Under the pieces are notes generated by a model that was given only the letters and a program-made list of their open reading frames with translations, was not told where the DNA came from and did not search any database. The translations under genes were made by a program, and so were the position numbers. This document shows positions 1-45,485 of a stretch of DNA of 45,485 bases, one piece after another. Position 1 is the stretch's first letter; each line of letters opens with the position of its first letter. The stretch is from Deltaproteobacteria bacterium (GTDB taxonomy: Bacteria; Desulfobacterota; Desulfarculia; Desulfarculales; Desulfarculaceae): NCBI GenBank assembly GCA_020444205.1, contig JAHLLJ010000017.1:1-45485 (forward strand). Reading direction: 5' to 3'.

Positions 1-1
1 G

Positions 2-397
2 GCCCAGGCCGGGGTGGGCGCGGTGCACGCCATGGCCTATCCCCTGGGCGCCTTTTACGACATCCCCCACGGCGAAGCCAACGCCCTGCTGCTGCCCTAC
101 GTGCTGCGCTACAACCTCATGGCCTGCCCGGAGCGCTTTGCCGACATGGCCTACGCCTTGACCGAGTTGCCCGACGACCTGAGCACCATGGAGGCGGCTG
201 CCGCCTGCGTGGAAGAGGTGTCGGACCTCAGCGCCATGGTGGGCATCCCCACCAGCCTGCGCCAGCTTGAGGTGCCCGAGGACTCGGTGCCCGCCATGGC
301 TGAAAAGGCCATGACCGTGGCCCGGCCCATTGCCAACAACCCCCGCCAGGTCACCGCCGAGGACCTGGAGATCATCTACCGCGAAGCCTTTGTCTAG
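2..397 (+). CDS. kdnB: Kdo 8-oxidase (iron-ADH family), C-terminal part
   Basis: Truncated by the window start; only the last 131 residues are present. The segment GAVHAMAYPLG followed by YDIPHGEANALLLPYV is the metal-binding region of the iron-dependent alcohol dehydrogenase family. KdnB is a member of that family which oxidises the C8 hydroxyl of Kdo (3-deoxy-D-manno-octulosonate) to an aldehyde in the cytoplasm. The assignment rests mainly on context: the next gene, 13 bases downstream, is a clear KdnA and the one after is a KdsB, the same trio known from Shewanella oneidensis. One usual histidine of the family pattern is Tyr here (HAMAYPLG rather than HAMAHPLG), which also occurs in other members. 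The family call is secure; the substrate is inferred from the neighbours, since the N-terminal NAD/metal domain cannot be seen. Confidence 0.8.
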   Translation, partial: AQAGVGAVHAMAYPLGAFYDIPHGEANALLLPYVLRYNLMACPERFADMAYALTELPDDLSTMEAAAACVEEVSDLSAMVGIPTSLRQLEVPEDSVPAMAEKAMTVARPIANNPRQVTAEDLEIIYREAFV

Positions 398-410
398 GGA
401 GTAAGTAACT

Positions 411-1604
411 ATGCCGGGATTTGAGTGGCTGGGTAAACAAGAGACCGAGGCCGTAAACGATGTAATGCAGCGGGGGGTGTTGTTCCGCTACGAGTTCGCC
501 GACCAGCGCCAAGGCGTGTACATGGTGCGGCGTTTTGAAGAAAACTTCGCCGCCTACACCGGCGCGGCCAACGCCCTGGCCGTGACCAGCGGCAGCGCGG
601 CCCTCAAGGTGGCCCTGGCCTCTCTGGGCATCGGCTATGGCGACGAGGTGATTACCCAGGGTTTCACTTTCGTGGCCACCTGGGAAGCCATCCTGGACTG
701 CGGGGCCAAACCGGTGTTCTGCGAGGTGGATGAAACCCTGTGCATGGACCCCGATGACCTCAAAAATAAAATTACCGACAAGACCCGCTGCATCGTGCCG
801 GTGCACATGATGGGGGCTCAGGCCCGCATCGCCGAGATCATGGCCATTGCCGATGAGGCGGGCATCCCGGTGCTCGAGGACACCGCCCAGTCGGCGGGCT
901 GCACCTTGAACGGCAAACACCTGGGCACCTTTGGGGCCATGGGCACCTTCAGTTTCGACTCGGTTAAGACCCTCACCTGCGGCGAGGGGGGCATGGTCAT
1001 CACCAGCGATCCCGAGCTGTACCAGAACGCCTGCGAGTACCACGACCACGGCCACGACCACAAGCCGGTGGGCCGGGGCAACGAGGGACGTCGCTTCATG
1101 GGCATGAACTTCCGTATGATGGAGCTGCAAGGCGCCCTGGGCGTGACCCAGCTGGCCAAGCTGGACGACATGGTGGCCACCCAGCGGCGCAACAAGTCCG
1201 CCCTCAAGGAGGCCCTTGCCCGGGTGCCCGGGGTGAGCTTCCGTCAGTTGCCGGACGAATCCGGCGATTCGGCCACCTTCCTGGCCTGGTTCCACGAGAG
1301 CCCCGAGGCGGCCGAGCGTTTCGCCGGGCTGCTGGCCGATGAGGGCGTCCCGGCCATCCCTTGGGGCAAGAACACCTGGCACGCCTACGCCCATTGGGAG
1401 CATCTGCATGCCGGGGCCTCCCTGGCCAAGAGCGGCTGGCCTTTCCAAAGGCCGGAAGGCCCGGCCGAGTACGACGCCGACGCCTTGCCCCAGACCGACG
1501 CCATTCTGTCGCGCTGCCTGAGCTGGCAGATCATGCTGGGCTGGGACGAGGCCAAGTTAAAGCACATGACCGAGGCCATCAACCGCGCTGTGGCGGCCTT
1601 GTAA
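411..1604 (+). CDS. kdnA: 8-amino-3,8-dideoxy-octulosonate aminotransferase KdnA
   Basis: 397 residues, DegT/DnrJ/EryC1/StrS fold-type-I aminotransferase. The PLP lysine is Lys186 in FSFDSVKTLTCGEGG. KdnA transfers an amino group, normally from glutamate, to the C8 aldehyde of oxidised Kdo, giving Kdo8N. As I recall Shewanella KdnA, features specific to it are present: the N-terminus MPGFE, the SFDSVKTLTCGEGG segment, a YHDHGHDH segment and an LPDESGDSA segment. A GGGAGTAA ribosome site precedes the ATG. The gene lies between kdnB and kdsB on the same strand with very short gaps, so the three are probably co-transcribed. A generic sugar aminotransferase (PglE/ArnB type) is the alternative, but the neighbours and sequence details favour KdnA. 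Confidence 0.88.
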   Translation: MPGFEWLGKQETEAVNDVMQRGVLFRYEFADQRQGVYMVRRFEENFAAYTGAANALAVTSGSAALKVALASLGIGYGDEVITQGFTFVATWEAILDCGAKPVFCEVDETLCMDPDDLKNKITDKTRCIVPVHMMGAQARIAEIMAIADEAGIPVLEDTAQSAGCTLNGKHLGTFGAMGTFSFDSVKTLTCGEGGMVITSDPELYQNACEYHDHGHDHKPVGRGNEGRRFMGMNFRMMELQGALGVTQLAKLDDMVATQRRNKSALKEALARVPGVSFRQLPDESGDSATFLAWFHESPEAAERFAGLLADEGVPAIPWGKNTWHAYAHWEHLHAGASLAKSGWPFQRPEGPAEYDADALPQTDAILSRCLSWQIMLGWDEAKLKHMTEAINRAVAAL

Positions 1605-1609
1605 ACGCC

Positions 1610-2356
1610 ATGGCCGTGCATGTAATCATCCCGGCCCGCTTTGGCTCCAGCCGCTTTCCGGGCAAGCCCCTGGTGACCATAGCGGGCAAGCCCATGGTTC
1701 AGCACGTCATGGAGCGGGCCTCCCAGGCCAAGGGAGTGGCCACCGTGGCCGTGGCCACCGACGACGACCGGGTGGCCGCGGCGGTGGAGGCCTTTGGGGG
1801 CAAGGTGATCATGACCCCGGAGGCCTGCCGCAGCGGCAGCGACCGGGTGGCCCTGGCCGTGGAGTCCCTGGGTCTGGGCGGTGACGAGTTGGTGGTCAAC
1901 GTACAGGGCGACCAGCCCCTGCTGCCCCCGGAGGTGCTGGAGGAGTGCGCCGCGCCCCTGCTGGCCGAGCCGGAGCTGGGCATGTCCACCCCGGTGGTGG
2001 CCATAACCAACCCCGGCGAGGTGCCCGACCCCAACCACGTCAAGACGGTGATGGACGTGCATGGCAACGCCCTTTATTTTTCGCGCCTGGCCATACCTTT
2101 TCCCCGCGACGGCGAGGAGACCACCTATTACAAGCACCTGGGGGTCTATGTCTTCCGCCGGGAGTTCCTGGCCACCTTTGCCGCCTTGCCCACCGGGGTT
2201 TTGGAGCAGGTGGAAAAGCTGGAGCAGCTACGGGCCCTGGAGCATGGCTACAAGGTGCGCTGCGTGATAACCGACTACGACTCGCCGGAGGTTGACCGCC
2301 CCGAGGACGCCCTCAGGGTGGAAGGCATCCTCATGCAGGCCGGCGAGGTTTCTTAA
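1610..2356 (+). CDS. kdsB: Kdo / Kdo8N cytidylyltransferase
   Basis: 248 residues, the normal length for KdsB. It couples Kdo (or here probably 8-amino-Kdo) to CMP using CTP, activating the sugar for transfer to lipid A. The nucleotide-binding N-terminus reads IPARFGSSRFPGKPL, and NVQGDQPLLPPEV is the metal/substrate loop typical of the family. The frame is open upstream of 1610, but only the ATG at 1610 gives the conserved MAVHVIIPAR start, five bases after the kdnA stop. In Shewanella the KdsB encoded with KdnA/KdnB prefers Kdo8N; the same preference is inferred here from gene order only. Confidence 0.92.
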   Translation: MAVHVIIPARFGSSRFPGKPLVTIAGKPMVQHVMERASQAKGVATVAVATDDDRVAAAVEAFGGKVIMTPEACRSGSDRVALAVESLGLGGDELVVNVQGDQPLLPPEVLEECAAPLLAEPELGMSTPVVAITNPGEVPDPNHVKTVMDVHGNALYFSRLAIPFPRDGEETTYYKHLGVYVFRREFLATFAALPTGVLEQVEKLEQLRALEHGYKVRCVITDYDSPEVDRPEDALRVEGILMQAGEVS

Positions 2357-2361
2357 TAGCC

Positions 2362-3039
2362 ATGACCATGGAGCCTGGCCGGAGCGCCTTTTTCGGGGCG
2401 GGTCCGGCCTGGCTTTTTTATGTGGCCGGGGCGGTTGCCCTGGCCCTTTGTTTGTGGGGCCTGGCTGGGCGGCGCGAGTCCGAGCCCTCTGGCTGGGATG
2501 CCCGGCGCTGGCTGCTCTTGGGGCCCCTGTGGCCAGCGGCTCCGGTGCGGGCCGCGCTCCTGGCTATGGCTTGGTGGCCTTTGTGGCTCATGGCCCTGGG
2601 CAGCGTATTGTGGTTGGCCCACATGTGGCTTTTTCCATTCCTGCGCGGCCCGGTATATCTGGCCTATTCCTGGGCCATGGACTGGCTGGGCGCGGCGTTC
2701 ACCCTGGCCTGCGGTCTGTTGTTTTTGCTGCGCCTGAGCTTCTGGCGCAAGGGACCGGGACGGGTGAGCTGGTGGGCTCCCCTGCTTGGTGTGGTAGTGG
2801 GCTTCAGCGGCTTTGTGGTGGAGGCGGGCCGTTTGGGAGCCATCCGGCCTGACTGGGCCTGGTCCTCGCCGGTGGGCATGTGGCTGGGTGAGTTTTGGCT
2901 GGGCGGGGCCTCGGACCCGGCGCTCATGGCCACCTGGTGGGTGCATGCCGGGCAGGGCCTTTTGGCCTTGGTCCTGCTGCCCTGGGTGCGGGTGCGCTGG
3001 CCTGCCTCTTGCGCTCCGGCCCGGCGGGTGGCATCTTAA
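2362..3039 (+). CDS. Polytopic membrane protein, possibly NarI/DsrM-like
   Basis: 225 residues with about five hydrophobic segments (roughly residues 15-33, 48-68, 75-95, 105-125, 135-155 and a C-terminal one). I do not recognise it with certainty. The pattern LGSVLWLAHMWLFPFL, then a GFVVEAGRLG segment, then WWVHAGQGLLALVLLPW resembles the gamma-subunit (NarI/DsrM/HmeC) cytochrome b fold, where histidines in such helices bind haem. Only two or three candidate histidines are visible and the match is by eye. It starts five bases after kdsB and ends five bases before recN, so it is probably in the same transcript. A plain membrane protein of unknown role is equally possible. Confidence 0.6.
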   Translation: MTMEPGRSAFFGAGPAWLFYVAGAVALALCLWGLAGRRESEPSGWDARRWLLLGPLWPAAPVRAALLAMAWWPLWLMALGSVLWLAHMWLFPFLRGPVYLAYSWAMDWLGAAFTLACGLLFLLRLSFWRKGPGRVSWWAPLLGVVVGFSGFVVEAGRLGAIRPDWAWSSPVGMWLGEFWLGGASDPALMATWWVHAGQGLLALVLLPWVRVRWPASCAPARRVAS

Positions 3040-3044
3040 GCTTC

Positions 3045-4754
3045 ATGCTTACTTATCTGGGCATACGCAATTTCGCGCTCATCGAGTCCCTGGAGCTGGA
3101 ACCGGGGCCAGGGCTGACCGTGCTCACCGGCGAGACCGGGGCGGGCAAGTCCATTATTTTGGCCGCGGTAAGCATGCTCATCGGCCAGCGGGCCGCCTCG
3201 GACCTCATCAGGGCGGGCTCGGAGCAGGCGGTGCTGGAGGCCCAGTTCGTCCTGGACCCGGCCAGCGATCCGGCCCTGCGCCTGGCCGAGGAGGCCCTGG
3301 AAGGCGAGGAGGGTGAGTTGGTGGTGCGCCGCCTGGTCAGCCGCGAAGGGCGCAACCGGGTGCAGGTCAACGGCAACCTGGCCACCTTGGGCCTGTTGGC
3401 CGACCTTGGCCCCGAGCTGGTCAGCGTGGTGGGGCAGCATGCCTCCCAAGCCCTACTCAAAAGCGAGGAGCAGCTTTGGCTGCTGGACGCCTTTGCCGGA
3501 CTGGAGGGACAAACCCAAGAGGTGGGCCGGGCAGTGCGCGCGGTGCGCGAACTGGACCAAGAGATCGATGCGCAGCGTGGGGCCCTGCGGGAGCGCGAGC
3601 AGCGCCGCCAAGAGCTGGAGCGCATGGTCAAGGAGCTGGAGGCAGCCGAGCTGGACCCCCAGGAGGAGGCTGAGCTCAAGGCCGAGCGCAACCTCATGGC
3701 CAACTCCCAGGAGATTGCCGACCTGGCCCGCCAGGCCCACCAGGGCCTGTACTCGGCTGACGGCTCGGCCCTGGAGATGGTGGACCGCCACCGCGCGGTG
3801 CTGTCCCAGTTGGCCGAGCTGGACCCCAGCATGAAGCAAGCCGCCGCCCGCTTGGAAGAGGCGTTCTATCTTTTGGAAGACCTGGCCCACCTGGTGCGAG
3901 ACTATGAGGCGGGCCTGAGCTTTGACCCCTACCGCTTGGAGTGGCTGGAGGAGCGGCTGCACGGCATCCGCCGCCTCACCCGGCGCTATGGCGGGGACGT
4001 AACCGGGGCTTTGGAGACTCTGGAACAGGCCAAAGAAGAGCTGGCCGGCCTGGCCAGCGGTGAGCAACACCTGGAGGAACTGCAAGCCCGGCGGGAGCAG
4101 GCCCTGGACGAGGCGGTGGCCCTGGCCAAAAAGCTCAGCCAGGACCGCCGCGAGGCCGCGCCCCGCTTGGCCCAAGCCGCCGAGGCCGAGCTGGCCCAGC
4201 TTAGCCTGGCTGCCTGCCGCATGCAGGTCTCCTTTAGCGAGCCCGGCGGCGCGGCCCTGGACACCGATGCCGGCCCTATGGGAGGCCGCGGCCTGGAGCA
4301 GGCGGAGATACTCATCGCCCCCAACCCGGGCGAGGGCTTCAATCCGCTGAAGCGCATTGCCAGCGGAGGGGAGCTTTCGCGCATGCTCTTGGCTCTGCGA
4401 ACTTTGGTAGCCCGCCGCCACGGCGCGCCTACCCTGATCTTCGACGAGGTGGACGCGGGCATTGGCGGGGCCACCGGTTCGGCGGTGGGGCAAAAGCTGG
4501 CCAGTCTGTCCACGGCGGGGCAAGTGATCTGCATCACTCATCTGCCCCAGATCGCCGCCTGGGCCGACCGTCACTATGCGGTGGAAAAAGCGGTCACCAA
4601 CGGAAGGACCGCCACTCGCCTCAGCTTGCTGGACGAGGGCGGCCGCTTGGATGAACTAAGCCGTATGTTGGCTGGAGCCGGGCCGGAGTCCACTGCCCGG
4701 CAGCACGCCCGGCAGCTCCTGGACTCGGCCCGTCAGAGTAAAACTTCCTTCTAG
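3045..4754 (+). CDS. recN: DNA repair ATPase RecN
   Basis: 569 residues, usual RecN length. SMC-like ATPase that acts in double-strand break repair, helping hold or process broken ends for RecA-dependent recombination. The Walker A motif GETGAGKS is at residues 29-36. A long charged coiled coil covers roughly residues 150-370. The ABC signature LKRIASGGELSRM and Walker B PTLIFDEVDAGIGG follow near the C-terminus, then an H-loop segment ITHLPQIA. The frame is open upstream to 2895, but the ATG at 3045 gives the conserved MLTYLGIRNFALIESLEL start. The stop codon overlaps that of the convergent lipoprotein gene in a shared CTAG. Confidence 0.95.
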   Translation: MLTYLGIRNFALIESLELEPGPGLTVLTGETGAGKSIILAAVSMLIGQRAASDLIRAGSEQAVLEAQFVLDPASDPALRLAEEALEGEEGELVVRRLVSREGRNRVQVNGNLATLGLLADLGPELVSVVGQHASQALLKSEEQLWLLDAFAGLEGQTQEVGRAVRAVRELDQEIDAQRGALREREQRRQELERMVKELEAAELDPQEEAELKAERNLMANSQEIADLARQAHQGLYSADGSALEMVDRHRAVLSQLAELDPSMKQAAARLEEAFYLLEDLAHLVRDYEAGLSFDPYRLEWLEERLHGIRRLTRRYGGDVTGALETLEQAKEELAGLASGEQHLEELQARREQALDEAVALAKKLSQDRREAAPRLAQAAEAELAQLSLAACRMQVSFSEPGGAALDTDAGPMGGRGLEQAEILIAPNPGEGFNPLKRIASGGELSRMLLALRTLVARRHGAPTLIFDEVDAGIGGATGSAVGQKLASLSTAGQVICITHLPQIAAWADRHYAVEKAVTNGRTATRLSLLDEGGRLDELSRMLAGAGPESTARQHARQLLDSARQSKTSF

Positions 4755-5869
4755 CGCGTACGCAGGATCTGGCCCGGCTCAAAGGTCAACCTGCGGGTGA
4801 CCGTCCTCACCTTGGGCTCGGGCGGGGTAGCCGCCTTGAAGGCCATGTTGCCGGTGTCCGGCTTGGCCCCCGCCTCGGCAACCGCCGCCTTGGCTTCCTT
4901 GGCCTCCTGCTCCTTCTGCTTGCGCTCGGCTTCTCGCTGGGCCTCCAGCTCTTTTTGCTTTTCAGCCTCGGCCTTGGCTGCGTCGTCCGCCGCCAGCCAG
5001 ACCGGCACCGCCCAGGCGGTGCGCGGCTCAAACTTCACCAGCTTGATGCGGCCCACCACCGGGCCGGGCATATAAAGAATACGTCCGCTGCCGGACTTGA
5101 TGGCCTCGCCCTTGGCATAGACCGTAAGCTGCGAGCCCAAAGACAGGCCGGTGTCGCGGCCCACGGTGACCTTGATGCGCTCGCCTTCCACCGCCAGGAT
5201 GAAGCCCACCCAGGCCTGGGCCGAGATGTTCTGGCTTATCCAGCGCATGGCCGGAGACACCAGCTCGCCTTGCAGCTTATCCACCACCTTGGGCGGATAG
5301 GGCTGGCCCAAGCGTATGTTGCTGGCCTGAGTCTCGGTCAACTCGGTGCGAATGCTTAGGGTGGTTTCGGCCAGGAGCACGCCAGTGGCCACGTCGATGA
5401 GCTTGAGGTCAAGTTCCATGAGGGCGAAGGGTTCGTTTTCCCTAAAGCCGTAGATTCCGGTCTTGTCGTACTGCATGGACAGGTTGACCACCGCGCCCGA
5501 AAGCACCGTGTTCAGCCCCAGGGAGCGGGCCGCGGCCACTATGCGGTCTTCGCTGTTCTCAATGCGGGGGCTTACCTGGGTAAGGGCTTGGCGGAGCTCT
5601 TTAAACTCCACCATGACCATGCCGCCCTGCTTCTCCAGCCTTTGGCTGATGGCCAGACCCAGGGCCTTGGCCCTGGCCTCCATGCCGGGCAGCTTACTGA
5701 GAAAGGGAGCCACCACCACCCGCTTGCGCAGGTTGGTGTCCTGGCTGTCCATCAGATCGTGCCAGTAGTCGCTCATCGTTTGGGTGAAACCGCAACCCAG
5801 GGCGGTGAGGGCCAGGCCCAGCAGCAGCAGGGCGGCCAGAAGCCGGGGGTGGCATTTAATTCGGTGCAT
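4751..5869 (-). CDS. FlgO/FlgT-like secreted lipoprotein with charged C-terminal tail
   Basis: 372 residues from the ATG at 5869, which has an AGGAGAG ribosome site and gives a lipoprotein signal ending in the lipobox LTALGC (residues 23-28 of the mature call). The first domain (about residues 45-200), with VVVAPFLSK and LIDVATGVLLAETTL, resembles the CsgG/FlgO/TolB-N type fold of periplasmic assembly lipoproteins. The next domain, WVGFILAVEGERIKVTVG to about residue 290, resembles the FlgT C-terminal domain. An Ala/Glu/Lys-rich, probably helical segment follows, then a short basic end. FlgO/FlgT proteins support flagellar outer-membrane rings, but no flagellar gene is nearby, so the role is open. 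It could equally anchor an envelope or secretion structure. Confidence 0.75.
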   Translation of the reverse strand: MHRIKCHPRLLAALLLLGLALTALGCGFTQTMSDYWHDLMDSQDTNLRKRVVVAPFLSKLPGMEARAKALGLAISQRLEKQGGMVMVEFKELRQALTQVSPRIENSEDRIVAAARSLGLNTVLSGAVVNLSMQYDKTGIYGFRENEPFALMELDLKLIDVATGVLLAETTLSIRTELTETQASNIRLGQPYPPKVVDKLQGELVSPAMRWISQNISAQAWVGFILAVEGERIKVTVGRDTGLSLGSQLTVYAKGEAIKSGSGRILYMPGPVVGRIKLVKFEPRTAWAVPVWLAADDAAKAEAEKQKELEAQREAERKQKEQEAKEAKAAVAEAGAKPDTGNMAFKAATPPEPKVRTVTRRLTFEPGQILRTR

Positions 5870-5904
5870 TGTTTCTCTCCTGGTTGCGAACCTCGACACT
5901 GGGC

Positions 5905-5933
5905 ATTATCGCCGCCCCGGGGACTCTTGTAAA
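5905..5933 (-). promoter_or_regulatory. Sigma-70-type promoter for the lipoprotein gene
   Basis: Read on the minus strand, TTTACA (5928-5933) is followed after exactly 17 bases by GATAAT (5905-5910). Each box differs from consensus at one position. It lies 36 bases before the ATG of the lipoprotein gene and just after the acylphosphatase stop, so the lipoprotein can be expressed separately from ligA and acyP. Confidence 0.6.
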
Positions 5934-5957
5934 CACCCGGCTGATTTGATTCATCAT

Positions 5958-8617
<2,660 letters not shown>

Positions 8618-8719
8618 TCAGATTTATCCCGAGAAGGCCTTGTCTCGCAAGTGCCTGTGTGCTTGCTCATTGATTCAAGTGCTTGGCCGGGGGCGTCCGG
8701 CCCTTATGATACATCCGGA

Positions 8720-10489
8720 TTAAGCCGAGCCAGCCTCGCGCACCCGGTTCTTGCCTTCCTGCTTGGCCTGATACATGGCCTGGTCGGCCCTTTCCAAAAG
8801 GCGGGCCGGGCTTTGCTCGCCCTGGTGCTGGGCGGCCCCCACGCTGACGGTGGCGCGCATCTGTGTCACCTGGTTGAGCTGGAAGTCATGCTCGTAGACA
8901 CCTGCCCTAATGCGCTCGGCGGCCCAGCGGGCCTGCTCCAGGTTGGTTTCGGGCATTATCACCACGAACTCGTCGCCCCCGGTGCGGACGGCATAATCGC
9001 TGTTGCGCAGCCTCTGGCGCATCACCTGGGCCACGGTGAGCAAAACCAAGTCTCCGGCGGCGTGGCCAAAGTTGTCGTTAAACTCCTTAAGGTAATCCAC
9101 GTCCAAGGCTAGCACCGAAAGAGGCTGAGCGGAGCGCACGGCATGGTCAACTTCGCTTTGCAGGCGGCTGTCCAAAAAGCGTTTGTTGTACAAATGAGTC
9201 AACTCATCGGTGAGGCTAAGCTGCCTGAAGCGCCTCTCGCTTACCTGGGCCTCTTCCCGCTGGCGGCGTAAGCTGCGCACCCTATCAGCCAGGGCCAGGG
9301 ACAACAAGACCGATTCCAAGGCCGTGGCCAAGGGCAGGGTGGTGGTGGAGGAGATGGCCTGCGGCAAAAGTCCCAGGCCCTTTAAGGCCAAAGTAAACAA
9401 GGCCACGGCCATTACCGACCAGGCCAAAAGAAAGTAGCGGGCCGAAGATTGGCCCTTGCGCAGGGCCACCAAACCCACACATATGGCCAGCACCGGGCCG
9501 AGCAGGCCCAGCACATGGGCGGTTATGCTGGCCATGGCCAGGCCTCCGACCAGGGCCAGGCCGATTTCCAAAACACCCAGGCCGGCAAAGACCTTCAATA
9601 CCTTGTCGGCCTTGGGGGTCAGCAGGCGGGTGCGCAAAAAGGAACGGGTGAATAAGGCGGCTAAGGCGCTCACCAAACCCGCCGCCACCCAAGGAGCCCT
9701 CTGGTTTACGGCTGGTGCCAGTTTGAACCAAACATCCCATTGGCCGTACAGGGACATCTCAAAAAAGATCATGCTCAGCACATAGACCACGTAGTAGAGA
9801 TAGGCCGGGTCTCTGAGGGTGGTGTAGAAAAAGAGGTTGGTGAGCAACATGGCCACCAACACGCCGAAAATTATCCCGAAAAAATAGCTGTCCGAGCTTA
9901 GGCGGCCTTCCAGCCCATCCTGGGACCAGACATAGGGCCTTACCACCAAGGCCCCGCTGTTGGCCAAGCGGACATAGGAGTACTGCTGAGGCGGCATATC
10001 CGGCGGCAAGGGCAGCACAAAGGTGCGAAAATCTATGGGGCGGCTGTTAACCGGCCGGGCACTGCCCGTGAAATATTCGCGAAAAGATGGTTCTGGGTCC
10101 CCGGAAGAGCCTGCTTGGGCCAGGTAAGCGTCAATATTTTGAATCTGGGATGAATCCAACTCCAGGAAATAGGGTGGCTTTCCGCTGATTTCCTTGATCC
10201 GGAAGCGAAGCCAAACCGGCCTTTGGTTGATGCCCAGACGCAGGGTGGGGGTTTCCTGGGCCGCCTGAAAGCGGGTGGACCAAGGAGGGTTGCGCACCTG
10301 CTCCAGGGTGAGCCCCTGCGCGGGGGAACGCAGTATCTCCACGCTGGTGGCCAGCAGGTAACAGTCCTTGCCTTCCAACACCAGGGGGGGAGCGGCTGAG
10401 GCCGGGGCCGCGGTAACGGCCTGAACCGCCGCCAGGCCCACGGCCCACAGCAGTTTCACCGCTAAATTTTGCGCAAATTTACGCCTCAT
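8720..10489 (-). CDS. 7TM-DISM membrane diguanylate cyclase (GGDEF)
   Basis: 589 residues. N-terminal signal peptide (residues about 1-32, ending ASA), then a periplasmic beta-rich 7TMR-DISM extracellular domain to about residue 185. Seven hydrophobic helices (about 190-400) and a short linker helix follow, then a C-terminal GGDEF domain. The active-site motif GGDEF is intact at 504-508. The inhibitory I-site RxxD is present as RNSD, five residues upstream. It should therefore make cyclic di-GMP in the cytoplasm in response to an envelope signal and be product-inhibited. The signal is unknown; in related proteins the DISM domain is thought to bind carbohydrates or other small ligands. It follows the DUF1786 gene by 68 bases on the same strand and may share its transcript. 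Confidence 0.93.
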   Translation of the reverse strand: MRRKFAQNLAVKLLWAVGLAAVQAVTAAPASAAPPLVLEGKDCYLLATSVEILRSPAQGLTLEQVRNPPWSTRFQAAQETPTLRLGINQRPVWLRFRIKEISGKPPYFLELDSSQIQNIDAYLAQAGSSGDPEPSFREYFTGSARPVNSRPIDFRTFVLPLPPDMPPQQYSYVRLANSGALVVRPYVWSQDGLEGRLSSDSYFFGIIFGVLVAMLLTNLFFYTTLRDPAYLYYVVYVLSMIFFEMSLYGQWDVWFKLAPAVNQRAPWVAAGLVSALAALFTRSFLRTRLLTPKADKVLKVFAGLGVLEIGLALVGGLAMASITAHVLGLLGPVLAICVGLVALRKGQSSARYFLLAWSVMAVALFTLALKGLGLLPQAISSTTTLPLATALESVLLSLALADRVRSLRRQREEAQVSERRFRQLSLTDELTHLYNKRFLDSRLQSEVDHAVRSAQPLSVLALDVDYLKEFNDNFGHAAGDLVLLTVAQVMRQRLRNSDYAVRTGGDEFVVIMPETNLEQARWAAERIRAGVYEHDFQLNQVTQMRATVSVGAAQHQGEQSPARLLERADQAMYQAKQEGKNRVREAGSA

Positions 10490-10557
10490 GGTTCTTGCCG
10501 CCCCGTTTTGCCCATTATCTGACTGGGATAGAACCTGAGATCAATTATTGCTTTTAC

Positions 10558-11616
10558 TCATGTGGTTGGCAAGGGATCGGTTTCTCCGGCCCAGTTGCGG
10601 GCAGCGGCCAAAAGGCCAAAACAACCGCTAAGCATTACGTCGCCATGGGGCACCGCGGTCTGCCAGCCCAACCCTTGGGCCAGGCGGCGTTGGGGCCCGG
10701 TTATCACCGGCGCGTGGGGCAGCCCCTTGGGCGCTTGGGGCAGGCGGGCCACGCCGTGGCCGTGGCCGGCAAACACCTCGTCCTCATCCAAAACGCCATG
10801 TATGAAGCGCTCAACTTGGCCGGCCAGGCTCATGGTGTCCAGGCAGCGGGTGTGGTGCTCATATATGCCCAGCACCTTGTTGCCCTGCACCAAAAAGGCC
10901 ACGGTGTGCATGTTGCCCAGGTTTAGGATGCACACGCCCTCGTCCTGGGCCATGGCAGCCACTGCCGGGTCTTGCAGAGCACCCCAAGCCGCGGCGGCCG
11001 CGGTGTCCATGAGCAGGCATCCCGGCGCCTGATCGGTCAAGGCGGCCAGGCGGGTCATGGCCGGGGGGGCCTGATCAAAGATCAAGCGGCCCAGGTCGCC
11101 GCCGGCCTGAAGAAAGCTCCGCCATTGGTCAAAGCGGAACTTGCGGTTGGAGTAGCCGGGGCTGTAGCCGTGATCGCAAACCGCCAGGGCCAGTTGGGAG
11201 GGCAGGGCAATTTCAAAGCGCGCGCAGGCCTGGGTCAGCTCCTCCAGGTTGAGGTCGCCCATGGGCACGGCCTGAGCCTCCTCCGGCGTTTGGTCGGTGA
11301 TCCGCACGCCCATGGCCTCCACCTTGGCCGGGTCGTCGGCAAAGGTGGCCGCCGCGGTGGGGGTGGCGTATACCTTGAGCCCGGCGGCCAGGTGCTCGTC
11401 CACCGCCCGGTGCACCGCGCCGCCGCCCATGAGCCTGCCGTGCAAAAACACCTGACGGTCTTGGCTGGTGGCCCGGCGGATGCGCGCGGCAGCCACCTGG
11501 GTGGGCGCTGGCAATACCAGCTTGACCGCGTTTTCCAGATTTTGTTCGGCTCGCCACAACAAAATGTCCTGGGTGCCGCCCCCGATGTCTATGCATAAGA
11601 GTTCGTTTAATGACAT
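10558..11616 (-). CDS. DUF1786 actin-like ATPase-fold protein
   Basis: 352 residues. The N-terminus LLCIDIGGGTQDILL is an ASKHA (actin/Hsp70/sugar-kinase) phosphate-1 loop, and ILNLGNMHTVAFLV in the second half looks like the phosphate-2 region. GLLMDTAAAAAWGAL-like and LSGCFGLLAA segments complete the pattern. It matches my memory of the DUF1786 family, found mostly in anaerobic bacteria and archaea and often mislabelled as a pyruvate formate-lyase activating enzyme; it has no radical-SAM CxxxCxxC motif, so that label would be wrong. A CDHGYSPGYSNRKFRF segment in the middle is His/Cys-rich. The function is unknown; an ATP-dependent activase, as in other ASKHA proteins of anaerobes, is a guess. 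Confidence 0.8.
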   Translation of the reverse strand: MSLNELLCIDIGGGTQDILLWRAEQNLENAVKLVLPAPTQVAAARIRRATSQDRQVFLHGRLMGGGAVHRAVDEHLAAGLKVYATPTAAATFADDPAKVEAMGVRITDQTPEEAQAVPMGDLNLEELTQACARFEIALPSQLALAVCDHGYSPGYSNRKFRFDQWRSFLQAGGDLGRLIFDQAPPAMTRLAALTDQAPGCLLMDTAAAAAWGALQDPAVAAMAQDEGVCILNLGNMHTVAFLVQGNKVLGIYEHHTRCLDTMSLAGQVERFIHGVLDEDEVFAGHGHGVARLPQAPKGLPHAPVITGPQRRLAQGLGWQTAVPHGDVMLSGCFGLLAAARNWAGETDPLPTT

Positions 11617-11750
11617 GAGTTCTTTATACCCGCACCGGCTCTCCCAGGCTAGTATTTAGGTGCTTCACGTCATGACGATTGAACCCGACCGCCTTGGGGT
11701 GGTATCATTTTGAGAAGCGACTAAGAGCCTAAAAAACCTTGGTACTTTGG

Positions 11751-11779
11751 TTGACGGATGCCGACCGGTACCCTATAAT
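11751..11779 (+). promoter_or_regulatory. Near-consensus promoter of the ffh-smpB operon
   Basis: TTGACG (11751-11756), a 17-base spacer, then a perfect TATAAT (11774-11779). An A-tract at 11731-11736 just upstream could act as an UP element. The predicted start near 11786 leaves an 86-base leader before ffh. This is the only strong promoter seen ahead of the eleven collinear genes, fitting a highly expressed translation operon. Confidence 0.82.
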
Positions 11780-11871
11780 CGCTACTTTGCCCGCCTAGGC
11801 CGCACGGGCGGCGGGATTGGTGCGTACCGTGACCGGCGAAAGACTTTTTTATAAGGCAGCAGACCCGGGTA

Positions 11872-13215
11872 ATGTTTGACAATCTCAGTGATCGTTTGGC
11901 GCTGACTTTCAAGAAGCTCAAAGGCCATGGCAAGCTCTCGGAGAGCAACATCTCCGAGGCCCTGAGAGAGGTGCGCCTGGCCCTGCTGGAAGCCGACGTC
12001 AACTACAAGGTCGCCAAGCAGTTCATCGCCAAGATCAAGGACCGCGCCGTGGGCCAGGAGGTGATGAAGAGCCTCACCCCGGCCCAGCAGGTCATCAAGA
12101 TCGTGCGCGACGAGCTGTGCGAGCTCATGGGCGGCGAGGCCGAGCCCCTGGACCTGAGCGGCAAGGCGCCCCACCTGTTCATGATGGTGGGCCTGCAGGG
12201 CTCGGGTAAGACCACCACCAGCGGCAAGCTGGCCCTGATGCTCAGAAAGCAGGGCCGCAACCCCTACCTGGTGCCCGCGGACACCCAGCGCCCGGCGGCC
12301 ATTGAGCAGCTCAAGAAGCTGGGGGCCCAGATCCAGGTGCCGGTGTTTGACAGCGACCCGGCTCAGGACCCGGTGGACATATGTGTGCAGTCGCTTTCCG
12401 GCGCCTCCCGGGCTGGTTGCGATGTCATCATCCTGGACACCGCCGGCCGTTTGCACGTGGACACCGAGCTCATGGCCCAGTTGGAGCGCATCCAAAGCCG
12501 CCTGAAGCCTCAAGAGGTGCTCTTGGTGGCCGACGCCATGACCGGCCAGGACGCGGTGACCGTGGCCCAGGCCTTTCACGAGCAATTGGGGCTCACCGGG
12601 GTGGTGCTAACCAAGGTGGAAGGCGACGCCCGGGGCGGAGCGGCCCTTTCCATCCGCGCGGTGAGCCAGGTGCCCATCAAGCTGGTGGGCGTGGGCGAGA
12701 AGCTCGACGCCATCGAGCCCTTCCATCCGGACCGCCTGGCCGGGCGCATTTTGGGCATGGGCGACGTGCTCACCCTGGTGGAAAAGGCGGGCGAGGCCTT
12801 TGAGGCTGAAAAGGCCGAGGCCCTGGCCAAGAAAATGGCCACCGACAGTTTTACCTTGGAGGACTTTAGGGACCAGCTGCAGCAGCTCAAGAACATGGGC
12901 TCGCTGGACGGCCTGCTGTCCATGCTGCCCGGAGCGGGCAAGCTCAAGGGGCTCAAGAATCTGCAGCCCGATGAAAAAGAGCTCAAGCGCACCGAGGCCA
13001 TCATAAATTCCATGACCCCCGGCGAGCGGGGCAACCATCAGATCATCAACGCCTCTCGCCGCAAGCGCATTGCGCGGGGATCGGGAACCTCGGTCTCCGA
13101 GGTGAACCGGCTGCTCAAAAACTTCACCCAGGCCCGCAAGATGATGAAGGGCATGGCTAAGATGGGCGGCGGCAAAAAGAAACAACTGGCCCGCTTGATG
13201 GGGGCCATGCAGTAG
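11872..13215 (+). CDS. ffh: Signal recognition particle protein Ffh (SRP54)
   Basis: 447 residues, normal length. GTPase that with 4.5S RNA binds signal sequences on ribosomes and delivers them to FtsY at the membrane. N domain residues 1-100 (LREVRLALLEADVNY). GTPase domain: G1 GLQGSGKTTTSGKLA from about residue 107, DTPAD-type loop LVPADTQRPAA, DTAGRLHVD and TKVEGDARGGAAL. The C-terminal M domain (about 300-447) is methionine-rich, with GKKKQLARLMGAM at the end. The ribosome site is weak. First gene of the translation operon. Confidence 0.97.
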   Translation: MFDNLSDRLALTFKKLKGHGKLSESNISEALREVRLALLEADVNYKVAKQFIAKIKDRAVGQEVMKSLTPAQQVIKIVRDELCELMGGEAEPLDLSGKAPHLFMMVGLQGSGKTTTSGKLALMLRKQGRNPYLVPADTQRPAAIEQLKKLGAQIQVPVFDSDPAQDPVDICVQSLSGASRAGCDVIILDTAGRLHVDTELMAQLERIQSRLKPQEVLLVADAMTGQDAVTVAQAFHEQLGLTGVVLTKVEGDARGGAALSIRAVSQVPIKLVGVGEKLDAIEPFHPDRLAGRILGMGDVLTLVEKAGEAFEAEKAEALAKKMATDSFTLEDFRDQLQQLKNMGSLDGLLSMLPGAGKLKGLKNLQPDEKELKRTEAIINSMTPGERGNHQIINASRRKRIARGSGTSVSEVNRLLKNFTQARKMMKGMAKMGGGKKKQLARLMGAMQ

Positions 13216-13273
13216 ACAGCGAGACACTCTCGCGTTGATAATAGCCATAGACACATAGGCGGAAAGAACAATC

Positions 13274-13555
13274 ATGGCAGTGAGAATCAGACTGACCCGC
13301 AAGGGCGCCAAGAAAAAACCTTTTTACCGTATCGTGGCCGCCGACTCCGAGGCTCCGCGCGATGGTAAGTTCCTCGAGGTTTTGGGCATCTACGATCCTC
13401 TCCAAGAGCCTGCCCAGATCAAGGTGGACGGTGAGCGCTTGCAGATGTGGTTGGACAGGGGCGCGACCCCTTCGGACACCGTTTTTAACTTGCTCAAGGC
13501 CCAGGGGATGTTCACCCAGGCCAGTGAGGGAGAGGCTGCCGCTGCCCAATCCTAA
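13274..13555 (+). CDS. rpsP: 30S ribosomal protein S16
   Basis: 93 residues. The N-terminus MAVRIRLTRKGAKKKPFYRIV and the FLEVLGIYDPL segment are diagnostic of bS16, an assembly protein of the small subunit. A short Ala-rich acidic tail follows the conserved core. A GGAAAG ribosome site lies nine bases upstream. It sits between ffh and khpA/rimM/trmD/rplS, the standard bacterial order. Confidence 0.97.
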   Translation: MAVRIRLTRKGAKKKPFYRIVAADSEAPRDGKFLEVLGIYDPLQEPAQIKVDGERLQMWLDRGATPSDTVFNLLKAQGMFTQASEGEAAAAQS

Positions 13556-13619
13556 AGTAGGGCCGTGGTCCTGAAGCGGTTGAAGTGATTTTGCTCTCTC
13601 GCGACGGTGGAGGTGCTCA

Positions 13620-13850
13620 ATGAAGGAGCTCATCAGGTATATTGCCCAAGCTTTGGTGGACAACCCGGATCAAGTTTCAGTCAACGAGATCGAGGGTGAA
13701 CAAACTTCGGTAATAGAGCTCAAGGTGGCCAAGGAGGACCTGGGCAAGGTAATCGGCAAACAGGGCCGCACCGCCCGGGCCATGCGCACCATTCTGAGCG
13801 CCGCTTCCACCAAGATTCGCAAGCGTTCGGTGCTGGAAATTATCGAGTAG
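13620..13850 (+). CDS. khpA: KH-domain RNA-binding protein KhpA
   Basis: 76 residues. A single type-II KH domain with the RNA-contact loop [17 protein letters not shown] (a GxxG motif). KhpA binds RNA, usually with the partner KhpB, and has been linked to ribosome and division-related functions in other bacteria. A GGAGGTG ribosome site precedes the ATG. The position between rpsP and rimM is the conserved one for this gene. Confidence 0.95.
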
Positions 13851-13852
13851 CC

Positions 13853-14395
13853 ATGGCCCTTCCCGACCTGGTTCTAATGGGTCGGGCGGCGGGGGCCTTC
13901 GGGGTCAAGGGCGAAGTGAAGCTGACTTCCTTTGCCCAGGACGACAGCATATTCAAGCGGGTTGAACTAATCTACGCCGGGTCCGAGCCCGGCGCGGCCA
14001 AACCGCTGACCATACTTGGGGCGCGCCGCCACAGCGGCCGCCTCTTGTTGCGCCTGAAGGAGATCGCCACCCGCGAGCAGGCCGCCGCCCTGGGCGGAGC
14101 CTGGGTTTATCTCAGGGTGGAGGATCTCGACCCCCTGGGCGAGGACGAGTACTACTGGTTCCAGCTAAAGGGGGCCCAGGTGCTCACCGCCGGAGGGCGT
14201 TTGCTGGGCCGGGTGAAGGCGGTTACCGACGCCGGGGCCCAGGAGCTGTTGGTGGTGAGCGCGCCGCAAAAGCCGGAGCTGTTGGTGCCGGTGGTGGATG
14301 ATATCGTAAAGGAGATAGCCCCGGAGCAGGGCAGGGTGGTGATCGACCCGCCGCCCGGTCTGCTGGAGTGCCAGGGCTGGGAGGAGGAGGAATGA
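13853..14395 (+). CDS. rimM: Ribosome maturation factor RimM
   Basis: 180 residues. N-terminal RimM beta-barrel ([21 protein letters not shown]) and a C-terminal PRC-barrel ([13 protein letters not shown] through [13 protein letters not shown]). RimM helps mature the 30S head by interacting with S19. It starts two bases after khpA and overlaps trmD by four bases (ATGA), so it is tightly coupled in translation. Confidence 0.95.
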
Positions 14396-15123
14396 TCTTC
14401 GACATCCTCACCCTCTTGCCCGAGGTCTGCAAGGCCTATCTCAAGGCCTCGATTTTGGGACGGGCTCAAAAGGCGGGGCACATTCAGGTGCGCCTGACCA
14501 ACATCCGCGACTTCGCCTTTGACCGACACCGCACGGTGGACGATGCTCCTTACGGCGGGGGCAACGGCATGGTCATGAAGGTGGAGCCCTTGGTGGCCGC
14601 CCTGGAGAGCCTGCCGGGCAAGCCCCGGCCGCGCATCGTGCTCATGGCCCCCCAGGGGCGGCCCTTCAGCCAACAGATGGCCGCCGAGCTGGCCGGGCTG
14701 GAGCGCTTGGTGATTATCTGCGGGCGCTATGAGGGCATTGACGAGCGGGTGCGCAAGTTGGCGGTTGACCAGGAGATTTCCCTGGGCGACTTCGTCTTGA
14801 GCGGAGGCGAGCTGCCCGCTTTGGCTGTGGTGGACGCGGTGAGCCGGCTCATCCCCGGGGTGCTGGGCGGTGAGTGCTCGGCCGCGGCCGACAGCTTCAG
14901 CGACGGGATATTGGAGCACCCGCACTACACCAGGCCTCCGGAATTTAGGGGCCTTACGGTGCCCGAGGTGCTCACCAGCGGCAACCACGCGGCCATTGAG
15001 CGCTGGCGGCGCAAAGAGTCGCTTAGACGCACATTGCGCAAACGCCCGGAGCTGCTCAACACCGCTCCCCTGAGTGCCGAGGACCACAAGCTGTTGGCCG
15101 AGATACGCGGCGAAATGGATTAA
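14392..15123 (+). CDS. trmD: tRNA (guanine37-N1)-methyltransferase TrmD
   Basis: 243 residues. Methylates G37 next to the anticodon of several tRNAs with S-adenosylmethionine, preventing +1 frameshifts. SPOUT trefoil-knot motifs: [13 protein letters not shown] and [14 protein letters not shown] form the SAM pocket, and [14 protein letters not shown] is the conserved N-terminal segment. The ATG at 14392 was chosen for its GAGGAGGAGG ribosome site, located inside the rimM end, and because [11 protein letters not shown] is the conserved start. Confidence 0.97.
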
Positions 15124-15222
15124 GCCAAGCCAGGATAGGACTGGCAAAGACAGGAATTTAGGGTAAAATACGCACCCGGCCGGATTCTGCGGCCGGTGAG
15201 GCTTCCCAGGAGGTTTTTACAG

Positions 15223-15570
15223 ATGGATCCCATAGAGCTTATTGCGCGGGAACAGGTCAGGGTAGATATTCCCCAGTTCCGCGCTGGTGATACCGTGAAG
15301 GTGCATGTGCGCATCAAAGAGGGCGAGAAGGAACGTCTCCAGATGTTCGAGGGCGTGGTGCTTCGCCGCCGCGGCCACGGACCCGGAGCCACCTTCACCG
15401 TGCGCAAAATCTCCTACGGCGTGGGCGTGGAGCGCATCTTCCCGCTCAACTCGCCGGTAGTGGACCGGGTGGAAGTGGTCACCCGGGGCAAGGTGCGCCA
15501 AGGGCGCATCTACTACCTGCGCGGCCTCAGGGGCAAAGCCGCCCGCATCAAGGAGGCCTCCCGGAGGTAG
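15223..15570 (+). CDS. rplS: 50S ribosomal protein L19
   Basis: 115 residues. The conserved core [34 protein letters not shown] and [10 protein letters not shown] is bL19, which lies at the subunit interface. The frame is open upstream, but the ATG at 15223 has an excellent AGGAGG ribosome site nine bases before it, and [11 protein letters not shown] is the expected N-terminus. The 99-base gap after trmD is the largest in the 3' half of the operon. Confidence 0.97.
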
Positions 15571-15572
15571 GC

Positions 15573-16211
15573 ATGTCCGCCTCTCCCGCCGGCCCAAGCC
15601 GAGCCCGGGAACGCAGCTTGGCGCGCTCCGGGTACCGTCTAGTGGCTGGGGTGGACGAGGTGGGGCGCGGCCCCTTGGCGGGGCCGGTGGTGGCCGCGGC
15701 GGTTATTCTGCCGCCGCGGTGGAGTGTTCGGGGAGTCAACGACTCCAAGCGCCTGGACCACCAGCGGCGCCGCGCCCTGTCGACGGCCATCAAGCGGGAG
15801 GCCCTGGCCTGGGCGGTGGCCGGAGTCACGCCCCAGGAGATCGACCGCATCAACATCCACCGGGCCAGCCTTTTGGCCATGCGGCGGGCAGTGAACGCCT
15901 TAGCGCCCTCACCGGACTACTTGCTGGTGGATGGGCGCTTTGTTTTGGAGTTGGAGTTGCCCCAGGAGGCTGTGGTGGGCGGCGACGGCTCTTGTACAGC
16001 GGTGGCCGCGGCCTCCATACTGGCTAAAGTGGAGCGCGACGCGCTGATGCGGGCCATGCACTGGATATGGCCGCGGTACAACTTCGCCTCCAACAAGGGC
16101 TACGGCACCGCCGAACACCGTCAAGCCCTGGCTGAATGCGGCCCTTGCCCCCTGCACCGGCGCTCCTACGCGCCGGTGGCTCAGCGCCAACTGGATCTGG
16201 GCTTTGGCTAG
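15573..16211 (+). CDS. rnhB: Ribonuclease HII
   Basis: 212 residues. Removes ribonucleotides embedded in DNA by cutting the RNA strand of RNA/DNA hybrids. Acidic catalytic residues are visible in GVDEVGRGPLAGP (Asp-Glu), LLVDGRFVL (Asp) and ILAKVERDALM (Asp). Starts two bases after rplS, the usual rplS-rnhB-yraN arrangement. Confidence 0.95.
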   Translation: MSASPAGPSRARERSLARSGYRLVAGVDEVGRGPLAGPVVAAAVILPPRWSVRGVNDSKRLDHQRRRALSTAIKREALAWAVAGVTPQEIDRINIHRASLLAMRRAVNALAPSPDYLLVDGRFVLELELPQEAVVGGDGSCTAVAAASILAKVERDALMRAMHWIWPRYNFASNKGYGTAEHRQALAECGPCPLHRRSYAPVAQRQLDLGFG

Positions 16212-16572
16212 GCTGGGCGAGGCCCACGGGCGCGAGGCCGAGGCCCTGGCCAAAGCGCACCTGGAGCGGGGCGGTTACCAGGTGGTGGCCACCCGCAAGC
16301 GCACCTCAGGGGGCGAGTTGGATTTGGTGGCCTGGGACGGACCCACCTTGGTGTTCGTGGAAGTCAAGGCGCGCACCGGCGCGGGCTTCGGGCGGGCCGA
16401 GGAGATGGTGGACCGGCGCAAACGCGAGCGCCTGGGCCAGGCGGCGGCAGCCTATCTGGCCCAAATGGGGCCGCCGTCCCCGCCCTGCCGCTTCGACGTG
16501 GTGGCCGTGGAAATGGGCCCCGGACCGCCCAAGCTGCGGCATTTGACCGACGCCTTTCGGCTGGGGGACTAG
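16204..16572 (+). CDS. YraN / UPF0102 family protein
   Basis: 122 residues. The core GELDLVAWDGPTLVFVEVKAR carries the E-x-D ... E-x-K nuclease-like pattern of the endonuclease-like UPF0102 (YraN) family; the biochemical role in cells is not settled. The TTG at 16204 overlaps the rnhB end by eight bases. The GREAEALAKAHLERGGY segment is the family N-terminus, so the start must lie close to here. Confidence 0.9.
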   Translation: MARLGEAHGREAEALAKAHLERGGYQVVATRKRTSGGELDLVAWDGPTLVFVEVKARTGAGFGRAEEMVDRRKRERLGQAAAAYLAQMGPPSPPCRFDVVAVEMGPGPPKLRHLTDAFRLGD

Positions 16573-16574
16573 AT

Positions 16575-17726
16575 ATGGCCACGCTGTTCGTGGTGGCTAC
16601 GCCCATCGGCAACCTGGAGGATCTGAGCCCCAGGGCGGCCAGGGTGCTGACCCAGTCGCCGGTGGTGGCCGCGGAAAGCGTGGGAAGGGCCAAGAAGCTT
16701 TTGGCTCATCTGGGCCTTAGCGGCAAGTGGCTCATCTCCTGTAGGGAGGCCAACCGCCGCCAGGCCGCGGCCAAGGTCCTTCAGGCCCTGGGCGAGGGCA
16801 AGGACGTGGCCCTGATCTCCGACGCCGGCACCCCGGGGCTCAGCGATCCCGGCCAGGCGGTGGTGGAAGAGGTGGGCAAGCTTGGGCACCGCATCAGCCC
16901 GGTGGCCGGGCCCAGCGCCCTGGCCGCAGCCCTGTCCGTGGCCGGCATAAAGCAAGCGCCCTTTGTGTTTCTGGGCTTTTTGCCGGCCAAGAGCGGGGCG
17001 CGCAAGCGGCTGCTGGAGCAGGCAGGGGCCAGCGGCTGGAGCTTGGTGGCCTATGAGGCCCCCCACCGGCTGGCCGAGGCGGCCAAGGATTTGGGCCAGG
17101 TTTTGGGCGAGCGGCAAGTGGTGGTTTGCCGGGAGCTGACCAAGCTGCACGAAGAGATTTTGCGCACCACCTGCGCCGAGCTGGCCGATCACCTGGAGCC
17201 GGAAAAGCTCCGGGGCGAGATAACCCTGGTGATCGGGCCGGGGAAGGCCCAAGAGGCCGACCCGGAACAAGTGCGGAGCCTGGTGGAACAAGGTCTGGCC
17301 GCAGGGGAGCTGAAACCCAGCGCCCTGGCCAAACAAGTAGCCGGGGCCACGGGGTTGGGCCGCGAAGAGGTTTATCAGATCATTCTGGCCATTCGGGACG
17401 AGGCGGAGCAGGACGAGGACGAGGCAGTGATCCACGAAGAGATCAGCGAGGAAGAATCTCAGGAACGTCGGCTCCTGGTGGCCAACAGCCTGGGCCTGCA
17501 TGCCAGGGCGGCGGCCAAGATCACCGAGGCGGTGAGCAACTTCGACTGCTCGGTGACCTTGCACAAGGGCAAGGAGGAGGCCGACGCTTCCAGCGTACTT
17601 TCCATCTTGGGTCTGGACGCGCCCAAGGGCAGCCAGGTGGTGGCCCGGGCCCAGGGGCCCCAGGCCTTGGAAGCCCTTAACGCCTTGGATAAGCTTTTCG
17701 CCGGATTGTTTGGAGAGGGCCGTTGA
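16575..17726 (+). CDS. rsmI: 16S rRNA 2'-O-methyltransferase RsmI fused to HPr
   Basis: 383 residues in one unbroken frame. Residues 1-274 form a complete Rsm[14 protein letters not shown] at the start, [13 protein letters not shown] and [16 protein letters not shown] of the tetrapyrrole-methylase fold, EAPHRL, and the small helical C-terminal domain. RsmI methylates the ribose of C1402 in 16S rRNA. A very acidic linker (about 275-297) leads into a full HPr domain (298-383): phospho-acceptor His309 in [11 protein letters not shown] and a Ser340 in DASSVLSIL at the HPrK-site position. The usual Pro after HAR is Ala. An in-frame GTG at 17427 (residue 285) could start a free 99-residue HPr. The stop overlaps the ptsI start. 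It could be a true fusion, a fusion plus an internal start, or, less likely, the result of a sequence error removing a stop. Confidence 0.92.
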
Positions 17727-19507
17727 GCTCCAGCGCCGAAAAAATAATGCGCGGGGTGGGCGCCAGCCCGGGTATCGCCATTGGGCGGGCCCTGGTGGTC
17801 AGCCGCAGTCCGGTGCAGGTTCCCTACCGCCCCCTGGCCGAGGACCAGGTGGACAGGGAGGTGGAGCGCTTCGGCCGGGCGGTGAACGCCGCTCGAGAAG
17901 AGCTCAACGCGGCCAAGGCGGAGCTGGGCCCGGATCTGGCCGACTACGCCTATATCATCGAGGCCCACCTGAGCATTCTGGGCGACAAGATGATCTCCCA
18001 GCGCTCGGAAGAGCTGATCCGCGCCCAGCAAATCAACGCCGAGTGGGCCCTGGGCCTGGCCGAGGCCGAGGCCAAAAGCATCTTTGAAAAGGTCAAGGAC
18101 GACTACATCCGCTCCCGGGCCTCGGACGTGGAGTACGTGGCCGGGCAGGTGCTCAGGCATCTTTCGGGCAACAATGGCATCGAGCTTTCCAACATCCGCG
18201 AGAAGGTGGTGGTGGTGGCCCACGACCTGAGCCCGGCCGAGACCACCCAGATGGACCTGGGCTGGATCATGGGCTTTGTCACCGACATGGGCGGCCCCAC
18301 CAGCCACACGGCCATCATGGCCCAGGCCAAGGCCATCCCCGCGGTGGTGGGCCTGGAGCGGGTGAGCGCCGAGGTGGCCAGCGGCGACTTCATCATCGTC
18401 GACGGCTCCAATGGCACCATAATCGTGCACCCCGACGAGGAGACCCTGCACGATTACCGGGACAAGCAGGAAGCCTACGAGATCTACGCCCAGGAGATTT
18501 TGGCCCAGGCCCATCTTCCCGCGGCCACGGTGGACGGCCGCCGCCTGGAGGTGGGGGCCAACATCGAGCTGGCCGAGGAAGTGGGCACCGCGCTCAACTA
18601 CGGGGCCGAGGCGGTGGGCCTGTTCCGCACCGAGTTCTTATACGTGAGCCAAAAAACCCTGCCCACCGAAGAGGAGCTGTTCGCCAACTTCGCCGCCGTG
18701 GCTCAGCGCCTGGACGGGCGTCCGGTGAACATCCGCACCCTGGACATCGGCGGTGACAAGTTCGCCAGTTCCTTGGAGTTGGCCCCGGAGATCAACCCGG
18801 CCCTGGGGCTTCGGGCCATCCGCTACTGCCTCAAGGAGCAGGGTCTGTTCCGCACCCAGCTTCGAGCCATCCTCAGGGCCTCGGCCCTGGGCCAGGTGCG
18901 GGTGATGTTCCCGCTCATCTCCGGAGTGAGCGAGCTGCTGCAGGCCCGCGAAATCCTGGAGGAGGTCAAGCAAGAGCTCAGCGCCGAGGGACAGGAGTTT
19001 GACCCTGGCCTCAAGGTGGGCATTATGATCGAGGTGCCTTCGGCCGTGGCCATTGCCGACCTATTGGCCCAGCATGCGGACTTTTTCTCCATCGGCACCA
19101 ACGATCTGATTCAGTACTCCTTGGCTATCGACCGGGTCAACGAGTTCGTGGCCCATTTGTACCAACCCATGCACCCGGCGGTGCTTAGGATGGTGCACCA
19201 GGTGGTTGCCGCCGGGCACGGCGCGGGCATCCCCGTGGGCATGTGCGGCGAGATGGCCGGCGACGCCCGGGCGGTGCCCCTGCTCTTGGGCCTGGGCCTG
19301 GACTCGCTGTCCATGAACCCCTTGGGTATTCCCAGGGTCAAGCAGGTGTTGCGCCTGGCCTCGGCCGGGGAGTGGGGCGGCTTGGCCGAGCAGGCCTTGG
19401 GCTATGCCACCGCCGCTGAAGTGGGGCGTTTCATGGATCAAGAGTTGGAAGATCATTTCTCCCAGGTGCTGCCGCCGCGCGGGCCTGTCCCGGCCGAGTT
19501 GGCCTAG
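17723..19507 (+). CDS. ptsI: PTS Enzyme I (phosphoenolpyruvate-protein phosphotransferase)
   Basis: 594 residues. Takes phosphate from phosphoenolpyruvate and passes it to HPr. Active His195 lies in [13 protein letters not shown]. The PEP-binding barrel has [29 protein letters not shown] and GMCGEMAGD. The TTG start overlaps the rsmI-HPr stop in TTGA, which couples production of the two partners. A short extra tail ([11 protein letters not shown]) follows the family core. No EII permease is in the window, so the system may be regulatory rather than for sugar uptake; that is inference. Confidence 0.96.
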
Positions 19508-19511
19508 ATCC

Positions 19512-19967
19512 ATGGAAGGCGGCAACATCAAAATAGTGGCCCGCAACAAAAAGGCCCGTTTTGACTACGAGTTGGGTGACCGCTTTGAGGCGGGCCTGGT
19601 GCTCACCGGCACGGAGGTCAAATCCCTGCGCATGGGCAAGGCCAGCTTGAGCGAGGCCTACGCCAAGGTCACGGGTGGGGAGGCCTGGCTGGTGGGTTGC
19701 CAGATACAGCCCTATCCCTTTGCCTATTACGACAACCATGAGCCCACCCGTCAGCGCAAGCTGCTGTTGCATAAGCGCGAGCTCAAGCGCCTGGGCGTCA
19801 AGCTGGCCGAGCAGGGCTATAGCCTTATCCCCACCGCCCTGTACTTTAAGCGGGGCAAGGCCAAGGTGGAACTGGCCTTGGCCAGGGGTAAGAAAAAGCA
19901 CGACAAACGAGCTACCATTAAAAAACGTGAACAAGAGAGGGAGATGGCCCGCGCTCTTAAGCACTAA
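19512..19967 (+). CDS. smpB: SsrA-binding protein SmpB
   Basis: 151 residues. Binds tmRNA and brings it to stalled ribosomes for trans-translation. Core motifs KKARFDYELGDRFEAGLVLTG-type start, GTEVKSLRMGKASLSEAY, RKLLLHKRELKRL and the basic helical tail GKKKHDKRATIKKREQ. The frame is open upstream to 19404, but the ATG at 19512, four bases after the ptsI stop, gives the expected length. No tmRNA gene is visible in the 212 bases downstream. Confidence 0.95.
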   Translation: MEGGNIKIVARNKKARFDYELGDRFEAGLVLTGTEVKSLRMGKASLSEAYAKVTGGEAWLVGCQIQPYPFAYYDNHEPTRQRKLLLHKRELKRLGVKLAEQGYSLIPTALYFKRGKAKVELALARGKKKHDKRATIKKREQEREMARALKH

Positions 19968-20048
19968 ATCCTGCCTTTTTCCTGCCGCACGATTAATTAG
20001 TATTAGTAAGTAAATACGTACCGTTACAGGTAAAACCCTTTATTGGAG

Positions 20049-20064
20049 ATGTTAATGGTAACAT
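20049..20064. promoter_or_regulatory. Dyad upstream of the mnmA promoter, possible operator
   Basis: ATGTTA, four bases (ATGG), then TAACAT: perfect six-base arms. It lies 28 bases before the -35 box of the sulfur operon in an AT-rich, gene-free region. A second, shorter dyad TACC-N6-GGTA is at 20019-20032. An Rrf2 regulator encoded in the same operon makes autoregulation plausible, but the dyad has not been matched to a known Rrf2 site. Confidence 0.35.
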
Positions 20065-20091
20065 TTCATAGGTTTTATCAAGGAATTAACA

Positions 20092-20120
20092 TTGACAGGT
20101 CTATCCCCCACGGATATATT
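20092..20120 (+). promoter_or_regulatory. Near-consensus promoter of the mnmA-rrf2-DUF39 operon
   Basis: A perfect TTGACA (20092-20097), 17-base spacer, and TATATT (20115-20120, one mismatch). The predicted start near 20127 gives a leader of about 53 bases before mnmA. The region 19968-20179 is conspicuously AT-rich against its neighbours. Confidence 0.82.
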
Positions 20121-20179
20121 CTTAATCCTCCCTAAAGACCATGCGCTGCATATGAATTGTTCAACAGGGGGAAGGATAA

Positions 20180-21226
20180 TTGGCGAAGCTAGCAGTGGCC
20201 ATGAGCGGGGGCGTGGACTCCTCATTGGCCGCGCTTGTTTTAAAGCAGGAGGGTCACCAGGTAGTGGGGCTCAGCCTGCGCCTGGGCGCGGGGCCTGATG
20301 GGGCCTGGAGCGCCGGGGCCGCGGCGGCGGCCCAATTGGGCCTGGAACATCAGATAGTTGAGGCAGGCGGGCCCTTTGAACAAAGAGTTTTAGGGCCGGT
20401 GGCTCAAGCATACGCGGGGGGATTTACGCCAAATCCCTGCGCCATGTGTAACGCCCGGGTAAAGCTGCCCCTGCTTTGGGAAGCGGCTCGGGGCATGGGT
20501 TGCGAGGCCCTGGCCACCGGACACTACGCCCGCCTGGTGCAAAATGCCCACGGCTGGCAACTGGCCGAGGCCGAGGACCGGAGCAAAAGCCAGGCTTACT
20601 TCCTGGCCCGCGTGGAGCCCGCTCTGCTGCCCCGGCTGAGGTTCCCCTTGGGGGAGATGGAAAAAGGCCAGGTGCGCCGCCTGGCGGCCCAGGAGGGCCT
20701 GGTGGCGGCTCATAGGCCCGAGAGCCAGGATTGCTGCTTTTTGCCTCCCGGCGGCTGGGACGAGTTCATGAAGCAACGGGAGGCTGTTAGGCCCGGGGTT
20801 TTGGAAGACGCCCAGGGGAATCAACTGGGGCGTCACCAGGGGCTGCACCGCTTTACCGTGGGGCAGCGCCGCGGGCTGGGACTGGCCATGGGCCAACCGG
20901 TCTATGTGACCAGCCTGGACGGTGGACGGGCCGCGGTAAGGGTGGGGCCCAAGCCGGAACTGGCCACCTCGGGCCTGGAGGCCAAACAACCCCTCTGGTA
21001 CCTGCCTCCTCAGGGCGATGAAGAGTTTTTGGTGCGTTTTCGTTATTCCCACCCAGGCGTAAAATGTCGGGTGGAGCCAAAGGGTCAAGGCTTGCGGGCG
21101 CTGTTCGCCCAAGAGCAGGGGGCGGTGGCCCCGGGCCAGTTGGCGGTGTTTTACCGGGACCGCCGCATAGCGGGCTCGGCTTGGATTGACAAGGCAATAC
21201 AACCACTAAGGATAGGGACATCATGA
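20180..21226 (+). CDS. mnmA: tRNA-specific 2-thiouridylase MnmA
   Basis: 348 residues. Thiolates the wobble uridine (U34) of Lys/Glu/Gln tRNAs using ATP and a sulfur relay. PP-loop AMSGGVDSSLAAL at the N-terminus. Catalytic cysteines are visible in FTPNPCAMCN and SQDCCFLP. Central ATGHYARL, DRSKSQAYFLARV and TVGQRRGLGLAMG motifs are present. It starts with TTG behind a GGGGGAAGGA ribosome site, and its end overlaps the Rrf2 gene by four bases (ATGA). First gene of an operon whose other members also concern sulfur or Fe-S chemistry. Confidence 0.95.
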   Translation: MAKLAVAMSGGVDSSLAALVLKQEGHQVVGLSLRLGAGPDGAWSAGAAAAAQLGLEHQIVEAGGPFEQRVLGPVAQAYAGGFTPNPCAMCNARVKLPLLWEAARGMGCEALATGHYARLVQNAHGWQLAEAEDRSKSQAYFLARVEPALLPRLRFPLGEMEKGQVRRLAAQEGLVAAHRPESQDCCFLPPGGWDEFMKQREAVRPGVLEDAQGNQLGRHQGLHRFTVGQRRGLGLAMGQPVYVTSLDGGRAAVRVGPKPELATSGLEAKQPLWYLPPQGDEEFLVRFRYSHPGVKCRVEPKGQGLRALFAQEQGAVAPGQLAVFYRDRRIAGSAWIDKAIQPLRIGTS

Positions 21227-21675
21227 AACTTTCCACAAGAGGACGTTACGGTGTGCGGGCCATGTTGGAATTGGCCATCAACGCCGGTAAGGGGCCGGTG
21301 CCCCTCAGGGATCTGGCTTCGCGCCAGGAAATTTCCGCTAAGTATCTGGAGCAGCTGCTCATACCCCTCAAGGGTGCCGGACTGGTCAAGAGCGTGCGGG
21401 GAGCGCGCGGCGGTTATCTTCTTTCCAGTGACCCGGAGAGCATCTCCCTGTACGATATCGTACGTAGCCTGGAAGGGCCTTTGGCCCCGGTGGAGTGCGT
21501 ACAAGACGCCAATTATTGCGACCGGGTCGGCGGCTGCACCGTGCATATGGTGTGGGGCGACATGGGTCAGTTGCTGGTGGACTTCCTTTCCAACATCTCC
21601 CTGGCCGAGATGGTTCGGCGCCAGAGAGAGAGGGATCGTACCTGCCAGGCGGCAGAGGCGGCGGCAGCAGGATAA
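21223..21675 (+). CDS. Rrf2-family transcriptional regulator
   Basis: 150 residues. Winged helix-turn-helix in MKLSTRGRYGVRAMLELA and ISAKYLEQLLIPLKGAGLVKS, followed by the RGARGGYLL wing. Three cysteines in VECVQDANYCDRVGGC (spacing Cx6Cx5C) suggest an Fe-S cluster ligand set as in IscR-type members. It overlaps mnmA and is 15 bases before the DUF39 gene, so it probably senses sulfur or Fe-S status and controls this operon. Not necessarily IscR itself: no iscS/iscU genes follow. Confidence 0.92.
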   Translation: MKLSTRGRYGVRAMLELAINAGKGPVPLRDLASRQEISAKYLEQLLIPLKGAGLVKSVRGARGGYLLSSDPESISLYDIVRSLEGPLAPVECVQDANYCDRVGGCTVHMVWGDMGQLLVDFLSNISLAEMVRRQRERDRTCQAAEAAAAG

Positions 21676-21690
21676 ACAAAGGAGACAGCG

Positions 21691-22866
21691 ATGAGAAGCC
21701 TCGAGGAGATCAACGACAAAATTAAGTCGGGCAAGGTAGTGGTGGCCACGGCCGAAGAGGTCGTGGACATGGTGAAGGATAAGGGCGTCAAGAAGACCGC
21801 CCGAATGGTTGACGTTGTCACCACCGGTACCTTTGGGCCCATGTGCTCCTCGGGGATCTACTTCAACATCAAGCAGTCCACCCCCAAGATCAAGTGTGGG
21901 GGTGGACGGGTTACCGTGGATGGCGTGGCGGCCTATGCCGGTTGGGCGGCCGCGGACATCATTTTGGGCTGCTCGGCCATGACCGACGAGGACCCGCGCA
22001 ACGCGGTCTATCCCGGTCTGTTCAAGTTCGGCGGAGCCCACGTCATTCAGAAGCTGGTGGCCGGGGAAAAGGTCCGGCTGCAGGTGCGCACCTACGGCAC
22101 CGACTGCTACCCCCGCAAGGAGTACGACACCGAGCTGGGCCTGCGCGACATGAACGAAGCGGTGCTGTTCAACCCGCGCAACGCCTATCAGCTCTACAAC
22201 GTGGCGGTGAACCTGGGCAAGCGCACCATCTACACCTACATGGGTGTGCTCAAGCCTCGCCTGGGCAACGCCAACTTCGCCACCTGCGGGTCTCTCAGCC
22301 CCCTGCTCAACGACCCCAAGCTACGCACCGTGGGCATCGGCACGCGCATCTTCCTGGGAGGAGGCGACGGTTACGTGGTCTGGCCGGGAACCCAGCATGT
22401 GCCCGATCCCGAGCGCGATGAAAAGGGCCTGCCCCTGACCCCGTCGGCCACCCTGGCGGTTATCGGCGATCTCAAAGGCATGAGTGATCGTTACATCAGG
22501 GCGGCTTCCATAGCCGGCTATGGTTCCTCCCTGGCCGTTGGCCTGGGCATCCCCCTACCGGTAGTGGACGAGGAGGTGATCGCCTATGCAGCGGTGACCG
22601 ACGCGGACATCACCTACCCGGTGGTGGATTATTCAGAGGCCTATCCCCTGGGGCGCCCCGGCGCCCTGGGGCGGGTATCCATGGCCGAGCTCATGGCCGG
22701 GTCCATCGAGGTGGACGGCAAGAAAGTGCCCACCGGCGGCATGGCCAGCCGGGCCCGCGGCCGCGAAGTGGCCTTGGAGCTCAAAGAGCGCATTACCCAG
22801 GGCAGCTTTTTCCTGACCCGGCCGTCGGCCGCCCTCCCCGGCGCCGAACTGGCCCAGGGCCTGTAG
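21691..22866 (+). CDS. DUF39 homocysteine biosynthesis protein
   Basis: 391 residues. The DUF39 family was shown genetically in methanogens and sulfate reducers to take part in making homocysteine directly from aspartate semialdehyde and a sulfide-derived sulfur source. Recognisable conserved stretches are TTGTFGPMCSSGIYFN, a CGGGRVTVDGVAAYAG segment and RTYGTDCYPRKEY; Cys residues in these (MCSSG, KCGGG, GCSAM, TDCYP) are candidates for sulfur handling. Unlike some archaeal versions no CBS domains are attached. An AAAGGAGA ribosome site precedes the ATG. The partner NIL-ferredoxin follows. Confidence 0.9.
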   Translation: MRSLEEINDKIKSGKVVVATAEEVVDMVKDKGVKKTARMVDVVTTGTFGPMCSSGIYFNIKQSTPKIKCGGGRVTVDGVAAYAGWAAADIILGCSAMTDEDPRNAVYPGLFKFGGAHVIQKLVAGEKVRLQVRTYGTDCYPRKEYDTELGLRDMNEAVLFNPRNAYQLYNVAVNLGKRTIYTYMGVLKPRLGNANFATCGSLSPLLNDPKLRTVGIGTRIFLGGGDGYVVWPGTQHVPDPERDEKGLPLTPSATLAVIGDLKGMSDRYIRAASIAGYGSSLAVGLGIPLPVVDEEVIAYAAVTDADITYPVVDYSEAYPLGRPGALGRVSMAELMAGSIEVDGKKVPTGGMASRARGREVALELKERITQGSFFLTRPSAALPGAELAQGL

Positions 22867-22894
22867 ACACACACCGCGAGAAAGGAGCAGGGCC

Positions 22895-23302
22895 ATGGTC
22901 AAAAAGAAGCTCATACTGAGTTTTCCCCCCCGGCTTATCCAGCAGCCGGTTACCAACAACCTGATTCGCAAGTTCGACCTTGAGGTCAACATTCTGCGGG
23001 CCAGGGTGGTCCCCCGCGAAAGGGGCCGCATAGTCATGCAGCTCAAGGGTTCGGCCAAGAACATCAAGGCGGGCCTGGAGTACCTGGAAGAACAGGGCGT
23101 GCAGGTGGACCCCATGGTCCAGGAGATGCGCCACTACCATGAGAATTGTGTGCAGTGCACCGCCTGCACCGCGGTGTGCCCCACCGACGCCCTGACCGTG
23201 GAGCCGGTGAGCCGGGAGATAGTTTTCGAGCCCTCCCACTGCATCATGTGCGAGTCCTGCATAGCCGCCTGTTCTTATGGGGCTATGGAAAGCCAGTTTT
23301 AG
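22895..23302 (+). CDS. NIL-domain 2[4Fe-4S] ferredoxin, DUF39 partner
   Basis: 135 residues. N-terminal NIL domain (residues about 1-75, as in MetN methionine transporters) followed by two 4Fe-4S motifs: CVQCTACTAVCP and CIMCESCIAACS. In archaea a NIL/ferredoxin gene works with DUF39 in homocysteine synthesis, probably supplying electrons for sulfur transfer. It sits 28 bases after the DUF39 gene with an AAGGAG ribosome site. Last gene of the operon. Confidence 0.92.
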   Translation: MVKKKLILSFPPRLIQQPVTNNLIRKFDLEVNILRARVVPRERGRIVMQLKGSAKNIKAGLEYLEEQGVQVDPMVQEMRHYHENCVQCTACTAVCPTDALTVEPVSREIVFEPSHCIMCESCIAACSYGAMESQF

Positions 23303-23607
23303 GTTTCATATTTCATGCATGCCGTGCGCCCGGCGCAGCCAGCCGCCGGCAGACGGTGTTGCCGGCAGCGCTTGGGCCTCGGCGTAGATTTGGCTGCGCC
23401 TGCGGCCCTCGCTAGCCGGTTGCCTTGTCTGCCGACGGCTGGCTGTGCCGGTTGGCTTAGACACAGCTCCTTGGCAAAGCTTATGGCTTCTCCTATGAGC
23501 CGTGTAATCTTCAAAGCGCCATTCGCAGTGGCTCCGCCTTTACTCAATATGCGTGCGGTCCTTGTCTCCCGCTTGACCCGGGCGGCGCGCGCGCCGCACA
23601 ATGCCCC
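23303..23607. other. Gene-free spacer rich in palindromes
   Basis: 305 bases between the sulfur operon and a GT-C gene. It contains the long hairpin at 23330-23451 and a perfect 16-base palindrome at 23582-23597. I see no convincing gene; short open frames here lack ribosome sites and family resemblance. Confidence 0.7.
23330..23451. repeat. Long imperfect inverted repeat / hairpin element
   Basis: Arms 23330-23356 and 23425-23451 (27 bases each) pair at 23 positions, and on the plus-strand RNA three of the four differences are G-U wobbles. Nested inside, about 23361-23377 pairs imperfectly with 23405-23420, and GGCGTAG (23381-23387) with CTGCGCC (23394-23400). The whole 122 bases can fold into one stem. 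It begins 28 bases after the ferredoxin stop. It has no T-run, so it is not a classical terminator; a mobile palindromic unit (REP/MITE-like) or processed RNA is possible. Confidence 0.7.
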
Positions 23608-26600
23608 ATGACCTTGGGACGCCACATACCCCCCCGGCGCCTGGTGCTGGCCGTATTTTTGCTGCTGGGCCTGGGCCTACGCCTTTGGGGCCTGGACTGG
23701 GAAGCCCCGGCCATGGGCACGGGAGGACCCGAGCAGTGGGGATGGCGGGTCATATCCAGCCTTAGCTGGAGCTCTCCGGCCTATCCCGGATTGATCACCC
23801 AGGCCTTTTTCTCCCTGGCCGCCCTGTTGCAGGGAGCCGTGTCTTTGGTCTCCGGCGGGCTGGCCCTGTTGACCGGCCAGGCCCGCTTCGTGGGCGAGTG
23901 GCTTTTGGACCCCCGCGTGGCCGGACGCCTGTGCGCCGCCCTTTTGGGGGCCGGGCAAATACCCCTGGCCTACCTTTTGAGCCGCCGCTGTTTTAACAGT
24001 GTGGCCGCCGGCCTGCTGGCCGCCGCCGCGATAGCGGTCAGCCCCTTGTTGGTAACTCAAAGCCACTACATTTCCCTGGAAACTCCTTTGGGCTTTTTGG
24101 CTCTTGTGACTGCTTTGCTGGCCTGGCACGCCATGGAGGAGCCCCGCAAGGGCATCATGGGCGGCCTGGGCTTGGTAATGGGCCTGGCGGCGGCTACCTC
24201 GGTGCTGGGCCTGCTACTTTGGCCGGCGGGGCTGGCCGCCGCGCTGGTGGGGGGCCGAATGGTAAGGCGCCCTGCCTCAAGGCGCTGGGCGCTTTGGCCC
24301 CTGTGCTTGGTGGGCGGGATGATCCTGGGCCTGGGCCTGGGCGCGCCCGGGCTGTGGTGGCCCCATGACATAGACCTAACCTGGAGCCTGTCTACGCTGG
24401 GCCTGTTCATACCCGGCGGGGCCGACTGGCCTTCACTGATACGGCAACGGCTGATCCAGGAAAGCCACGTCCTGATGAGGTGGGAGGGCCTGGAGATAGC
24501 CGTCCTGTGGCTGTTGGCCGTGGCCGTCTTGATAAGGAAAAAGCAGTGGCGACGCCTGGTGGTGGCTCTGGTGCCGGTGCCCGCGGCCCTTTTGGCCTTG
24601 TCTTGGCCAGGCACCAGCGGTCAGGGATGGCTGGCCCTGTGGCTGCCGGGGGCCTTGGCCATCGCGGTTTGGCCGCTGGTCCTGCTCTGCCGCCGCCTGC
24701 CGGTTTACGCCTGGCAGGTCGCCGCGGTCGGCGTGCTGCTGGCGGCCATGGCCCTGGCCGGGATGTGGCGCTCGGCTGGGGTGGGATATCTTTTTTGGCA
24801 GGAAGGCACCGTGGCCGCGGCCCGCTTCTGGCTGGAAAAAAACCTGCGGCCCGGAACCCCGGTTTTGGCTGGTCCAGGAGCTCCCCTGGACGTCTTCCCC
24901 GGTGCGCGCCTTTGGCGGCCCGGCCAGGATGCCGACGAGGCTTATCTGGTGCTGAACCCCGCCCAGGTCAGCCGCTCCAATGGGGATGGCCGCCTGGAGG
25001 AAAAGGTTGCCGCCCTCCAGCCCATGCAGCGATTCGACCTGAAGAGCGCTTGGAGCCGTGGCCCTTGGGGTCTGCGCGCGGCTTATCCGGTCCTGCTCAA
25101 CCCTACCCTGGCGGTTTACGCCCCCACCCCCCGCGGCCAGATTAGAGAACCCATGGCCCTGGACCGCCCACCGGTGGGGGCCGGGCGCCCCTATGGCCTG
25201 GTATATCAAAACGGTTTGCCTTACAGCCGTGATGATGCGGTGATGCTGGCCCAACCGGGCGGCAAGGCGGTAAGGGTGCTGCGCCGTTTTGACGGGCCTC
25301 CGCCGGTGGGGCTGCGTTTGCGCAATTTGGGCTCCGGCCTGCTAAGCGCTGACCTTACCCAGGGGCCCTGGAGCCGGCGGCACCTTACCCTTTACCCCGG
25401 CCAGCAAGCGGATATCCCCCTGGAAGTGCGGGGCTGGCCGCCGGTGGTGGATGGTCTGTATCCGGTGAAGCTGGCCGTGGGTGACAAGGGCGTGCTGTGG
25501 GCCCGCCTGCTGTCCGACCCCTTGCTCCTGGGCAAGCTGGACATGGAGGCTGGACGCTGGGGAAGGGCCCAGGAATGGCTCAACTTGGCAGTGAAAAGGC
25601 ACCAAGGCTTTGAGGCCATGAGCATGCTGGCCGGAGCCCTGGCCCGCCAGAACAAGCTCAAAGAGGCATCCTTGGCTTTGTTCCATCTGGACTACATGTA
25701 CCCGGAACGCTACATCGCCCTGGCCCACGGAGAGCGGAACCAAGCTTGGCGCAAGGGCCTGGCCGAGCTGACCGGCTATGACCTGGAGCTGCTGGAGCGG
25801 GCCACTTCCCTGGACTACGAGGTATTGGGCGCCCTGTATCTGGGCGACGACCGGCCGGTGAGCCTGCAGGGCGAGGGCTTTACCGGTAGCTTGCGCCACT
25901 CGGCCAAGGGCGATGGCTTGGTGCTCAATCTGTGGCTCAAGACTCCTTGGCCCCAGGGCCAGTGGAAAGCGGTAGTCAAGATGCGTGGCCATGACCCGGA
26001 TGATCCGGAGCGGCTGTTGGGTCAGGCCGAGCTGAGGGCCGTGGGGCCCCAGGGCAGCCGCCTGGTGGCTCATGAGGTTATTGCCAACGATAGCCTGGCC
26101 CACGGCGGACTGGAAATGCCTTTCCGCCTGGGCGAGGACGGCAATCGCCTGGAGCTGCGCCTCAACCTGGCCCAGGACGCGGGCCTGAGCCTGGCGGGCT
26201 TGCGGGTGGGTGCGGACATACAGGCCCACATGCGCCGCATTTTGCTCTGGTACTACGATGCCCGGGGGCTGGTGGCCCTGGGCGCGGGGCAGCACCAGAA
26301 GGCGGTGGACGCCTTTCAAGCGCTTTTGGACATGTTCCCCACCTACCGTCCCGCCTATCTGCCCCTGGCCCGCTCTTTGTTGGAGATCGGCAAGCTGGAC
26401 GAAGCCACCCAGGTGACCAACTTAGCCGAGGATGCCTATCATTCCTTTCCCGACCGTCTGACTCAGGTGTCGGCCTTGTACAAGGATTTGCGTCAAAAAG
26501 ATGCCTTGGCCCGGGTGGAAAAGCGGCTGGGCCATCTGCGCCCCTCGCTCAAAAGGGTGAGCCGTTTTGAAGACGGCATGAGCCTATTGGGATACGATTT

Positions 26601-26976
26601 GCCCAAAAACAAGGTGAAGCCCGGCGGCAAGCTGGAGGTGAATCTCTACTGGCGGGCTTGGCAGGCGGTGCCGGTGGATTACACCATATTCGTGCACCTG
26701 GTGGGGCCGGGCGGAGTGCTCAACTATGATCACCGCCTGGATAGGGGCCGCCGCTCCATGACCACCCTGCGCGCCGGGCAGGTGGTACGCGAAGATTTGA
26801 GCCTTAATATACTTAAAAGCGTTCCGCCGGGAAGCTACACCCTTACCGTGGGCCTATGGGACCCGGCGGTGGCCAGCGAGGCCTTGACGGTTATCAAAGG
26901 CGAGGATGCGGGACGCCGTCACCTGGAAGTGAGCAAGATCGAGGTTTTGGCGCCGAAAGCTAATCCAAAGAAGTGA
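23608..26976 (+). CDS. GT-C-like glycosyltransferase with TPR and beta-sandwich tail
   Basis: 1122 residues. The N-terminal half (about 10-420) is polytopic and resembles GT-C (ArnT/PMT-type) transferases that use polyprenyl-phosphate sugars: VAGRLCAALLGAGQIPLAYLLSRR-like and LLAAAAIAVSPLLVTQSHY segments. A canonical DE/DD catalytic pair in the first loop is not obvious (GGPEQWGW is there instead). Then soluble, probably periplasmic parts: beta-rich regions around 500-640, TPR-like helices near 650-700 and 885-960, and a C-terminal beta-sandwich with YTIFVHLVGPGG and GSYTLTVGLWDP, a domain common at the ends of such proteins. The start is uncertain, with no clear ribosome site. Its 3' end overlaps the convergent GT-C operon by 17 bases. 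Confidence 0.75.
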   Translation: MTLGRHIPPRRLVLAVFLLLGLGLRLWGLDWEAPAMGTGGPEQWGWRVISSLSWSSPAYPGLITQAFFSLAALLQGAVSLVSGGLALLTGQARFVGEWLLDPRVAGRLCAALLGAGQIPLAYLLSRRCFNSVAAGLLAAAAIAVSPLLVTQSHYISLETPLGFLALVTALLAWHAMEEPRKGIMGGLGLVMGLAAATSVLGLLLWPAGLAAALVGGRMVRRPASRRWALWPLCLVGGMILGLGLGAPGLWWPHDIDLTWSLSTLGLFIPGGADWPSLIRQRLIQESHVLMRWEGLEIAVLWLLAVAVLIRKKQWRRLVVALVPVPAALLALSWPGTSGQGWLALWLPGALAIAVWPLVLLCRRLPVYAWQVAAVGVLLAAMALAGMWRSAGVGYLFWQEGTVAAARFWLEKNLRPGTPVLAGPGAPLDVFPGARLWRPGQDADEAYLVLNPAQVSRSNGDGRLEEKVAALQPMQRFDLKSAWSRGPWGLRAAYPVLLNPTLAVYAPTPRGQIREPMALDRPPVGAGRPYGLVYQNGLPYSRDDAVMLAQPGGKAVRVLRRFDGPPPVGLRLRNLGSGLLSADLTQGPWSRRHLTLYPGQQADIPLEVRGWPPVVDGLYPVKLAVGDKGVLWARLLSDPLLLGKLDMEAGRWGRAQEWLNLAVKRHQGFEAMSMLAGALARQNKLKEASLALFHLDYMYPERYIALAHGERNQAWRKGLAELTGYDLELLERATSLDYEVLGALYLGDDRPVSLQGEGFTGSLRHSAKGDGLVLNLWLKTPWPQGQWKAVVKMRGHDPDDPERLLGQAELRAVGPQGSRLVAHEVIANDSLAHGGLEMPFRLGEDGNRLELRLNLAQDAGLSLAGLRVGADIQAHMRRILLWYYDARGLVALGAGQHQKAVDAFQALLDMFPTYRPAYLPLARSLLEIGKLDEATQVTNLAEDAYHSFPDRLTQVSALYKDLRQKDALARVEKRLGHLRPSLKRVSRFEDGMSLLGYDLPKNKVKPGGKLEVNLYWRAWQAVPVDYTIFVHLVGPGGVLNYDHRLDRGRRSMTTLRAGQVVREDLSLNILKSVPPGSYTLTVGLWDPAVASEALTVIKGEDAGRRHLEVSKIEVLAPKANPKK

Positions 26977-29900
26977 TGGAGGCTCCGGCCACCCGCAGAT
27001 CGCCGCCCTGGGCGTAGCGCACCCTCAGGCCCAACTCGCAGCGCCGTTTCAACTCAAATACAAGCTCTATATCGCGGTACTTGGCGCCCAGGTCCTTGCC
27101 GCGCACCCTGGCCGTGGCCAAGGGTAGGCGGCCCAGGTCGGTGGCCACGCTCAGCTCGGCCAGCAAGGCCTGGGGCGCTGCGCCTTGGGTAGCGGCCAGG
27201 CGGAAGCGGGCTACGTAGCGTCCCGGCGGGTAGGTCTGCTGAGGGCCGTGCATCAGGTACAGGGGAGGGGTCAGGCCCTTGCGAGCCGATATTGCCAGGC
27301 CGGTGGATGCGGCCGGGTCGGCTACCAGTTGGCCCGCCTGCCGCCACAAACGGCTGGCCGGGTAATAGGCCTGGGGCCGTTGCATGCCCGCGAAGTTGAG
27401 CATGGCCGCATCCAGGGCCAAATCGGCCCTGCCGCTGAACCACACCCTAAGCTCCAGGGGAACCAATCCCTCAAGGGTGAAGGGCAGGACCACGTCGTGC
27501 CAAGCATTGTCCACGGGCAAGCTGGAAGGGACCAACTTTAACCTGGCCAACACCTTGCCGGTGCTCTTGTCCACGGCCTCCACCCGGCCGGGCAGACCGC
27601 CGGGCCCCCGGCGCAGACGTAGGCGGGCCACATAGGTGCCCGGTGGCAGGGGACGTCCCGGACCCCTGGCCAACCAGCCTGGGGCGTCGCCACCCGCCTT
27701 GGCCTGGGCCACGTTGCCCGCCGGGCGCTCCAAACGCGGCCCCAAGGGGCCGTCCAAGCTCGTTGCTTCCTCAAACAGCAGCCCCCAGCCCGAGGCGTTC
27801 TTATCCTCCACCAGGCGCCCGGTGTTGCCTGGCAACCAAGAGGCGTCCCACCAACTGGTCACCGGCGAGACCTGGGCCAGTGCTTGGGCGGGCTCCAGGG
27901 CCGCGTTTCTGGGTTTGAGCAGCCAAACATTGCCCGCCTGTAGCTCTGCCTGGAAGCGGCTTCCGGCCACCAGGCGCCTGCGAGCCAGCTCGGGCGGGAA
28001 GGGGCACACCTTGCGGGTGTAGACCTCCTCGTCCTCGTAAAAGGCCACCATGCCCACTTTGAGGCGGGTGAGGGTGTCCCAAGCCTGAGGCGTGACCAAG
28101 CCGAAGTCCAGGGGGTACAAAGGCCAGAAAACCTGGTCCACATAGGCCTGGGGCACTTGGGGGGAGTAGCCGTTGACCATCACCGCCCTGGTCTGGGAGA
28201 TCAAGAGCTCGTACACCGAGGACTGGTGGGAATCCCCCGGCCAGATGGGCAGGCCCAGCAGGCGCTGCTTGGCCTGGGGGCCGGTGGGCAGCTTTTCCTT
28301 GACCTCCGTGGCCAGGGGGCCGGGCGGGGGCATGAGGCACAGGCCCGGGTCGCGGGCAGGCCAGAAGTCCCAGGCCACGCCCAGGCTCACCGCCACGGCC
28401 AGCGCCAGGGCTGCGATGCGCCCGCCGCCCCAGGCCTTGGCCAGCTCCTTGAGGGTCCAGCCGCCCAACAAGCCCAGGAACAGCACCGCGAAAATCACCA
28501 ACCGTCCGGGCACCCGGGGGTAGTTGAAAAAGGGCATGTACTCATAGAGCCAGGCGTAGAGGGGCAGTTGGGGCAGGTTGGGCCCCAGGCACAGTAAGGC
28601 GGCCAGGGTGCCCAGGCCGGCCCACAGAGCCACCGGGGCGCGAAGCCCCTGGCCCCGGCGACCCAAGGCCAACAGCAGCAGGCCCGCCCCGGCCAGGATC
28701 AAGGTGACCAGGCCCAGGTAGACCACCTGCTCGGAGTGAGCCGGGCTGATGCGGAACAGATCGGCCAGATGCGGAGCAAAGAGCTTGACCTCGCCCAGAC
28801 TGCGTCCCTTACTGGCGATGCTCTCATCCAGCACCCGGGCCTTTTGCACCATCATGGCCGCCGCGCCCAGGCCCCAGCCCACGCCCAGGGCGATGAGCGG
28901 CAGCCAGGTGCCCCGGGGCAGGCCGGGCCATTGCCGGGCCCGCCACAGGGCGGGCAGGCAGCGCCAAGCACCCCACGCCAACAGGAGCAGGATCAGCAGC
29001 TTGCCCAGGTGGGGTACGTCCAGCCAGTACTGCACCGCGTACAAGGGGCTGAGCAATAGAGGGGCCAAACCACGGGCCAGGTAAAGCCGTGAGCCTGCAA
29101 TGCCCAGGGTGGTGAGCCGGGCGGCCAGCTCAGCCAGCACCAGCCACAGAGAGATCAGCAACACCAGGCCCAAGGCCAGACTCACCGCCATACCCATGCC
29201 CGTGGCCAGGCTCTCATGGCCTCTCCCGGCGGCCAAGTGCAGGCTCAGCCCCAAGGCCAACCCCGCCCCGGCCACCCACCAGGCAGATGCCGCACCGCCG
29301 TTCTGGAGGGCGTCACCCGGCTCGCCCTGGCCGCTCAGGGTGAGCAGGCGCAGAGGCAGGTACAGGCCCAGAAGCAGGGTTGTGTAGAAAAGCAAATGCC
29401 CTTCCATGAGTCCCACGGCCAAAAGCAGCAACCCGCCCAGGGCCCCCCACCAGGCCGACCCCCTGGCCCAGCCCTTTTCCAAGCACCACAGGGTGGCGGG
29501 GAGCATAAAGGCTATGAAGCCGTAGAGATGGCCGGACAGGGCCTGGGAGGCCCTAAAGGGCAATAGGGCGTAGATCAGGGCCACGGGCAACGCGGCCAGG
29601 GAAGAGCCCAGCATGCGCCGGGCCAGGGCGAAGGCGGCCAGCCCGGCCAAAAGATAGGTGAGCAGCACCACCGCGTTGTAGGCCGATAGCGCGCCCAGGG
29701 GCTGGAGCACCAGGTAGAACAGGCTGAAGGGGAAATTGGCGTACAGGGCGATGCCCTGGGGGTGCAGGAAGGTGTTGAACTCATAGGGATTGCTGGGGAA
29801 GGAGCTGGGGCCGGTCAGGTTGTCGGTGAACAGCCAGGACCAGTAATAGAACTGCAAATGATCGCCGGGCATCTGGGGCACCAGCTCCCAGCCCGGCGAG

Positions 29901-30049
29901 GGGTGGTACACGTAAGGGATGGCCTGGTTCCAGTGAGCGGCCAGGGGCCAGGTGTGGGCCAGAGTGAGCAAGGCCAACAGCACCACCACGGCCAGCCCGG
30001 CGGGCCAGGCGCGGCGGGGCGCGGCTTGCTCTTTAGGCTCTTTGTTCAT
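26960..30049 (-). CDS. Very large GT-C-like membrane protein with beta-domain tail
   Basis: 1029 residues from the ATG at 30049, which overlaps the preceding gene in ATGA; an in-frame extension upstream lies wholly inside that gene. About 12 or more membrane helices lie in residues 20-600. The first loop has MPGDHLQFYYWSWLF and an NTFLHPQGIALY segment, followed by AYNAVVLLTYLLAGLAAFALARR, typical of a family of bacterial GT-C-like membrane proteins. The Asp in PGDHLQFYYW is the likely catalytic position. The C-terminal 350 residues are beta-rich repeats with PPGRYVARFRL and PPGTYVARLRLR, probably carbohydrate-binding-like folds in the periplasm. Substrate unknown. Confidence 0.75.
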   Translation of the reverse strand: MNKEPKEQAAPRRAWPAGLAVVVLLALLTLAHTWPLAAHWNQAIPYVYHPSPGWELVPQMPGDHLQFYYWSWLFTDNLTGPSSFPSNPYEFNTFLHPQGIALYANFPFSLFYLVLQPLGALSAYNAVVLLTYLLAGLAAFALARRMLGSSLAALPVALIYALLPFRASQALSGHLYGFIAFMLPATLWCLEKGWARGSAWWGALGGLLLLAVGLMEGHLLFYTTLLLGLYLPLRLLTLSGQGEPGDALQNGGAASAWWVAGAGLALGLSLHLAAGRGHESLATGMGMAVSLALGLVLLISLWLVLAELAARLTTLGIAGSRLYLARGLAPLLLSPLYAVQYWLDVPHLGKLLILLLLAWGAWRCLPALWRARQWPGLPRGTWLPLIALGVGWGLGAAAMMVQKARVLDESIASKGRSLGEVKLFAPHLADLFRISPAHSEQVVYLGLVTLILAGAGLLLLALGRRGQGLRAPVALWAGLGTLAALLCLGPNLPQLPLYAWLYEYMPFFNYPRVPGRLVIFAVLFLGLLGGWTLKELAKAWGGGRIAALALAVAVSLGVAWDFWPARDPGLCLMPPPGPLATEVKEKLPTGPQAKQRLLGLPIWPGDSHQSSVYELLISQTRAVMVNGYSPQVPQAYVDQVFWPLYPLDFGLVTPQAWDTLTRLKVGMVAFYEDEEVYTRKVCPFPPELARRRLVAGSRFQAELQAGNVWLLKPRNAALEPAQALAQVSPVTSWWDASWLPGNTGRLVEDKNASGWGLLFEEATSLDGPLGPRLERPAGNVAQAKAGGDAPGWLARGPGRPLPPGTYVARLRLRRGPGGLPGRVEAVDKSTGKVLARLKLVPSSLPVDNAWHDVVLPFTLEGLVPLELRVWFSGRADLALDAAMLNFAGMQRPQAYYPASRLWRQAGQLVADPAASTGLAISARKGLTPPLYLMHGPQQTYPPGRYVARFRLAATQGAAPQALLAELSVATDLGRLPLATARVRGKDLGAKYRDIELVFELKRRCELGLRVRYAQGGDLRVAGASITSLD

Positions 30050-32475
30050 GGCTCCAGCCGAGTAATATTCATGGAGAGCACCCGCAGGGATGCCAGGCCG
30101 GTGGTGCCCACCCGGAACTCCAAATTGGTGGCCCAACGCTTCAGGCTGAACTCCAGGGATACCGCTTGCTTAAGCTCTTGTCCGCTTAGCCTGCGGGTCA
30201 TCAGGGTGCTCTGACCTTTGTTTTCGCTCAGATCAACCCAGGCCACCTGCTCCGGCCCGGCGTAGGGGCTGTGTATGATCGCGGTGGCCTGGTAGCGCCC
30301 CGGCGGCAGGGCCAGGTACTGACCCCATACGTACAAGCCGGGTTTGATCCCGGCGGGTATGTCCAGGGCCTGGGGATCCTCCGGCGCGGTCTTGACCGGG
30401 CCGTGCTGATAGCGGGCCGGAGGAAGGGGCAACTCCATGAGGGCCTTGGGCTCCACATCCGGTGCGCCCAGGCGCCAGATAGCCCCGCCTGACGGCATAT
30501 CCGAGAGCCGGTTCCACAGCACCACCCGCTGGGCCGGGTTGCGGTAGTTGAGCACCCCTTGGCCGATGTGGTCGGCGGCCACTCCGGAGCCGGCCACCAG
30601 GAGCATGGCCAGCACCAGGCCCGCTAGGGCGCGTCCTGGGCCAAAGCGCTGGTTGCCCAGGTTCATGGCCACCACTGCCGCCAGGGCCAGGAGCATCCAG
30701 ATAAGGGCCAGTTGGGCGTTTTCCTGGGGAACCTTGTAGTTAAAGATAAAGGCGGGCAGCAGGTTGTCGATGAGTGGGAACTGCAGGCCGCTGCCCAATA
30801 CCACCTTGTGGCCGTACACCGCCGAAGGGTAGTGCATCACCCACAGCGAGGCCGCCAGGCTAAGCACGCCCAACACCGCCACGTAGAGCAGGTAACGGGG
30901 CGGGCCCCAATGGGCTCCGGCGGCCAGGCCCACGGCCAAAAAAGGCACCGCGGCCACCAGGTAACGCGAAGGGGGATTGATGCCCCCGAACCAGTCGGCG
31001 AACAGCCCGGCCACCACATACACCGCCCCGGCCATGGCCAGGCACCAGAAGCCGTCGCTGAAGCGCCGGCGCACCAGCCACACCAGCCCGGCCACGGCGG
31101 CCAGCCAAATGGCTCCGTAGGTGAGCATGCCCTCGCCCGCGTCCACCCAAATGCCGCTAAGCCCCTCCCAAAAGCCGCGCGGGTTCAGGTAGTGGCCCTG
31201 GGCGTGTATCTCCTGCCCGGGAAAGGGCTGGCCATAGAGCCACATGAAGTAGGAAGCCAGCAGCCCGGCCGAAGCCAGGCAGGGCAGGGCAAAGGCGATC
31301 AGTCCCTTGAAAGAGCGCCAATGCATGCGGGCCAGGAAATAGGCCCCCAACACCAGGCACAGCACGGCAAAGCGCTCATGGAACCAGGGCAGATAGCCGG
31401 TGAGAAGGCCCGCCAAAAACAGCAGCCCCCATTGGCCCCGCCCGGCCGAGCGCATCAAACGGAAGGCGCTCACCGAAAAGGCGGCCGCGGCTATCTCGGG
31501 AAAGGCCAGGTTGGAGTAGATGAGCCCGGGCAGGGCCAGGGCCGCCCCGGCCGCGCCCAGCAGGGCCGGGCCGTCACGCCCCGTGAACAGCCGCCCCAGC
31601 CAGAACACCTCGGTGACCATCCAGGCGGCCAACAGCCACAGGCATATGGTGGCGGTCTTGCGCGGCCCCTGGCCCAGGTAGAGGCCCCAGGCGTAGAAAG
31701 GGGCCATCAGGGTGGGCAGGCCGGGCCGGTGCTTGCTTATCCAGCGGCCATCGTCGGTCCAGCCGCCGTGCCCGCCAATGACCTTGCCCGGGTCCAGGTA
31801 ATAAGAGTTTTCCCGCAGGAAGATGTTTTCAGCCAGATCCAGGTCGTGGTCCACGGCCAGGGTGTGGGCGTTGAAAAGGTACTGGGGCTCGTCGCCGCCC
31901 ATGAACTTGCCCACTTGGCTGCTCACCAGGGTGAGCCGCGCCCCCACCCCGGCGAACAGCGCCAGGGCCAGGATGAACACTATTAATGAAAGCCAGCGGC
32001 TGTGCGGCTCATCGCGCTTGCGCAGAAGCTCCGGCGCGGCCAAGCGGGTCTGTATGAATACTGCTCCGGCGGCGGCCAGGGCGGCCAGGGGCCAGGCCTC
32101 CCGGGACAGGGCCAGGGGGGCCGGGCTGCCGCCGTACATCGGGGGCAGTAGCTCGGCCAAGGGCACCAGGAACAGGGCCAGGGAAGGCAGCCAGGCCCTG
32201 CCCGCCAGACGGCGCGCCCGGGGGCCTTCCATCCCCTGGCGGGTAAGCCAGGAGTATTGCCAGCAGGAGGTAAGTATCTGCGCCAGCCACATGGCCAGGC
32301 CCAAGGTCACCGGAATCCACCAGGGAGGCCATTGCCAGATCACCGCGTTTTGGCCACCCTCTTGGGCGGCCATGACCACCGCCCAACGGGTGGCGGCCAA
32401 AAGGCCCCAGGACAGACCCGCGGCCCAGACCAAAGGGTGGCTCAGGCCGCCTAATTTGATCTGTACGGCGTTCAT
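30046..32475 (-). CDS. GT-C-like glycosyltransferase with C-terminal beta domain
   Basis: 809 residues. About a dozen membrane helices. After the first few comes GGDEPQYLFNAHTLAVDHDL, with Asp-Glu in the position of the GT-C catalytic acid pair, and later SKHRPGLPTLMAPFYAWG, a common motif of the ArnT/PMT-like group. A periplasmic C-terminal domain (about 650-809) includes PPGRYQATAIIHS and a jelly-roll-like pattern resembling the tails of the next gene. Overlaps both neighbours by four bases (ATGA), so it is part of a three-gene operon. Confidence 0.8.
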   Translation of the reverse strand: MNAVQIKLGGLSHPLVWAAGLSWGLLAATRWAVVMAAQEGGQNAVIWQWPPWWIPVTLGLAMWLAQILTSCWQYSWLTRQGMEGPRARRLAGRAWLPSLALFLVPLAELLPPMYGGSPAPLALSREAWPLAALAAAGAVFIQTRLAAPELLRKRDEPHSRWLSLIVFILALALFAGVGARLTLVSSQVGKFMGGDEPQYLFNAHTLAVDHDLDLAENIFLRENSYYLDPGKVIGGHGGWTDDGRWISKHRPGLPTLMAPFYAWGLYLGQGPRKTATICLWLLAAWMVTEVFWLGRLFTGRDGPALLGAAGAALALPGLIYSNLAFPEIAAAAFSVSAFRLMRSAGRGQWGLLFLAGLLTGYLPWFHERFAVLCLVLGAYFLARMHWRSFKGLIAFALPCLASAGLLASYFMWLYGQPFPGQEIHAQGHYLNPRGFWEGLSGIWVDAGEGMLTYGAIWLAAVAGLVWLVRRRFSDGFWCLAMAGAVYVVAGLFADWFGGINPPSRYLVAAVPFLAVGLAAGAHWGPPRYLLYVAVLGVLSLAASLWVMHYPSAVYGHKVVLGSGLQFPLIDNLLPAFIFNYKVPQENAQLALIWMLLALAAVVAMNLGNQRFGPGRALAGLVLAMLLVAGSGVAADHIGQGVLNYRNPAQRVVLWNRLSDMPSGGAIWRLGAPDVEPKALMELPLPPARYQHGPVKTAPEDPQALDIPAGIKPGLYVWGQYLALPPGRYQATAIIHSPYAGPEQVAWVDLSENKGQSTLMTRRLSGQELKQAVSLEFSLKRWATNLEFRVGTTGLASLRVLSMNITRLEP

Positions 32476-32936
32476 CGCTTTGGCAGCCCATAGCGCTCCC
32501 GCCAGGGGTCCCAGAGGCGGGTGCGGGTCATGTCTTTATAAAGGCGCGGGTTGTCGGCCTTGGCCCGTTTAAGGGCCTCCCGGGCTCGGTCGTCATCCCC
32601 GGCCCGGGCCTCCAGCCAGGCCAGCTCCAGCCAAAAAAACACTGGATAGCTACCCCGGTAGGCCTCCAACTCGGCCCACAGGCCCTCGCGCTGCTCTTTG
32701 GAGAGCTGGCCCCCCTGAGCCACGCTTTTTTGATGAGCCAGGCCCAGACGCGGCAGCAGGCGGTAGTCGGGCCGCCGGTTCTCCTCCAGGCGGTGCTGGG
32801 CGGCCAGGCGGCGAAGCTCGCGCCCCTGCAGGGTGGGCCACAACAGGATCAGCGCGGCCACCACCACCACTACCGTGATTAGCCAGGGGGGGAGGCCATG
32901 CCGCTGGGGCGTGGGCTGCAGGGAGGAGGGATTCAA
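32472..32936 (-). CDS. Small membrane-anchored TPR-like protein
   Basis: 154 residues from a TTG start. One membrane helix (about 18-38, ITVVVVVAALILLW), then a helical soluble part, including FFWLELAWLEARAGDDDRAREALKRA, that looks like a tetratricopeptide repeat. First gene of the minus-strand GT-C operon, ending in ATGA overlap with the 809-residue protein. Presumably a periplasmic scaffold for the transferases; this is inference from position and architecture. Confidence 0.7.
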   Translation of the reverse strand: MNPSSLQPTPQRHGLPPWLITVVVVVAALILLWPTLQGRELRRLAAQHRLEENRRPDYRLLPRLGLAHQKSVAQGGQLSKEQREGLWAELEAYRGSYPVFFWLELAWLEARAGDDDRAREALKRAKADNPRLYKDMTRTRLWDPWRERYGLPKR

Positions 32937-33286
32937 GCTACTTGGGCTCCCCTAAGACTACCCCGGGTGCCACGGGCGCCAGGGAGGTCGTGTGCGGGTT
33001 GCAAGGGCGGGCCAGGCCGGCCCCAACGGGGCTATCTGGTATAAGGCCCCGTTTATTACCAACTTTTCCTGTAGCACGTTTGCCGCGTGCTACTCAAGGG
33101 ATATTCCTTCGGCACACCGCGCCACCCGTTTTACCGGGCCGGCCTCCGTGGGGAACGCGCTGGATTGCCTAAAAGGCGTCCAAAGGAGGCCCAAAGCCGG
33201 TTCGAATGTAGTATAGCAGTCCGTCCTATGGGTGTAAGCATCGCAAGGTATTAAATAACCTGATTTTTAATGGGCAAGGCGCGGAA
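32937..33286 (-). other. Long gene-free region, probable structured leader
   Basis: 350 bases between the flippase-like gene and the GT-C operon, both on the minus strand. It holds the promoter at 33210-33238 and two perfect 8-base hairpins: 33071-33078 with 33086-33093 (GTAGCACG/CGTGCTAC, 7-base loop) and 33025-33032 with 33046-33053 (AACGGGGC/GCCCCGTT, 13-base loop). No open frame here looks like a gene. If the promoter is used, the mRNA leader is about 270 bases. Confidence 0.55.
33210..33238 (-). promoter_or_regulatory. Extended -10 promoter of the GT-C operon
   Basis: On the minus strand CTTACA (33233-33238), 17 bases, then TATACT (33210-33215), preceded by TG one base away (TGCTATACT), an extended -10. 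The -35 box is weak, as is common with extended -10 promoters. It drives toward the TPR-like and GT-C genes. Confidence 0.5.
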
Positions 33287-34276
33287 TTAGGACGGCGGGT
33301 CGGAAGGCGGGAGCGACTTGGCGGCGCGCTCTATGCCTCCCCTCAGGTACATGGGGATGGCGGGCAGGGCGCTGGCCATGGAGCCCAGGTTGACCAAAAA
33401 GCCGATCAAAAAGGCGGAGGTGGAGCTGATGCCCACCAGGCTGAAAAAGGCTACGTACAGGCCCTCCAACACCCCGAAGCTGGAAAAGCTGACCGGCAAG
33501 CGGGCCAGGAAGAACACCGCCGGGGTCACCGCCGCCGACTCCAGCAGGGTGAGGTCCAGGTTCAGGGCCTTGGCGATGAGCCAGTTGAAGATCACCGGCG
33601 CGCCCTGCTCCAGGAAAGACAAAAACAAGAACCACAGCAACACCCCCCGGTTGCGCCGGTACTGGTGGTAGGCCTTGACAAAATCCAGCAGCCAGGCCAG
33701 CAACCGGCTGCGCTGGCGCCAGCGGCGCTCGGCCTGGCCATGTAGGCGCTCGGCCCAGGCGGTAAAGCTGAGCAGCACCGCCAGGCAGGCCGCGGCCAAG
33801 AAGCCGAATGACCAGTAGAAAAACTCGCTGGGCAGCCCGGTGGTGATGCCGGCCAGCAGCACCAGGCCGATAACCGCCGCCAGGGCGGCGGCCACAAAGC
33901 CCAGGGCTCGCTCCAAGAAGATGCTGGCCGCCACCGCCTGGCTGGGGCGGCCCGGCTTGGCGAAAATACCCACCCGCACCGCGTCGGCCCCCAGGGTGCT
34001 GGGCAAAAAGCAACCCGCAAAGGTGGCTAAATAGTAAGCCTTCAGCGACTCGCCGTGCCCCGCTTGAAAGCCCTGACTCACCAGCAGCAGACGCCACTTG
34101 TAGCTCATGAGCCAGCGGTCCAGGGTGAAAGCAACCAAAAGCAGGACCAAGAACTCCCACCGGGCCCCGGCCACCGCCCGCCAGGCCTGCTTAAGGTCCA
34201 CGAAGAACAAAAGCAGGATTATCAGCAGGCCCAGGCTTATGCCCATGCGCAACCAGGTTTTGGCGGATTTTTTCAA
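33287..34276 (-). CDS. Flippase-like (LPG synthase TM-domain) membrane protein
   Basis: 329 residues, seven to eight membrane helices. Matches the PF03706 / UPF0104 family: YYLATFAGCFLPSTLGADAVRV and a late SFSSFGVLEGLYVAFFSLVG segment. Members translocate or help synthesise lipids, and stand-alone ones are often near glycan genes, where they are thought to flip polyprenyl-linked sugars. The TTG start has a GGAGG ribosome site nine bases upstream. A second member of the family is at 38051-39130. Confidence 0.9.
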   Translation of the reverse strand: MKKSAKTWLRMGISLGLLIILLLFFVDLKQAWRAVAGARWEFLVLLLVAFTLDRWLMSYKWRLLLVSQGFQAGHGESLKAYYLATFAGCFLPSTLGADAVRVGIFAKPGRPSQAVAASIFLERALGFVAAALAAVIGLVLLAGITTGLPSEFFYWSFGFLAAACLAVLLSFTAWAERLHGQAERRWRQRSRLLAWLLDFVKAYHQYRRNRGVLLWFLFLSFLEQGAPVIFNWLIAKALNLDLTLLESAAVTPAVFFLARLPVSFSSFGVLEGLYVAFFSLVGISSTSAFLIGFLVNLGSMASALPAIPMYLRGGIERAAKSLPPSDPPS

Positions 34277-34527
34277 GCGGCGCGGCCTCCTGGGGAAATG
34301 TCCTGAGCCAAGTTATCACCCGCCCCCTTGGGCGTCAACGCGGGCATGGCCCGCCTTGTTTCGGTTCCCGAGGGTGGTTAACCTGATTGTATAGGTAGGC
34401 ATTACGCCCGTCCCCGGGATGATCAGGCGTTCGAGAATCCGGCCGCATAGGCCGGCCAGCCCCAAGGCTATGCGCGGAGCGTTGGCAGTACCGCGGTAAA
34501 CCTTTTCTTGCAACCTAAGGAGACACC

Positions 34528-35034
34528 ATGCCCAGCAGGAAATTTTTTGGCTTAGTGATTTTGTTGGCCGTTGCCTTGGCCCTGCCTGGGTTGGCCCAGG
34601 TGGCAACCGCCGGGGACTACGGAGCCCTGCAAGGGGTCAAATCCATGGACGCCGTGTTCGACATACGGGGCAAGAGCCCCAAGTCCGTGCTGATCGGTTT
34701 GAAACTGGTGCACAGCATGTACAAGGACCAGGCGCTTAGGAAAGCGGACCCGGACCCCAAGTTCGCGGTGATTTTCATAGGTCCCGCCGTAAAGCTGGTG
34801 TCCACCAACCGCAAGGGTTTTTCCATGGATGACGCCAAGGTGCTGGACCAGCTTGCCCAGACCCTGAAGGCCATGGCCGCCGACGGTATCGAGTTGGAGA
34901 TTTGTGTTTTTGCGGCCCACTTGCTCAAGGTGGACCCGGCCACCATCCTGCCGGTGATAAAAAAGGTGCCCAACGGCTGGATTTCGGTGATCGCTTATCA
35001 GCAAAAGGGTTTTGCCCTGGTGCCCATCTACTAA
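34528..35034 (+). CDS. Secreted DsrE-like protein
   Basis: 168 residues. Signal peptide (residues about 1-28, ending ATA). The rest resembles the DsrE/DsrF-like fold: AVFDIRGKSPKSVLIGLKLVHSM, FAVIFIGPAVKLV, LEICVFAAHLLKV with the single Cys at the family's active position, and a final WISVIAYQQKGFALVPIY. Cytoplasmic relatives relay sulfur; an exported version may bind a small ligand or sulfur species. A good AAGGAGA ribosome site is present. It stands alone, followed by a strong hairpin. Confidence 0.85.
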   Translation: MPSRKFFGLVILLAVALALPGLAQVATAGDYGALQGVKSMDAVFDIRGKSPKSVLIGLKLVHSMYKDQALRKADPDPKFAVIFIGPAVKLVSTNRKGFSMDDAKVLDQLAQTLKAMAADGIELEICVFAAHLLKVDPATILPVIKKVPNGWISVIAYQQKGFALVPIY

Positions 35035-35066
35035 ACTGCGGACAAATCCAGCTCCAACACACCCCA

Positions 35067-35097
35067 CCGCCGGGGCCTAGCCAAAGGGCCCCGGCGG
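35067..35097 (+). terminator. Strong hairpin after the DsrE-like gene
   Basis: CCGCCGGGGCC (35067-35077) pairs perfectly with GGCCCCGGCGG (35087-35097) across a 9-base loop, 32 bases after the stop codon. No T-run follows, so it may act as an mRNA 3' stabiliser or a U-poor terminator. Confidence 0.5.
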
Positions 35098-35224
35098 CGA
35101 GTGGTCATGCCGTGCGCTGGCCTCGGCTCCCCGCCATGCCGGTTGCACAAACCGCCAGGTTTCATTAGGCTTAGCCAAATCTCACGCCTGGGGCCATGCT
35201 CCATGGCGGACAGCGAGGGCGGTT

Positions 35225-37090
35225 ATGTGCGGCATCAATGGATTCAGCTGGGAAGACCAAGGCCTTATCCAGGCCATGAACAAGCGCCTGGTTCACCGGG
35301 GACCTGACGCCCACGGCGACTACGTGGGCGGTGGGGCCAGCCTGGGGCACACCCGTTTGTCCATCATCGACCTGTCCGAGCGTGGCCGCCAGCCCATGGT
35401 CAACGAGCACGGCGATGTGCGCATAGTGGTCAACGGCGAGATATACAATTACCTGGATCTGCGCAAGGAACTTATCGATGCGGGGCACGTGTTCCGCTCA
35501 GACAGCGACTCCGAGGTGGTGCTGCACGGCTATGAAGAATGGGGGCCGGGAGTAATCGAGCGCATCTCGGGCATGTTTTGCTTTGCGGTGCTGGATGAAA
35601 AACGCCGCCGCGTCATGCTGGGCCGCGACCGCCTGGGCATCAAGCCCCTCTACTACCACCACGCGGGCAACAAGCTGATCTTCAGCAACGAAATCAAGGG
35701 CCTGCTTTGCTGGGACGGCCTGCAGCGCCGGGTGGACCTGCCGGGGCTATATCAATACCTGGGCTATGAGTACGTACCCGCTCCGCGCACCCTTTTCGAT
35801 GGGGTGAAAAAGCTAAAGCAAGGCCATTACGCCATTTTCGAAATGGACTCGGGCAACTTCAGCGAAACTCAGTACTGGGACGTGGAGTTCGCCCCGCGCT
35901 TTTCCCGCCCCGAGGAGGCGGTGGAGGAGCTTCAGGCCTTGCTCAAACTGGCGGTCAAGCGCCGCCTGATGAGCGACGTGCCCCTGGGGGTGTTCCTCTC
36001 CGGCGGGCTGGACTCCACCACCGTGGTGGCCCTGATGCGCGAGCTGGGGGTGGAGCACATCCGCAGCTTTTCCATCGCCTATCCCGACCCCAGCTTCAGC
36101 GAGCTGGAGTATGCCAACGACATGGCCCAACACTACGGCACCGACCAGACGGTGCTGATGATCGAGGGCCTGACCATGGAAGACCTGGAGAGCGCGGTCT
36201 ACCACCTGGACGAGCCCATGACCGACCTTTCGGCCATCCCCCTTATGCTCATCTGCCGCAAGGCCAAGGAGACGGTCACCGTGGTGCTCTCCGGCGAGGG
36301 CGGCGACGAGATATTCGCGGGCTATGATCGCTTCAAGGCCTCCAAGGCGGCGGGCTACCTGGGCCGCCTGCCCGGCTGCGCCCCCCTGCTGCACCGTATG
36401 GCCTCCCTTTTGCCGGACCAGCCGCAAAAAAAGGGGGCCATCAACGTGGCCAAGCGTTTTCTGGATGGCTGCGTGCTGCCCCGGGAGGGGGAGCATTTGC
36501 GCTGGCAGTACTTCCTGCCTCCGGCCCTGGCCGGTGAGCTGTTCAACCGCGAGGCCACGGCCCAGCTCAACATAAACGACCCCTTCGCGCCCATCCGCTC
36601 GGTGCTGGCCTCTTGCAACTCTAAAGACCGCCTGGACCGGGAGGTTTATCTGGACCTCAAGCTGGCCATGGCCGACAGCGTGCTCATGAAGGTGGACAAG
36701 ATGTCCATGTCCACCTCCCTGGAGGTGCGCGTTCCCTTCCTGGATCACGAGGTGATCGAGTTTACCGCATCCATGCCCTCCTGGTTCAAGCTCAAGGGCT
36801 TCACCACCAAGTACATCCTGCGCCAGGCAATCCGGGGATTGGTGCCCGACCGGGTGGCTTTCAGGGGCAAGCAGGGATACTCCCTGCCGGTCAAAAACCT
36901 GTTGCGCGATCAGCTCCAGCCGGTGATGAAGGAGCTCTTGACCACCAGCCCCCTGGTCACCGAATACTTGCAACCAGCCACGGTGAACACCCTCATGGCC
37001 CAACATTTGGCCGGCACCCACAACCACAATCACGTGCTGTGGGCATTGATGAACGCGGCTCTGTGGCATCGCCGATTCTTCGAGAACTAG
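35225..37090 (+). CDS. asnB: Glutamine-hydrolysing asparagine synthetase-type amidotransferase
   Basis: 621 residues. N-terminal class-II glutaminase: Cys in MCGINGFSW (nucleophile after Met removal) and RLVHRGPDAHGDYV. C-terminal ATP-dependent synthetase: PP-loop GVFLSGGLDSTTVVALM and SGEGGDEIFAGYDRF. Makes asparagine, or in surface-polysaccharide loci amidates a sugar carboxylate (WbpS/VioC-like). Being flanked by glycan-related genes, the second role is plausible but cannot be told from sequence alone. A GAGGGCGGT ribosome site precedes the ATG. Confidence 0.9.
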   Translation: MCGINGFSWEDQGLIQAMNKRLVHRGPDAHGDYVGGGASLGHTRLSIIDLSERGRQPMVNEHGDVRIVVNGEIYNYLDLRKELIDAGHVFRSDSDSEVVLHGYEEWGPGVIERISGMFCFAVLDEKRRRVMLGRDRLGIKPLYYHHAGNKLIFSNEIKGLLCWDGLQRRVDLPGLYQYLGYEYVPAPRTLFDGVKKLKQGHYAIFEMDSGNFSETQYWDVEFAPRFSRPEEAVEELQALLKLAVKRRLMSDVPLGVFLSGGLDSTTVVALMRELGVEHIRSFSIAYPDPSFSELEYANDMAQHYGTDQTVLMIEGLTMEDLESAVYHLDEPMTDLSAIPLMLICRKAKETVTVVLSGEGGDEIFAGYDRFKASKAAGYLGRLPGCAPLLHRMASLLPDQPQKKGAINVAKRFLDGCVLPREGEHLRWQYFLPPALAGELFNREATAQLNINDPFAPIRSVLASCNSKDRLDREVYLDLKLAMADSVLMKVDKMSMSTSLEVRVPFLDHEVIEFTASMPSWFKLKGFTTKYILRQAIRGLVPDRVAFRGKQGYSLPVKNLLRDQLQPVMKELLTTSPLVTEYLQPATVNTLMAQHLAGTHNHNHVLWALMNAALWHRRFFEN

Positions 37091-37263
37091 GCCGGGCATC
37101 AAACGCACTACCATAGGGCTGGCGGTTTATTCGCAAGGACCGCATAATTAATGAATCGTTGATTTTTTCAGCCCAACCCCCATGAGGCACCTGGGCTGGA
37201 CAGCTTCCACGACCCCATGATAATTTTCTTAAAGGCTAACTATTCGCCACACAAGAGGATTTA

Positions 37264-38040
37264 ATGGCCAACTCCTCCCAGGACCAGCCAGCCAATCTCA
37301 AGACTCACCAGATGGCCACCAGCGGGGGCAGCGCATTGAAGCGCTACCAAGATCTCATCGTTGGTACGCGCTCCTGGGGGCGTCTTTTCTACTTTGAGCT
37401 GTGCATGCTCATGGCCAACTGCCCAGGCGCCTTGGGGCTGTTCCTGCGCAAGCTACTGTGGCCCCGCTTGTTCGCCTCCTGCGGCAAGGGAGTGATGTTC
37501 GCCGCCGGGGTGGTGCTGCGCCATCCCGGGCGTATCCACTTGGGCGAGCGGGTGGTGATAAGCGAACGTTGCATCCTGGACGGACGCAGCCCGGAGAGCG
37601 AGCGGGCAGTGGTGGTGGGCGACGATGTGAACTTGGCCAACGAGGTGATGCTCTCGGCCAAGCAAGGCTATATCGAGATAGGCCCCCGCTGCGGCCTGGG
37701 GGCCCGGGTGGTGGTCCATTCGGTGGCGGGCAACCCGGTGACCATCGGCCCGGACGTGGTCATCGGCCCCCTTTGCTATCTGGCTGGAGGCGGCAATTAC
37801 CACACCGGCCGGTTGGACCTACCCATCGGGGTGCAGGGCATAAAGGACATGGGCGGCATCAAGATTCAAGCCGGGGCCTGGCTGGGAGCCGGGGTCTATG
37901 TACTGGACGGAGTCACCGTGGGCCAAGGGGCCATAGCCGCCGCCGGAGCGGTGGTGGCCAGCGACGTGCCCGATCTGGCCGTGGTGGGCGGAGTGCCCGC
38001 CAAGCTCATCAAGATGCGCATTGAGGAAGATTCTGCCTAG
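37264..38040 (+). CDS. Hexapeptide-repeat (left-handed beta-helix) acyltransferase
   Basis: 258 residues. Repeats of the [LIV]GxxxxI type run from about residue 85 to 240: [55 protein letters not shown] and a final VPAKLIKMR, like serine or sugar O-/N-acetyltransferases (WcaF/VatD-like). The N-terminal 80 residues are helical and contain [15 protein letters not shown], a common leader in polysaccharide acyltransferases. Catalytic His candidates lie in [11 protein letters not shown]. An AGAGGA ribosome site precedes the ATG. The acceptor is unknown. Confidence 0.88.
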
Positions 38041-38050
38041 TCAAAACGTC

Positions 38051-39130
38051 ATGAGAGAACCCTCCCCCAACCCTAAGCCCCGCTCCCGCCGCCGCCGGGC
38101 CGGAGCCTGGCTGACTTTGATCCTGGCCGGCGCGGTCACCGCCGGGCTGTTCTATTACCTGGCCAAGGCTACGACCCTTGACGACTGGGTGAGCCTTTAC
38201 CAAGGTCTGCCCCTGGTCTTTCTGCTGGCCTATCTGGCCTGCTTTCTGGGCTCCATGGTCCTAAAGGCTCTGCGCTACCGTCTGCTTTTGGCGGCCAGTA
38301 GCCAGGAAAAGCCGCCACGCTTCGCTGGCCTGGTGGCGGTCACCTTTGTGAGCAATTTGTTCGTGGACCTGCTGCCCGCGCGCTCGGGCAGCCTGGCTTA
38401 CATCGTGTTTCTCAACCGCAAACTGGCCGTGGGCCTGCCCGCCTGCTTCAGCTCCTTTGCCTTTTCCTTTATCTTCGACCTCATCGGCATGCTGCCCCTG
38501 TTCTTTTTGGCCATCGTGCTGCACGGCTTGGCCGCCGGGGAGCAGGCTCCCCTGCTGTGGGTGCTGTTGGGGGTGCTGGCGATCATCGCCCTGCTGGCCC
38601 TGTATCTGCTGGAAAAAGTGCTGGCCATTATCGCCGGAGTGGTGCAATGGCTGGCCCCCCGCCTGCCGGGCAAGGCTGCTGCTTGGGCCGGGCGGGCCGC
38701 CGAGGAGGTGGCGGCCATGGCCCAGGACGTGGGTAAGGTCAAAAGCCAGGGCGTATACGGCCGGGTGCTGTGGGTCTCGGTGGCTATACGGGCGCTCAAG
38801 TACCTGGGCCTGTATGTGTTGGTAACCGGTCTCGCTGCTCAGTGGCCCGTGCAGGCAGCTCATCTTTCCTTCCCTCTGGTGCTGTTCGCCCTGATTGCGG
38901 CCGAGGCCACGGCCAGCCTGCCGGTGAGCGGCATAGCGGGCTTTGGAGCCTACGAGGGGGTGATGATGGCCACCCTCAGGGGCGCCGGGCTGGCGCCCAC
39001 CCAGGCGGCCCTGATACCCTTTGGACTGCATCTACTCACCCAAGTGATCGACTACAGCTTGGGGGCGCTGGCCCTGGTGGCCCTTAGCCTCATCAAGCCG
39101 CGAGAGATTGAGCATGAAGACGAAGTTTAA
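38051..39130 (+). CDS. Second flippase-like (LPG synthase TM-domain) protein
   Basis: 359 residues from the ATG at 38051, ten bases after the acyltransferase stop; a TTG at 38021 in the same frame is an alternative start. A basic N-terminus (PRSRRRRAG) precedes about eight membrane helices. Family motifs are ALRYRLLLAASSQ, NLFVDLLPARSGSLAYIVFL and LPVSGIAGFGAYEGVMMATL. Probably moves or presents lipid-linked glycan; the exact substrate is unknown. It overlaps the propeller gene by 17 bases. Confidence 0.88.
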   Translation: MREPSPNPKPRSRRRRAGAWLTLILAGAVTAGLFYYLAKATTLDDWVSLYQGLPLVFLLAYLACFLGSMVLKALRYRLLLAASSQEKPPRFAGLVAVTFVSNLFVDLLPARSGSLAYIVFLNRKLAVGLPACFSSFAFSFIFDLIGMLPLFFLAIVLHGLAAGEQAPLLWVLLGVLAIIALLALYLLEKVLAIIAGVVQWLAPRLPGKAAAWAGRAAEEVAAMAQDVGKVKSQGVYGRVLWVSVAIRALKYLGLYVLVTGLAAQWPVQAAHLSFPLVLFALIAAEATASLPVSGIAGFGAYEGVMMATLRGAGLAPTQAALIPFGLHLLTQVIDYSLGALALVALSLIKPREIEHEDEV

Positions 39131-40145
39131 AAGCCTTCCACTCAAGCACTGGATCATTATGGGGGTGCTGGCCCTTATGCTGGTGGTCACCGCGGTGCAC
39201 TTCGGCCCCCGATACCTCTACTCCCACTTCGGAGATTTGGTGTTGGGCAAAGTGGTGGGCGGGCTTAGCCAGGCCCAGAAAGAGGCGGTGCGTCAGGGCA
39301 CCCGGGGCCTCAAGGCCAAGGTGGTATGGTCCTCCAGCCGTAGCGGCAACCACGAGCTGTACCTGCTCACCCTGCCGGATATGGAGTTCTTTCGCCTGAC
39401 CCACAACGACCGGGTGGAGTATTACAGCCGCTTTTCGCCCGACGGCAAGCGCATAGTCTTTGCCCGCTCCCAGCGCCTATGGGTCAGCGAGCGCGACGAG
39501 CTGCCCTGGGATGTGTGGATCATGGACCTGGACACCAAGGACCAGACCGAGGTGGCTAAAAACGGCAACTACCCCCAATGGGTTGGTAACGACAAGGTCA
39601 GCTTCATGCGGGGCGGCCAGGTGGTGCTCAAGAATCTGGCCACAGGCAAGGAAAGGGTGCTCTACGACGCTGCCCAGCCGCCGGTAAAGGGAGTGCCCCA
39701 GACTCCGGAGCTTTCACCCGACCAGCGCCTGCTGGCCTTTACCGCCCGGGGCGGCTCCCGGGGCACCATGGTCTACGACCTGGCCTCCAAGAAGCTGCGC
39801 AAAGTGGCCGGTGGCTGTGAGATCACCTGGTATCCGGACAGCCGCCGGGTGTTGTGGGTGGAAAACGGCGGCCATGGGGGCAACCAGATCCTGCACTCGG
39901 CGCTTAGCCCGGTGAAGCCCCAGGTGCTCATGGATCTGCCCGGCGATTACAGCCATGAGTACTTTCCCCGCCTGTCGCCGGACGGCAAATGGCTGGTGTG
40001 GGGCGCGGCGGCCAAGGGCCACGAGCACGACATAGCCGACTACGAGATATTCCTGTGGCGTTTGGGCACGCCCTGGAAGAGCGCCCTGCGCCTGACCCAA
40101 AACCAGGCCAACGACCGCTGGCCGGACATCTTTATAGAGAAATAG
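39114..40145 (+). CDS. Membrane-anchored TolB-like beta-propeller protein
   Basis: 343 residues from the ATG at 39114; a TTG at 39108 is also in frame. One N-terminal membrane helix (about 14-35), then a periplasmic WD40-like PD40/TolB propeller with repeats such as YSRFSPDGKRIVFAR, PELSPDQRLLAFTAR and FPRLSPDGKWLVWGA. Such propellers bind peptides or glycans; no enzymatic motif is seen. Overlaps the flippase-like gene and ends two bases before the convergent gene. Confidence 0.85.
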   Translation: MKTKFKSLPLKHWIIMGVLALMLVVTAVHFGPRYLYSHFGDLVLGKVVGGLSQAQKEAVRQGTRGLKAKVVWSSSRSGNHELYLLTLPDMEFFRLTHNDRVEYYSRFSPDGKRIVFARSQRLWVSERDELPWDVWIMDLDTKDQTEVAKNGNYPQWVGNDKVSFMRGGQVVLKNLATGKERVLYDAAQPPVKGVPQTPELSPDQRLLAFTARGGSRGTMVYDLASKKLRKVAGGCEITWYPDSRRVLWVENGGHGGNQILHSALSPVKPQVLMDLPGDYSHEYFPRLSPDGKWLVWGAAAKGHEHDIADYEIFLWRLGTPWKSALRLTQNQANDRWPDIFIEK

Positions 40146-40147
40146 CT

Positions 40148-41107
40148 CTATTGCGGGGGGAACAGTTCCCAGTCGATGCGCAAGGAGCGCAGCATGGTTT
40201 TGATGGCCGGGCTCAGCAGGGCCCAGTCCTCGGCCGCCACCCGGCCCCGCAGGGCGCCCCGGGCCCATAGGAAAGTTCCGCCCGGCAGGCGGCGGTGCAC
40301 CACGGCCATCAGTTCGTAGCCGCCCTCGCTCTGGCGGCGATACACACTCATCCTGCGGCGGTCCACCACCGACTGACCCAGCAGCGTAAAGCCATCCAAA
40401 GAGGGCAGGGCCTCTTGATGCAGCTCCAAGCTCATCTCGCGGCTGTCGCCCACCTGGCCTTGCCATAGATAGCCGTGAGGCAGGCTGCGGCCTTCCCAGG
40501 CCCAGGGCAGGGATACGTACATGCCCCGCCATTCAGCCAAACGCCACTCTGAGCCCAGCACGAAGAAGAAGGGTTGGATACGTAGCGAGGCCAGGATGGT
40601 TTCCAAGGTGGGTTGGTTTTTATCCCACAGCTTGCTGTCGCTGTCGGTGATGGCCCAAAGACGGCCGCCATCAGGCAGGGTTTGTTTGAGGATGAAAATA
40701 TGACGCCGCCGGGCGTCGGTGGTGCCTTCCAGTTCGGTTTGCTCAAAAAGCAGAGCCGGCCGCCCGGCCAGGTCAGCCTGACCCAGGGTCTTGGTGCGCA
40801 CCCGGTCGGCAACGCCCGGCTGGGGCAGCTTGTCGTATTGGAATAGGGAAAACTCCATTTTGGTGTATAAGGGCGCGGTCTTGCGGGCCCACCAGCCGTA
40901 GAAGTGCCTGAGGCCCACGTAGAAAAAGCCATACCAGTTTTTGGGTATGGCCAGGCTCACCCCCCGGTCTTCTTGAATGCGCCACTGAGGGCCGGGCAGG
41001 GGGGCGTGGTCACCGGCTAGGGGATCGCTCGCGGCCAGGGCCGGCGCGGCGGCCAGCAGCACGGCCAGGAGCAGGGCCAGGGCACTAAGGCGGCGGGTGA
41101 TGATCAT
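40148..41107 (-). CDS. Secreted protein with two tandem DcrB/PsbP-like domains
   Basis: 319 residues from the ATG at 41107, which has a GAGGG ribosome site and overlaps the upstream stop in ATGA. Signal peptide about 1-25 (ends ALA). Two halves of similar layout: each starts with a strand pattern around a GVSLAIPKNWYG- or GMYVSLPWAWEG-type turn and ends with ILASLRI or MLRSLRI, as in PsbP/DcrB/DUF1795-like folds. I cannot name it. Likely periplasmic and part of the same operon as the GT-C gene. Confidence 0.72.
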   Translation of the reverse strand: MIITRRLSALALLLAVLLAAAPALAASDPLAGDHAPLPGPQWRIQEDRGVSLAIPKNWYGFFYVGLRHFYGWWARKTAPLYTKMEFSLFQYDKLPQPGVADRVRTKTLGQADLAGRPALLFEQTELEGTTDARRRHIFILKQTLPDGGRLWAITDSDSKLWDKNQPTLETILASLRIQPFFFVLGSEWRLAEWRGMYVSLPWAWEGRSLPHGYLWQGQVGDSREMSLELHQEALPSLDGFTLLGQSVVDRRRMSVYRRQSEGGYELMAVVHRRLPGGTFLWARGALRGRVAAEDWALLSPAIKTMLRSLRIDWELFPPQ

Positions 41108-41316
41108 AATTTCCCTCGGCAACCAGGCAACAGGCGGTACACCTCGCCCCAGGATGAGTTTTGCAGTATCTCCCGGAGCAGGGCGTTGATTTTGATTGGG
41201 CAGCGTTTGCCCAGATGGCCATGGGTAAGCCCGGCGAATTCCAGGGTACCATCCACTGCGGCATCCACTCCGGATTGGTTGGGAAAATCAATCATGCGGA
41301 AGTAAACCTCAGGCAT
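41104..41316 (-). CDS. Small unrecognised protein in the GT-C operon
   Basis: 70 residues starting MPEVYFRMIDFPNQ and ending LLPGCRGKL. The ATG overlaps the end of the GT-C gene by eight bases and the TGA overlaps the start of the next gene (ATGA), so it fills the space between two real genes exactly, a strong sign that it is translated. It has no signal peptide or membrane helix; two Cys (KRCPIKI, LPGCRG) are present. I do not recognise the family. Confidence 0.6.
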   Translation of the reverse strand: MPEVYFRMIDFPNQSGVDAAVDGTLEFAGLTHGHLGKRCPIKINALLREILQNSSWGEVYRLLPGCRGKL

Positions 41317-42814
41317 GGACCGGCTCCTTAGCCTCGCGCCGCCTAATCCAACACCGGGCCAGGCGGTGGATGCACAGACCCAGGCAGATGGCCAATATGG
41401 GAACCAAAGGCGAGTTGAAGCGCGCATAGTTGGCGGTTATCAGGCTGTGAAAGATGTACATGTAGATAGAGGGCAGCACAAAGGCCAATAGGGGCCAATC
41501 GCGCCTGCGCAGGGAAGACACACCCAGATAAAATAGGCAGACAAAGCCGGGCAGGGCCACCCACCAGGTGTCCGCGAACAGGCCGCGCCAGGCCAGGGGG
41601 ATGGAGGCCAGCAAATGGCCCCAAGGGTTGGCCAATATCTTGCGAATGGCCGCCTTTTGGCTGTAGGTGTCGCCCACAGTGTAGTGGCCCAGCCAATTGG
41701 CGCTGCGAGTCCAGTTGTGCTGACCTCTCATCTCATAGGTGTCGCCCCGGAACCACTCCCGCAGGTGGTTGAAATCATCCATGGTCAGGAACCTGCCTAG
41801 AGTGGCTTGGTAAAGATCGACTCCCCCCAGCTTTTGGTGTTTGGGCGGGTTCCAACGGTGGTTGCCCGGGGTGGGCGACTCCTGGACCAGAGGGTTCAGG
41901 TAGACCCAGGGGGTGTAGTAAATGAAGGCGGCCAAATACTCTTTGGGGGTCATGGCCGCATAGTTGGAGCGGATTTCCAACACCAGGCCGCTACGGTAAG
42001 TCAGCATCCACCGGCCATAGCTATAGTGGTTGCGGGCCATCCAGGCCCCCACCGGGATAACGAAAGTCAGAGTGAAGACGGCCATGCCCGCCAGCAACCT
42101 GCCCCTGGGAAGGCGGCTGCGCCAGGCCAGCAAGGCGAAGTAGATCATCACTGGAAGCCAGAAATACATCAGCGCCGCCCGGGTGAGGGCCCCCAGGGCC
42201 AACAACAGCCCAGCCAGGGCAAAGGCCCAAAGGCTGGGACGCCGCAGGGCCCGGTACAGGGCCAGGGACAGGAACAGGATGATCAGGGCCGCGCCCGCCT
42301 CGCTGTAAAAGCGGTTGATGAAATAGATCAGGGCCGGGCTGTAGGCCACCATAGCGAAGCTGAGATAGCCCGGCCAAGGCGATCCGGTGCGCCGCCACAC
42401 GAAAACCCCGGCCAGGATGGCCGCCAGGAGCAGCCAGCCCAGTTGCCACTTTTTGAGCGGCAGCAGATCGTCGCGCAGGAAGCTGGGCAGGGGCAGGTCC
42501 AGGCCGGGCACCACCGCCACCCCCAGGGCCAAAAAGGCGGGGTAGCCGGGTGAGCGCCAGGCGTCCAACCATGGATGGGGGGTCAGGGTGCGTTGGGTGC
42601 TGATGGTGCCGTGGTACACCAGATTGTGGGCCATGCACAAATAGTGGTTGCCGTCGTGGTCTATGGCGTGCTGGGGCAGGTTGCGCGACGCGTGAAACAC
42701 GAAACCGCCCAATAGGGCCAGCATAATCAGAAGGTGCCCCGCGAAGCGCAAGTTAGCCTTGGCCAAATAGGGTGGGGCCGGCACGGGCAACAGGCTCTCG
42801 AGAAGTCTTGGCAT
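41309..42814 (-). CDS. GT-C family membrane glycosyltransferase
   Basis: 501 residues from the ATG at 42814 (CTGGAG ribosome site); the frame is open further upstream to 42886. About ten membrane helices. The first periplasmic loop has HAIDHDGNHYLCMAHNLV, with the Asp pair in the catalytic position of ArnT/PMT-like enzymes, and later WRSPGYPAFLALG. Such enzymes move a sugar from polyprenyl-phosphate to lipid, glycan or protein on the outer face of the inner membrane. Divergent from hddA. Confidence 0.85.
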   Translation of the reverse strand: MPRLLESLLPVPAPPYLAKANLRFAGHLLIMLALLGGFVFHASRNLPQHAIDHDGNHYLCMAHNLVYHGTISTQRTLTPHPWLDAWRSPGYPAFLALGVAVVPGLDLPLPSFLRDDLLPLKKWQLGWLLLAAILAGVFVWRRTGSPWPGYLSFAMVAYSPALIYFINRFYSEAGAALIILFLSLALYRALRRPSLWAFALAGLLLALGALTRAALMYFWLPVMIYFALLAWRSRLPRGRLLAGMAVFTLTFVIPVGAWMARNHYSYGRWMLTYRSGLVLEIRSNYAAMTPKEYLAAFIYYTPWVYLNPLVQESPTPGNHRWNPPKHQKLGGVDLYQATLGRFLTMDDFNHLREWFRGDTYEMRGQHNWTRSANWLGHYTVGDTYSQKAAIRKILANPWGHLLASIPLAWRGLFADTWWVALPGFVCLFYLGVSSLRRRDWPLLAFVLPSIYMYIFHSLITANYARFNSPLVPILAICLGLCIHRLARCWIRRREAKEPVHA

Positions 42815-42899
42815 CAGGCTCCAGGGGGCTTGGGGCTTAACTGGCTGGCTCAAATATACGCAACCTGCCCCAAAGCGGCAACCCAACCCGCGGCTCTGA

Positions 42900-42928
42900 T
42901 TGCCAAATTACCCCCGAACTGCTACAAA
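42900..42928 (+). promoter_or_regulatory. Probable promoter of the heptose operon
   Basis: TTGCCA (42900-42905), 17 bases, TACAAA (42923-42928). The -35 is good, the -10 moderate. The leader contains a perfect 7-base hairpin (42943-42949 with 42964-42970) just before the hddA start. Confidence 0.42.
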
Positions 42929-42993
42929 GTGGGAGCAGAATCGCGGCTGGGTTTTACTACCTGCAGCCGCATAACCTTTGCCGGGAAAACCGC

Positions 42994-43983
42994 ATGATTA
43001 TCTCCAAGGCTCCGGTGCGCATATCCCTGGGAGGCGGGGGCACCGACCTGGCTTCCTACTACTCCAAATTCGGCGGCTTCCTCATCGCCGGGGGTATTGA
43101 CAAGTATATATTTATCTGCATCAACCGGCGCTTCGAGCGCTCCATCAAGCTCTCCTACTCCCAGACCGAGGTGGTGGAGGGCGTGGATCAGGTGCAGCAC
43201 AAGATATTCCGCGAAGCCCTGCGCCTGGCCCGGGTGGAGAACCAGGTGGAGCTCTCCTCCATTGCCGACGTACCGGCCAACTGCGGCCTGGGTTCCTCCT
43301 CCAGCTTTACCGTGGCCCTGCTGACCGCCCTGCGCTCCTACACCCGGGACTTCGCTTCTCTGCGCGACCTGGCCGAAGAGGCCTGCCACATTGAGATCGA
43401 CATCCTGGGCGCGCCCATCGGCAAGCAAGACCAGTACATGGCCGCTTTTGGCGGAGTAACCGCCTTGACCTTTGAAAAAGACGGCAGTGTGCACGTCGAG
43501 CCACTGAAGATGCCTAACGGCAAGCTGGTGGAGTTGGAGTACAACATCGCCCTGTTCTATACCGGCATCGAGCGTAGCGCCTCGGAGATCCTGGCCTCCC
43601 AGGACAAAAAGACCAAGGAGGACGATCAGTCCATCATCGAGCGGCTGCACGGCATAAAAGAGATCGGCCTGGAGACCCGCCGTTTGTTCGAAAAGGGGGA
43701 CATCGACTCCTTTGGCGAGCTGTTGCACCAACACTGGAAGACCAAGAAAAAACTCAGCTCGGCCATAAGCAATCCCTTTATCGACGAGGCCTATGAAGAG
43801 GCCCTGCGCTCCGGCGCCCTGGGCGGCAAGATCATGGGCGCTGGGGGCGGCGGATTCTTCATGTTCTACTGCCCCGGCACCAAGGCCAAGGTGATCCAGC
43901 GCCTGACCGCCATGGGCCTTCGCTACTTTCCCTTCCGCTTTGACTACGAAGGGGCCAAGATAGTGGCCAATTTGCGCAAGTAA
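42994..43983 (+). CDS. hddA: D-glycero-alpha-D-manno-heptose 7-phosphate kinase
   Basis: 329 residues, GHMP kinase family. Phosphorylates the heptose 7-phosphate at C1 to the 1,7-bisphosphate. Motifs: start IISKAPVRISLGGGGTDLASYY, ATP loop CGLGSSSSFTVALL near residue 98, and GGKIMGAGGGGFFMFY near the C-terminus. The N-terminus is diagnostic of the HddA group rather than galactokinase. Followed by gmhA-like and gmhB genes, which complete the pathway steps around it. Confidence 0.93.
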   Translation: MIISKAPVRISLGGGGTDLASYYSKFGGFLIAGGIDKYIFICINRRFERSIKLSYSQTEVVEGVDQVQHKIFREALRLARVENQVELSSIADVPANCGLGSSSSFTVALLTALRSYTRDFASLRDLAEEACHIEIDILGAPIGKQDQYMAAFGGVTALTFEKDGSVHVEPLKMPNGKLVELEYNIALFYTGIERSASEILASQDKKTKEDDQSIIERLHGIKEIGLETRRLFEKGDIDSFGELLHQHWKTKKKLSSAISNPFIDEAYEEALRSGALGGKIMGAGGGGFFMFYCPGTKAKVIQRLTAMGLRYFPFRFDYEGAKIVANLRK

Positions 43984-43994
43984 GGAGCCAGCCC

Positions 43995-44594
43995 TTGAGC
44001 GAGTACGCAAAACAATACCTGGAAGAGGCGGGACGCATAACCGCCTCCATCGACCCCAAGGCCGTGGAAAACATGGTCCGCATCATCCAGCGGATCAGGA
44101 CTGACGGCGGGCGCCTGTTTTTCGTGGGCGTGGGTGGCGGCGCGGGCAATGCCAACCACGCGGTCAACGACTTCCGCAAGATCGCGGGCCTGGAGTGCTA
44201 CACCCCCACGGACAACGTGAGCGAGCTGACCGCCCTGGTCAACGACGAGGGCTGGGACGGGGTTTTCGCCCGCTGGCTCAAAACCAGCCGCCTGGGCCCC
44301 AAGGACGGGGTGTTCGTGTTCAGCGTAGGCGGCGGCAACGTGGAAAAGCAGATCAGCGTGAACATCGTTCAGGCGCTCAAGCTGGCCCAGGAGGTGGGGG
44401 CCAAGGTGTTGGGCGTGGTGGGGCGCGACGGCGGCTACACCGCCCAGGTGGGCGACGCGGTCATCATCATCCCCACGGTGAACCAGGCCACCATCACCCC
44501 CCACACCGAGGCCTTCCAGGCGGTGGTGTGGCATATGGTGGTTTCGCACCCTGACATCCTGCAGAACGAGATGAAGTGGGAGTCGGTGAAATAA
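43995..44594 (+). CDS. gmhA: SIS-domain phosphoheptose isomerase (GmhA-like)
   Basis: 199 residues from a TTG with an AAGGAG ribosome site. SIS sugar-isomerase fold: RLFFVGVGGGAGNANHAVNDF and DGVFVFSVGGGN. Converts sedoheptulose 7-phosphate to D-glycero-D-manno-heptose 7-phosphate. The family is assigned from fold and its place between hddA and gmhB; it differs from E. coli-type GmhA at several positions (GGAGNANHAVNDF rather than the usual GNGGSAADAQHFA pattern), so it may be a variant class. Confidence 0.85.
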   Translation: MSEYAKQYLEEAGRITASIDPKAVENMVRIIQRIRTDGGRLFFVGVGGGAGNANHAVNDFRKIAGLECYTPTDNVSELTALVNDEGWDGVFARWLKTSRLGPKDGVFVFSVGGGNVEKQISVNIVQALKLAQEVGAKVLGVVGRDGGYTAQVGDAVIIIPTVNQATITPHTEAFQAVVWHMVVSHPDILQNEMKWESVK

Positions 44595-45112
44595 AGCGAG
44601 CGGTTTTTCTGGACCGCGACGGGGTGCTAAACCCGGTGGTGATGCGCGGCGGTTCGCCTGCCTCGCCCCGCAGCCGGAGCGAGTTCAGCCTGGTCCCCGG
44701 CGCTGGGGAACAGGTGGCCCGGCTCCGGCAGGCGGGCTATCTGGTCATCGTGGTGACCAACCAGCCCGACCTGGCCCGAGGCCTGTTAGCCGAGGACGAG
44801 CTGGCGGCCATGCACCAAGCGCTGGCCCAGGAAGTGGGGCCGGACGAGATACGCTTTTGCCCCCACGACGATCATCACCAGTGCGCCTGCCGCAAGCCCA
44901 AGCCGGGCATGCTCACCCAGGCGGCCCAGGAATACGGCCTGGACCTGGCAGAGTCGTGGATGGTGGGCGACGGTTACAAGGACATGCAGGCCGCCCGCGC
45001 CGCCGGAGTGCGGGCCGTGCTGATAAACGCCGATTACAACGCCCAGGTCGAGGCTGCCCAGCGGGTGGCTGGTTTGGCCCAGGCTGTGGATTTAATTTTG
45101 GAGCAAGGATAG
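44576..45112 (+). CDS. gmhB: Heptose 1,7-bisphosphate phosphatase
   Basis: 178 residues, HAD superfamily. Removes the C7 phosphate from the heptose 1,7-bisphosphate. Catalytic FLDRDGVLNPVV, then VVTNQPDLARG, the zinc-loop cysteines in FCPHDDHHQCACRKPKPGM and WMVGDGYKDMQAA. The only in-frame start is a GTG at 44576, which overlaps the previous gene by 19 bases. Confidence 0.93.
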   Translation: MGVGEIKRAVFLDRDGVLNPVVMRGGSPASPRSRSEFSLVPGAGEQVARLRQAGYLVIVVTNQPDLARGLLAEDELAAMHQALAQEVGPDEIRFCPHDDHHQCACRKPKPGMLTQAAQEYGLDLAESWMVGDGYKDMQAARAAGVRAVLINADYNAQVEAAQRVAGLAQAVDLILEQG

Positions 45113-45115
45113 GTT

Positions 45116-45485
45116 ATGGCCATTTTTCTGGACAGCGGCAAGATTGAGCAGGTGGAGAAATTTTTGCGCTGGGGTGTTATTCGCGGAGTCACCACCAACC
45201 CCACCATTTTGCTAAAGGACGGGGTAACCGGCGGTGCGGCGGGTATGAAAAAACGGGCCCAGGAAATCGCGGCCATGATCGCGCCTCTGCCCCTGTCCCT
45301 GGAAGTGACCAGCAACGACCCCAAGCAGATGGTGGATCAGGCCCGGGAGTTCGCCTCCCTGGCCGAGAACATCAACGTGAAGATCACCATCCACGGGCCC
45401 GAGGGAGAGACCGACAACATCGAGGTGATCCACGCCCTGGAGACCAAGTACGACGTGCGGGTCAACGCCACGGCCATGATGAGCG
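45116..45485 (+). CDS. Transaldolase-family protein, N-terminal part
   Basis: Cut by the window end; 123 residues visible. Starts AIFLDSGKIEQVEKFLRWG, then GVTTNPTILLKDG, with the Schiff-base Lys in NINVKITIHGPEG and a late VRVNATAMMS, the pattern of the short TalC/fructose-6-phosphate aldolase type. An AAGGA ribosome site lies before the ATG, three bases after gmhB. A transaldolase here would supply sedoheptulose 7-phosphate to the heptose genes just upstream; whether it acts on that or on fructose 6-phosphate cannot be told. Confidence 0.85.
   Translation, partial: MAIFLDSGKIEQVEKFLRWGVIRGVTTNPTILLKDGVTGGAAGMKKRAQEIAAMIAPLPLSLEVTSNDPKQMVDQAREFASLAENINVKITIHGPEGETDNIEVIHALETKYDVRVNATAMMS

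Follow-up and report, generated by a model that had tools for sequence, protein, structure and literature searches.

An in-frame fusion of the rRNA methyltransferase RsmI with the phosphocarrier HPr, conserved in Desulfarculaceae and found in a second family of the phylum

Features of the rsmI-HPr locus

The rsmI-HPr gene consists of one unbroken open reading frame (ORF) on the + strand of the window, the whole stretch of 45,485 bp of DNA that was analysed. It runs from an ATG at 16575 to a TGA ending at 17726 and encodes 383 amino acids. The features of the locus are as follows.

15196-16572, + strand: rplS, rnhB and yraN, upstream operon genes (Pfam)
16575-17726, + strand: rsmI-HPr fusion gene, 383 aa, a single open frame; orthologous fusion in 13 complete Desulfarculaceae loci, its own included
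16575-17387, + strand: RsmI domain, residues 1-271, C-terminal helical part included; TIGR00096 above cut-off, AdoMet-site residues invariant in 23/23 fusions
17388-17462, + strand: acidic linker, residues 272-296; variable in sequence and length, residues 279-293 with pLDDT <50
17427-17429, + strand: GTG, in frame at residue 285, candidate internal start for a free HPr of 99 aa
17463-17726, + strand: HPr domain (residues 297-383) and stop; PF00381 and TIGR01003 above cut-off
17499-17501, + strand: His309 (CAT), phosphorylation site, equivalent of His15; invariant in 23/23 fusions
17592-17594, + strand: Ser340 (AGC), equivalent of Ser46; invariant in 23/23 fusions
17723-19507, + strand: ptsI, Enzyme I, with a TTG start that overlaps the fusion stop (TTGA); PF05524, PF00391, PF02896 and TIGR01417
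19404-19967, + strand: smpB, downstream of ptsI; PF01668, coordinates of the ORF as listed, domain from residue 45

The gene order is ffh, rpsP, khpA, rimM, trmD, rplS, rnhB, yraN, rsmI-HPr, ptsI and smpB. HPr and Enzyme I thus lie within a cluster of ribosome and translation genes that extends from ffh to smpB and mnmA (window 11872-21226). A scan of the + strand sequence identified neither a promoter-like site between 15170 and 18998 nor a terminator-like site in 15000-20200.

The RsmI part of the protein matches the TIGR00096 equivalog (residues 4-271; 209.6 bits, cut-off 167.9) and PF00590 at residues 3-204. The HPr part matches PF00381 at residues 297-376 (78 bits, cut-off 23) and TIGR01003 (73.5 bits, cut-off 47.9). 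The original prediction had described a complete methyltransferase running through an acidic linker into a full HPr, and these matches agree with the domain boundaries that it gave. TP_methylase and PTS-HPr are the only Pfam domains found in the 383-aa protein, with no further PTS domain joined to HPr. Six residues of the RsmI part, T86, D91, A115, F135, E161 and R165, are invariant in all 23 aligned fusions. By an alignment with an inferred numbering offset, they would correspond to T95, D100, A124, F144, E170 and R174 of E. coli RsmI; the first five of these, plus R174, are given as its AdoMet-site residues in the accessible part of PMC5053481. In this comparison the position of E. coli I98 varies among L, V and I in the fusions and that of Y169 is Y or F, while I21, L198 and M228 lie outside it. 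The HPr motifs that had been claimed, His309 and Ser340, are borne out by the same 23 fusions.

The AAEDT motif of a solved RsmI chain reads AAESV or AAESL in the 13 Desulfarculaceae fusions and in the separate genes L033, L114 and L115. In the fusions of a second family, f54, this position reads AAEN, AAEK or AAES.

Direct coupling to ptsI had also been predicted, and it holds: the TTG at 17723 lies inside the TGA stop of the fusion, and the Enzyme I domains are confirmed in the frame that follows, which is a complete gene. We take this TTG as the ptsI start because GGAGAGGG lies just upstream of it and because the relative L009 has ATGA at the equivalent place. The ptsI start and the fusion stop overlap in 13/13 junctions compared.

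Conservation of the fusion

It had been proposed that the same fusion be sought in related genomes. A sample made up of the window's own genome plus 60 relatives shows the uninterrupted fused frame in 8/8 genomes of the window's genus, in the single genome of genus g3 (1/1) and in 4/6 genomes of genus g7. The gene is cut by a contig end in a fifth g7 locus, where the junction itself is open, and the sixth g7 genome (71% complete) has no match to the fusion protein. In total, the Desulfarculaceae have 13 complete fused loci, including those of the single-contig genomes G006 and G009.

The window's genome is a draft of 342 contigs that is 82% complete, and a sequencing or assembly artefact could in principle produce a fused frame. 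However, the 13 complete loci come from different species and have diverged linkers, yet all of them are in frame. Because the fusion is carried by so many complete loci of the family, two of them on single-contig genomes, it is not an assembly error; we reject that reading, to which we give practically no credence. The original claim of one unbroken RsmI-HPr frame stands, and rsmI-HPr is confirmed as a genuine, inherited and conserved fusion.

In five Desulfarculaceae genomes of four other genera, rsmI and ptsH are adjacent yet separate and out of frame (0/5 in frame). Adjacency without fusion is common among the relatives; an exception is G041, which has both genes on one contig but at a distance of about 1 Mb. 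G020, an order-level relative (99% complete, 7% contamination), has EIIA-Man and no match to either HPr or RsmI-HPr.

Origins of the fusion

Among the matches listed for a phylum sample of 395 genomes, both domains lie in one stop-free frame only in the Desulfarculaceae and in G322 and G412, two fused genomes of another family of the same phylum, f54. A survey of 46 f54 genomes, 42 of them with a match, identified the fusion in 13/46. Ten of these fusions are complete; those of G452, G464 and G458 are cut by contig ends, with the junction open. Seven further f54 genomes have rsmI and ptsH in a shared frame, separated by no more than one or two stops, and strain NaphS2 belongs to this in-frame-with-stop group, at zero tree distance to G469. 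In the f54 loci L153, L155, L156 and L159, rsmI and ptsH share the same frame, and one stop plus an ACA codon, or two stops, precede the ATG. Judged by this arrangement of frames, the four loci are a ready precursor of the fusion.

The number of origins was addressed with a tree of 51 rows. L171 and L173, in which no HPr was found in the locus, were left out, as were the cut loci L160, L026 and L174-L176 and other loci gathered. Three row pairs at zero distance (L172/L039, L159/L035 and L157/L034) probably represent genomes that entered the tree twice, from two collections. A single clade for all 23 complete fusions was rejected (AU p 1e-37), which gives the fusion at least two origins. For the 13 Desulfarculaceae fusions, a single origin was not rejected (AU p 0.24). 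A single clade of the f54 fusions gave an AU p of 0.006, for a group named post hoc after the tree had been seen; with the f54 group named in this way, three or more origins overall are likely.

For a scan beyond the phylum, the best 80 of 581 relatives were kept and 13 loci were read through, of which two are fused, both in genomes already in the sample, and 11 are separate. The other 67 of the best 80 were judged by the extent of the match, which ends at or before residue 285 except in L065, where it reaches residue 310. The repeated fusion of the same pair may also reflect selection for tethering itself.

Linker, predicted structure and selection

The linker is variable in both sequence and length among the fusions. 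AlphaFold2 on the 23 fusions, with the model used for fold order and linker disorder only, gave a mean pLDDT of 76, values <50 for linker residues 279-293 and a pTM of 0.41. The predicted order of the HPr part is beta-alpha-beta-beta-alpha-beta-alpha. Values of dN/dS are 0.12-0.36 for RsmI and 0.05-0.44 for HPr (11 pairs each; <0.45 in both domains in 11/11), and 0.32-0.54 for the linker in the 9/11 pairs for which it was computable. Both domains are under purifying selection, the linker less so. These results agree with two functional domains joined by a loose tether, with no sign of a fixed interface.

The phosphotransferase system of the fusion carriers

A single HPr was identified in 12/12 Desulfarculaceae genomes searched and in 7/8 further genomes of the family; the remaining one, G018 (71% complete), has none. 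In f54, 11 fused genomes were searched for HPr, with G464 and G458 outside the search. Nine have one HPr, G322 has a second, partial match (27.5 bits, above cut-off), and G452, in which the domain is cut by a contig end, has no match. EIIA-Man is present in 11/12 family genomes, G011 being the exception. The window's genome has an rpoN-hpf-ptsN-rapZ-EIIA-Man cluster in which all five proteins are matched by Pfam. For the corresponding cluster of G009, Pfam supports ptsN (EIIA-Ntr), rapZ and EIIA-Man, and inspection of the sequence identified rpoN and hpf. No PTS permease EIIC was found with PF03609 and PF02378 in any of the 12 family genomes, which are mostly drafts. Since the fused HPr is the only one found, the search for EIIC gave no match and both EIIA-Ntr and EIIA-Man occur, the PTS of the fusion carriers looks like a regulatory, permease-less chain from EI through HPr to the EIIA proteins. 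Many of the genomes are incomplete (82% for the window's), and the terms "only HPr" and "no permease" therefore refer to what the assemblies contain.

The original prediction had named Ser340 as the HPr kinase site. The serine itself is invariant, but its reading as an HprK target is weakened: no HprK scored above cut-off with PF07475 (20 genomes) or TIGR00679 (20 and 19 genomes), although the B. subtilis control was likewise without a match. In the clusters of the window's genome and G009, the two that were read, the interval from ptsN to rapZ contains no hprK. A weak HprK match in the window's genome (L142:607-1680; contig C95 of G000) is an HprK-related kinase B (TIGR04355, 456.6 bits). As no canonical HprK was found, with a control that also failed to match in B. 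subtilis, the conserved Ser340 is left without a known partner.

The original prediction had suggested that the fusion would tie the PEP level to ribosome modification. In such a signalling role, the phosphorylation state of HPr, and hence PEP supply, would alter the activity of RsmI or its binding to the 30S subunit. Tethering would then have been selected repeatedly because HPr phosphorylation controls 2'-O-methylation of C1402, or because it brings HPr and its EIIA partners to the 30S subunit, and the ribosomal P site would respond to PEP supply. If the domains do talk to each other, energy state would be linked to decoding. The repeated origin of the fusion, its presence throughout the sampled genomes of the window's genus, the position of HPr and EI inside a translation gene cluster and the apparent lack of a permease are all in line with such a role. 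However, many relatives have the two genes adjacent without fusion, the linker is unconserved and disordered, and the overall packing of the model is not confident (pTM as given above). Operon adjacency explains the fusion, so that a functional link is not needed, and we regard both the signalling role and selection for it as improbable.

A candidate internal start for free HPr

The original prediction had also suggested that HPr might simply be delivered from an internal GTG start at 17427. An in-frame ATG or GTG is found 19-24 codons before the GLHAR of HPr in 13/13 complete Desulfarculaceae fusions; of the five separate relatives, four show a potential start at a distance of 16-21 codons from it and the fifth at 11. 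Such a shared 6-codon start window arises in only a fraction of 0.0026 of codon shuffles (8 representative linkers). The mRNA at the candidate start has less structure than 81-99% of the windows along the ORF in 13/13 fusions, for which the make-up of the linker may be part of the explanation; around GTG 17427 in the window's gene the figure is 97%. The GC3 of the linker is below that of both domains in 12/13. These observations favour a dual-coding arrangement, in which translation from GTG 17427 would give the working phosphocarrier, a free HPr of about 99 residues, and the RsmI-attached form would be a tolerated by-product.

A stricter test is the shuffling of synonymous codons, with p-values that treat related sequences as independent. 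The two tests of this kind on the window's genome are not significant (p 0.48 and 0.68). Eight representatives combined gave p 0.0006 for structure and 0.008 for SD, with related sequences treated as independent, and this signal comes mainly from g7 and, for structure, from G009 (p 0.025). Under the same treatment of related sequences, the three representatives of g7 combined gave p 0.0002 for SD and 0.0001 for structure. The g7 loci have an AGG exactly 4 codons before the GTG in 4/4 complete loci and the partial fifth, and in two of the complete loci it is the only AGG of the ORF. Even within g7, however, the structure test was negative for one representative (p 0.62) and the SD test gave only p 0.08 for one, while the window's genus combined gave p 0.62 for SD and 0.65 for structure. 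The codon evidence for a ribosome-binding site is thus strong in g7 and absent in the window's genus.

Further points against dual coding come from the SD values themselves. The candidate start of G009 has no SD (0.2 kcal/mol), each ORF has 26-40 in-frame start codons, among which the candidate ranks 6th-24th by SD, and in L009 another GTG of the linker ranks first. Because purine-rich linkers yield comparable values, we rejected SD strength by itself as a proof that translation starts internally.

In f54, a common start of the separate HPr genes is ATG GAA, located 13 codons ahead of GLHAR. Among the f54 fusions, this ancestral place holds an ATG in G458 and a GTG in G322 and G412, that of G322 preceded by AGGAGG; the starts retained in G322 and G458 would favour dual coding. 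However, neither codon is present there in 10/13. Four f54 genomes of genus g271 have a TTG with a good SD two codons past the ancestral place, and in G456 a TTG with an SD of -7.8 lies 16 codons ahead of GLHAR. In the f54 fusions of G441 and G449 there is no ATG, GTG or TTG 3-30 codons before the HPr site, and each genome has one HPr. Tethered HPr therefore seems to be enough in these lineages, unless their assemblies (89 and 92% complete) lack another. Other lineages probably also make free HPr. On balance, we consider it possible but doubtful that free HPr is the working form and the fused chain a by-product. As for the internal GTG itself, the claim is upheld in part: a start is kept at nearly the same place in all 13 complete Desulfarculaceae fusions, but the synonymous-codon signal of a ribosome-binding site is confined mainly to g7.

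A probable tethered bifunctional protein

We favour as probable a recurrent fusion of operon neighbours that supplies a tethered HPr and, in some lineages, probably free HPr too. The adjacent genes rsmI and ptsH would have fused through loss of the rsmI stop codon, with translation reading in via the former ptsH leader; in the Desulfarculaceae a frame shift would have accompanied the loss of the stop. The product would be a bifunctional tethered protein. Its N-terminal domain is predicted to carry out 2'-O-methylation of C1402 in 16S rRNA, and its C-terminal HPr is predicted to take up phosphate on His309 from the Enzyme I encoded directly downstream. The phosphate would then be passed to EIIA-Ntr and EIIA-Man of the permease-less regulatory PTS. 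A flexible linker would let HPr reach these partners, so that no exchange of signals between the two halves is required. The old HPr start, which appears to be kept inside the gene most clearly in g7 and possibly in the window's genome, would add free HPr. RsmI is expected to be scarce and HPr is usually abundant. A 1:1 fusion may therefore leave the cell short of HPr if no free HPr is produced alongside it.

The fusion is of interest as a natural test of whether HPr can work while tethered 1:1 to a housekeeping enzyme. The graded cases run from separate genes, through genes in frame with one stop between them, to fusions that retain the old start and fusions that have lost it, and they show operon neighbours becoming one protein.

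Comparison with known systems

In the open-licence literature, searched for both names together and around the subject, no described RsmI-HPr protein turned up, in agreement with the original prediction; in the part of PMC3814617 that was accessible, such a fusion is not the subject. The fusion resembles RsmI proteins of known structure (chains 5hw4 and 9pzg) over the whole domain, in the AdoMet-site residues and in a gene position adjoining yraN. It differs from them in having a C-terminal HPr and in reading AAESV where the solved chain has AAEDT. With the HPr and NPr phosphocarriers it shares the His site, the Ser46 position, the predicted fold order and a gene directly before ptsI, and the best solved-structure match to its HPr part is an NPr (5t17). 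Unlike these free small proteins, however, its HPr is tethered to RsmI.

The PTS of the fusion carriers is similar to that of the EI-R group, a PTS chain without transporters described in the available portion of PMC2405797: it has EI, HPr, EIIA-Ntr and EIIA-Man, two EIIA genes lie near rpoN, and no EIIC was found. It differs in that HPr is supplied as an RsmI fusion and in that no canonical HprK was found, the B. subtilis control being likewise without a match. Multiphosphoryl transfer proteins such as FPr and FruB are comparable in that HPr is one domain within a longer chain, so that an HPr of this kind is already known. According to the accessible text of PMC2405797, its partners there are other PTS domains, usually IIA, whereas in the fusion the partner is an rRNA methyltransferase, a combination found in no paper of the open-licence literature searched. 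What sets the fusion apart is that the only HPr found hangs on an rRNA methyltransferase, and that the same pair has been fused in at least two families.
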